IMG/VR virus record: IMGVR_UViG_3300020433_000013
Span: 1-45,299 of that record
Reading direction: 5' to 3' (one strand)
Source of the DNA: a virus
DNA length: 45,299 bases
Below, piece after piece: positions 1 to 45,299 of the stretch. Below the pieces are notes generated by a model. It did no database searches. It was not told the origin of the DNA and worked only from the letters and a program-made list of their open reading frames with translations. The position numbers and the translations under genes are program-made. The stretch's first letter is position 1; every line of letters starts with the position of its first letter.

Positions 1-536
1 ATAAATTGAGGAGAAACTTCTTTGCCTTCTTTCATCATAAATGCTCCAGGCGTCGAAGGTTCACTTACAAAATCCCAACAAATAAGTTGAAAGTCGTCTT
101 GTACTATTTGTGTGTCACCTTTTGATCTTGTACTACCAACTCCTCGAGAAGATATACCTAATGTTATACCACTTTCTACTAAAGACTGTAATATTTTGCC
201 GCTAGGTGTATTAAGAATCTCTACTGTGCCGTAAACTATATCACCTTCCATATAAGCTTCTCTAACTGTATGTGATGCATTTTTTAGTTCAACAACTGAA
301 GAGTCTGGATGGTCTAGTTCTCCTAATGCTCTATTTTCTTTTATAAACTTTTGATAGTTTCTAATTTCTCTTTCAAGAATAGCTCTAGGATAAACTCTGC
401 CATTTTGATTTAAAGTTTCAGCTTTTTGCAAAATACCTTTCATCATTAAAGGTTTTCCTTCTTCTATTTGCTCTTTTATTAACTTAGGATCATATTCAAA
501 ATTAATCCACTCTGTAATTAATTTTTGTGAAGTCAT
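1..536 (-). CDS. 21: Prohead core protease, T4 gp21 family (3' end beyond window)
   Basis: This is the N-terminal 178 or so residues of a prohead maturation protease; the rest lies beyond base 1. I translated it by hand from the minus strand. It begins MTSQKLITEWINFEYDP and contains GELDHPDSS with a candidate catalytic His at residue 76, and a LGISSRG segment with a candidate nucleophile Ser at 129 or 130. It continues with a WDFVSEPSTPGAFM segment typical of phage prohead proteases. Family members cleave scaffold and capsid precursors inside the prohead before packaging. The ATG lies one base after the stop of the upstream gene, and a strong AAGGAG site sits in that gene's last codons, so translation is probably coupled. 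Portal, then a conserved protein, then protease matches the T4 20-67/68-21 order. The His and Ser assignments rest on motif position and family knowledge. Confidence 0.9.
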   Translation of the reverse strand, partial: MTSQKLITEWINFEYDPKLIKEQIEEGKPLMMKGILQKAETLNQNGRVYPRAILEREIRNYQKFIKENRALGELDHPDSSVVELKNASHTVREAYMEGDIVYGTVEILNTPSGKILQSLVESGITLGISSRGVGSTRSKGDTQIVQDDFQLICWDFVSEPSTPGAFMMKEGKEVSPQF

Positions 537-537
537 T

Positions 538-1362
538 TTATTCTCCTTTTATTTCTTCAGTTAATCTAACTGTTGTTAAAAATTTACTTAAATTTAATTT
601 AGTTACTTCGTTCGGATCTAAGCTTTCAACTTTGTTTTTAACTTTATTATATTTTTCATTAAGTATTTGATTTGAACAGTTTTTCATGTATTTTTCTAAT
701 ACTAATATACTTTCTTTTTGTATTTCTGCAAAGTGACTTCTAACTTTTTCGTCTTTTTCATTTGTGTATAGATTAATTAGATTGTTTTGATTTTCTGAAA
801 GAATTGAAGCATATTTTTTATTAAAAATTTCTTTCATAATCTTTCTTGTTAAATTATCTGGTTGAATTATGTTTTCGGTAATGATTTGTTTTTCTTTAGT
901 TAAATTTTCATGAAGAATTATTTCATATTCAGTTATTTTATCAAAATTATTATCATTATTACGCCACTCATTTAAGAGTGTTTGAATTGTTGCATAAATT
1001 TTATAATCTTTAACATTACTTTCAAAAATAACACCTTTACCGAATGTATAATTTAAGTCTCTAATTAACTTTGATTTTTCTTTTTCTAATTTTTCACTAT
1101 TAAACATATTATTACAAGCTGATTTTGCTTCTAGTATTATGAGATTTGCTAAGGTATCTGTTACTCCATGAGTTTCAGATAAAGCCTTAAATAGCTTAAA
1201 TTCTTTAAATAATTGTGAATTTTTATTAAAGTTTTGTTTTACTATATTAATAGCTTTTTCTGCGTCAGTCTTATTATCATCCATCAGCTTTTCACATATG
1301 AAATTCATAATTTGTTCATATATTATTCCGACATTTCTTTTTTTATTATGAGACTTTCCCAT
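538..1362 (-). CDS. Conserved phage protein between portal and prohead protease
   Basis: A 274-residue, highly charged, largely helical soluble protein with no signal peptide or membrane segment. It starts MGKSHNKKRNVGIIYEQ and has the segments EAKSACNN, KLIRDLNYTFGKG and IYATIQTLLNEWRN. I recognise these as a family that recurs in large T4-like phages between portal and protease genes, but I know of no established function. In T4 this slot holds the prohead core genes 67 and 68, so a scaffold or core role is a reasonable inference from position only. It lies 4 bases after the portal gene and 1 base before the protease, and its last codons supply the protease ribosome site. The C-terminal third is Lys/Asn-rich, consistent with a protein destined for proteolysis, though this is weak evidence. 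Confidence 0.75.
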   Translation of the reverse strand: MGKSHNKKRNVGIIYEQIMNFICEKLMDDNKTDAEKAINIVKQNFNKNSQLFKEFKLFKALSETHGVTDTLANLIILEAKSACNNMFNSEKLEKEKSKLIRDLNYTFGKGVIFESNVKDYKIYATIQTLLNEWRNNDNNFDKITEYEIILHENLTKEKQIITENIIQPDNLTRKIMKEIFNKKYASILSENQNNLINLYTNEKDEKVRSHFAEIQKESILVLEKYMKNCSNQILNEKYNKVKNKVESLDPNEVTKLNLSKFLTTVRLTEEIKGE

Positions 1363-1366
1363 TAGC

Positions 1367-3379
1367 TTATTCCTCTTCTTTTAACAAATTGTCATCTATA
1401 AGTATATCGTAGTCTTGGTCATTTGATTCTCTAAGTAACTTATTGCTACTAGCACCTATGTTTAACTTACTATCCATTGATTCTAAATCTTTTGACATTC
1501 TATAAGAAATCTGTTTATCAATATGATTGCTTATAACAGGACTTTGCGGCAATATCCCATCCATTTGCAAGAGACTATTTGCAGTGGGTGTTTTTATATT
1601 TTCAATATTTGTTGCACCGCTAAATAAGTCTGTTTTTTGAATAAATGTTCCTTTTATAGGATTTTCGTATCCTAACTTTACGTTTAAAGAATTTACGCCG
1701 GAAGATTTTACTTTAGAAGAAGCTTTAATAGGTCGATTTATTTTACCTTCTTTTTCGTCTTTATCTTTTTTAATATCGTCATCTTCATCAATTAATTCAT
1801 CGTATTGATTTAACTCTTCTTCTGACATTAAATTTCCTTTTTTAATCTCTCCAGAGAATAAATCTCCTAAACCCTCACCAGATTCTTCTGCTCCACCAAC
1901 AGGAGGTCCACCGAATGAGTCATCTTCGCCGGCATCAGGATTATTATTTTCGTCGCCAAACGCAAGAGATTCTGTAGGTGGTAACTGAACAGCCTCAAGT
2001 CTCATTTCTCTTATTTTATCTTTCTTTCTGCCTTTTTCAATTCTTTCTATTTCATCATCGTTTAATTCTAAAATATTTTTTCTAATCCACTCTCTATCAA
2101 CCATACCTTCAGGAGCTGAGCTTGCTATATCAAACTTAGATCTAATTAATTCTAGTTTTTGTTGTTGCGCAATACTTGAAGGATTACTTAATTCAAGTTT
2201 AAAGTCTAACAGGCTTTCATCTGTATAACCGTGTGTATATAAATGAATCATTGCAATTTTATTTAATTCAGAAATAATTGTCTTTTGAATTCTTTGAATT
2301 GTGCGACTAAATCTTATATCTTCTTGAGCTAATGTTGCTTTTGCACCAATGTCTTCATCATAACCTAAATAAGCCTTAGGTATTTTTAACGCAGCAAAAA
2401 GTTTTTTCTGAATGTATTCAACATCTTCAATAGCTGTAGTGTTCGAACCTCCTGCTAAGGTATCAATTCTTGTTCCACTTTCACCACCTCTTACCGGTAA
2501 AAAATAATCTTCATCTACTGAAAGGGGGTTATATCTTAAATCTACCTGCCCTGTGTTTTTATCAATCACTGCATTTCTTTTTAAAGAAGACTGTGCTTGT
2601 TCAAGATAATCTGCAATATTTTCAGGAGGAATATTGCCAACGTCAATATAAAAAACACGTCTTTCAGGTGATCTAATAACTCTATAGACTAGCATTGCAT
2701 CTTCAATAAGAATTAATTGTCTCCAAACTCTTCTTGCACCTTCAAGGACAGAAGATCCATATGGAAGAAAAGCATCATTTCCTAATAATCGTAAATGAGA
2801 AATTTGCCAGTTTTCTAAAACTTTGTTTCCTTGAGTTATCCATCTAAATCTAACAGCACCTGGATCTTGAGGATCAAAACCTTCTTCTCTTTCTATTTCA
2901 GCAATAGGAATAGGAAAAACATTAATCACACCATATTCTGGATGAATATCGTTAAATAAGAAAAAATCTCCATATTTGCATAAGTTTCTAACCCACATGA
3001 CTAAATTAAAGTCAATATTCAAAGTATCATAAAATAATTCTGACAAAATTTGTTTAATTTTACCGTTTTCAGAGTTAATATGCAAGACTGTTCCTAATAC
3101 ATCTGGAGAAACACATTCTTCTGAATAAATATCTAATGCGGAAGATATTTCAGGTGTTGCTTCCATTTCTGAAAAATCACTATATCTAGCCATTCTATCA
3201 TAAGATCCGTATGCACTTAATGTTGAGTTATATACATCACTATGATTTTTCTTGAAAACCTCCAGAGAAGATTTAGAATATGTGGTATTTTTTAAGTGTT
3301 TTATCTTTCTACGTACAACAGGACCTGATCTAAATAGTCCTGTTAGTTTTACAAAAAGATTATCATTTTTTTTTGCCAT
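1367..3379 (-). CDS. 20: Portal protein, T4 gp20-like
   Basis: The portal forms the dodecameric ring at the unique capsid vertex through which terminase pumps DNA and to which the neck attaches. The protein is 670 residues, against about 524 in T4. It contains the gp20-type segments YSDFSEMEATPEISSALDIY, the central RSPERRVFYIDVGN, and KIPKAYLGYDEDIGAKATL followed by a helical stem region. The first ~450 residues are the portal core. The remaining ~200 form an acidic, low-complexity Gly/Asp/Glu/Lys-rich tail (roughly residues 470-550) and then a Ser/Asn/Lys-rich end, which accounts for the extra length. The start has an AGGA site about 10 bases upstream, inside the end of the terminase gene, 4 bases away. 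Order terminase-portal-protease is as in T4. Confidence in the family is high; the role of the C-terminal extension is unknown. Confidence 0.95.
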   Translation of the reverse strand: MAKKNDNLFVKLTGLFRSGPVVRRKIKHLKNTTYSKSSLEVFKKNHSDVYNSTLSAYGSYDRMARYSDFSEMEATPEISSALDIYSEECVSPDVLGTVLHINSENGKIKQILSELFYDTLNIDFNLVMWVRNLCKYGDFFLFNDIHPEYGVINVFPIPIAEIEREEGFDPQDPGAVRFRWITQGNKVLENWQISHLRLLGNDAFLPYGSSVLEGARRVWRQLILIEDAMLVYRVIRSPERRVFYIDVGNIPPENIADYLEQAQSSLKRNAVIDKNTGQVDLRYNPLSVDEDYFLPVRGGESGTRIDTLAGGSNTTAIEDVEYIQKKLFAALKIPKAYLGYDEDIGAKATLAQEDIRFSRTIQRIQKTIISELNKIAMIHLYTHGYTDESLLDFKLELSNPSSIAQQQKLELIRSKFDIASSAPEGMVDREWIRKNILELNDDEIERIEKGRKKDKIREMRLEAVQLPPTESLAFGDENNNPDAGEDDSFGGPPVGGAEESGEGLGDLFSGEIKKGNLMSEEELNQYDELIDEDDDIKKDKDEKEGKINRPIKASSKVKSSGVNSLNVKLGYENPIKGTFIQKTDLFSGATNIENIKTPTANSLLQMDGILPQSPVISNHIDKQISYRMSKDLESMDSKLNIGASSNKLLRESNDQDYDILIDDNLLKEEE

Positions 3380-3383
3380 TATT

Positions 3384-5015
3384 TTATTTTCCTATTAACC
3401 AACTTAAATCACCTAGAGGATTTTTGGGGTTTGTTCCATTTTTTTTACCTGAAAATGATCTATCAGGCATATAAACAGGTAAAAAAGGATTTACTGTTTT
3501 TTCACTACTATTATAGAAAGGAGAAATGGAAGTTTTATCTATATTTGTTTTATTTAATTCCATACCTTTGAGTATTGCATCAGCTTGTTGTATTTGCGAA
3601 ACATTATATGTATCAGAGTTATTGTCAGCTAACCAACAACCAATTGCTAAAGACATTATTAAATCATCATTATAGCCTTTCATAGCAGTAATTTTTTTAC
3701 CATTCCAGACAAATGTTTTTAATTCTGAATAAAGTCTTTGTGAGTAAGTTTTAATACGACCATTACGTAAAGTTTCTTCAAAATTTGCAAGTATTTTATC
3801 TCTACTTTCTTTGCTTGTGGTAAAACCGGCCTTTGCAATATTTTGACCTTCACCATAAAGATACTTATATTTTTCTTTTTCAGAAGAAAAGTAAATGTTT
3901 TTATATGCTAAGTCTGCAAGTTTAACTAGCATAGTATAACCATAAGCATTATTTTCTGGGCAAATCATTGCTGTATTAAATCTTTTTGCAACATCATAAA
4001 CAAGTATAGCAAATTGGTCTGGAGGAATTTTTCCTTTATATTCACTAGCAATACTCATATTTGACGTATTAATAACATGAAAAGCTGAATAGTCTCCGCT
4101 ATCTCCTCTTGCAATATCAGCTGAAAGTATGTATTTTACTCCCTCTATAGGGTATTCCCAATACCAGACATTATTTTCAGGCCCGCTTTTTTCCATAGGT
4201 TGTTTGGTTAAAATTCTTATATTTTCTAAAATATCATTTGTAAGAAAAGTATCACCAGATGAAGCAAAATCACAAAGTAGCTCTTGTGCAACCTGCTTTT
4301 GAGACATATTCTTGATTTCTTTTTGAAACCATTCGTCATCTCTTTCTGGGTGAACATCCCACATAAGTTTAATAGGATTAAATTCGTTTTCTTTTCTATC
4401 AGCTTTAGTATATATCTCATGATATTGACCACCTACACCGTTAGGAGTAGATAAAAGAATAGCACGACCACCTGTTGATAAAGTAGGATATAGACCCATC
4501 CATAATTCGTCAAAATTTCTTACAAAAGCTGCCTCGTCAACAATCAAAAGAGAAAGCGCTTCCGAACGTCCTGCATCTTCTGAAGTTGGAACTGCTTTTA
4601 TTTGAGAACCATTTGAAAATTCAACTTGCTGTTTGTTGTTAGCTGTAATCATTGGTACCAATAACCAGTTTGGCATAGATTTTATATAAGTTTTAACTTT
4701 TCTTATAAAGTTTTGTGCAACCGCTAGTTTAGTAGCAATAATTAAAATATTTTTTTCTTTATAAAAACAAGCTTGCCAAACTGCATATGCAGCAACTAAA
4801 GTCGAAAGTCCTAATTGTCTTGATTTCAAAACAATATTAAATCTATGATTATTAAACTCTGTAACACAGTCATCTTGAAAATCGTAAGTTTTAAAAGGAA
4901 TTAGACCTTTTAAAGGATGTTGAATTTTTAGATATCTGTTCATAAAATATATAGGATCTTTTCCGCATTTTATAATTTCAGAAACTTGACTATGTTTAGA
5001 CTTTAAAGATGCCAT
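3384..5015 (-). CDS. 17: Terminase large subunit (packaging ATPase/nuclease), T4 gp17-like
   Basis: This is the motor that powers DNA translocation into the prohead and cuts concatemers. The N-terminal ATPase domain has a Walker A variant LKSRQLGLST (residues 63-72), Walker B LLIVDE (156-161) and a coupling motif LLSTPNG (187-193). The C-terminal RNase H-like nuclease has SADIARGDSGDYSAF with D300 and D308, E354 in PENN, and D450/D451 in YNDDLIMSLA. These are all the expected acidic residues. The length of 543 is a little shorter than T4 gp17 (610). It follows the 124-residue gene by 4 bases and precedes portal by 4 bases. No small subunit is recognised with certainty; the 124-residue proteins at 5020-5394 and 40652-41026 are candidates. 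The protein is complete and looks functional. Confidence 0.97.
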   Translation of the reverse strand: MASLKSKHSQVSEIIKCGKDPIYFMNRYLKIQHPLKGLIPFKTYDFQDDCVTEFNNHRFNIVLKSRQLGLSTLVAAYAVWQACFYKEKNILIIATKLAVAQNFIRKVKTYIKSMPNWLLVPMITANNKQQVEFSNGSQIKAVPTSEDAGRSEALSLLIVDEAAFVRNFDELWMGLYPTLSTGGRAILLSTPNGVGGQYHEIYTKADRKENEFNPIKLMWDVHPERDDEWFQKEIKNMSQKQVAQELLCDFASSGDTFLTNDILENIRILTKQPMEKSGPENNVWYWEYPIEGVKYILSADIARGDSGDYSAFHVINTSNMSIASEYKGKIPPDQFAILVYDVAKRFNTAMICPENNAYGYTMLVKLADLAYKNIYFSSEKEKYKYLYGEGQNIAKAGFTTSKESRDKILANFEETLRNGRIKTYSQRLYSELKTFVWNGKKITAMKGYNDDLIMSLAIGCWLADNNSDTYNVSQIQQADAILKGMELNKTNIDKTSISPFYNSSEKTVNPFLPVYMPDRSFSGKKNGTNPKNPLGDLSWLIGK

Positions 5016-5019
5016 GATA

Positions 5020-5394
5020 CTATTTTACCTCATAATAACATGTGCAATTATATTTTATTGTTTTCATTGGACTATATGGACTTACTGTTAATGTTTCAAA
5101 AGAATCTTTTGAATTAGTTTTTTTACAAATTAGTTCTCTATCAGAATTATCCTTAAATTCTTTTTTAATTAGTTTGAGCCTAGAATTTATTGTTTCTGAT
5201 ACTTCTTTTTCTAAATTTTTAATCTGCATATGAAGATCTGATTCTCTAGCAATGTTTAAAATTGTTACAAATCTTATAGAAAGTGTATTATCATTTTCTA
5301 GTTTTGCAACAGTTTTTCTAGATCCATCCTCACTAATATAATTATAAACATTGTCAATGCAATCAGCAATAGACATTATAAAATCGTATTCCAT
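5020..5394 (-). CDS. Protein of unknown function upstream of terminase
   Basis: A 124-residue soluble protein I do not recognise. It starts MEYDFIMSIADCIDNVYNYI. The middle (about residues 50-80) is a Lys/Glu-rich amphipathic helix likely to form a coiled coil. The C-terminus carries Cys residues in KYNCTCYYEVK, with further Cys at about residues 12 and 90, so redox or metal binding is possible but not shown. The gene opens the packaging block after the only sizeable untranslated gap nearby. It has a good AAGGA site 5 bases before its ATG and ends in TAG, four bases before the terminase gene. Because small terminase subunits are often short coiled-coil proteins encoded just before the large subunit, that role is a positional guess. 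It lacks an obvious helix-turn-helix. Confidence 0.6.
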   Translation of the reverse strand: MEYDFIMSIADCIDNVYNYISEDGSRKTVAKLENDNTLSIRFVTILNIARESDLHMQIKNLEKEVSETINSRLKLIKKEFKDNSDRELICKKTNSKDSFETLTVSPYSPMKTIKYNCTCYYEVK

Positions 5395-5429
5395 AATATA
5401 GTCCTTGTATTATTATATAATAATTATAT

Positions 5430-5457
5430 ATTATAACAGAATATTTTTTTATTTATA
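5430..5457 (-). promoter_or_regulatory. Candidate promoter(s) driving the packaging/head block
   Basis: The 54-base gap between the zinc-ribbon gene and the 124-residue gene holds two promoter-like strings on the minus strand. TATAAATA, identical to the T4 late promoter core read by gp55, spans 5457-5450 and overlaps the preceding stop codon. TGTTATAAT, a perfect TGn extended -10, spans 5438-5430. Either would start transcription about 15-45 bases before the ATG at 5394, leaving room for the AAGGA ribosome site. No -35 box is evident. The DNA is about 75% A/T, so an 8-mer of this kind arises by chance roughly every 3 kb per strand. The location before the packaging genes is the main support. 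Confidence 0.4.
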
Positions 5458-5706
5458 TGGCCTCCATCCTTTTTCCCACTTTTCTTTATTAATAAAATAA
5501 AAATCCAAGTAACAAGTTTGGCAAACATCATTTTCTTTAACTGAGTCTATATCTTCAACATTATTTAAAAGCTTTTTACAGCAAGGACAGTCTAAAGAAA
5601 TTGTTTTAGAACTAACAGGTCTAACAAATTTATATTCTTTCCAAAAACAAACTTCAGTATTTTCATCTATTTTTTTCCAATTTTTTTGATCATTTATATT
5701 CAACAT
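5449..5706 (-). CDS. Small zinc-ribbon protein
   Basis: An 85-residue protein with two Cys pairs, C40/C43 in DCPCCKK and C62/C65 in VCQTC, about 19 residues apart. This is the geometry of a zinc ribbon. The N-terminus is Trp/Lys-rich (NDQKNWKKIDENTEVCFWKE) and the C-terminus ends EKWEKGWRPYK. No catalytic motif is visible. The start overlaps the end of the SbcD-SbcC gene by 17 bases in another frame, suggesting coupled translation and a link to recombination, but a nucleic-acid-binding or adapter role is only inferred. A purine-rich AAAGG lies about 10 bases before the ATG. The stop codon overlaps the candidate late promoter that follows. Function unknown. Confidence 0.7.
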   Translation of the reverse strand: MLNINDQKNWKKIDENTEVCFWKEYKFVRPVSSKTISLDCPCCKKLLNNVEDIDSVKENDVCQTCYLDFYFINKEKWEKGWRPYK

Positions 5707-8700
5707 AAGAGTCTTTGCCTTTTATTGTAACTTCTATATTTTTATCAACGATATCTTTAATCGAGTCTATGTGTGATATTATAAGAATAGTTTTAAAATA
5801 TTTCTTTAAACTTTTTAATAATCTTGCACATGCTTCAATATTTGTATCGTCTAATGCGCCAAAACCTTCATCAATGATAAAAATATCAGACTTTGGTAAA
5901 GAAGAAATGTTTGTTAAAGCAACTCTAATTGCTATTGATGCCATCATTTTTTCCATACCACTCGCACACTCAATAATTCTAATTGAATCACCATAATCTA
6001 TATAAACATTGAGATTATTATTATTTTCATCATCTAGGATTTTTATTTTAAAAGACGTTACACCTGTAAGTATTGCATCTATTTCTTTATTTATTTTTGG
6101 TAAAAAAGAAGAAATTAACATTGTTGGAATACCTTTTTTTGAAACTGCATGAGAATACAAATCATAAATTTTCCATTCTTCAATAATCTTGTTATAATTT
6201 TCTTCTTCTTTTACAAGTAATAATAAGTTATTTTCTAATTGAAATATTTCTTTATTAGTTTTATTAATATCTGATTCGATATCAAATATTTTATTTTGTA
6301 CACTATTTAAATCTGTTTTTAAAGAATTAAGCTTGTCTATATAAACAATATCGTCATAACTTTTAAGTTCATCTATGATCAAACAAGTTTTATTCTTTTT
6401 AAATTTTAAATCTTCTAATAACTGTGTCTTTCTTTTTATTTTATCCTCATTTGAGTCAATATCTATTTTAGACTTATATTCTTTATTAAGTACATCGTTA
6501 TATTTTTCAATTTTATTACTAAGTTCATTCTTTTCTAATTTATTAACAACTGATTGTATTTCGTATATAGATGTTTCTATGTTCTTTATTTTATCATCAA
6601 TTTCTGGAATGTCATTTTTTGACTCATAAGCATTATTAATAAATTTACAGTTTAAAAATTTATCTCCGCAAGGAACTTGATCTAATATTTTTATTTCTTC
6701 TTTTTTAGAAATTAGTTGGCTATTTAAGAATTTCTTCTTATTTTTATAATCTTTTAGTTCAAAAGTAAGATTTTCAAGTTTTTTCTTTTCTTCCTTAAGA
6801 ATTTCAATAGGAAAACTTTTTTTAAAATCTTTAATTTTTTGAAGCTTTTCTTTCAAAGAAATATTTGTATTATTTAAATTATCTATTTCTTCCTGACTTT
6901 GATTTATCTTATCAGTTATGTATTTTAACTCTTTATTGGCAGAAAATTGTGTATGTCCTGAAGGGTGATTTTTTATATTTGATTCACATTCTTTGAGTTC
7001 TAATCTAACAGCTAATTCTTTTTCTCTTAATTTTTGAAGATTTTCGCCTAAAGACTTTAACTGGCCTTCTTTATCTTTGTTGTCTGATAAAACTTCTGAT
7101 TTAAGAGATGACCAATTTTTCTCTTTTGTATTTTTTATTTTATTTTTAAGAACAACATATTTTTCTCTACTTTGCTTATAAAGTTCTTCATATATGTCTA
7201 AATTTAAAAACTTTGTTAAAACTGATTTTCTTGCAGAAGATTTTTCATTAATAAAAGTATTCATTTCACCTTGTGAAGCAAAAGAAGTGTAAAGAAAGTC
7301 TTCTGATGTTCCAATTAAATTTCTTAGAATTTTTTCTGTTTCTCTTCTTTGTTCTTCTGATTCATCAGAGCAAGACGTTGTTTCTATTAAACTTAAATTT
7401 GTATTTGCTGATATTTTATTTTTTGTTGATGTTTTCTTTATTGTACTTCTAATAACATCATAATTTTTTGTCCCAATAGAGATATTAACTTTAGACTTAC
7501 AATAACCTTTTCTTATATTTATAATATCTTGATTTTTAACAGATCCTCTGTCTGTTGTATTGAATAGTGTATACATGAGAGTACCTGGAATAGAAGATTT
7601 TCCAGCTCTATTATTACCAAATAAACCTATTACACCGTTTAAATTATTAAAATTAATAAAGTTATTTTTGCCGTAAGAAAATGTATTATCAAATTCCATA
7701 TTATTAATAGACCATTTTTGACCAAAAGTATCTGTTAAGTCTTTAGGGATTTCATCTAAGCTTTCTTCAAAAACTTTTGTTACTTTTTTAATAACTTCTT
7801 TATCAACATTTACAAAAAAGTCATTAAATATCTCTTCTCTATCACTACTTTTTCTTATGTCAATTGATTTAATATTGTCTGAAATTGTTGGTGAATTTAC
7901 TTCTTCTTTGTTAACAATATTTTGTAAAACTATTTCATGAGCTTTTTTATCATTTTTTAAATAGTGATAAAGAATTTTAATTTCTGATTGCGTAATATTT
8001 TCAGAAGTTCTAATTCTAAATCTAGAACCTGATTTAACTTTTTCACAAAATAAAATAGTATTCTCTAAATTACCTTTCCAGTCAACAGTTACAAAGGGAT
8101 GAGGATTTTTAACAGAAATAAATTTACTTTTATAGTCAAATCTATTTTCTATTTCCCAGATCAAAAAACCTTTAACTATATCTTCACCATAATTTTGCTG
8201 TATTGTTGACCCAGGATATGCAATACGATTATCAGAATCTAAATATTGTCTTTTGTGTATATCACCTAAAAAGCCAAAATCAAAGTCGTCAAAAAAGTCT
8301 AAACCAACTTCTCCTTCTAGTTCCCAGTCTGTGTCTGTCTTAGAATTCATTACAGCGCCATGAAAACAAGCAATGTTAATTTTATTTTCTTCTGGCTTTA
8401 CTTTAGACCAATTTTTTTGATCAAAGCAAGAAAAAACACACCAATTAAAATTGTTTAAACCTATTGGATATACACCACTATTCTTATATAGCTTTATATT
8501 TGGATTATTTATTGCTTTTACAATAGGACTAATTGCATCTTGTCTATTTTCATTTAATATAAGACCGTCATGATTTCCTAGAATTACATGTGTTGGTGCT
8601 ATATTAGCAAGAGAATTAAACCACCAATTTAAATTTTCAATTATTTCTGGTGATATACCTTGAGTTTTTGAGTGAACAATATCGCCACCAATAAATATAA

Positions 8701-8818
8701 TGTCAGGACTTTCTTCTTTTAGTTTATCAAATAAATTCTGAAATACTTCTTTATATTCTTTATGTCTTTTTAAGCTGCGCCAATGAACGTCAGATATGTG
8801 TGCAAATTTAACCGACAT
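5690..8818 (-). CDS. Fused SbcD-SbcC (Mre11-Rad50) recombination nuclease/ATPase
   Basis: A single 1042-residue chain combines two subunits that T4 encodes separately as gp47 and gp46. Residues 1-~300 are a metallophosphoesterase nuclease with D10/H12 in SDVHWR, D46 in GGDIVH, N82/H83 in GNHD, H153 in FHGA and H188 in GDIHKR. The SMC-like ATPase follows: Walker A GNNRAGKSS from residue 401, long coiled coils, a hook CGDKFLNC (C717 and C724), the signature ECASGMEKMM, and Walker B with D-loop DIFIIDEGFGALD at 978-990. Such complexes process double-strand ends and branched DNA, and T4 46/47 drive recombination-dependent replication. The start has AGGA six bases upstream, merging with the primase stop codon. 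All catalytic motifs are intact. The hook is C-x6-C, not the usual C-x2-C. The fusion is read directly as one open frame. Confidence 0.95.
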   Translation of the reverse strand: MSVKFAHISDVHWRSLKRHKEYKEVFQNLFDKLKEESPDIIFIGGDIVHSKTQGISPEIIENLNWWFNSLANIAPTHVILGNHDGLILNENRQDAISPIVKAINNPNIKLYKNSGVYPIGLNNFNWCVFSCFDQKNWSKVKPEENKINIACFHGAVMNSKTDTDWELEGEVGLDFFDDFDFGFLGDIHKRQYLDSDNRIAYPGSTIQQNYGEDIVKGFLIWEIENRFDYKSKFISVKNPHPFVTVDWKGNLENTILFCEKVKSGSRFRIRTSENITQSEIKILYHYLKNDKKAHEIVLQNIVNKEEVNSPTISDNIKSIDIRKSSDREEIFNDFFVNVDKEVIKKVTKVFEESLDEIPKDLTDTFGQKWSINNMEFDNTFSYGKNNFINFNNLNGVIGLFGNNRAGKSSIPGTLMYTLFNTTDRGSVKNQDIINIRKGYCKSKVNISIGTKNYDVIRSTIKKTSTKNKISANTNLSLIETTSCSDESEEQRRETEKILRNLIGTSEDFLYTSFASQGEMNTFINEKSSARKSVLTKFLNLDIYEELYKQSREKYVVLKNKIKNTKEKNWSSLKSEVLSDNKDKEGQLKSLGENLQKLREKELAVRLELKECESNIKNHPSGHTQFSANKELKYITDKINQSQEEIDNLNNTNISLKEKLQKIKDFKKSFPIEILKEEKKKLENLTFELKDYKNKKKFLNSQLISKKEEIKILDQVPCGDKFLNCKFINNAYESKNDIPEIDDKIKNIETSIYEIQSVVNKLEKNELSNKIEKYNDVLNKEYKSKIDIDSNEDKIKRKTQLLEDLKFKKNKTCLIIDELKSYDDIVYIDKLNSLKTDLNSVQNKIFDIESDINKTNKEIFQLENNLLLLVKEEENYNKIIEEWKIYDLYSHAVSKKGIPTMLISSFLPKINKEIDAILTGVTSFKIKILDDENNNNLNVYIDYGDSIRIIECASGMEKMMASIAIRVALTNISSLPKSDIFIIDEGFGALDDTNIEACARLLKSLKKYFKTILIISHIDSIKDIVDKNIEVTIKGKDSYVEYK

Positions 8819-8826
8819 TATTTTTC

Positions 8827-9825
8827 CTATAATTGTTTAATTTTATTAAGTAATACATCTTCATTACTAAATTCTTTTGCTTCATCAAGAATTTTATTAA
8901 AATATTGTGAAGTCATGTCTCCAACATCAAAGTTACCTCTTGTATCTAGAATATTAACTTTAACGTCATAATAAGATAACAGTTTAGCAATTTTAACACA
9001 TTTATAATAAGCATCAGCATCTAAAGCTAAGTTAACTGTTGTTTTATTTTTTACAATTTCTTGAAATAACTTCATATCTTCTGTTAAAGAAGAACCTAAA
9101 AGGCATGTAGCATTATCATTTGTTTTCAATAAATCTAAAGGACCTTCTACTAAAGTAAGAGGCAAATTCCAGTCAATATTAATTTCATTAAAAATAATAT
9201 TTTTCTTTGGAATATTAGCATTTTTATATTTGTATCCACAATTAGTATCAACGTCTATTTTTCTTGCTGTATAATAATTTATGTTTCCATCTTTATCGAG
9301 TGATGGTATTATTAAGCATCTAGAAAACTCAGGATCCAAGGAATAACCAAGTCTTAAAAACCATATTTTATGTTTATTAATACCTCTTTTAATAGCATAT
9401 TTAAAAACATCTCTTATATCTGGATTATTTGAATTAAAAGCATTTGCCAAAAGCTTAAAGCCGTTAGGAATTTCAACCTTTTCTTTAATCTCTAAATCAA
9501 CATCTAAAGTACTGTCACCAAATAAACTTTTTATATCTATTTCAATATTAGATGATTTTTTGTTATTTTTAAATACTTTTTTTGACTTTTCCGATAAGTT
9601 TTTGTCAATTTTAGATAATAAATAAGGAACATTAGAACCTTTCTTATCACATACCCAACAATGATAAAAAGATTTTTCTAAATGAATTACTAGTTTAAGT
9701 TTTTTCTTGTTAGGATGCTGACAAAATGGGCACCATATTGAAAGATTTACTCCGTCTTTAGATAATAATGTATTTCTAATATTTGTTTCTAAAAAGTCTA
9801 GTCTATTTTCTAATATTTGATTCAT
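8827..9825 (-). CDS. 61: DNA primase, DnaG/T4 gp61-like
   Basis: This protein synthesises RNA primers for lagging-strand replication. The 332 residues are close to T4 gp61 (342). The N-terminal zinc-binding domain shows CPFC (C32, C35) and CWVC (C56, C59) flanking a Lys-rich strand, a four-Cys version of the CHC2 finger. The TOPRIM domain has the metal-binding Glu E227 in LVEGPLD and the acidic pair D269/D271 in LALDADAYYK. There is no helicase domain, so a separate gp41-like helicase would be needed; none is in the window. The start overlaps the resolvase gene by 23 bases and the stop merges with the SbcD-SbcC ribosome site, so the three genes are probably translated from one message. Assignment to the primase family is firm. 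Confidence 0.92.
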   Translation of the reverse strand: MNQILENRLDFLETNIRNTLLSKDGVNLSIWCPFCQHPNKKKLKLVIHLEKSFYHCWVCDKKGSNVPYLLSKIDKNLSEKSKKVFKNNKKSSNIEIDIKSLFGDSTLDVDLEIKEKVEIPNGFKLLANAFNSNNPDIRDVFKYAIKRGINKHKIWFLRLGYSLDPEFSRCLIIPSLDKDGNINYYTARKIDVDTNCGYKYKNANIPKKNIIFNEINIDWNLPLTLVEGPLDLLKTNDNATCLLGSSLTEDMKLFQEIVKNKTTVNLALDADAYYKCVKIAKLLSYYDVKVNILDTRGNFDVGDMTSQYFNKILDEAKEFSNEDVLLNKIKQL

Positions 9826-10375
9826 AATATTTTAATGCCTTGCAAATTACATATGCGTCAGACATATCATAACAAGATTCATCAAATTTTACAAGTCCTT
9901 TGTTTGGTCCACTTTTTAAAGTTTTTTCAGGCCAGATAAATTCTATTTCTTTTCTAACCCATTCAAATACTTGTTCTTTTGTATTTTTAGTCTTATCTTT
10001 AGTGATTTTAATTGACAAAGATTTTCTAGCTGAATTTACATTTAAATATAAAGGTTTTACATTAAATATATCATATACTAGATAAGATACTATTCCGTTA
10101 AATCTACTAAGTTGTGAAAGAGTTTTTGCTGAAGAAAATCCTTTACTGAAAGATTGAAATGCTTCTTCTATAGATATTTTAACTTCTTCTTCAAAGTTAT
10201 ATCTATTATATAATTCTTCTAGTATATTTTTAGTATATATAGATTTCTCAAATATACATTTTATTTTTTTTAAATTAATATTTTGTAAATCTACCAAGTT
10301 ATAGTTATTATCTAAAAAACATATTCCAATAATTGAGGTAGATATATCTAAACCAATATATTTTATTTTTGTCAT
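9803..10375 (-). CDS. RuvC-like Holliday junction resolvase (RNase H fold)
   Basis: A 190-residue nuclease-fold protein. It begins with a strand carrying D10 in IGLDISTSIIG, followed by E70/E71 in SIEEAF and a C-terminal acidic pair D170/D173 in YDMSDAYVICKAL. This D-E-D-D layout is that of RuvC-type resolvases, which cut four-way junctions symmetrically. T4 uses the unrelated endonuclease VII (gp49) for debranching before packaging, and several large T4-like phages carry a RuvC-like enzyme instead. It starts with a TAATG overlap on the stop of the upstream 997-residue structural gene and overlaps the primase by 23 bases at its end. Position in a cassette with primase and SbcCD, shortly before terminase, fits concatemer resolution. 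Other RNase H-like nucleases share the fold, so strict substrate specificity is inferred. Confidence 0.85.
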   Translation of the reverse strand: MTKIKYIGLDISTSIIGICFLDNNYNLVDLQNINLKKIKCIFEKSIYTKNILEELYNRYNFEEEVKISIEEAFQSFSKGFSSAKTLSQLSRFNGIVSYLVYDIFNVKPLYLNVNSARKSLSIKITKDKTKNTKEQVFEWVRKEIEFIWPEKTLKSGPNKGLVKFDESCYDMSDAYVICKALKYYESNIRK

Positions 10376-13368
10376 TAAAAATCCATTTTAAGCTTAAACA
10401 ATACATTATCAGTATTCTTTTTTGGAAAAGGATTTGCTAATTTAGCATTAGCAACAATATTTAAATTTTCATCATGTAAACTTATATCTGTAATATATAC
10501 AAAATCTTCATCAGCGTTAAATGCTGATTCATCAACTTTAAGTGAATCAATATAAGATTTATTTCTAGAAACATTTGTTTCACCTGCTTTTGCAGGTAAG
10601 TTTAACTCTAAAACATTTAAATTTGTATTTATTTTATATTCTAATTTAAAATTAGTCTGGCTAAAGTTTTCAAGTCCGGGATGTAAAACTGTTATTATTC
10701 CCTCATTGTATAAAACATGTCCTACATAATTCCATTCAGCAGGTTTTGTTAAACTATCGCATCTATATAACAATCCTAAACCGTTGTCTTTAAGACTTAT
10801 TTTTACATTTCCACCAGACCCAGCGAGTGAAGAATCTGATATGCTTAAAGTTTCTCTAACTATATTATTTCTAAATACACTATTTGAAATAGAAATTATA
10901 GTTGAATAACTTTCAGAATTATCTCCTGTTAAATTATAATATGGTAACTCATGGGAAGAATATTTAATATTATCTGGATTTAATTCATTTTTATCAATAT
11001 TTTTTGTTGCTATTGTAGGCAAAAAGTCACCAATTGCTTCAGAAAAGTCACTATTTATTTTTCTTCCAACTGGGTTTGAAAGATCTTTTAAAAATTCATT
11101 TCCACCAAAAGAAATAAATATTCTACCACCTTCTGCAGTAGTATTACACTTAGAAATCATGTTATTTCGACTAACATTACCAAGATCTACGCCTGAATGA
11201 AAAACATTTAAAGATGCATTTTCGTATTTATCATAAGACTCTTTAAATGTTTTTCTATATTGTATTATATTATATCTTGTTAAAAGAAAATTGTCTCTTT
11301 CTTCTATAGGTTTAAGTAAACCATTTTCATTTGTATAATCTATTAATTCGCTATTTCCTATTTCACTTATTATATCAATATTGCTTTTAAAACTAGAACT
11401 ATCTGTATGTATTTTTTTTAATCCTACAAATTGTAAGTTATCTTCACCATAAAGTTTATGCATAACTCCACTATAATTGCTATAATATCCTCTAATATCA
11501 TAAATCTGTTCTTGTAAACCATTATCATTAGGTAATATAAAGTTATTTCTATAGTAAAAATTATATTTTCTAATATTTTCAAAAACATTATCTGGATTAG
11601 ATGTTAAACTTTTTAATTTTTCAAAATAAATTTCAAGTAATCCTTGCCCTTTAGCAACTCTATCACATACTAAAGAAGTGATATCACTCAAATCTTCGTC
11701 TTTATTTAATATATTTAAAGATTTTTTAAGAAGATCTTCTTTTAATTCTCCACCAAAAATAATATTTGGACATATTTTTTGCTTAAATTCATAAACAAAA
11801 TTTTCAATCATTACTTCATGACCATGACATTTATTAGAAAAATAATGATTTACAGGTCCTTCAAAATACAAGTTTGATAAAGTAATATCTCCATTTTCAA
11901 AATTAGAAATATTTACTAAACCTTTTCTTTTTACGGGAATATCATAATAATAAACAGGCAAAGAAAATATAAGACTTTCGTCAGTAAAATCATAAATATT
12001 GACATCACATATATTTTTCTTAATTACATTACTTAAATTCTCTTTATAAATTCTTACATCATGAATTTCTGCATTTAAAGCATTACTAACTTCTGATGAA
12101 ATGTAATTACCAGAACTAGTCAGTAAAGTATCTTTTATTTCAGGCGTAAAACCTTCATTTATACTTGTTATATATTGATTTTGATGATTTCCAAAATCAA
12201 TATGTTTATTTACATAAGGTCCAGAAATATCGTCTGCAGATGTGCTGTTTACAGAAAACATTTCTCTTACATATTCTTGCAAATTATTTTGTAAATTACT
12301 AAATTTATTGCCTATTAGTATAAAGTTGTCTTCGCTATTTAAACTAATATTAATAAATGCTAAGTCGACTAAAAATTTATTTATTTCAATACCGTCAACA
12401 AAAATAGTTAAACTACTATTTGTTGCATCTTGACTATTTTTACTTAAAACAATTGAAATATTATGCCAACTATTATAATTTATAATATTATCTTTACTAA
12501 GTATAATACTACTTGTATTAAATTCATTTGATTGACTTAAATCAATATTCTCAAAGTTTTGTTCTAAACTTAAAAGCGTCTTGTTTCCTAACTCAATAAA
12601 TAATCTATACTTTTCTGTTAATCCGTTTACATCTGTTTTTGTTCCTTTTATAATATGAATATTAATTAACTTAGGAATAGACAAAATGCATCCTGGATTA
12701 AAATGGAAACTATTTTTATTTTTTCTTTTCTGATTAATGTAAAAAGAAAAAGTTAAGTCATTTTGATTAAAATCAAAAGCAGGCAATCCTAAGCTATTTA
12801 AAATATTTGGATATGATAAACAATTTTTATGTGTTTTATTGTTTTCGATATTTTGATTTAATTTTTCATCAACATTAAAAAAATTTAAGCAATTATAGTT
12901 TGAAAAACCCCAATTTAAATCTAACTGTCTACTTTCAATATGATTTGAGTAGAATTCATATAAATTTTTTACAGACTTTTTTTTATAATAATTTTCGTCG
13001 CTCAAAAGATATTTTTGTTTAATTTTTTCAACACCAAAATTATAATCGCTTTTACGATTGTAAAAAATACCTTCCTCATTAATTACATCTTCAAATTCTG
13101 ATTCAGATCTTGCTGTATTTAAGATATTTACAAAAGAATCATTTCTTGGTCTCGTATTAATATCATATACTCTTGTACCGTCTATACTTGAAATATGATA
13201 TTTATTCTTTGTATTTAATAAAGGTACTTCCCCATAAACACCACTCGTAGTAATATCATGACTTATTATATCTTCACATAAGTTAGATGCTGAAACGTAT
13301 GTTACTATTGGTTCTAATGTTATATTATTTCTAACTATATTATCACTAGATATTTTTTTTAAAGTCAT
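10375..13368 (-). CDS. Large virion protein with LamG-like domain
   Basis: A 997-residue virion protein. Residues about 200-440 form a concanavalin/LamG-like jelly roll: LTFSFYINQK, NSWHNISIVLSK, SLTIFVDGIEINKF, FILIGNKFS and a closing EIHDVRIYKENLS. Such domains often bind glycans, so a fibre or surface-binding role is plausible. The last ~120 residues carry VGHVLYNEGIITVLHP and a terminal YITDISLHDENLNIVANAKL...FKLKMDF unit that also ends the neighbouring 410-residue protein, suggesting a shared assembly domain. There is no signal peptide or transmembrane segment. The middle (440-870) is not recognised. AAGAGAG lies a few bases before the ATG. Family recognition comes from recurring motifs in large phages; the exact place in the particle is unknown. 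Confidence 0.8.
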   Translation of the reverse strand: MTLKKISSDNIVRNNITLEPIVTYVSASNLCEDIISHDITTSGVYGEVPLLNTKNKYHISSIDGTRVYDINTRPRNDSFVNILNTARSESEFEDVINEEGIFYNRKSDYNFGVEKIKQKYLLSDENYYKKKSVKNLYEFYSNHIESRQLDLNWGFSNYNCLNFFNVDEKLNQNIENNKTHKNCLSYPNILNSLGLPAFDFNQNDLTFSFYINQKRKNKNSFHFNPGCILSIPKLINIHIIKGTKTDVNGLTEKYRLFIELGNKTLLSLEQNFENIDLSQSNEFNTSSIILSKDNIINYNSWHNISIVLSKNSQDATNSSLTIFVDGIEINKFLVDLAFINISLNSEDNFILIGNKFSNLQNNLQEYVREMFSVNSTSADDISGPYVNKHIDFGNHQNQYITSINEGFTPEIKDTLLTSSGNYISSEVSNALNAEIHDVRIYKENLSNVIKKNICDVNIYDFTDESLIFSLPVYYYDIPVKRKGLVNISNFENGDITLSNLYFEGPVNHYFSNKCHGHEVMIENFVYEFKQKICPNIIFGGELKEDLLKKSLNILNKDEDLSDITSLVCDRVAKGQGLLEIYFEKLKSLTSNPDNVFENIRKYNFYYRNNFILPNDNGLQEQIYDIRGYYSNYSGVMHKLYGEDNLQFVGLKKIHTDSSSFKSNIDIISEIGNSELIDYTNENGLLKPIEERDNFLLTRYNIIQYRKTFKESYDKYENASLNVFHSGVDLGNVSRNNMISKCNTTAEGGRIFISFGGNEFLKDLSNPVGRKINSDFSEAIGDFLPTIATKNIDKNELNPDNIKYSSHELPYYNLTGDNSESYSTIISISNSVFRNNIVRETLSISDSSLAGSGGNVKISLKDNGLGLLYRCDSLTKPAEWNYVGHVLYNEGIITVLHPGLENFSQTNFKLEYKINTNLNVLELNLPAKAGETNVSRNKSYIDSLKVDESAFNADEDFVYITDISLHDENLNIVANAKLANPFPKKNTDNVLFKLKMDF

Positions 13369-13379
13369 GAAAAACTCTC

Positions 13380-14612
13380 TTAGTAATCAATTCTAACGCT
13401 AATTGACAAGTCAACCTCAGGATTTTTTTCTATTGGCCTAGATGTTTTTGCAACAGCTAACATATTACCGGGTGCATCGTATAAACCTATTGTTGTAACA
13501 TATGAAAAAGGATCATCACCTCTTTCAGATATTGATCTTAAACTACCACTTTCATCTGTATAGGTTGGATTTGTTGAAAAATTTGCTTCAGCTGGAGGAA
13601 CTCTACAAAAATAAATTGTTGAATTTATAGTTGTTTTATTAATTAATCCTATTGCAGAAGTTGTGCCTCTTCCAAATCTAGTACTTGCAACATGATCTAA
13701 AATATTATCAATACTTCCAGAAACCCAAATATCTGGAATAAGTTTTGCTCCCGAAGCAAGTGTTGTTTCTCCATTAGAAGTAGTTACTGCACTTATGTTT
13801 CCAGTAATTATTTGATCTGGATTAAAGACTTTTTCTGCATTTAATACGATAATTCCCTGTTCGTAAAATATTATACCTACGCTTTCATCTGATGGATTCG
13901 TAATTGTTCCTACTGTTGATCCATTTGGAGTAATTGTTAAACTAGAAGATGCATTTGAATCAGATATCAGTAATAATGCATTAGAAACAGCATCGATTGC
14001 TGCTTCAGCACCTGCAGTACCAGCTTCTTTACCAATTTTCATTGAGAATTTGCCTACATCTAACATGTCTCTCACAAAAAGTCTCTTTACGTTTATGAAA
14101 ACTGCGTTATTTATTCTAGTTGCATCATCATTTGTTACGTCATCATCGTAAGGAGCTGTAAAATATTCGTCGCCATCACCAAGTAAAACTTGTGCGTATT
14201 GCTTGTATATATTAATTTTTTCTCTCATCATGAGTGTATCATTAGCAAAAATAGGTTTTCTATTATTGTCAACAGATGCTGTAATGTTTTTAGTAGTATC
14301 AGCAAAACGTATTGTATAAGTTGGATCTGTACTTGCATCACCCGCATTATATTGTGCGTATATTCCAATTGACAAATCTAACATTTCGTTTGATGTTTGA
14401 AGTGTATTGTCCTGATCAAAAACTGTATGAAATAAAGAGCTAGTAACTGCACCTGTACTACTTGTTACAAAAACCTCATATTTTTTTCTGGTTTTAGTAT
14501 CTTGATTACTTTCATTTATTCCTGCAATATCAACAGCAAGTATATCAACTAGTTGTCTTATTTGTGATTTCTTATTTACTTTATCTTCGTCGTTAAATTC
14601 GTAAAATGACAT
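13380..14612 (-). CDS. Virion structural protein sharing C-terminal domain with the 997-residue neighbour
   Basis: A 410-residue protein richer in Ala, Thr and Gly than its neighbours, which suits an abundant structural protein. It starts MSFYEFNDEDKVNKKSQIRQ. Residues ~244-262 read VGIIFYEQGIIVLNAEKV and the end (370-410) is YVTTIGLYDAPGNMLAVAKT followed by RPIEKNPEVDL and VRIDY. Both parts match the 997-residue protein that follows, so this may be the minimal form of the same fold. I considered tail sheath or tube because of size and composition but see no sheath motif, and the shared ending with a LamG protein fits a fibre, neck or connector component better. AGAGGT sits 9 bases before the ATG. 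The next gene begins after 11 bases. Confidence 0.75.
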   Translation of the reverse strand: MSFYEFNDEDKVNKKSQIRQLVDILAVDIAGINESNQDTKTRKKYEVFVTSSTGAVTSSLFHTVFDQDNTLQTSNEMLDLSIGIYAQYNAGDASTDPTYTIRFADTTKNITASVDNNRKPIFANDTLMMREKINIYKQYAQVLLGDGDEYFTAPYDDDVTNDDATRINNAVFINVKRLFVRDMLDVGKFSMKIGKEAGTAGAEAAIDAVSNALLLISDSNASSSLTITPNGSTVGTITNPSDESVGIIFYEQGIIVLNAEKVFNPDQIITGNISAVTTSNGETTLASGAKLIPDIWVSGSIDNILDHVASTRFGRGTTSAIGLINKTTINSTIYFCRVPPAEANFSTNPTYTDESGSLRSISERGDDPFSYVTTIGLYDAPGNMLAVAKTSRPIEKNPEVDLSISVRIDY

Positions 14613-14626
14613 GTTTAATTTACCTC

Positions 14627-15367
14627 TTAAGTCACAATATTATTATTAATAGTTACAGGAATTTTTAATTCTGCATTTGTATTATTACCAATAACATCTA
14701 TATGTGTTCTAATAATAGAATTATTGCTTTTTGTAGAATAATACCTGAAAGTTGCTGTATTAACAACACCTTGAGCGGTAACTGTGAAAGTACATGATCT
14801 TTGACCAACAAAGTCTTCAACAATAGCTGAACTAGGAATTGTATAATAAGTTATGTCATCTCTTGTTGTTTGAGATGTTGCACCTGTTATAGATAGTAAT
14901 TTATTGAATACTTTTACTGTAAATGTTGTGTCTTTAAGTGCATCTTCAGTTAACTCAAAGTCTTCATCTTGATTAACCATTGTTTTTACTAATACTTTTT
15001 TTGTTATTTCTTTTCTCGAAGAAAGATTTGCTGATAGTGAAATTGGTGTAATGGTTGTACTGTCTAATTCTAGATAAGGAATAGCAAAAATATCTTCTGT
15101 GTTGTTAGTATTAAAACTTCTTAAAGGATATTTTAAAGCTATTTTATCTTTTGTTAAAGCTTCAAATATGGGTGTATTTTTTTCAATTTTTTCTTTTCCT
15201 ATGATTATACCATATTGATCTAAAATTGAATAGTCAACTTCATCGTCGCCTAAACGAAATTTTTGAATATCAAAAGATCCGTCATTTAAAGCTAATATTT
15301 CTCTACCTTTTTCTGTCAAGACAGCATCAACTATAATATTATTAGTTGCGTGATTTAAGAATCCCAT
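14627..15367 (-). CDS. Conserved virion structural protein (LTExGRE family)
   Basis: A 246-residue protein whose N-terminus has the pattern NNIIVDAVLTEKGREIL, DGSFDIQKFRLGDDEVDYS and KEKIEKNTPIFEALT. I recognise this as a family found repeatedly among structural genes of large T4-like phages, with unassigned function. The C-terminal half is beta-rich with Thr and Val (KVFNKLLSITGATSQTT, FTVTAQGVVNTATFRYYST), possibly an immunoglobulin-like or adhesion domain. The N-terminal motif also begins the 334-residue protein at 26281-27285, so the two are probably paralogous in that part. The start has a strong AGGAG site and follows a 65-base untranslated gap, one of the few places a promoter could sit. 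I cannot place it in the virion more exactly. Confidence 0.8.
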   Translation of the reverse strand: MGFLNHATNNIIVDAVLTEKGREILALNDGSFDIQKFRLGDDEVDYSILDQYGIIIGKEKIEKNTPIFEALTKDKIALKYPLRSFNTNNTEDIFAIPYLELDSTTITPISLSANLSSRKEITKKVLVKTMVNQDEDFELTEDALKDTTFTVKVFNKLLSITGATSQTTRDDITYYTIPSSAIVEDFVGQRSCTFTVTAQGVVNTATFRYYSTKSNNSIIRTHIDVIGNNTNAELKIPVTINNNIVT

Positions 15368-15432
15368 GTAAAAATTCTCCTAGTATTATTTTTTTGTTTT
15401 ATTTAGTACATATGCATCTATAGTAACAACTC
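15368..15432 (-). promoter_or_regulatory. 65-base leader, possible promoter
   Basis: This is the longest intergenic gap in the window. On the minus strand it reads TTGTTA, then 17 bases, then CTAAAT, a weak -35/-10-like pair, with TACTAAATA nearby that resembles the T4 late core at 6 of 8 positions. It ends in an AGGAG ribosome site. I see no stem-loop followed by T residues. In such A/T-rich DNA the promoter reading is tentative; the length of the gap itself is the main argument. Confidence 0.2.
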
Positions 15433-17052
15433 TTAAGACAAATTAAAATTTTCAATTTTAAATTTATCTTTATAAGAAGACATATTATTTAATTTAGTTA
15501 TTGTAAATTGATAATCACTTCCAAAAATTTGTTCTGTTTGACCATTACCTTTTATGAATCCTCCAAATTCTGGTGTAATATAAAGATGAACTGATGCCGG
15601 GTTTAATACTGTACAAACATTTTCAATAATATCAATATTATTTTTAAAAAATATACTATTTCTTTTAACTTTTTGATTAGGATAATCTCTTTTAGCACCT
15701 TTTGACGAAACTTTATCGACTATTAATTTTTGTTCAAAAGGATCATATAAAATTGCTATTTGAGCAGAATAGTCTGATATAAAACCGTGTGCATCAATAG
15801 TTCTTATAGCATATATTGTAACTCTTCCTGGCTCGTAATTTTTGTCATGATATTCAAATTTTACGCCACTTGTTTTTGTTATAATATTGCTTTCTATAAC
15901 TTCTTTAAACTGATAATCATCACTACTACTATGGCCTTCTAATTGTTGTATAACAGTATAAGGTTCATCTAATGTAAATCTTTTTAAAATTTGAAAGCCT
16001 TTTGCATCGTATTGATAATTTGTTGGCTCTTCCCATGTTATTTTTAAGCTTCTTTTTTCTTCATTATATTTAAAATTTAAATTTTTTGGAGGAGGTGGCG
16101 CTATATTTTCTCTACAAACAATCGCTTCAGTTTCAGTTTTATTATCACACAAAAGATAATAATTTAATATAAATCTATTTTCTTCATCAGGATATGCGTA
16201 TAAATACACGTCGCTAATAACATATTTATATGTTTTTCCATATTGAATTGCTTCGTCTTCTATTATTTTAGGAAGATTTTGTAGATTATCTTCACTTCTT
16301 TTTTTTGTGTAAAATTTTGCTCCTGATCTTACAAATTCATCATTTACTAGCTTATATTTTTCAATTAACAAACCACATCTAACACCATTTTTTTTTGCAA
16401 AACTATTAAAGTTTTCTCCATTAACTGTCTGTTTTAAAAAAACAAAACTATTAAAAAGATAACCTTCATTTATTTTTTTTAATTGACTAGTGTTAACTTC
16501 TGTGTTTATCAAATCATTCTTAAAAATATGGTTTTTTACTTTTTTATTATTATTAAGAAGTTCTAAATTGAGAGTATCATCTTTAATAATTGACATCTTA
16601 GAAGGACGACTACTTTCAATTTTAATACGATCAGAATCTACAGTATTGTTTGTATTATTAGAAGTATAATAATTAATAACTTTTGTCATATGATCTTCGT
16701 CAATTGTATTTATGTAATATCTTCTGTTATGATTAAAATTTTCTTGTCTATTAAAATATTTTAAATGCTCTTCCTTAAGATTTATTATTTCGGAAAGCTG
16801 AAACAATTCATATATGTTTAATGTAAATTCATCTAAATCTTGATCGTTAAGTGCAGTAAATCTAGACAAGCTAAGACGAATAAACTTTTTTTTAATATCG
16901 TTTAAATTTCTTTTTAAGTTAAATTTAATAATATTATCTCTTGTTGTTGTTTCATTATTTGAATACTTATTGTATATAAAAGAAGAAAAAACTTTTCTTT
17001 CATACTGTTTATTTGTGCTAATAGAAATTACTGCGTCAATTATTTCATTCAT
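15433..17052 (-). CDS. Virion protein with fibronectin type III domain
   Basis: A 539-residue protein. Residues ~315-430 form a fibronectin type III-like module. It opens with a Pro-rich APPPPKNLNF, continues with SLKITWEEPT and FQILKRFTLDEPY, and closes with VTIYAIRTIDAHGFISDYSA. Such modules are common spacers or adhesion units in phage tail and baseplate proteins. The preceding ~310 residues begin MNEIIDAVISISTNKQYERK and are not recognised. The C-terminal ~110 residues are separate, ending KFKIENFNLS. There are no membrane segments. The ribosome site is weak. It sits in the middle of the giant-protein block, so a baseplate or fibre-attachment role is inferred from neighbours only. Confidence 0.75.
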   Translation of the reverse strand: MNEIIDAVISISTNKQYERKVFSSFIYNKYSNNETTTRDNIIKFNLKRNLNDIKKKFIRLSLSRFTALNDQDLDEFTLNIYELFQLSEIINLKEEHLKYFNRQENFNHNRRYYINTIDEDHMTKVINYYTSNNTNNTVDSDRIKIESSRPSKMSIIKDDTLNLELLNNNKKVKNHIFKNDLINTEVNTSQLKKINEGYLFNSFVFLKQTVNGENFNSFAKKNGVRCGLLIEKYKLVNDEFVRSGAKFYTKKRSEDNLQNLPKIIEDEAIQYGKTYKYVISDVYLYAYPDEENRFILNYYLLCDNKTETEAIVCRENIAPPPPKNLNFKYNEEKRSLKITWEEPTNYQYDAKGFQILKRFTLDEPYTVIQQLEGHSSSDDYQFKEVIESNIITKTSGVKFEYHDKNYEPGRVTIYAIRTIDAHGFISDYSAQIAILYDPFEQKLIVDKVSSKGAKRDYPNQKVKRNSIFFKNNIDIIENVCTVLNPASVHLYITPEFGGFIKGNGQTEQIFGSDYQFTITKLNNMSSYKDKFKIENFNLS

Positions 17053-17063
17053 ATCTTACTCTG

Positions 17064-20000
17064 TTAAAAAACTTTTATTTGTACTGCATATGTATAACTA
17101 TTACTAAAATCATCACTATTAACAATTGATTGAAGTTCTGGTGTTAATTGAAGTTCTGCCGGGGTACGCCTTGCATTATTTTTAATTTTTCTTCTTAAAC
17201 CATCTTTAGATATTCTAACTGAAAATATATCAAAAAACGCCTCTGTGGTTATTGTACTTAAAAAGTCAATATTTGAGATATCTTTATCGATATTTTTAAA
17301 ATATTCAATACTATGAATATTTTTTTCTATAATTTCATGTTTATTTAATATCCTAGCATATCCATTTTCTTCTGTTAAATAATTTAATACTTGTCCATGG
17401 TTTTCACCAAATACTTTATAAAACTCTTCTGAATTAAAACTATTAATTATTTCAAAGGTATCTTCTGACAATATATTGTCAAAATCTATATTTAGTCTAT
17501 TAATTTTATTATCATCAAAAATACTATTATAAGATTCGTTTAAATATTTTACGCTATTAGAATATAGTCTTCCTGTAACTATTTTATCTCGATTTACACG
17601 TGAATTCGTTAAAGTAACATCATATCCTAAAGTTGTTCTTTTTTGGTTAACTCTTCTTAATAGTTCTGCGGCAATTTCTCTCGCCAATTCATTTGTAATT
17701 ACTTTATATTTATTAATAAAATCTTTGCTGTTAATATCATAAAAACCAAGCGAAGTCATTGAATTAAAATTCGTATATCTACTTATTGCGTTTGCATCTG
17801 CTGGAGTCAAGTTAGTAAACATAGGAGTATATAAAAATTCGTAAGGAAAAAATTCTATTTCTGGCGCTTTATGATTTATCGGATAAACTTTAATACATAA
17901 TATCGAAGAATTGTTTAAACTATTCGCAAGACTGTAAGGGATACCAAATCTTAAAATATCAATTTTATCAAAAAATTCAACAGATGTATTATCACCTGCT
18001 AAAAAGTATTCCATTCCAGCCATTGCTAAATTTCTTTTATCTTTTTCAATCAAAACTTCATTATTAAAAATATTAACATCATTCAGAGTAGATGTAGAAT
18101 TTGCTCTAAAAAATCTATTTATCAAGTTGTTCTTTTTAATATTATAAAAAGCTTTTTCTTGCATTTTTTTTGACATTTTACAAGATTTTAACTCGTTCGC
18201 AAATAAATTAGAAAAATTAATGTTTTCAATTTCTAATATTTTTTCGCTTTCTTCGTTTATCATTTTAGAAATTTCATTTTTTTCTTTACTACTTAATATT
18301 AAGTTTGCTTTATTTTCTTCAAAGTTTGAAATATAAGCATAAACCAAGTCATTACTTATTGATTCAAGATAATCTGATTTATTTAATAAATAAGTCATAT
18401 TAAAATAGTCTATGAATTCTTTACTTTTAAAATATTCGTTATTAACTCTTGGGTTGGTTGCACCATTAGATTTTATATCATAATTTTTTCTAATACTTTT
18501 AGCACTAGACAAAGTTGTGTCAAATAAATTTTTAAAACCTTTAATATAATTTTGTCTAACAGAGTTATCCCAAAAAATATCACGAATATCATCAATATCA
18601 GCAACCCTTATTTCATTTGGAATATTCTTATAAAAAGAAAGCTCATTAACAGATTCAAAAAATCTTTTATATATTTCTATAAAAGTTAAACAAATATTGT
18701 AAATAGAATCTATTTGTGTTTCATTATTACTAATAAATTCTTTTGGTGTAATATCTTGAATTTCATCGTCAGTAAACAAATAATGAACCATTGAAGCTAC
18801 TAAATTTGAAAGTTTGCTTAAAAATGTTTTTTCGTTGTTTATTAAATCTATTGTCAAATCTCTATCAAAAGAAATTGTCTCTAATAATCTATAATATAAA
18901 TTACCAGGAATTCTATTATATAAGTCATCATCTGAAATTTCAGAATCTTGACCTTCTTCTTTTTTGACTATGCTTCTAGTTGTTAACATAGGTCCTGTAG
19001 AAAGCAAATCATTTTCATCTAAAAAAGAAAAATTTATTTCAGAATCTAAATCTTCACTTAATACAATATAGTTCAAACCTACATTTAAACTGTTATTTTT
19101 AATATTTTCTTTACTAAAAAGCGACTGATTACTTATATTGTTTTCGTTTCCTGTATGTAAATATACATCATAATTGTATGTATTTGTTCTAAAAATATTT
19201 GCAATTGATTTTTTAAGTCCTACCATTCTAAGACCAGTTGGTTCTGGTCCAATATTTAAAGCATTAAAATTCATTTTAGATGTATGTTGATAAAAAGGAA
19301 ATAAATAATTTTTAACTTCTCCACCAGAAGTTGCAATAAAGCCAAGATCTCTTTTAGCTCTTTTCGGGATTTTTCTTTGACGATCACCGGTTAATCTACC
19401 GTTACCTCCAATTACTTTATTACCATTAGGTACACGTCCTCGAAAATGATTTTTACTTAGATTTAAAGCAGCATCATCAATAGTTCTTAATGTATAAGTT
19501 TTTTGTCTTGCTATGTTTTCTAAAGAAAAAATACTATTTAGATATTCTTCATAAAGTCCTGATGATTCTTTATTTAATTCATTAAAAAAAGCTTTAGGAA
19601 AGCTAGCATTCACAGTATTATCTTGATTATATATTTTTTCTTTTAATACAAAAAGAAAAAACATCTTAAAATTATCTTTATTCGTTAAAGAATCTGACAA
19701 AAGTTTTTCAAAAGCAATTTCTTTTTTATTTGCGAATATAAAATCTTCGTTATATTCTTTAATATAATGAGCAGTCTGCTCTAATAAATATGTTAACAAA
19801 TTACTAGAATTTTTTAAAAAACTATCTGGATAATATTCACTCATAAATTCTTTAAAGTCAGTTTCACTAGTAAAAGTTTCCAAGTTTTGAATTTCTTCTT
19901 CAGAAAATTCATTAATATTACTATTAATATTTTTTATTTTATCATTTGTATTTTTAACAAAAGAATTAATCTCAAAAAAATTATCCCCTTTTTGATAAAG

Positions 20001-22964
20001 AAAAGGACTTTCTTCTAAAGAAAATAATTTAGAATTAACTTCATTATCTGCATGAACAACCGAATATGCACTATTAACAGTAGAATTATTAGCAACAAGT
20101 TGTGCCCTATCTGAAAAGTCTTTTAAAAAATTTAAATAATTATTATTTCTAAATTTATATGATTTAAGTTTATAAAGATTTCTTTTTAACTTAAAACTTT
20201 CTCCAATCCAAGCATATAAATCATTACCAAAAGTTGAACTTTCTTTATATTTAGCAAAATTAATTTGATTTGATTGATTATATTTTTCTCTAGAACTAGA
20301 AGATGAAATTACTCTGTGATAAAACTCTTCAGATTCAGATGTTAATGATGAACCTGAATCTTTTAGGAATTTCTCTTTTATAACATCACTATTAAAATCA
20401 TATATACTGTTTGTATTCTGTACTATAAAATAAGGCAAATATTTGCGGGATTTAATTGTAGGTACATCAACATCTTCAGGAAGAACACTACCTCTGAAGC
20501 TTAAAGATGTTAAAGATGATGCAACTGCTCTTTCACTATACGCACCAAAACCTATAACATTAGGATTTACTGAAGTCATATTTCTTTGGCTACTTCTATT
20601 TCTAAGATTATTAGAATTTATATTACTTAAAACTACTCTATCGTTTGTTTGCCATATTCTATCACTATAAAACCATAAAGCATCTTCAAATGCCGGACCT
20701 TCAAAGTCGCCCCTAGGATTTTGTCCCCACAAATAAGAAACTCTTTTTTCTTCCTTTAAATCACTCCATTTTTTTAATCTGTATCTCAAAAAGTTAAGTG
20801 TAATAGCACTCACTTCCTCGTCTTCTTTACTTACTGCATCTTCATTATAGGGAAATGCAAGACATTCTGTAATATACAAATCAGTATCATAAGCACCTAA
20901 AGCTCTTCTATCGCCGCTTATATTTTCATCATTTTTAAAGCCTTCGTCAATAATCAAACTACTATTTTCATCATCACCTGTTTGATTAGAAAAAAGAGAA
21001 AAATAAGTTAAAGTAGGTGCATTAAGAAATTTAATTCTGTTTGTATCGTTTTCGCTATAATTTGTAATACTATTTTCAGCGTCAAAATAAATTAAAGTCT
21101 TAACATTTTCTGGAAGTCGACTTCTTGCAATATCAGGTGTAAAGTTTAAAACAAAAGCATCAATTTCTAGGATATTATTTCTATATGAAAAATAATCTGA
21201 TAAATTTTCTCCAAATAAATTTCTAAATTTTCTATTAAACATTAACGAAGAATTTTCGTTTATTTCTTCTTGAATTTGATTTTCACTAAAGTTACTTAGA
21301 AATTTTGTATAAAATTCATTTTGATCGTATACAAATCTTTCTGGTATTGAACTTTCAATTATAGGGTTTCTAAAGTCATCAGCTAAAACACTTTCAAAAT
21401 GTAAAATGCTCGTATCGTTTTTCTTAAGAAGACTAACTTTTTTAAAGTGCTGAAATTTTATTCTTTTTTGGTCTTCTAAGTATATACTTTCATTTTTATA
21501 AACTGAATTTTCTTTAAATGAAAATTTATTTGCATTTAATTTAATTTCATTTGTATTTAGTTTATTAGTAAAAATAGGTGAAGTAAAATTTTGTCCTGAT
21601 GGTCTTGGTTCATTATTAAACAAGTCATAGTCAGATATTAAAGAAAAAGCAGAAATTCTTTTAAGAAAAGAATTGCTTTCAATACTATCATAAATAGAAA
21701 AATTAAGATCGTCTTCTTTTGAATAATTCTGATCAGTAAAACTTCCGTCGTGTATATTTTTTAAAGATAAACTACTGTTTATTAAAGCTTTACTTATTAA
21801 AATGTTAGAATCTAATATTCCTGAATTTGTAAAGAAAATATCGTAATTTCCTTCTAATTCACTAGAATCTTGCATTTTATAATAGTTCACTAAAACATCT
21901 TTTAACCTATCGTACCTATTGTCATCTGTTGGTTCTTCTTCTGAAAAATTATTGATTTGTAAAAATTTTTGTCCTCTATGCGATATGATTATTTTTTCGT
22001 TTGAAGAATAAATTTCTTTTTCTTTTTCAAATATTGCATTACTAATTTTGCCAAAATATCTTGTATTTTCCATATTATCAGCATAATCAATTGTTTGATT
22101 TGCAAAATTTGAATCTTTTGATGATTTTTCCATGATTTTGTAAAAAGAATTAAACTTTTTTAAATAGTCTCTTTCAAAAGATATATTTTTTTTAAGCATT
22201 TGTAAATAATTGTTTTGATTTTCTTGATTGTTGAAAAATCTTTTGTTGATATTTGTAATCTTTCCTTCTAGATGTGATTTTTTTAATAAAAACAATTGTT
22301 CAGGATCGATAAACGGTCCATTAGATAATATTACTCTAGGTCCTATGATAGTAGATTCTGGCTGAGATTGTATTTTATATGATTCATGACTTAAAAGCGA
22401 AAGACTGTTATCATCAATTTTATTTACATTTTTTTTTAAAGATAAAGAATTAGTAATTTCTTGTAAGGCTGCATTTTGATGTGTTAAACTAAGAGTCGCT
22501 CTTAGATTATAATACTCAAAAAGTTCACTCTCGTTTTCTGCTTCACCATAATCATCCTCAAAAAGAGCTTTTACTCTTAAAACAAATTCTGATCTTGCCC
22601 TATGACTAATATCAGTATAACCTTCATCTTGCGCTTCTCTTTGAGCTGTATCTAATGGATTTGATGCTTCTCGAGCTTCTTCAATAACTGGGTTTTGGTC
22701 GATGGAAATACCTGAATCAGGACCTAGGGCAACTTCAATACTAAATGAATCATCTTCATCTTCATCTTCATCTTCATCTGAACGTGCTGTAGCCTGCGCT
22801 GGTGGTGGCTTATCTTCATCTTCAGCCTCATTACCCGATATTAAAGACCTATTATCTCCATCATCATCAGCTTGATCATATGTTACAACTATTTGATTCG
22901 GATCAGCGTTTTCGGGTTTCGGTGTCCGTCTACTATCATTTATTCCATTTATTCCAAATGCCAT
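17064..22964 (-). CDS. Giant virion protein of unknown function (1966 aa)
   Basis: This is the longest gene in the window at 1966 residues. The first ~170 residues differ in composition from the rest: Pro, Asp, Glu and Ala-rich, with an acidic run of alternating D/E around residue 65 and segments such as GNEAEDEDKPPPAQATARS, so probably disordered. The remainder is Asn, Ser, Lys, Phe and Glu-rich, mostly alternating helix and strand. A basic patch around residues 1180-1210 includes GNGRLTGDRQRKIPKRAKRD. I recognise no enzyme motif, signal peptide or transmembrane helix. Length and position among baseplate and fibre genes point to a tail-associated structural protein, perhaps a large baseplate or tape-like connector. 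A classical tape measure would be expected to show long coiled coils, and these are not dominant here. Confidence 0.8.
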   Translation of the reverse strand: MAFGINGINDSRRTPKPENADPNQIVVTYDQADDDGDNRSLISGNEAEDEDKPPPAQATARSDEDEDEDEDDSFSIEVALGPDSGISIDQNPVIEEAREASNPLDTAQREAQDEGYTDISHRARSEFVLRVKALFEDDYGEAENESELFEYYNLRATLSLTHQNAALQEITNSLSLKKNVNKIDDNSLSLLSHESYKIQSQPESTIIGPRVILSNGPFIDPEQLFLLKKSHLEGKITNINKRFFNNQENQNNYLQMLKKNISFERDYLKKFNSFYKIMEKSSKDSNFANQTIDYADNMENTRYFGKISNAIFEKEKEIYSSNEKIIISHRGQKFLQINNFSEEEPTDDNRYDRLKDVLVNYYKMQDSSELEGNYDIFFTNSGILDSNILISKALINSSLSLKNIHDGSFTDQNYSKEDDLNFSIYDSIESNSFLKRISAFSLISDYDLFNNEPRPSGQNFTSPIFTNKLNTNEIKLNANKFSFKENSVYKNESIYLEDQKRIKFQHFKKVSLLKKNDTSILHFESVLADDFRNPIIESSIPERFVYDQNEFYTKFLSNFSENQIQEEINENSSLMFNRKFRNLFGENLSDYFSYRNNILEIDAFVLNFTPDIARSRLPENVKTLIYFDAENSITNYSENDTNRIKFLNAPTLTYFSLFSNQTGDDENSSLIIDEGFKNDENISGDRRALGAYDTDLYITECLAFPYNEDAVSKEDEEVSAITLNFLRYRLKKWSDLKEEKRVSYLWGQNPRGDFEGPAFEDALWFYSDRIWQTNDRVVLSNINSNNLRNRSSQRNMTSVNPNVIGFGAYSERAVASSLTSLSFRGSVLPEDVDVPTIKSRKYLPYFIVQNTNSIYDFNSDVIKEKFLKDSGSSLTSESEEFYHRVISSSSSREKYNQSNQINFAKYKESSTFGNDLYAWIGESFKLKRNLYKLKSYKFRNNNYLNFLKDFSDRAQLVANNSTVNSAYSVVHADNEVNSKLFSLEESPFLYQKGDNFFEINSFVKNTNDKIKNINSNINEFSEEEIQNLETFTSETDFKEFMSEYYPDSFLKNSSNLLTYLLEQTAHYIKEYNEDFIFANKKEIAFEKLLSDSLTNKDNFKMFFLFVLKEKIYNQDNTVNASFPKAFFNELNKESSGLYEEYLNSIFSLENIARQKTYTLRTIDDAALNLSKNHFRGRVPNGNKVIGGNGRLTGDRQRKIPKRAKRDLGFIATSGGEVKNYLFPFYQHTSKMNFNALNIGPEPTGLRMVGLKKSIANIFRTNTYNYDVYLHTGNENNISNQSLFSKENIKNNSLNVGLNYIVLSEDLDSEINFSFLDENDLLSTGPMLTTRSIVKKEEGQDSEISDDDLYNRIPGNLYYRLLETISFDRDLTIDLINNEKTFLSKLSNLVASMVHYLFTDDEIQDITPKEFISNNETQIDSIYNICLTFIEIYKRFFESVNELSFYKNIPNEIRVADIDDIRDIFWDNSVRQNYIKGFKNLFDTTLSSAKSIRKNYDIKSNGATNPRVNNEYFKSKEFIDYFNMTYLLNKSDYLESISNDLVYAYISNFEENKANLILSSKEKNEISKMINEESEKILEIENINFSNLFANELKSCKMSKKMQEKAFYNIKKNNLINRFFRANSTSTLNDVNIFNNEVLIEKDKRNLAMAGMEYFLAGDNTSVEFFDKIDILRFGIPYSLANSLNNSSILCIKVYPINHKAPEIEFFPYEFLYTPMFTNLTPADANAISRYTNFNSMTSLGFYDINSKDFINKYKVITNELAREIAAELLRRVNQKRTTLGYDVTLTNSRVNRDKIVTGRLYSNSVKYLNESYNSIFDDNKINRLNIDFDNILSEDTFEIINSFNSEEFYKVFGENHGQVLNYLTEENGYARILNKHEIIEKNIHSIEYFKNIDKDISNIDFLSTITTEAFFDIFSVRISKDGLRRKIKNNARRTPAELQLTPELQSIVNSDDFSNSYTYAVQIKVF
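22754..22777 (-). repeat. Hexanucleotide microsatellite coding Asp-Glu repeats
   Basis: Four perfect tandem copies of cttcat on the plus strand encode alternating Asp-Glu near residue 65 of the 1966-residue protein. Units of six keep frame, so copy number could vary between isolates without breaking the gene. The surrounding N-terminus is also acidic and Pro-rich. Confidence 0.85.
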
Positions 22965-22978
22965 ATATATTCTTCACT

Positions 22979-25900
22979 TTATTTATTAAACATTAATATT
23001 ATATTAGGATTATATAACTTGTTATTATTTATATCGATTGATAAATTACTTTTATCTATATTACTACCTTTATTACTTATACTAGAATTTTTTAAAGGAA
23101 CATTTAAATTTGCTGCATAAAAATATTTCTCTCCATTCGAGTGAACAACTTCAATAACAATCCTGTTATAAAGAGACTTTAATATCAGATTGTTATTTTT
23201 AGCCCATATATATTTAGCTTTGTTATAATATCTTTCATTGAAATTTAATGTTTTTTTAAATTTTTTATCAATTAGCAGATTTTGATTTTCAATTTTAAAT
23301 TCATAACTTCTAATTATGTCAATGAATTCAATATCAACAAGTATACCCTGATTATTTACATTTAGCTCTGTCATTTCTCTTCTGCTTATTCTTGATGTAT
23401 GATTATAAAAAGAATAAACAAAACAGCTGTATACGTCTAAAGATCTAAAAGAATTTGATTTTATTGTATTAGAAAATGCACTATTATTATTTAAATTAAT
23501 TTTATAAATAAAATTTTCATTCTTTCTTTTCTTTAATACATTAAAAGACGATGATTTATAATTAAAAAATGCATTCAATTCAATGTTATCTATATTTAAA
23601 TTGTCAAAATTAAAGTCTGTAATGTAATTTAAAGAATTTGATGATTTTATTTTTCTCGTAGATGATGTAGTTGGCGTATTTCTTATAGTTGTAATTGGTG
23701 TTCTACCTGTAGATAATGTTGATGCTATACCTGTAGATGTAGTTGATGCTCTATTTAAAGATGTAGTTGATGCTCTACCTGTAGATGTAATTGGATTTAC
23801 AGCTGTACCAGATCTTTCTATTGGTATTAAAGATCTATTATTAATTGACAAAGGTCTATTATTAATAGATTCGGCAAATCCGCTTAACGTATTTTCTTTT
23901 TTAATTTTTTTATTAGGAGAACGTAAACGTATATTTGATGCTCTTGTTCTATTACTATTAAAATCAAAATCAAAAATTGTTCTTTGTGTCGAAGTTATTT
24001 CACTTATACTCTGAATAGTTGTACTTTCTACTATATTTGAATTAAAAAGAAGAGATCCAAATTGATTAAGAATGCTTGTTCTCTGTGAAGATGTATTAAA
24101 CCAATTATTTTCAGCCTTATTAATAATATAATGATACTGATCAGGTCTTAAACTTATTAAAGTTTCACAAATATTTTCTTTTAAATCTTCAGTAATATTT
24201 TGCCCGATACTATTTAAAATACCATTATTTAATATAAAAAATTTAATTTCAATTTCTAAAGAAGAGCTTGCTGGAAAATTGTTAAACTCTTCTTGCAAAG
24301 ATATCTGTTTAAAATCATTTAAACTTTCAAGTCTAGACATGTGTTTATTAATAGATCCTAAAAAACTTCTAATGGGCGAAGTCTGGAATACATTTATACA
24401 CACAATCGTATTATTTTCTATTCTACTAATATATACCTGATCTTCTATTGAATCACTATTTACCTGTATATCAAATTCATTTTGTATAATTTCTCTATTA
24501 ATTGGTGTATTTATCTTAAATTGTAAAGATATATTATTATTGCTGTTGTTTACTATAATATTGAAAGCGTTTCGATTTAAATCTTTTTGTACATCTATTA
24601 TATTATTTCTTCTAGTAGCAGCAATATCTCTAAGGCTTAAAGATGTATTATTTATAGCATTTATTCGTGTATTTCTATCAGATGAATTATCTTCTTCGTT
24701 TTCTATTCTTATAGGAGCATCGCTATAGACTTCAATATCGTCAATTTTTATTATTATGCTTTCTTGACTTCCAGATTTTTCTAAATATAACGTTGAAGTG
24801 TTGTTATTTTTAAAAACAGAATTAACATAAAATCCATTTTCAGTTAAAGAGTTTCTTATTGTATTGATACTATTTGTTTCTGTTAAGTTATCATCTAAAA
24901 AAAGTTTATTAAAAAACTGGCTATTTCCTTCAGGATTTAGAAATTTCATTACCGAATTGTCTTTAACAACGTTTAAACTATAATTTTTATAATCAAATTT
25001 TTGTATTTCTAGCTTTAAAACATCTTCACTAAGATCATTAAGAACAATAGAAGTTTGAATTTTTTGTAAAAATGTTCTTCTAATTATATCTTCTTTATAG
25101 TACAATAAAACTGTATTGTAATATGCCATAAAATTTGATTTTCTAACTACAATGTCTTTTGTGTAAGAAAAGTTTTCGTATGAAATAGTTAGTTCAATAT
25201 TTTTAAAGTCATCATCAGATATCAAAAAGTCTTTAAATAAAGTTATTGAAAATTTATTATCAAAATAGTCAGAAACGTCTTGAGTTTCACTTCTTTCAGT
25301 CTCTTCCAAGAAAACTATTTCTGATAAGTTTCTTGAAAAAGTAGAATTCAAATCTTCAACGGCAGGACCAATTATTTCTTGATTAGTAATATCACTTGCA
25401 TCAATTAAAGGAATACTCAATATACTATGAAAAGTTACTTCATCATTTTCATTACTAAAATATCTTAATGTTATTTGAAAATCAATATAACCATTATTTT
25501 GGGATTGAGATATTGGATGTCGAGCAAAATCTAAAAAGTTTAAATAATTTATTATTGGATACGGTCCTGATAGTATTTCTCTACTACTATTAAAATTTAA
25601 ATTTCTAAATTCAATATCTATTGAACCACCTACTTTATCAATAAATGCTTCCTTAATAATATCAATCTCGCCCCTATAAAAATTCTCAATATTTAATCTT
25701 GTGTATTGATCTATTCTCTCTTTACCTTCCGGAGCAGATATTATTTTATATTCAACTATATTGTTTAAGCTATCTAAAACATATAAAATAAAATAGTGTT
25801 TATAGTATTCATCATTATTTGTATTTTTACTTAGATTTGTATTTATTGTTGAAAGTCTTAGACTTATTAGAAAATCTTCATTTGATTCTCCACTATTTTG

Positions 25901-26284
25901 ATTAGGAAAAATAGTTAAAGAATCTTGATCTTGAGTATTTGGGTTATCTTTTTGCAATAAGTTAGTTGTAATATTTTTTGAAAAAACTTTTTTTATAAAA
26001 TCTGGAGTAGAAAAACTTCCAATTTCGTCTTTATCAATATTATTATCATTTCCTACTATACCTATTCCTCTATTAAGATTAAAAGGAAAATTATTATAGT
26101 TTAACGTATCACTTTCAGATTCATTATTTACACCATTAAATTCGCTAGGAAGAACAACTAATTTTAAATATCTAACATTGTTACTCAATGCATTTTCAAC
26201 ATCTATTGTAACAGGAAAATATAAATAGTTTTCATCTACTCTTATTTCATTTGGGTTTGCTTCTTGTATTATGTTTCTATTCAT
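22979..26284 (-). CDS. Large virion protein with octapeptide-repeat linker
   Basis: A 1101-residue protein starting MNRNIIQEANPNEIRVDENY. The N-terminal ~800 residues are Asn/Ile/Ser-rich and beta-prone. Residues 832-879 are six tandem octapeptides of Thr/Ser with Gly/Asn-Arg-Ala/Thr-Ser/Pro endings, such as ITSTGRAS, TTSLNRAS and TTSTGIAS. The last ~200 residues form a separate module (FKKTLNFNERYYNKAKYIWA). A Thr/Ser repeat of this sort is typical of a flexible linker in a fibre or decoration protein. No catalytic motif, signal peptide or membrane helix is seen. The start overlaps the stop of the 334-residue gene by four bases and no ribosome site is evident, so translational coupling is likely. 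Function unknown. Confidence 0.8.
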   Translation of the reverse strand: MNRNIIQEANPNEIRVDENYLYFPVTIDVENALSNNVRYLKLVVLPSEFNGVNNESESDTLNYNNFPFNLNRGIGIVGNDNNIDKDEIGSFSTPDFIKKVFSKNITTNLLQKDNPNTQDQDSLTIFPNQNSGESNEDFLISLRLSTINTNLSKNTNNDEYYKHYFILYVLDSLNNIVEYKIISAPEGKERIDQYTRLNIENFYRGEIDIIKEAFIDKVGGSIDIEFRNLNFNSSREILSGPYPIINYLNFLDFARHPISQSQNNGYIDFQITLRYFSNENDEVTFHSILSIPLIDASDITNQEIIGPAVEDLNSTFSRNLSEIVFLEETERSETQDVSDYFDNKFSITLFKDFLISDDDFKNIELTISYENFSYTKDIVVRKSNFMAYYNTVLLYYKEDIIRRTFLQKIQTSIVLNDLSEDVLKLEIQKFDYKNYSLNVVKDNSVMKFLNPEGNSQFFNKLFLDDNLTETNSINTIRNSLTENGFYVNSVFKNNNTSTLYLEKSGSQESIIIKIDDIEVYSDAPIRIENEEDNSSDRNTRINAINNTSLSLRDIAATRRNNIIDVQKDLNRNAFNIIVNNSNNNISLQFKINTPINREIIQNEFDIQVNSDSIEDQVYISRIENNTIVCINVFQTSPIRSFLGSINKHMSRLESLNDFKQISLQEEFNNFPASSSLEIEIKFFILNNGILNSIGQNITEDLKENICETLISLRPDQYHYIINKAENNWFNTSSQRTSILNQFGSLLFNSNIVESTTIQSISEITSTQRTIFDFDFNSNRTRASNIRLRSPNKKIKKENTLSGFAESINNRPLSINNRSLIPIERSGTAVNPITSTGRASTTSLNRASTTSTGIASTLSTGRTPITTIRNTPTTSSTRKIKSSNSLNYITDFNFDNLNIDNIELNAFFNYKSSSFNVLKKRKNENFIYKINLNNNSAFSNTIKSNSFRSLDVYSCFVYSFYNHTSRISRREMTELNVNNQGILVDIEFIDIIRSYEFKIENQNLLIDKKFKKTLNFNERYYNKAKYIWAKNNNLILKSLYNRIVIEVVHSNGEKYFYAANLNVPLKNSSISNKGSNIDKSNLSIDINNNKLYNPNIILMFNK
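23648..23791 (-). repeat. Six 24-nt tandem repeats encoding Thr/Ser octapeptides
   Basis: Six consecutive 24-base units, the first four clearly alike and the last two degenerate, encode ITSTGRAS, TTSLNRAS, TTSTGIAS, TLSTGRTP, ITTIRNTP and TTSSTRKI at residues 832-879. On the plus strand the shared core is gatgtagttgatgct. Units are whole codons, so expansion or contraction would preserve frame. Confidence 0.85.
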
Positions 26285-27285
26285 TGTTTAATAACCATTG
26301 TAAACATATTTAAAAATACGTAATCTCTATTTATTTCAAAATAAAGCGTTCTGTTTTCTCTATTAAATCTTTCCGTTTCGCTAACTGATCTTATAATTTT
26401 TCCAATTAAATAAACAACTTTTTGCTCTTGTCTTTTATTATCAATAAACTCACCAAGATTTACAAAAGCTAACTTTTCAAGATTATTGTTTTTAATTTCA
26501 TGAAGTTCAAACAAATAATTATCAAGCTCTTTTGCAGCATCTTGCTGAAATGTATATTCTAATTTAAATATCTTATTATCTTTTTCTAAGGAATTAAGTA
26601 CTTCATTAATAATAGATTCTCTATCTTGAAATTCAGATATTTTAAGAGATTCAATTTCTAAGTTTTTAAATATAAACTCTAAATTATTCACAATATCTTC
26701 AGTCACTAAATCAACAGACACACCGTTTTTATTAATAGGTACGAGCTTCTGGTTTTTAACAAAGCGACTAAATCTTTGATCTTTATTTATTTTTGGAAGA
26801 TTATGAACATGCTCTACAATAAATTTTACTGTAGGATATTCAAGTATAAACTCATTGCTTTTAAAATCATAAACAGACTTTTTATTTACTATATCAAAAA
26901 ATATTTCATCTTTATTAGTTTTATTATTAATTAACTTATTGTCTAGAATAAGTTGCGATTTTAAATTATCAGAAAGAGTATTTTTTGCTAAACCTACCGG
27001 ATATAAAGTAGTAAGCCTATCACTGTATTTAAGTCTATCACCTAAAATAATTTCTGGATTTATAACCTCGCCTCCTGAAATTGGTGCTTCAAAGGGCAAG
27101 TAATTATTAAAAGAATCAGAAATATAATAATCATTATCATTGTTTAATTTAGAACTATATACTATAGATCGATCAGAAAAAGTAAAATACTCAAAATTTA
27201 AAGATCCCTTGGAAAGCTTTTCTCTTCCAAACTCTGTGAGCTTGTAATCAATAAGTCTTCTTTTTTTATCAATAAATCCTGCCAT
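26281..27285 (-). CDS. Conserved virion structural protein (LTxxGRExL family)
   Basis: A 334-residue protein beginning MAGFIDKKRRLIDYKLTEFG, followed by REKLSKGSLNFEYFTFSDRS. I recognise this N-terminal pattern (KK-x-ID-x-LT-x-x-GR-x-x-LS-x-G, then an F/Y and D-rich strand) from structural proteins of large T4-like phages. It also resembles the start of the 246-residue protein at 14627-15367. The rest is Lys/Asn/Ile-rich with no known motif. It has an AAAGGCGGA ribosome site before the ATG and overlaps the following 1101-residue gene by four bases. The role is unassigned; the repeated use of this N-terminus in one cluster suggests a docking domain. Confidence 0.78.
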   Translation of the reverse strand: MAGFIDKKRRLIDYKLTEFGREKLSKGSLNFEYFTFSDRSIVYSSKLNNDNDYYISDSFNNYLPFEAPISGGEVINPEIILGDRLKYSDRLTTLYPVGLAKNTLSDNLKSQLILDNKLINNKTNKDEIFFDIVNKKSVYDFKSNEFILEYPTVKFIVEHVHNLPKINKDQRFSRFVKNQKLVPINKNGVSVDLVTEDIVNNLEFIFKNLEIESLKISEFQDRESIINEVLNSLEKDNKIFKLEYTFQQDAAKELDNYLFELHEIKNNNLEKLAFVNLGEFIDNKRQEQKVVYLIGKIIRSVSETERFNRENRTLYFEINRDYVFLNMFTMVIKQ

Positions 27286-27306
27286 TTTATTCCGCCTTTA
27301 GTTTTA

Positions 27307-29910
27307 TTAAGGAATTTCTTTGAAACAAATATTATTACTATCTAAGCTTGCATGTCTGTCTGTATTATAACTATTAAAAGTGTCAGTATTTAAAACTTTT
27401 TCTTTTAAAAATCCATTCTTTCTAAATATTTTTTTAATATTTCTTATAATCTCCCCTGTTTGAACGTTAATATATGCATAATGTTTATTTTCATTAAATT
27501 TATCAGATAAAAAACCAAAATGATCAACACTAAATCTGTAATATAAATATTTTTTAGGTTGATATTGTGGGGTTGCTATATCATCTAATTGTCTAAATTC
27601 TGTCCTAGATTCTTCTTTAAATTTACTAATTGTCCAACCAAAAGATGGTTCCCAACCGTATGGCCTTTCGAATTCTGGATCAATTGGAATATTTATATTA
27701 TAAGCAAAAGATCTTTTACCATTTGATATTCCTTTCGGCCAATAGACTCCTCCATAGTTATCATAGTAAGTCCCTTTTAACATATATGGTAAAGGTAAAC
27801 CAAACTTATCAGTAACATTTATTGCATATTCATTTATTTTCTTAATATTTTTATTTTCGTAAACATTATTTTTTATGTTGATTAATTTTTTATTTGCAAC
27901 ATATCTACCAATAAGTTTTATTTTTATGCCAGAAAGATCTAAAACTAAAACATCTCTTCCCGTTATATTATTATATTTGTTCGTCGAAGAAAGATTTTCT
28001 AAGGAAAGATTCATATTTGGCGCAAAATTAAAACCAAAAATTAAACTATCTTTCGGATTTAAAACATAAGGACTTTCAACATAATTGTCTTCATAACCTA
28101 AATCAAAAGGAGCACCTCTTTCGTCATTAAAAAAGTCTTCTGTTGCAAATTGATTCTCTGTATTATAAGACTTTTCAGAAGTAAAAGGCAATCCAGCTCT
28201 ATTTTTTCTTTGTTTAGGATAAATTTCAAATTTACTAAATCTTTTAAGATTTTTGTTTTCTTTGTAAGATTTAACGTTTGACAATATTTTTACTGTTTTA
28301 AAATCGTTATGTATACAGATATCATTAATAGTGTTTCCATCCCAGCCTTCTGGAAAATCTGTTTTTTTCAAGTCTGTGTATAAAACTTTATCAAATGCAT
28401 CTAATGAACTAAAATATACAGGATTTTCTTGAATATTTTGACCGACATTTGCTATTTTAATACTTGTAACTATTTCTCTTTGTTTTACGTCTGTGTAAAA
28501 CAAATTTTCATAATTGTATAAACTTCCTTCCTGATTATATCCTGCAGTTTTGTTTGGAAATATACTTGGAGAAAAATTGTTTTGAACTTCTATTTCTTTA
28601 AATGGAGATCTAAATAATGTATTTGTTATATTACTTTGAGAACGTGTCTGAGCATTGTCTTTATTTCTAGGTGCAGCAATTGTTTCTAAAGAACTTGTAT
28701 TTTCGTTATAATGAGTACTTTGAATATAATCAGAATTTACCCAAAAAGAATTGTACTGATTAGTATCGTTAATGTCACCTCTTTGATTCAATATAAAAAA
28801 ATTAAGAGTATTAAAGCAAGGTATATTACTATTATTTGAAATTGAAAAATTTTGTATACCAAACTCAACATATACTTTTTCTAAAATAAAATCACTCGTA
28901 ATAAAACTTTTTAAAGGAACAGTAACTTCTTCTTTTCCTCTATATATTACGTCAAAAGGGAAACCACAATTTGAAATAGGATTTGAAATTCCTTTGCCTC
29001 CTAACACCTTTCCTGAATTGCCTATTACATCATTATCATAAAAAGTTAAAGGATTATGCGTAATACATCCTCTTTCTAATAGTGCAGTAATAGTAGAAAA
29101 TTTATTTGAGTCAATAGTGCCTAAAGAATAATCATATATACCGTCTTTTAAATAAATTGTATTGATATTAGCTGCTAAAAAACAACTTTCTCCTTCTCCA
29201 TCGTGCCAGTTCCCAGGATTAGGATATTTTACATAAGGTATTGGTCCGTTAAGTCGATAATTTGTTATATTATTATTGTTATCAAAAGTAGAATTATTAA
29301 GGTTAAAAGATAAAGCTTTTTTGCCTAAACTATTAAATTTTATTTCTATTTCTTCATAATCTTTTTTAATTTGATATTCTCGTTTTTTAAAATTATAAAT
29401 TATTTTGTCAAATTCTGATTGATATTGTATAAGATCTTCTTCGTTTTGACTTGAAAAAGTTTCACTTAATGTAAAGTCTTCTTTATACACTTCATAAAAA
29501 TCATTATCTAATTCGTTTCTATAATTAGCGTATATTAAATTTTTATAGTCAATATCTTCTGGTATTTTATTAATATTAAAACTTACATCATCTATTTGTC
29601 CAAATGAATTAGGTGTATGTAAAATCCTGTTATTTAAAGAAATAGTAGAAGGAGAATAAAAACCTGTTTCTTGCAAAAAATATTTTTTTTCTATTCCTAA
29701 AGTTGCATTAACACTTTTTTCTACAAACATTATTGTATCGTTATCATTATACTTGACTTCGTCTGTAAGCGTCTCTTTACTAATATGAAAATTATCTCTT
29801 AACACAAAATTATTTAAATGTTGATCATCTTTCAAGACTTTTCTAAAGTTTTGATTTAAGTTTCCTGATTTGCTAGTGTTTCCAACTTGTTTATTTCTTA
29901 TCTTTGGCAT
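27307..29910 (-). CDS. Large virion protein, unknown function (867 aa)
   Basis: An 867-residue protein starting MPKIRNKQVGNTSKSGNLNQ. A charged helical stretch at ~170-195 (KKREYQIKKDYEEIEIKF) is followed by long beta-prone regions rich in Gly, Asn and aromatic residues: PIPYVKYPNPGNWHDGEGES, GKVLGGKGISNPISNCGFPF and GGVYWPKGISNGKRSFAYNI. The aromatic and Gly-rich composition of the C-terminal half resembles fibre or adhesin proteins, but I recognise no named domain. It begins with a TAATG overlap on the preceding gene and ends 21 bases before the next. No signal peptide or transmembrane helix. A tail-fibre or baseplate-decoration role is inferred from its neighbours. Confidence 0.75.
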   Translation of the reverse strand: MPKIRNKQVGNTSKSGNLNQNFRKVLKDDQHLNNFVLRDNFHISKETLTDEVKYNDNDTIMFVEKSVNATLGIEKKYFLQETGFYSPSTISLNNRILHTPNSFGQIDDVSFNINKIPEDIDYKNLIYANYRNELDNDFYEVYKEDFTLSETFSSQNEEDLIQYQSEFDKIIYNFKKREYQIKKDYEEIEIKFNSLGKKALSFNLNNSTFDNNNNITNYRLNGPIPYVKYPNPGNWHDGEGESCFLAANINTIYLKDGIYDYSLGTIDSNKFSTITALLERGCITHNPLTFYDNDVIGNSGKVLGGKGISNPISNCGFPFDVIYRGKEEVTVPLKSFITSDFILEKVYVEFGIQNFSISNNSNIPCFNTLNFFILNQRGDINDTNQYNSFWVNSDYIQSTHYNENTSSLETIAAPRNKDNAQTRSQSNITNTLFRSPFKEIEVQNNFSPSIFPNKTAGYNQEGSLYNYENLFYTDVKQREIVTSIKIANVGQNIQENPVYFSSLDAFDKVLYTDLKKTDFPEGWDGNTINDICIHNDFKTVKILSNVKSYKENKNLKRFSKFEIYPKQRKNRAGLPFTSEKSYNTENQFATEDFFNDERGAPFDLGYEDNYVESPYVLNPKDSLIFGFNFAPNMNLSLENLSSTNKYNNITGRDVLVLDLSGIKIKLIGRYVANKKLINIKNNVYENKNIKKINEYAINVTDKFGLPLPYMLKGTYYDNYGGVYWPKGISNGKRSFAYNINIPIDPEFERPYGWEPSFGWTISKFKEESRTEFRQLDDIATPQYQPKKYLYYRFSVDHFGFLSDKFNENKHYAYINVQTGEIIRNIKKIFRKNGFLKEKVLNTDTFNSYNTDRHASLDSNNICFKEIP

Positions 29911-30995
29911 TAGTCAATACTTTCATAAAATCCTATTGAGTCTCTTCCTGCGCTATGCTCTTTGTTCAAATCTTTACCATGTGAAGAATAAAGTATATCT
30001 TCTGATATTATTTCATCTTTGTCTCGAATATTTAATATTTTACTATTAATATCATTATCAGTAAAAATATATTTGTTATTATTGATCCACCAAAAATTAT
30101 TATTAGGACTCATGTCATAAAACGGATGATACTTTTTTCCCTCAAATGCAAAAAATCTTGCATCTATTGATTTTGTAAAATTAGATATAAGTATATTTGT
30201 ACTAGCATTTTCTGTATAAACATTTGTATCAGCATTATAGATATAATTCAATCTATTTAATTTTTTACTAATATTTTTATCAGCAAGAAAAGTTTCTATT
30301 ACGTCGTCAGAATATGGAAAAACTTTATCATCTTCTTTTCTATATTCTTGCGTGATTGTATTATTAATTCCAAAAGCAGACTTACTTTTTCCTGTATCAT
30401 TAAAATTAAATCCTCTTAAAGAATCAATACTGTCTTCTGACATTTGTATTTTTCTAGTATTTGAAAAAGCATCTATTCTTCCACCTCTAAACATAAAATC
30501 TGAATAATTAAATGTAAAAATGTAATCAAATTCTTCATCGTCAAAATTCTCCAAAAGAATATTTTCTTTATGGATTGGGTTTTCTTTGTCATAAAAAGGT
30601 AAATTTTTTTTATTTTCAAATTCTCGATTTCCGCTTGAAGATCTTATACTTCCTATACATTTTCTCCCATCTTTAAATTTAACTCTTACTTGAGTAATTT
30701 CGCTATCACTGAAAGGCTTAAATTTTGCATTATTTAGTACATTATCAGAAAGTTCAAAAAAATTTCTTTGAGATGTAATATATTCTTTTGATTGAGATTC
30801 GCTGTATTTAAAAACAACTTTTACAACTTTATTATTTTCTTTTGACAAAAAAACATGCTGATCTGAAGTATTATTAACTTCAAAAGATTTAACGAAATTA
30901 TTCGCTGTTATAGTTTGATAATTTATTTTAGCATTTTTACCTTCAAGAAAAACTGATTTTCTTGAAGCTGTAACGTCTATTACATTAATTGCCAT
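29910..30995 (-). CDS. Virion-associated protein, unknown function (361 aa)
   Basis: A 361-residue protein starting MAINVIDVTASRKSVFLEGK. It is Ser/Asn/Asp/Lys-rich, with a beta-prone first third (VVKVVFKYSESQSKEYITSQ, TQVRVKFKDGRKCIGSIRSS) and a less ordered remainder. No domain is recognised. It lies two bases after the 1148-residue gene and shares a TAATG stop/start with the 867-residue gene, so all three are probably made from one message and may assemble together. The ribosome site is weak, which also argues for coupling. Confidence 0.7.
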   Translation of the reverse strand: MAINVIDVTASRKSVFLEGKNAKINYQTITANNFVKSFEVNNTSDQHVFLSKENNKVVKVVFKYSESQSKEYITSQRNFFELSDNVLNNAKFKPFSDSEITQVRVKFKDGRKCIGSIRSSSGNREFENKKNLPFYDKENPIHKENILLENFDDEEFDYIFTFNYSDFMFRGGRIDAFSNTRKIQMSEDSIDSLRGFNFNDTGKSKSAFGINNTITQEYRKEDDKVFPYSDDVIETFLADKNISKKLNRLNYIYNADTNVYTENASTNILISNFTKSIDARFFAFEGKKYHPFYDMSPNNNFWWINNNKYIFTDNDINSKILNIRDKDEIISEDILYSSHGKDLNKEHSAGRDSIGFYESID

Positions 30996-30997
30996 AT

Positions 30998-33900
30998 TTA
31001 CATCTTTCTTTTGTCTATTACACTAATTCTAAAATCTTCAGGTTGCCTATAGTTTTTTGTGTTTCTTAAATTTCTATAATAACTATAAGTATTTTCTTCG
31101 TTAAAAACAGGGATTAAACTATTGCTCGATTTATACTGATATTTGTTTCTTTCTAGAGAATGTGATTCATAGACAAAGTTAAAGCCTTTATACCTAATTT
31201 TAGAAGGCACACATTCGTATAATAGCTCTTCCAGAATATTATCAAAATATTTATACATTTGATAAATGTCTGGAATATTGATTTCTTTTTCTAATCTATT
31301 AAAATAATTTTCTCTAAAATTATATAAGTCTTTATAAGAGTCTTCATAAACATTAGATATTTGTGATATTTTTTCACTAAATTCTTTGTTGATATTAATA
31401 ATTTTTAATATATCTTGATTTATAAAATTAACTAAACTAAAATCTATACTTAAACGATTGTCTTTTGAATACAAGTAATCAGGAGAAACTCTAGGAGTAT
31501 TTGATACGTTTAAATTATTATATTGCTTTTTAAATATATCACTTTCAAAATCATTAATGTATATATGATTATTACTCCTTGGAAAATCAATTTCACTATT
31601 TTGAGATAGAATTTCAATTTTTCTTACAGCAAAAGGATTAAAGCTATTTATATCTTCTCCTTGATGTAAATTTATTATATTTGTTTGAATTTTTTCTACA
31701 AAAGAATTAATAGTATAAGTATCGTTATTATTTTTAATATAACTGCTTAAGTCTTTATAAATATCCATATTTAAAATAACATTTTCTATTCCTGAGTTAG
31801 TAGAAATAGTATTTATAGACTTACATTTTAAAAATATTTCTTCTTCACTTAAGGATGTATTATATACTCTTAAATTAGAAATTTTTCCTTGAAATTCAGT
31901 TTCATATGACATATTACTTAAATAGCCTTGATCTTGAGCAGCCTCATAACTATTGTATTTTCCTATAGATAAAACCTGACCTATCTGTGATTTTGGAGTA
32001 ATATCTTTTTTAGTTTCAAAATAATTAGATTTAACTTCTTTTGAATAGAAAGTATTTGCAATACCTGATATTGTTAATTTGTATTTATAATATTTGTTAT
32101 TCTGTACGATATTATCAATTAGTTCTCTGTTTAAATTAATATAATTTATATTACCATTTAAAAAATGTATATTTTTTATTTCAATTACATCAATGTTATC
32201 ATTACTATTAATATCATTTATATAAACTTTTATATTACCATATTCATTTTTATTATTTAATCTTTCAAAAACAATATTTATATGTGGTCTAGAAAAATTA
32301 CTTCCTAAAATATTATTATCTATTCTTAAAAGAGATTGTTTATTATTATATACTTCCTTTTTAAATGAATCAAAGCTATAAAGACACTCAATAGACCACT
32401 CTTCAGATACGTTAAAATTATTAATTGTTGATGTTTGCAATAAAAGTCTATTTTTTGCTGACGGATTACTTGTTGAGCTATCTGCTGATGCGTCTTCAAA
32501 TAAATTTTTTCCACAACCAAAGTCGATTTCTTTATGGCTTATTTTTTTTGGATACAAATTATTATCGATATTAAATTTATTTTGACCATTAAATTCTTTA
32601 ATAGATATAAATCTTGATGACTCTAAACCAAAAGAATTAAAAACAGAATTAATACTAGACAGTGTTCCTTTTGTCATTAAATAATCACGAGAGTTAATTA
32701 AAAATCTTTGCCATAAATTATTTTGAATTTGTCTAATAGAAATATCAGATATAACTTCTTCATGTGTTAAATTTTTATTATTTAATTTTTCTAAAATAGG
32801 ATAAGGAAGAATTTCTCTAAAATCAAAACCTGATAGTTTTAATGCCATAGGTAGCAATATTCCATCAAGCTTTTTATTATTATTTAGCGTATCATAATTA
32901 ACATCAATTACCTTAGAAATAGAATCAATATATAACTTAAATTGATCAAAAAACCTTGCCCATATTACAAATAAATTAACCATTTTTTGGTTTGCTTTTG
33001 ATTTAGTTTTAAACAGGTTTGCAGAAGAATTAATTTTTTCTTCTGTAACATATGTTTCGTCAATATTATCAAAGTCTGAACCTTCAACGAACAAGTTTTT
33101 TGGTAAAAGTTTCCAAAAAGAGTTAGGATTGTTTAAATCGTATCTTTTAGCATCAGCAATAATATTATCTTGAATGTTTATTGCCTCTTCATTGCTAGGA
33201 AAAAGAACAGGATTGTTATCTAGCTTTTCATATTTTAAAGGTGATTTGATATTACTGTAAATACCTCGCATTGAAGAAATATTACTTTGAGATAAAGAAC
33301 TCATTCCATGCAGTTTATTACCAGAATAATCCAAAATTAAAGTATTATTAGTAAAATCACCACTTGGTTCATTAAATCTATAGTAAAGTCTTAATGTTTC
33401 TTTTGAAGTAATGTTTTCATTTTTTTCTTTTGCAATAATTTCACGACTTCTTGATTCGTTAGAAAAAACTCTAAATTCATCTAAAAGTCCTATAAAATGA
33501 AAATCGTTATTTGCGTCTGAAAGATAAGAAAAGCTACTATTTGTTACGTAATTACCATTACCAATAGTACATTTTACAATGTTAAAGCTATTGTCAAATT
33601 TTATAATGTCATTATCGCTATTTATTGTTTTAACAGGTATGCTGTTTATATAAATTTGACTTGTTGATCCTTTGTTTTCATCTAATGAGGATTCAAATGT
33701 AATATTAACGTGGTTCCATTCATTTAATTTTAAATAGTCACTAGAATTTTTAATAAAACAATGTTTTACTTTATCTTCATTTTTAATTAAAAAGCATATG
33801 TTGCATTTATTATTTGCGAAGTCTTTTAAGAATAATGTATATCCTTTATTATTGCTATATTTTTGAAATATAATTTGATTATCATTGTCAGTAGATGTTG

Positions 33901-34444
33901 GATGTATCCAAAAATCAAAACTAAAGTTAAAATTATTATGTAAATTTAGAAGTCCTGTTTTGATTTGCTTTTTATAATCGTTTAATAAACTTCCGTTACG
34001 ATCAATAATGTCTATCTGATAAGTTCCATCAAATCTTAAATATCCTATGTTCTTTAAAAAAACTTTTTGTAGTATATACTTTGTGTATCCATCTAAGTTA
34101 TTTAAATAATTTATCAAATCATTTTTTGTTCCGTCATATGGAAAATCATTAAATATTTTTTTAAAAGCATAGTTTGTTTTTTCTATAGCAGAGTCAAAAA
34201 AAACATGTTCTTCAAAATTACTAAAATCAACACTTTCAAGTTGTTGTGTAGAAAAAAAACCAGAATAATCATCAAATCTTTCAAAGTATTCTGAGACATT
34301 TTCGTCATACAAATCTAAAAAAGATTTAAGCTCTATATTTTGTTCATTTTTAGATGAAGCTATATTAGATGATTTTATTGAATTTTTAAAAGAATTATAA
34401 GATTTAGTATTATTAAATGACACATTTTTATTTTTATTTAACAT
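30998..34444 (-). CDS. Mosaic baseplate/fibre protein with two LamG-like domains
   Basis: An 1148-residue mosaic. Residues ~170-380 form a clear LamG/concanavalin fold: FSFDFWIHPT, LNEWNHVNITFES, SQIYINSIPVKTI, FIGLLDEFRVFSNESRSREI and LRLYYRFNEPSGD. Residues ~530-610 contain the segment LWQRFLINSRDYLMTKGT and then SINSVFNSFGLE, a Lys-Gly-Thr pattern I associate with tail-protein-I-like regions of large phage baseplate proteins. A second, weaker LamG-like region spans ~680-870 and closes with ISNLRVYNTSLSEEEI. The C-terminus has ELLYECVPSKIRYKGFNFVY, then ESHSLERNKYQYK, another recurring ending. The gene follows the baseplate wedge genes, as expected for a protein linking baseplate and fibres. 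The glycan-binding role of the LamG parts is inferred. Ribosome site AAGG. Confidence 0.85.
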   Translation of the reverse strand: MLNKNKNVSFNNTKSYNSFKNSIKSSNIASSKNEQNIELKSFLDLYDENVSEYFERFDDYSGFFSTQQLESVDFSNFEEHVFFDSAIEKTNYAFKKIFNDFPYDGTKNDLINYLNNLDGYTKYILQKVFLKNIGYLRFDGTYQIDIIDRNGSLLNDYKKQIKTGLLNLHNNFNFSFDFWIHPTSTDNDNQIIFQKYSNNKGYTLFLKDFANNKCNICFLIKNEDKVKHCFIKNSSDYLKLNEWNHVNITFESSLDENKGSTSQIYINSIPVKTINSDNDIIKFDNSFNIVKCTIGNGNYVTNSSFSYLSDANNDFHFIGLLDEFRVFSNESRSREIIAKEKNENITSKETLRLYYRFNEPSGDFTNNTLILDYSGNKLHGMSSLSQSNISSMRGIYSNIKSPLKYEKLDNNPVLFPSNEEAINIQDNIIADAKRYDLNNPNSFWKLLPKNLFVEGSDFDNIDETYVTEEKINSSANLFKTKSKANQKMVNLFVIWARFFDQFKLYIDSISKVIDVNYDTLNNNKKLDGILLPMALKLSGFDFREILPYPILEKLNNKNLTHEEVISDISIRQIQNNLWQRFLINSRDYLMTKGTLSSINSVFNSFGLESSRFISIKEFNGQNKFNIDNNLYPKKISHKEIDFGCGKNLFEDASADSSTSNPSAKNRLLLQTSTINNFNVSEEWSIECLYSFDSFKKEVYNNKQSLLRIDNNILGSNFSRPHINIVFERLNNKNEYGNIKVYINDINSNDNIDVIEIKNIHFLNGNINYINLNRELIDNIVQNNKYYKYKLTISGIANTFYSKEVKSNYFETKKDITPKSQIGQVLSIGKYNSYEAAQDQGYLSNMSYETEFQGKISNLRVYNTSLSEEEIFLKCKSINTISTNSGIENVILNMDIYKDLSSYIKNNNDTYTINSFVEKIQTNIINLHQGEDINSFNPFAVRKIEILSQNSEIDFPRSNNHIYINDFESDIFKKQYNNLNVSNTPRVSPDYLYSKDNRLSIDFSLVNFINQDILKIININKEFSEKISQISNVYEDSYKDLYNFRENYFNRLEKEINIPDIYQMYKYFDNILEELLYECVPSKIRYKGFNFVYESHSLERNKYQYKSSNSLIPVFNEENTYSYYRNLRNTKNYRQPEDFRISVIDKRKM

Positions 34445-34446
34445 TA

Positions 34447-36348
34447 TTAAAACCTTATATTAAACTTTTTATCAAAAGTAGTTTTTTGCAAAATAGAAGT
34501 TTCATCATTATAATAAAACTTAAAATTAATTCTTTTATTTTTAAGTATTTCACTTGCAAAAAGCCTTAATGTATAATTATCGCCATTATAAATAAGCTTA
34601 GTTGCATTAATATTAGCTTCTTCTTTAGATACGATTTCTTCATTGGTATCAATATCATATATTGAATAGAAAACATCACCTAAATTTTCACTTACCAAAT
34701 CAATACTTTTATTAACAGCTTTATGTTCTTTATTTATGTCAATAAAATCAACATATAAACGTATTATCTCGTTATTTGCTTCAAAATCTGAGTTTTGTGA
34801 ATTTATCTTTGTATAAAGCATTTTATTTTCAATTTGTGAAGAGTATACAGGTTTATAAAAGTCAACATTTTCAGTGTGTAAGTTGATTGTATTTGTTACT
34901 CCGCTTGCTGTATAAGTATAATAATATGTAAGTTTAACTGTTATTTTATCACTGCTTAAAAGTGCTGTTTCTATATTTGTATTGAATAAATCAATTACAT
35001 CGTTAGCAATAGTAAATTTTTTAATTCCAGTCTTTAATTTTCCATTAAAATCATAAACATTTGCTGCACTTATTATATGACTATCTGCATCATCATCTAA
35101 AACATTAGTATCATTTACAACATATTCAAGCTTTAAAAAATAGTTATAACTAGTATTAAAAGAAGAAAGTGATGATGTTTTGTTATATAGATAAAATATT
35201 TCTTCATTACTTACAAATCTTTTCTTAGACTGATTGGTAACATTTTCTATTTTATTTTCATCTATGTGAACTTCGATTCTAGGCTTATTTATTTTGTCAT
35301 TTATTTGAACACTGCCAAATCTTTTAACAAAATATGTATATTCATCAAACAAATAATCAAAGTCAAAACACACAGCAAATACGTTATCTGTTTGGCTACT
35401 ATTTAAAAGCTGATTAAAATAAGATGTAATATCAAATATACAATCTTCGTTTCCTTTTGAAAAACTATTTATATTGTCAAAAACTAGATAATGACCGACA
35501 GTACAATCATTTTGAGAAATAATAGCATTATTTGCCCAGGAATTAGATGTACTAAGTTTACTAAAGTTTGCAAAACCTTTGTCAGAAAAATTATATATAT
35601 CTGATCCTATTCCTTCATCAAAGTCCTTAGATAAAACACTTAACTTTAAACTATAATCTTTTGGTCTAGTACTTGCTGATCCTACATCAAACAATTTGAT
35701 ATATGCTTTAAAGTTATTAGTATTATTAAATACAGAGTTTGCTACCTGAAAACTGTTTCCTATTTTATGAATATATTTGTTTTTAAAACCTTCTATATCA
35801 AATGCAAGCAATAATATTGAATGTTGAATTCTAATAAAATTTGTTATTTGAATTCCTGTTGCATTTGATTGATTTTGTTTGTCTCCAACATCTCCTTTTA
35901 AGTCTTGTTCAATTATAATCGTATCATCACTAATCTTAAATAATGTTACATTAAAGTTCAAGCTATTGTCGTTGGAAATAGAAGTAAGAACATTAAATAT
36001 TTGTGTGCATAACTCATTAATATTAAAAGGTGTTGTTCCTAATCCTATTTTATAATTTTGACCTAATTTTGAACCTGGGCTATTATTATTTTCATTTTCA
36101 ACAAATACAAAGGTAAATGCATCGTTTAATGAATTTTTTAAATAATCTTGAATTTTAAAAGTTTGATTATTAAGCGGAAGAGCACTAATTTTCAATTTTG
36201 CTCGACTTTTAATATTTTTACTTTCGCCTGATATCTTAAATAAGTCTAAAGTTGAAGCTTTACCAACATTTGAGTAAGTGCCATCATTCAAACCTAAGTG
36301 CAAGTTTGTTACATATGTATCTTTTGTTGCTAAAGATGTAATAATCAT
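34447..36348 (-). CDS. Virion structural protein (DNRLRE-like N-terminus)
   Basis: A 633-residue protein. The first ~55 residues read TKDTYVTNLHLGLNDGTYSN, then VGKASTLDLFKISG and SRAKLKIS. This is the pattern of a beta-sandwich seen at the start of phage tail proteins and related to DNRLRE-type carbohydrate-associated modules. The remainder is a repetitive, beta-rich region with a DFNGKLKTGIKKFTIA segment, plausibly several tandem beta domains. It has a clear AAGGA site eight bases before its ATG. It lies between the gp6-like wedge gene and the LamG mosaic, so a baseplate-peripheral role is likely. No enzyme motif is seen. Confidence 0.78.
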   Translation of the reverse strand: MIITSLATKDTYVTNLHLGLNDGTYSNVGKASTLDLFKISGESKNIKSRAKLKISALPLNNQTFKIQDYLKNSLNDAFTFVFVENENNNSPGSKLGQNYKIGLGTTPFNINELCTQIFNVLTSISNDNSLNFNVTLFKISDDTIIIEQDLKGDVGDKQNQSNATGIQITNFIRIQHSILLLAFDIEGFKNKYIHKIGNSFQVANSVFNNTNNFKAYIKLFDVGSASTRPKDYSLKLSVLSKDFDEGIGSDIYNFSDKGFANFSKLSTSNSWANNAIISQNDCTVGHYLVFDNINSFSKGNEDCIFDITSYFNQLLNSSQTDNVFAVCFDFDYLFDEYTYFVKRFGSVQINDKINKPRIEVHIDENKIENVTNQSKKRFVSNEEIFYLYNKTSSLSSFNTSYNYFLKLEYVVNDTNVLDDDADSHIISAANVYDFNGKLKTGIKKFTIANDVIDLFNTNIETALLSSDKITVKLTYYYTYTASGVTNTINLHTENVDFYKPVYSSQIENKMLYTKINSQNSDFEANNEIIRLYVDFIDINKEHKAVNKSIDLVSENLGDVFYSIYDIDTNEEIVSKEEANINATKLIYNGDNYTLRLFASEILKNKRINFKFYYNDETSILQKTTFDKKFNIRF

Positions 36349-36360
36349 AAAATTTCCTTT

Positions 36361-38226
36361 TTAACCACTAACAACTTCAATATCTAAAGCAGGATATTTC
36401 AGCTCAAAAATTCCTCCAACAGGAGGATAAACTATACCATCAATATATTGTTTTCTAGAAGAAAATCTATTATTATTATATTCAACAGAAAGAATTGATT
36501 GTTGCGTTGTCAAATCGCTATTTGTTTTTGATCTAACTATTGTTTTATAATTTGATATTACTGTAATAATTCCATTTACAGAAAGCAAAATAGAAATAAT
36601 ATCGTTAACATTTATTCCTTCTCCAATATTTAAAGTTTCAAATCTCATTTCTTGAAAAATCTTTGATGTTGCTTGTGCTAGAACAGAACTTGAATCATAA
36701 CTTTGTCCTATTTTAACCTTAATAAATAAAGAAAAGTTATAAACAGGGGCATTAATTATATTAAGACTATCTCCAATAAGTCTATATTCATTCAAATATT
36801 TAGAAAGGTTAATTTTAATTGCATCATTTGCATTGACGTAATGATTATCATCATTTTTACAAATAACGTATAGATCTTTTGCTGACTTTGTATAAGGATT
36901 ATTAACAATTGCTGCCTTGTGAATTCTGCCAAAATCAAGTGGCATTGTATATATCCTTGCTAAAAGATCTTCGTGATTTACTATTCTTGATTGTTGTTTT
37001 AAAGCAACTGGAATTTGTGATCTAAGCTCTTCAAATTCTAAACTATTTGAACCACCAACTGCCTCTTCTTCGTTATTTACTGCGACTGATGCATTTATAA
37101 CACTTATATTACTATCTACTGATATGTCTTCAATATTTGGATAAATAATTTTTAATTCTAATATTTCACTAATTGTATCTGCGTTAACATTATGCGATAA
37201 TCCACCACCATACTTGTATAAAATACTAATGTTTTTTCCGGCAGGAGAAACTCCTAAACTATCACTTTTTAAAAGTCTTTTTGGGTCTAAAGATTTTTTT
37301 GAAAAATTATTTTTACCTAAAAGTGGAACTGAAAGATAGTCTTCAGGATTTGAAAGAATTCCGTCTTCAATTATTTTTCCTTCACCATTTCCAAATCTAA
37401 TAGTTGTCAATCCAGAATCAAAATCTTTCTCTGTAATAAATCTAAATGGTGCCGGCCTTATTTCAAAAAAAGCTTCATTGCCATTTTCTATTTTTTCATA
37501 AACTGTGTCTTGTGAAAGATATTCAACTTCTTTGTATTCATTAAAATCTTCATCAATGATTTTTTTAATTTGAGTAATATTTTGATTAATCATTGTATAG
37601 CTTAAAAAACTTCCAGAATCATCTTCGTCAAAGAAAACACTTTCTTGAAATTCATCACCTGAAGTACATATTCCTTTTTTTACAAGAATAACAGTTAAAG
37701 GTACACCATTCGCGTCTGTATCTGATACTGTTATATTATCATAGCCTTTGTTAAAGTCTATATCTTCTTCTAGTATAAAATTTATACCTTCTGTTGATGC
37801 AAGTTTTGTTCCTGACTTTATAATAGGAAGATATGACTCTTGAGGCATAATCGTATTTGAATCACTACTATTTTCTGCATTTACTTCAATATAAAAATCA
37901 ACGTATACACTTGACGGAGAAGCATAACCAGTTGTAACACCTGCTTTTCTTAAATGGTTTATTATATTATAATCGTTTGTAGATGTTTCATAGTCTAATT
38001 CGTTAAATTGTTGTTCCATATAAAAACTTAAAGACTCACCAACAATTGCTGCAAAGTCCAAAAACATACCACCCAAAGAAGCTTCAGAAAAATCTTGTAT
38101 TTGATTACTAAAGTTGCTTTTAGCATAATTTAAAAGTTCGTTTCTAAATCCATCAAAGTCTTTTTTGATGACTTTGTTCTTGTTTCTATAATTTTTAAGT
38201 TTATTCTGAAATTTTGGATTTGACAT
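36361..38226 (-). CDS. 6: Baseplate wedge protein, gp6/baseplate-J-like
   Basis: A 621-residue protein of the baseplate J/T4 gp6 class, which forms the dimeric wedge ring holding the contractile baseplate together. Supporting segments are DFSEASLGGMFLDFAAIVGE, SLSFYMEQQFNELDYETSTN and LRKAGVTTGYASPSSVYVDF near the N-terminus, GLTTIRFGNGEGKIIEDG in the middle, and EELRSQIPVALKQQSRIVNH with EDLLARIYTMPLDFGRIHKA further on. These match the usual baseplate-J order. The length is close to T4 gp6 (660). It directly follows the gp25-like gene by three bases and has a GAGGT ribosome site. The conserved gp25-gp6 adjacency supports both calls. Confidence 0.92.
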   Translation of the reverse strand: MSNPKFQNKLKNYRNKNKVIKKDFDGFRNELLNYAKSNFSNQIQDFSEASLGGMFLDFAAIVGESLSFYMEQQFNELDYETSTNDYNIINHLRKAGVTTGYASPSSVYVDFYIEVNAENSSDSNTIMPQESYLPIIKSGTKLASTEGINFILEEDIDFNKGYDNITVSDTDANGVPLTVILVKKGICTSGDEFQESVFFDEDDSGSFLSYTMINQNITQIKKIIDEDFNEYKEVEYLSQDTVYEKIENGNEAFFEIRPAPFRFITEKDFDSGLTTIRFGNGEGKIIEDGILSNPEDYLSVPLLGKNNFSKKSLDPKRLLKSDSLGVSPAGKNISILYKYGGGLSHNVNADTISEILELKIIYPNIEDISVDSNISVINASVAVNNEEEAVGGSNSLEFEELRSQIPVALKQQSRIVNHEDLLARIYTMPLDFGRIHKAAIVNNPYTKSAKDLYVICKNDDNHYVNANDAIKINLSKYLNEYRLIGDSLNIINAPVYNFSLFIKVKIGQSYDSSSVLAQATSKIFQEMRFETLNIGEGINVNDIISILLSVNGIITVISNYKTIVRSKTNSDLTTQQSILSVEYNNNRFSSRKQYIDGIVYPPVGGIFELKYPALDIEVVSG

Positions 38227-38229
38227 TTT

Positions 38230-38712
38230 CTACCTCGAAAAGTTTATCTTAATATAAATTATGTTTTGTATGTCTTCAAATAAATATTTAATTGATATTT
38301 CATAATATGGTGAATTAGACTCAGTTGGCTCTATATATTGTGATGTATAGTCTTGCAGTGTTATAAAAGGCATATATTTACTAACTGCTCTTTTAACTTC
38401 GTCCATTGCTATTTCGTCAATATCTTCTCTATTACTTAAACTATAAAGTTCTATTAAGTCTGTTCCAAAATCAGGTCTTCCTAAATACTCGCCTTTTCTA
38501 GTTAAGATCAAGTTTTTTAAATTAATTTTAACCTGATCATTTTCATCATATGTCATCGAAAACAAAGTTTCTTGTGTATTTTGACTATTTCTTAAAGGTA
38601 AAACTATTCCAATAGGTGACTTAGATTCTTGAGAAATAACTTCTTGCCTTCTAAGTCTTTTGTTTATGTCTTTAATACTTCGACCTGAATTTTTAAACTT
38701 ATATTGAGACAT
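38230..38712 (-). CDS. 25: Baseplate wedge protein, gp25/GpW-like
   Basis: A 160-residue protein of the gp25 family (lysozyme-fold baseplate wedge component that nucleates sheath polymerisation). The diagnostic segment is NLILTRKGEYLGRPDFGTDL at residues 67-86, followed by ISIKYLFEDIQNIIYIKINF at the C-terminus. It carries ~30 extra N-terminal charged residues (KDINKRLRRQEVISQES) relative to the T4 protein (132). It follows a 52-base gap with an AAGG ribosome site and precedes the gp6-like gene by three bases. The assignment is firm on motif and context. Confidence 0.93.
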   Translation of the reverse strand: MSQYKFKNSGRSIKDINKRLRRQEVISQESKSPIGIVLPLRNSQNTQETLFSMTYDENDQVKINLKNLILTRKGEYLGRPDFGTDLIELYSLSNREDIDEIAMDEVKRAVSKYMPFITLQDYTSQYIEPTESNSPYYEISIKYLFEDIQNIIYIKINFSR

Positions 38713-38764
38713 TTAAAACCTTAATTATAATCTTTTATTAATAATTATTAGACAATAAAGAATT
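38713..38764 (-). other. 52-base gap before gp25-like gene
   Basis: An A/T-only palindrome TAATAATTATTA and an AAGG ribosome site are the only visible elements. There is no TATAAATA, no convincing -35/-10 pair and no stem-loop followed by T residues. A promoter here cannot be excluded, because untranslated gaps are rare in this window. Confidence 0.3.
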
Positions 38765-40648
38765 TCAAGAAGTTTTAGTAAATTTACTTAACATCTTATT
38801 GAGATTATAAATTACTTTTTTAATTCTATTTGAATACTCCTCTTTCGTACTTATTTTTAAATCTTCCTGTAAAAATCTTATATTTTCATCATTTTTGGTT
38901 TTCATTTCAGCAAGTTTAGACTTAGGGAGGCCTTCTAAATACAATTCTAAAGATTTTATTACAATTCCAACTGGCTTCAAAGGACCAACCATTGTAGGTT
39001 CTGCATAAGAAGTCCAAGTTTTAAAAGTTTTTAGTAAAGTATCGAACATGTCATGTGTTATTTGATTTGTTTCATCTAGATCGATTAACATGTCTTTTAA
39101 CAACTTCATAGCAGTTATTTGAACATTTAATGTTTCTAACAAGAACTCTTGAAGCTGTTCACCTAAAACCAAACTTTGTGACTCTTCACTGTTACCTATA
39201 TAAACCAAGGCAGATTTACCGTTTTCTTTATTTGGCAATCTTTCATAAGACCCAATCAATATCTTATTACCGTCAATTATTATATTTCCAGTTTCATTTA
39301 AAGATATCTGTGAAGAATTATTATCATTGCTGTTAGTTTGTATTAATTTAATATTATTATTTGGTGAAAACCTTTTATTGTGTGTACAAAATATAATACT
39401 ATCAGCAACACCAGTGATTGAAGAACCACCTGAAAGCGTATTTGAATTAAAAGAATCGACATCGGGCATTTTAAAAGGAATATAGTGTGTTAAAAATCTA
39501 CTTGAGTTTGTGTTGCCAAAAGAATAGTCTTCATAGACCATATCTTGTATATCGTAAATTTGCAAAGGATTGTTTTTTTGTATTTCTATATTTCTTAAAT
39601 TATACTCTGAAACTGATAATTTAGCTGCATCTTTTCTATAGTCTGTTTTATCGTTCAATACATTTTCACTAAATTTATTTAATTTAAATTTATTAACTGT
39701 ATTTTCTGAAGGGAATGACATATTTGATTTTATTGTTTCAAAATGAATACCATTCCACACTTGTGAACCTACAACATCAGAGTCAAATTTAAGAACTTGT
39801 GCTTTTTTACTCAACAAGTTATTATTATAATCTTGCTGTTGAGGAGTAAAAACTTCTGGAGGTTTCTTTTTTGAATAGTCACCAAACCCTGCAATAAGAT
39901 CTATAGCTCCATGTCTTGTAACATTATTATCGTTATCTATTACGCTAGTTAAGCTTATTAAATTATTGTATGTTCCTCTAATAGCAATATCTTCTGGTTT
40001 TTTAATAAAATTACCAATAGGTTTAATCGATAAATTTTTAATATTTTTTTTAAAATAAGCACTAGAGTTTTTTACAAATTTATTTTCTTGAGCAATTGAA
40101 TCAAATGTATGTTCATATATTGTAAAACCTCTAATATTTTCATTTTTTATTTTTTCTTGTTTTTCTTTGGCATTCTTAGGTGTCTGATTTGATTCTGTTA
40201 CACCTTTTTTATTGTTTTTGAATATACTACTTTCTCTTTCGTCATAACAATAACCTACATCTTCTGTTGTAAAATAGCTGTGTGCCCTGCCTAAATAAAA
40301 AGCATTAATATTAAAAAACCTACCTTTACCTGTTATATCTTCTATTTCTTGCAGCCATATTGTTTCACCAACTTTTACAGGAAGACCTAAATGCGAAGAA
40401 ATAAAAGGTATTGCAACTAAAAATCCAAATGAAACATTATTGTTTGTAGAAGATTTTTTTCTAATAGCAAATACACATTCTGGAGGTAGTTTATTTAAAA
40501 AATTTATATATTCTCTATTTGAATAAATGCTAGGATTACTATTAAAAAATTTATTTTTAACGCCTATATCATTTAAACTTTTATCAATTAAAGACGCATT
40601 GCCGACTTTATCACCAACAACATAAATTACTCTAGCTTGTACAAACAT
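38765..40648 (-). CDS. 5: Baseplate hub/tail spike protein, gp5-like
   Basis: A 627-residue protein. The first ~130 residues resemble the OB-fold that opens phage baseplate spike proteins, with FLVAIPFISSHLGLPVKVGE, TIWLQEIED and NAFYLGRAHSYFTTEDVGY. Later residues (~445-500) have SQISLNETGNIIIDGNKILI followed by SALVYIGNSEESQSLVLGEQ, the repetitive beta pattern before a spike or needle, and the C-terminus is helical (LLETLNVQITAMKLLKDMLI). No lysozyme domain like that of T4 gp5 is seen. The gene precedes gp25, as hub and spike genes commonly do. The ribosome site is weak, and the stop of the preceding gene is an in-frame TAG two codons before this ATG. Confidence 0.8.
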   Translation of the reverse strand: MFVQARVIYVVGDKVGNASLIDKSLNDIGVKNKFFNSNPSIYSNREYINFLNKLPPECVFAIRKKSSTNNNVSFGFLVAIPFISSHLGLPVKVGETIWLQEIEDITGKGRFFNINAFYLGRAHSYFTTEDVGYCYDERESSIFKNNKKGVTESNQTPKNAKEKQEKIKNENIRGFTIYEHTFDSIAQENKFVKNSSAYFKKNIKNLSIKPIGNFIKKPEDIAIRGTYNNLISLTSVIDNDNNVTRHGAIDLIAGFGDYSKKKPPEVFTPQQQDYNNNLLSKKAQVLKFDSDVVGSQVWNGIHFETIKSNMSFPSENTVNKFKLNKFSENVLNDKTDYRKDAAKLSVSEYNLRNIEIQKNNPLQIYDIQDMVYEDYSFGNTNSSRFLTHYIPFKMPDVDSFNSNTLSGGSSITGVADSIIFCTHNKRFSPNNNIKLIQTNSNDNNSSQISLNETGNIIIDGNKILIGSYERLPNKENGKSALVYIGNSEESQSLVLGEQLQEFLLETLNVQITAMKLLKDMLIDLDETNQITHDMFDTLLKTFKTWTSYAEPTMVGPLKPVGIVIKSLELYLEGLPKSKLAEMKTKNDENIRFLQEDLKISTKEEYSNRIKKVIYNLNKMLSKFTKTS

Positions 40649-40651
40649 AAA

Positions 40652-41026
40652 CTATCCATTAATCTGACTAAATATATCATCTGAAGAGATTGCTTCAGAC
40701 TTTTCTTCTTCTTTTGCAATTAATTCTGCTAGTTTAAGTATTTGATCGTTTGATTTACTCATTCTTTCTATGTATTTTGACATAATTGAACCAATATTCA
40801 TATGTTCATTTACGCCACCTTGCATTGAAATATATGCATCATTAAATAAAAGTTTGGCTTTTTCTCTATCTTCTAATGCATTTTCATATATTTCTTTCCA
40901 AAGCATCTTTTTTTTATCTTCTAAAGAATCGATGCTGTCCAAAATATCAGCAAAGTTTTTAATTTGATGCTCTTTTTTATCGTTTTTATCTAATTTTTTT
41001 GATACGGATTCAATATTGTCAATCAT
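40652..41026 (-). CDS. Small helical protein, candidate packaging or baseplate accessory
   Basis: A 124-residue, almost entirely helical, charged protein beginning MIDNIESVSKKLDKNDKKEH. It has SIDSLEDKKKMLWKEIYENA, LEDREKAKLLFNDAYISMQG and YIERMSKSNDQILKLAELIA, heptad-like patterns typical of an oligomeric coiled-coil adaptor. I recall similar small proteins in large T4-like phages without an assigned function. A small terminase subunit would have such a build, but this gene lies 36 kb from the large subunit and beside the late sigma factor and spike genes, so I leave it unassigned. It ends in TAG, in frame with the following spike ATG, and starts eight bases after the sigma gene. Confidence 0.7.
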   Translation of the reverse strand: MIDNIESVSKKLDKNDKKEHQIKNFADILDSIDSLEDKKKMLWKEIYENALEDREKAKLLFNDAYISMQGGVNEHMNIGSIMSKYIERMSKSNDQILKLAELIAKEEEKSEAISSDDIFSQING

Positions 41027-41034
41027 TTTTTTCC

Positions 41035-41781
41035 TTAAAACCAGTCAAACATTTTATCTGGACCTGATATTTTTCTGTAATGTTTTCTTATATTTGACAA
41101 AGAAGAACTTAATTCTGAGCTATTAAGTCCGGATATCTCTCTAAGATAAACAAAAATTGCTCTTTTATTTAAATAATCTAAACTGTCAATATTATTATAA
41201 ATATGATAAATTGCATCAATACATCTAATGTCTCTTTCGTCTTTCAAAAGACCTTTTATATGCATCATCATGTCTTTTATTATTTGATGATTCTCGTCTT
41301 TTAAAAATATACTTTCATGTGAATCATCATAATCAATTTCTGCTAAACATCTTTTTTCATCGCTTGTAAAAGTTTCAGGTGCTTCCATGGAAACACTTCT
41401 CTTGGCATTTTTTAATAGTCTTCTTGAATTAATAGTCAGCCAGTTTTTTGCAACAACATTAAAGTAAGAAAAAGCTTTAGTTCCATTATCTGGATTCCAT
41501 TTATGAATAGTTTCAAATAAAAAAGTTACACAATCTGATTTTAAATGAACAATATTTTCGTTTGCAGATTTGTAATTATAAACTGATACTAAATTATGAA
41601 CAAGCTCAGTAAACGCTGGATGAATATAATTTTGATATAAAATATCTTTATGCCTTTTTAATTTAGAGTTTTGATATTCAACTATTTTTTCTTGAGTTTC
41701 TTTATTAAAATAATAATTCTTTTTCTTCTTTTTAGGCTTAGTTGTACTACTCAATATCTTCTTCCTTTTCTTCGTCATCAC
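41035..41781 (-). CDS. 55: Late-transcription sigma factor, T4 gp55-like
   Basis: A 248-residue sigma-70-related factor that would bind host RNA polymerase and recognise late promoters, as gp55 does at TATAAATA. Residues ~50-120 match sigma region 2: YIHPAFTELVHNLVSVYNY, SDCVTFLFETIHKWNPDNGT and KAFSYFNVVAKNWLTINSRR. A C-terminal helical part (~209-240, YLREISGLNSSELSSSLSNI) resembles a region-4-type helix-turn-helix and ends with an acidic/aromatic DKMFDWF, which could contact the sliding clamp as the T4 gp55 tail does (inference). The N-terminus is very Lys-rich (KKRKKILSSTTKPKKKKK). The length is larger than T4 gp55 (185). The start overlaps the small membrane-protein gene by 35 bases; the second Met (41778) is an equal choice. 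Confidence 0.88.
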   Translation of the reverse strand: MMTKKRKKILSSTTKPKKKKKNYYFNKETQEKIVEYQNSKLKRHKDILYQNYIHPAFTELVHNLVSVYNYKSANENIVHLKSDCVTFLFETIHKWNPDNGTKAFSYFNVVAKNWLTINSRRLLKNAKRSVSMEAPETFTSDEKRCLAEIDYDDSHESIFLKDENHQIIKDMMMHIKGLLKDERDIRCIDAIYHIYNNIDSLDYLNKRAIFVYLREISGLNSSELSSSLSNIRKHYRKISGPDKMFDWF

Positions 41782-42046
41782 GTAAATCTTCTAAACTTAA
41801 TTTATTTGCAATATATAGAATTGATAGTTTAATGTGTTTTAGCTCGTTTAGAAGTCGCTTAATTTCAGGACTGTCAAAAAATATTGGTATTTCTAATATC
41901 TTGACTATTTTAGAATACTTTTCATCAATTATATCTAGACATTCTTCGATTGATTCTTGCACATTAATAATTATAATTCCAAATTTAATACAATAGTATA
42001 CTAAAATGCAATTAAAAAATATAGATGCAATTAAAAAATATAGCAT
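41747..42046 (-). CDS. Small conserved phage protein with N-terminal membrane-like segment
   Basis: A 99-residue protein. Residues 1-27 are strongly hydrophobic (MLYFLIASIFFNCILVYYCI then KFGIIII), resembling a membrane anchor. The rest is a soluble helical domain, with VQESIEECLDIIDEKYSKIV then KILEIPIFFDSPEIKRLLN, a segment I recognise as recurrent in large T4-like phages, function unknown. It lies between a glycosyltransferase and the sigma gene and overlaps the latter by 35 bases. The ATG has no ribosome site. A perfect 19-bp tandem duplication covers the first codons, and the frame of this ATG depends on it, so the hydrophobic segment may be a recent by-product. A start at V29 (GTG) is an alternative. 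Confidence 0.7.
   Translation of the reverse strand: MLYFLIASIFFNCILVYYCIKFGIIIINVQESIEECLDIIDEKYSKIVKILEIPIFFDSPEIKRLLNELKHIKLSILYIANKLSLEDLRDDEEKEEDIE
42006..42043. repeat. Perfect 19-bp tandem duplication
   Basis: Two adjacent identical copies of atgcaattaaaaaatatag (plus strand), 42006-42024 and 42025-42043, lie just inside the start of the 99-residue gene. Nineteen is not a multiple of three, so each copy is read in a different frame. With a single copy the present ATG would meet TAG after eight codons. Confidence 0.95.
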
Positions 42047-42048
42047 AT

Positions 42049-43248
42049 TTAAAAATTACTTTCAAAAACTTCTTTGTAATTATTTAATATAATATCTATA
42101 TTATAGTTTTGTTTAATTATTATTTGTCTTTTATCAGCTATTTTCTTATAAAAATCAATATTTTCAAAAAAAACTTGTAGTTTATTTATCATAGACTCTA
42201 TTTTAAAATTTGCCCAATAAGGATTTGAATCTTTATCTACAAAATTAAAATCTTGAGTAAATATTTCTTTTTCATATTCAATTTGTAAAAAATCATTATC
42301 TAAAAATTCTTTGTAAGCTGAATAGTTTGTTGCTATAATAGGTAAACCGCATGAAGCTGCTTCTATAAAAGGTAATCCCCAACCTTCTGCTCTCGTTCCT
42401 GACAGCATACAAGTTACTTTTTTACAAGAATACAATCCTTTTAATTCTGTTATTGACAAAGAACCAAAAATTAAACATATTTTTTCTAAGTTTTGATCCT
42501 TTAAAATACTTGTAAGCTCATCTTTTAAATAATTAAATGCACTATTAGTAAATTTTCCTGTATTTACTTTTAAAATAATTCCTATGTTTTTGTCTTTGAC
42601 AAAGTCTAAAGCTGTCTTTATTGTTTTAATAATATTTTTTCTATCTGATTTTTGATTATCACTTGTAATTTGTCCAATTATTAGTATGTTTTTATCATAT
42701 TTTAAATCTTTTAAAAAATTAAAATTTTCTTTGCATTTATCAAAATCTTTATAATACCATTCATTTAATACTTCAATTTTAGTTTCTAAATTTAAATTAT
42801 TTATTCTAGAAGTTTTATAAAATGCATCCCTAGAAAATATTGAAGGAACTATTACTAAGTCCATATTATTACAATATTCTATCCATGTCTTTTTAACAAT
42901 ATCAGCTTCAAATCCTGCTGTAATTCCTATGTTTTTAAGTGCTATATTTTTCCATTCATTAGGCAATAATACTTGGTAAGATACATCTGCTTTTTCTTTG
43001 CCTAACTTTTTTTGGCAATATTTAATTATGTTTTTAATAGTTTCGTCTTTGTCATCTAGGATCCAAGAAGTTTTACCCCACAAAGTTGGTTGAACATAGA
43101 GATCAATATCGTTTCTCCTAAAAAGATATTCAAATATTTGTCTTGTATGAACGCCATAACCAGAATTTGTTAAAATCGGACCTTTTAATATAACTTTTTT
43201 ATTTATTTTAGATATACAACTTTTGCTTTCGTCTTTTGTTTTTGACAT
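42049..43248 (-). CDS. Glycosyltransferase, GT-B fold, GT4 family (second of two)
   Basis: A 399-residue sugar transferase. The N-terminal Rossmann domain opens with KVILKGPILTNSGYGVHTRQ (a GT4 acceptor-side loop). The C-terminal nucleotide-sugar domain starts at ILIIGQIT and contains SGTRAEGWGLPFIEAASCGL, giving the E-x7-E motif and the GLPI(I)AT step typical of retaining GT4 enzymes. There is no signal peptide or membrane helix, so it is cytoplasmic. Substrate and donor are unknown; virion protein, modified DNA base or host surface glycan are all possible. The start at 43248 is supported by AAGGA six bases upstream and lies 46 bases inside the other glycosyltransferase gene. It probably acts with that enzyme in a two-step glycosylation (inference from pairing). 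Confidence 0.88.
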   Translation of the reverse strand: MSKTKDESKSCISKINKKVILKGPILTNSGYGVHTRQIFEYLFRRNDIDLYVQPTLWGKTSWILDDKDETIKNIIKYCQKKLGKEKADVSYQVLLPNEWKNIALKNIGITAGFEADIVKKTWIEYCNNMDLVIVPSIFSRDAFYKTSRINNLNLETKIEVLNEWYYKDFDKCKENFNFLKDLKYDKNILIIGQITSDNQKSDRKNIIKTIKTALDFVKDKNIGIILKVNTGKFTNSAFNYLKDELTSILKDQNLEKICLIFGSLSITELKGLYSCKKVTCMLSGTRAEGWGLPFIEAASCGLPIIATNYSAYKEFLDNDFLQIEYEKEIFTQDFNFVDKDSNPYWANFKIESMINKLQVFFENIDFYKKIADKRQIIIKQNYNIDIILNNYKEVFESNF

Positions 43249-44453
43249 TTAAATTCCTTAATTGTTTTATTTAATGATTTATACCATAAGTTAATCGTAT
43301 TATCGTAGTCAAAAGCTATTTTACTATAATTTTCAACTTTCTTTGAAAGAATATCGTAGTCATCATTTTTTAGGCTTTTAATGTGTAATATAGCATCAGC
43401 TACTTTATTACAATTTACGTAATCTTCATAAATGTAAGGTATTTTTTGATTTCCTGCAATAGACTTTACGTCAGGATTTAAACCTACTCCATTTTGTGTA
43501 TTGTCTCTAAAATCAATAACCTGCCTGTATAATCCGCCTGTTTTTGTTGCTATAATTGGTGTTCCAGTCATCATTGACTCAAGTGTAGTTAAACCAAATC
43601 CTTCACTATAACTTATATTTAAACAAACATCTGAAATATTGTGCAGTATATTAATAAATGAAGTTTCTAATTTTTGCACGGAAAAGGAAACTGTATCTAA
43701 AATATCTAACATTATAGCAATTTCAATTAAATTTGCACCAGCTGAATCTTGAGGATCTGTATGCATTAATAATGTTACTTTTTCTCTTTCTTTTAAGCTT
43801 AGCTTATCTAAAAAATATTTCCATGAATACAAGACATCAGCAGGTCTTTTTCTCATACAATTTCTATTCATCCACAAACAGACAAAATTATCTTTTCTAT
43901 TTTCTCCTAATATTCTTGATTTTTCTTTTTTTATTTTAGATTTTTCAAGTCTATAAAAAGCATTTTTTGGAAAAGCGTGCGGGATAAAATTAGTTTTTTT
44001 TGCAAAGTTTTCTTTGCACATCTGATATGTTAAAAAAGAATGACAATTTATAGCATCAACAGATTCGTACATCCAATCATTAAATCTAGGTGTAGGTCTA
44101 TTATCCCATACATGCCACCAAAGAATAGGACATATTTGTCTTATTTCGTCTTCCATTTCAAAAAGCCAAGTAAAAAATCTTGGATCCGAAAAAATTATCA
44201 ATGCATCTGGCTTTTCATTAACTAAGATTGATCTAATAAGGTCCGGACTTCCAAAACCATCTATAGGTTTAATTAGAAAATTATCGTTAATTTTTTTAAC
44301 ATCGTAATTTTGATGCTTAATTGCAGCACCTAATTGAATAAATTTTAAATCTCCTTTTTTAAGCAAGCCTTCAATTAAAAATTTTGTTTGTACTCCTACA
44401 CCACTTGGTGAACAAGCATGGTCAGATATTATTAGTATTTTTTTCTTTTTCAT
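43203..44453 (-). CDS. Glycosyltransferase, GT-B fold, GT4 family (first of two)
   Basis: A 416-residue GT4-type transferase if it starts at MKKKKILIISDHACSPSGVG. I choose this ATG (44453) over one 42 bases upstream because it has AAAAGG four bases away and gives the canonical strand-loop start of the family, whereas the upstream Met lies inside the nuclease gene. The donor domain holds VCLWMNRNCMRKRPADVLYS, LLMHTDPQD, and SYSEGFGLTTLESMMTGTPI with E-x7-E, followed by IATKTGG. No signal peptide or membrane segment. It overlaps the second glycosyltransferase by 46 bases, so both are likely co-translated. Substrate unknown. Phage use such enzymes to modify DNA bases, capsids or host envelopes; the sequence does not discriminate. 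Confidence 0.9.
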   Translation of the reverse strand: MKKKKILIISDHACSPSGVGVQTKFLIEGLLKKGDLKFIQLGAAIKHQNYDVKKINDNFLIKPIDGFGSPDLIRSILVNEKPDALIIFSDPRFFTWLFEMEDEIRQICPILWWHVWDNRPTPRFNDWMYESVDAINCHSFLTYQMCKENFAKKTNFIPHAFPKNAFYRLEKSKIKKEKSRILGENRKDNFVCLWMNRNCMRKRPADVLYSWKYFLDKLSLKEREKVTLLMHTDPQDSAGANLIEIAIMLDILDTVSFSVQKLETSFINILHNISDVCLNISYSEGFGLTTLESMMTGTPIIATKTGGLYRQVIDFRDNTQNGVGLNPDVKSIAGNQKIPYIYEDYVNCNKVADAILHIKSLKNDDYDILSKKVENYSKIAFDYDNTINLWYKSLNKTIKEFKCQKQKTKAKVVYLK

Positions 44454-44457
44454 AAAA

Positions 44458-44463
44458 CCTTTT
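44458..44463 (-). promoter_or_regulatory. Ribosome binding site deciding the glycosyltransferase start
   Basis: AAAAGG read on the minus strand, four bases before the ATG at 44453, in the 10-base gap after the nuclease stop codon. It favours this start over the in-frame Met 42 bases upstream within the nuclease gene. Confidence 0.6.
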
Positions 44464-45297
44464 TTACTTACAATGGTTAGTATTTTTAAATTCACAAAAC
44501 ATACAAGAATCTCTGTTTTTTAAAAAAAACTTTTTCTCAACTGTTTTTATCATGCTTCTAATCATTTTTTGAGATTTTTCTAAATTTTTAGGCCCACTTG
44601 AAACTTTAATTAACTGACAAGATTTACCTACAGTTTTTACTTTTTTTAGTAAAACAAAACCACATTGGACGTCTTTCATCTGTATATTGTTTTTAATTGC
44701 CCAGTAGTTTTTATAAAGAATTACTTGTGCTTGAGTGTTAAAGTCTCTTTGTTTATCTAAAGACCAACCTCTTCCACTTGAAGTTTTCCAGTCTAATATC
44801 CAATACTTAAATTTATTTTTATTTGGCACTTTAATAATACAGTCAATGTAACCTTTAAATTTTGTTTGCATGTTTTCAATGTTTTCATATAGAGGCTCTT
44901 CAGCTGAAACATATTCCCATCCTGGGAAAGTACTATCTAAAAATCCTGGCAAAGATTTTATACTTGTTTCTGACCACTGAATCCAGTCTTTTAACTTGTT
45001 ATGTTTGTACTTCCAGCCTTGAAGCTCTGCTTTTTGCGTTTGTAATTGAATAAAATCTTCAGAATCAAAGCCGTGTTCGTCCCATGCTAATTTAATTTTA
45101 TTTTTAGCTTCATCAATTTTAAGCATTTTTGTTTTTAAATAATGTTCACAAGCATCGTGAATTATTGTGCCATAATGTAAATGCGGGCTTTCTTCAAAAG
45201 AAGATAATTTATCAATATATAGTAATTTATGTCTCCAAGGACATTCCTTCCACTGGCGTATTTCAGAATATGAAACATGCTCTTTTAGTATAGTCAT
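44464..45297 (-). CDS. Cas4/RecB-like PD-(D/E)XK nuclease with probable 4Fe-4S cluster
   Basis: A 277-residue nuclease of the Cas4/AddB-like branch of the PD-(D/E)XK superfamily. It shows S9-Y10 then C19 in QWKECPWRHK, H47 in YGTIIHDACEHY, D152 in FKGYIDCIIK, D169-x-K171 in ILDWKTSS and the QxxxY pair Q191/Y195. C265, C268 and C276 near the C-terminus (SCMFCEFKNTNHC) with C19 would hold an iron-sulfur cluster, as in Cas4. Family members resect DNA ends or trim single strands. No adjacent cas1 or cas2 or repeat array is present, so a recombination or DNA-degradation role is preferred over CRISPR adaptation. The whole gene fits in the window; its ribosome site would lie beyond the edge. Ten bases separate it from the glycosyltransferase. 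Confidence 0.92.
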   Translation of the reverse strand: MTILKEHVSYSEIRQWKECPWRHKLLYIDKLSSFEESPHLHYGTIIHDACEHYLKTKMLKIDEAKNKIKLAWDEHGFDSEDFIQLQTQKAELQGWKYKHNKLKDWIQWSETSIKSLPGFLDSTFPGWEYVSAEEPLYENIENMQTKFKGYIDCIIKVPNKNKFKYWILDWKTSSGRGWSLDKQRDFNTQAQVILYKNYWAIKNNIQMKDVQCGFVLLKKVKTVGKSCQLIKVSSGPKNLEKSQKMIRSMIKTVEKKFFLKNRDSCMFCEFKNTNHCK

Positions 45298-45299
45298 AA

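Follow-up and report, generated by a model that had tools for sequence, protein, structure and literature searches.

The canonical SbcCD or Mre11-Rad50 (MR) enzyme is a 2:2, ATP-gated complex that cuts DNA ends and hairpins, in which the helix-loop-helix of Mre11 docks on the coil of Rad50. By annotation, the T4 counterparts, gp46 and gp47, are needed for recombination and for the degradation of host DNA. Yoshida, Claverie and Ogata (2011; PMC3175470) described single proteins that fuse Mre11 with Rad50 in Mimivirus (R555) and Bacillus phage 0305phi8-36, and also in plasmids, bacteria and eukaryotes. The same study reported that R555 has a GDxxH motif and an Asp at the position of P. furiosus His206, and that its homologues were unusually abundant in aquatic viral fractions, including scaffolds with phage primases; phages were suspected (PMC3175470).

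The stretch of DNA analysed here, which we call the window, comprises one virus contig of 45,299 bases (IMG/VR record IMGVR_UViG_3300020433_000013). On its minus strand, positions 5690-8818 form a single open frame of 1042 codons, running from ATG to TGA with zero internal stops; the plus strand is stop-rich across the same interval, and every large gene of the window is carried on the minus strand. The original prediction of a nuclease and a complete ATPase in one frame, which had left the strand unstated, is borne out. This frame, its family matches and more than 100 fused relatives identify a fused SbcD-SbcC (Mre11-Rad50) gene. Marked by a single frame, clade-wide conservation, the domain order, conserved catalytic residues and fold matches, its product very probably belongs to the known family of Mre11/Rad50 (SbcD/SbcC) fusions, here in a tailed phage, and its likely role is end processing of the T4 gp46/47 kind.

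The window fits closely with the aquatic fusion viruses of the 2011 study (PMC3175470). Like R555, its protein has the same domain order in one chain and retains the region between nuclease and ATPase, and both R555 substitutions (GDxxH and the Asp for His206) occur in it; aquatic viruses are again involved, and a phage primase adjoins the gene as on the GOS scaffolds. It differs in belonging to a bacteriophage and in length (1042 aa, against 1351 aa in the giant-virus protein), and its subclade has a C-x6-C hook. The top viral Foldseek matches were long Mimivirus-type DNA repair exonucleases (Tupanvirus, Catovirus, Yasminevirus and Harvfovirus; 1215-1389 aa), together with fused proteins of Tenacibaculum phages. 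From the fold search and the shared residues we infer common ancestry with R555. GDxxH itself was rejected as a family marker, since the split enzymes of P100 and a Bacillus phage carry GDLFH. Two proteins from isolate genomes, those of Tenacibaculum phage pT24 (HYP10_gp019, 1310 aa) and Microcystis phage Mel-JY01 (WWT39521.1), share the single chain and the motif V GDIH, but have a hook of canonical CxxC spacing, and the pT24 protein is about 270 residues longer. The kind of aquatic virus known in 2011 as short reads or scaffolds, and then suspected to be phages (PMC3175470), is now represented by long contigs and by relatives with isolate genomes.

Sequence profiles and a structure model place the two enzyme halves along the chain. 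Pfam Metallophos (PF00149) matched residues 4-177 (E=3e-13) and phrog_77 (SbcC) residues 279-1041 (E=1e-45), while Pfam AAA_23 and SbcC_Walker_B matched under their curated cut-offs only, so the ATPase call rests on the PHROG, on PDB sequence matches (to SbcC/Rad50) and on structure. An AlphaFold model built from 94 sequences had a mean pLDDT of 85 and a pTM of 0.52, at which the relative placement of domains is not readable from it; a model from 6 sequences (pLDDT 56) was discarded. Solved SbcD/Mre11 structures comprising nuclease and cap align to model residues 1-300 (ends 299-302) with Z about 25, the S. aureus SbcD 7dog giving Z 25.9 and rmsd 3.0 over 277 residues. Together with the Pfam match and the model secondary structure, these alignments delimit the SbcD/Mre11 metallophosphoesterase nuclease domain (residues 1-240; 8099-8818, minus strand, as for all features of the gene below) and the Mre11 capping domain (residues 241-300; 7919-8098), which is kept between the nuclease and ATPase halves. 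Solved SbcC/Rad50 structures align to residues 369-1042, with residue 369 matching residue 1 of the free-standing proteins, and E. coli SbcC in DNA-cutting states matches the model with Z 31.4-31.8 (6s85_D, Z 31.4). After a low-confidence stretch at about residues 301-323, the model has helices at 324-334, 340-355 and 359-362, a region that structural matches scarcely cover. Lying where Mre11 keeps its own, the helices of residues 324-362 (7733-7849) form, according to the model, a probable Rad50-docking helix-loop-helix, with a link of about six residues (363-368) to the ATPase. There follow the ATPase N-lobe (residues 369-540; 7199-7714), antiparallel coiled-coil arms of about 170 residues each, drawn from the model helices (residues 541-714 and 725-892; 6143-7198), and the C-lobe (residues 893-1042; 5693-6142).

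Both active sites are represented in the sequence. The Rad50/SbcC motif set is complete, comprising Walker A (G401-S408; 7595-7618), the signature SGME (953-956; 5951-5962), Walker B IFIIDE (5867-5884) ending in D983-E984, the D-loop (D990) and the switch histidine (H1016); G406, K407, S408, S953, G954, E956, D983, E984, D990 and H1016 are invariant among 94 sequences. The nuclease motifs are D10-x-H12, GDIVH (45-49), GNHD (81-84), H153 and GDIH (185-188; 8255-8266). The last, motif V, replaces the canonical SbcD/Mre11 GHxH, which is absent from the window protein and is found in T4, E. coli, S-SKS1, P100, a Bacillus phage and other split enzymes; it reads GDIH in all 94 fused relatives, and H49 and D186 are likewise kept in 94/94. 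The fold could hold a weak or altered nuclease and act mainly as a structural tether of DNA ends, a reading suggested by the aspartate that stands at the Mre11 metal-ligand histidine position in every one of the 94 relatives. Aspartate is, however, also able to bind metal, and the remaining ligands D10, H12, D46, N82, H153 and H188 are kept in all the sequences covering each site, a conservation that argues for catalysis; we consider a mainly structural role improbable. The change from His to Asp in motif V, along with the altered hook described below, could alter metal use or dimerisation.

To establish how common the fusion is, we chose the clade by the neighbouring terminase, independently of the fused gene. 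Nuclease and C-terminal ATPase lobe lie in one frame in 37 of 79 terminase-picked loci, and every locus holding both gene ends is fused (37/37); two closed frames were found in 0 of the 79, the rest being cut by a contig end or short of the gene. A wider, protein-based scan used nuclease-half patterns, which favour the GDIH type and make no selection for fusion. Among the matches listed it kept 80 loci, of which 73 have nuclease through C-lobe in one fused gene, while seven run off the contig, fused as far as present. Closed ATPase-only frames in two contigs (L046 and L082) start 39 and 175 bases from the contig end and were set aside as contig-end artefacts. Many phages, e.g., Bacillus phage 043JT007, have sbcD and sbcC side by side or close together, and an error of assembly or sequencing could in principle have merged such a pair into one frame. 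This reading is vanishingly improbable, as more than 100 contigs, drawn from many samples, and the Mel-JY01 isolate genome all show the same continuous frame; such independent contigs rule out an assembly join.

The single-chain form is therefore the rule in the window's clade, and the two-subunit layout is absent from the window and from all complete clade members. The expectation that the fusion is unusual, against which a clade survey finding fused forms to be the rule had been named as the decisive result, is not supported, and proteins of this kind were published in 2011 (PMC3175470). Twelve fused IMG/VR contigs of 95-267 kb carry one SbcCD copy each and no second, and a 735-kb phage has an additional SbcC. 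The form is rare among isolate phages, where we found it in Mel-JY01 and pT24 and where PMC3175470 adds Bacillus phage 0305phi8-36, and a plasmid search gave weak matches to the C-lobe only. The statement that T4 and bacteria use two chains is correct, as seen in T4, Bacillus and Synechococcus phages and E. coli. T4 gp47/gp46 and bacterial SbcD/SbcC share the two enzyme halves and folds, and presumably the end processing, with the window protein, but they have two genes, a GHxH motif V and a CxxC hook, and lie outside the GDIH clade. In trees, the GDIH sequences group as a single clade with UFBoot 94 (nuclease half) and 99 (ATPase half); the fused protein lies in a clade separate from gp46/47, which the comparison with T4 obscures. 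The original observation is thus correct, the protein is of a known kind and standard in its clade, and the extra interest is modest, coming from the hook variant and from fission in relatives.

The neighbourhood bears on function. The fused gene starts 8 bases past the end of a DNA primase gene (8827-9825), upstream of which lies a RuvC-like resolvase gene (9803-10375), and its TGA overlaps the next small ORF; downstream are a T4-type terminase large subunit (3384-5015), the marker used for clade choice, and a portal (1367-3379), all on the minus strand and all with PHROG and Pfam matches. No tRNAs were found in a search, and an intron search of the window and the contigs L007 and L010 gave no Rfam match at the gathering threshold. 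SMC-like complexes are reported to work in immunity against foreign DNA (PMC10586767), and the protein might by that precedent be an anti-host or defence-like SMC nuclease directed at competing DNA instead of serving the phage's own replication. This is very unlikely, given that the gene lies among replication and packaging genes (primase, RuvC-like, terminase), that the whole clade has it and that a search of the long fused IMG/VR contigs found no other SbcCD copy.

By analogy with T4 gp46/47, the likely role is instead end processing for recombination-dependent replication. Each chain would comprise a two-metal nuclease, a cap and Rad50-docking helices, followed by an ABC ATPase head with its coiled coil, and two chains would dimerise via nuclease, heads and hook into a 2:2-equivalent complex. 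ATP-driven closure of the heads on a DNA end or hairpin would position the nuclease, which, like gp46/gp47, would trim ends so that recombination-dependent replication starts and would clear blocked or host ends. The fusion may then be a permanent form of the docking that split enzymes reach through the helix-loop-helix. Of the proposal that fusion forces a 1:1 ratio and tethers nuclease to ATPase, the tether survives insofar as the link becomes covalent; the ratio adds little, because the split complex is already 2:2 and its Mre11 is already attached to the Rad50 coil through the helix-loop-helix.

The canonical CxxC zinc hook is not present at the coil apex of the window protein. The sequence at the predicted apex is VPCGDKFLNCKFI, with the hook PCGDKFLNCKF (6641-6673) containing C717-x6-C724, a putative zinc hook. 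As the hook is not CxxC, we place the protein in the fusion family, with a hook of variant type, and not among canonical Rad50 proteins. C-x6-C spacing occurs in 38 of 39 subclade sequences, the 39th carrying an insertion, whereas CxxC is found in 55 sister fused sequences and in T4, P100, S-SKS1, a Bacillus phage and E. coli. Support for the window's hook subclade is 98 in the ATPase half and 30 in the nuclease half. A DNA-pattern scan recovered the C-x6-C hook in 62 fused genes, 15 genes cut by a contig end and 1 fragment, and in 0 separate SbcC genes. A literature search covering few subscription papers found no description of a C-x6-C zinc hook. Three contigs in MAGs labelled archaeon, Flavobacteriales and Methylococcaceae (L171-L173) also carry fused genes with this hook, and are possibly phage contigs binned with hosts.

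Relatives show the fusion broken again. In a 484-kb phage (LR756508; L010:5944-10169), the fused gene is interrupted just past GDIHKRQ by an ORF of 305 aa that encodes a TnsA-like endonuclease domain. This phage nests within the fused tree, its closest IMG/VR relatives (L183 and L186) being fused, and the split resembles that of nrdA by mobE in phage Aeh1, a gene split by a homing endonuclease (PMC2988022). A second case is a large aquatic phage lineage of 71 contigs, in which a GDIH-type SbcD (about 262 aa) and an SbcC (about 791 aa) are separate genes (L007:5995-6783 and L007:8829-11213, with L187-L266). The head of this SbcC aligns with the latter half of the cap in the fused protein plus the helix-loop-helix (hhalign 96.5%, E 7.5e-10), and the SbcD seems to end in the cap's first half. 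By tree topology alone, one fission or two fusions may both fit; a split that falls within a domain points to fission in an ancestor that was fused, which is probably the origin of this lineage, rather than to an original two-gene state. Considered as one joint claim, it is quite possible, although we lean slightly against it, that the subclade's change from CxxC to C-x6-C made a different intermolecular metal joint and that the wider family undid the fusion at least twice at non-ancestral places, namely through an endonuclease gene placed within the nuclease domain and, in the large phage lineage, within the capping domain, so that one domain is completed by two chains. The natural single-chain SbcCD, its split relatives and the two hook types form a comparison set for tethering and hook geometry in Mre11-Rad50. 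Separately, the SbcC gene of Listeria phage P100 (L178:3968-6999) is apparently split in two; the product of 5566-6999 is without the N-terminal ATPase lobe, and a 126-aa 'exonuclease' ORF lies just upstream.

Elsewhere in the window, two group 1 glycosyltransferase genes lie in tandem and overlap (42049-44495), adjoined by a PD-(D/E)XK exonuclease gene (44464-45297). Positions 13380-36348 encode a series of huge proteins (up to 1966 aa), most without a PHROG or Pfam match and probably virion proteins; the product of 30998-34444 has a concanavalin-like domain.
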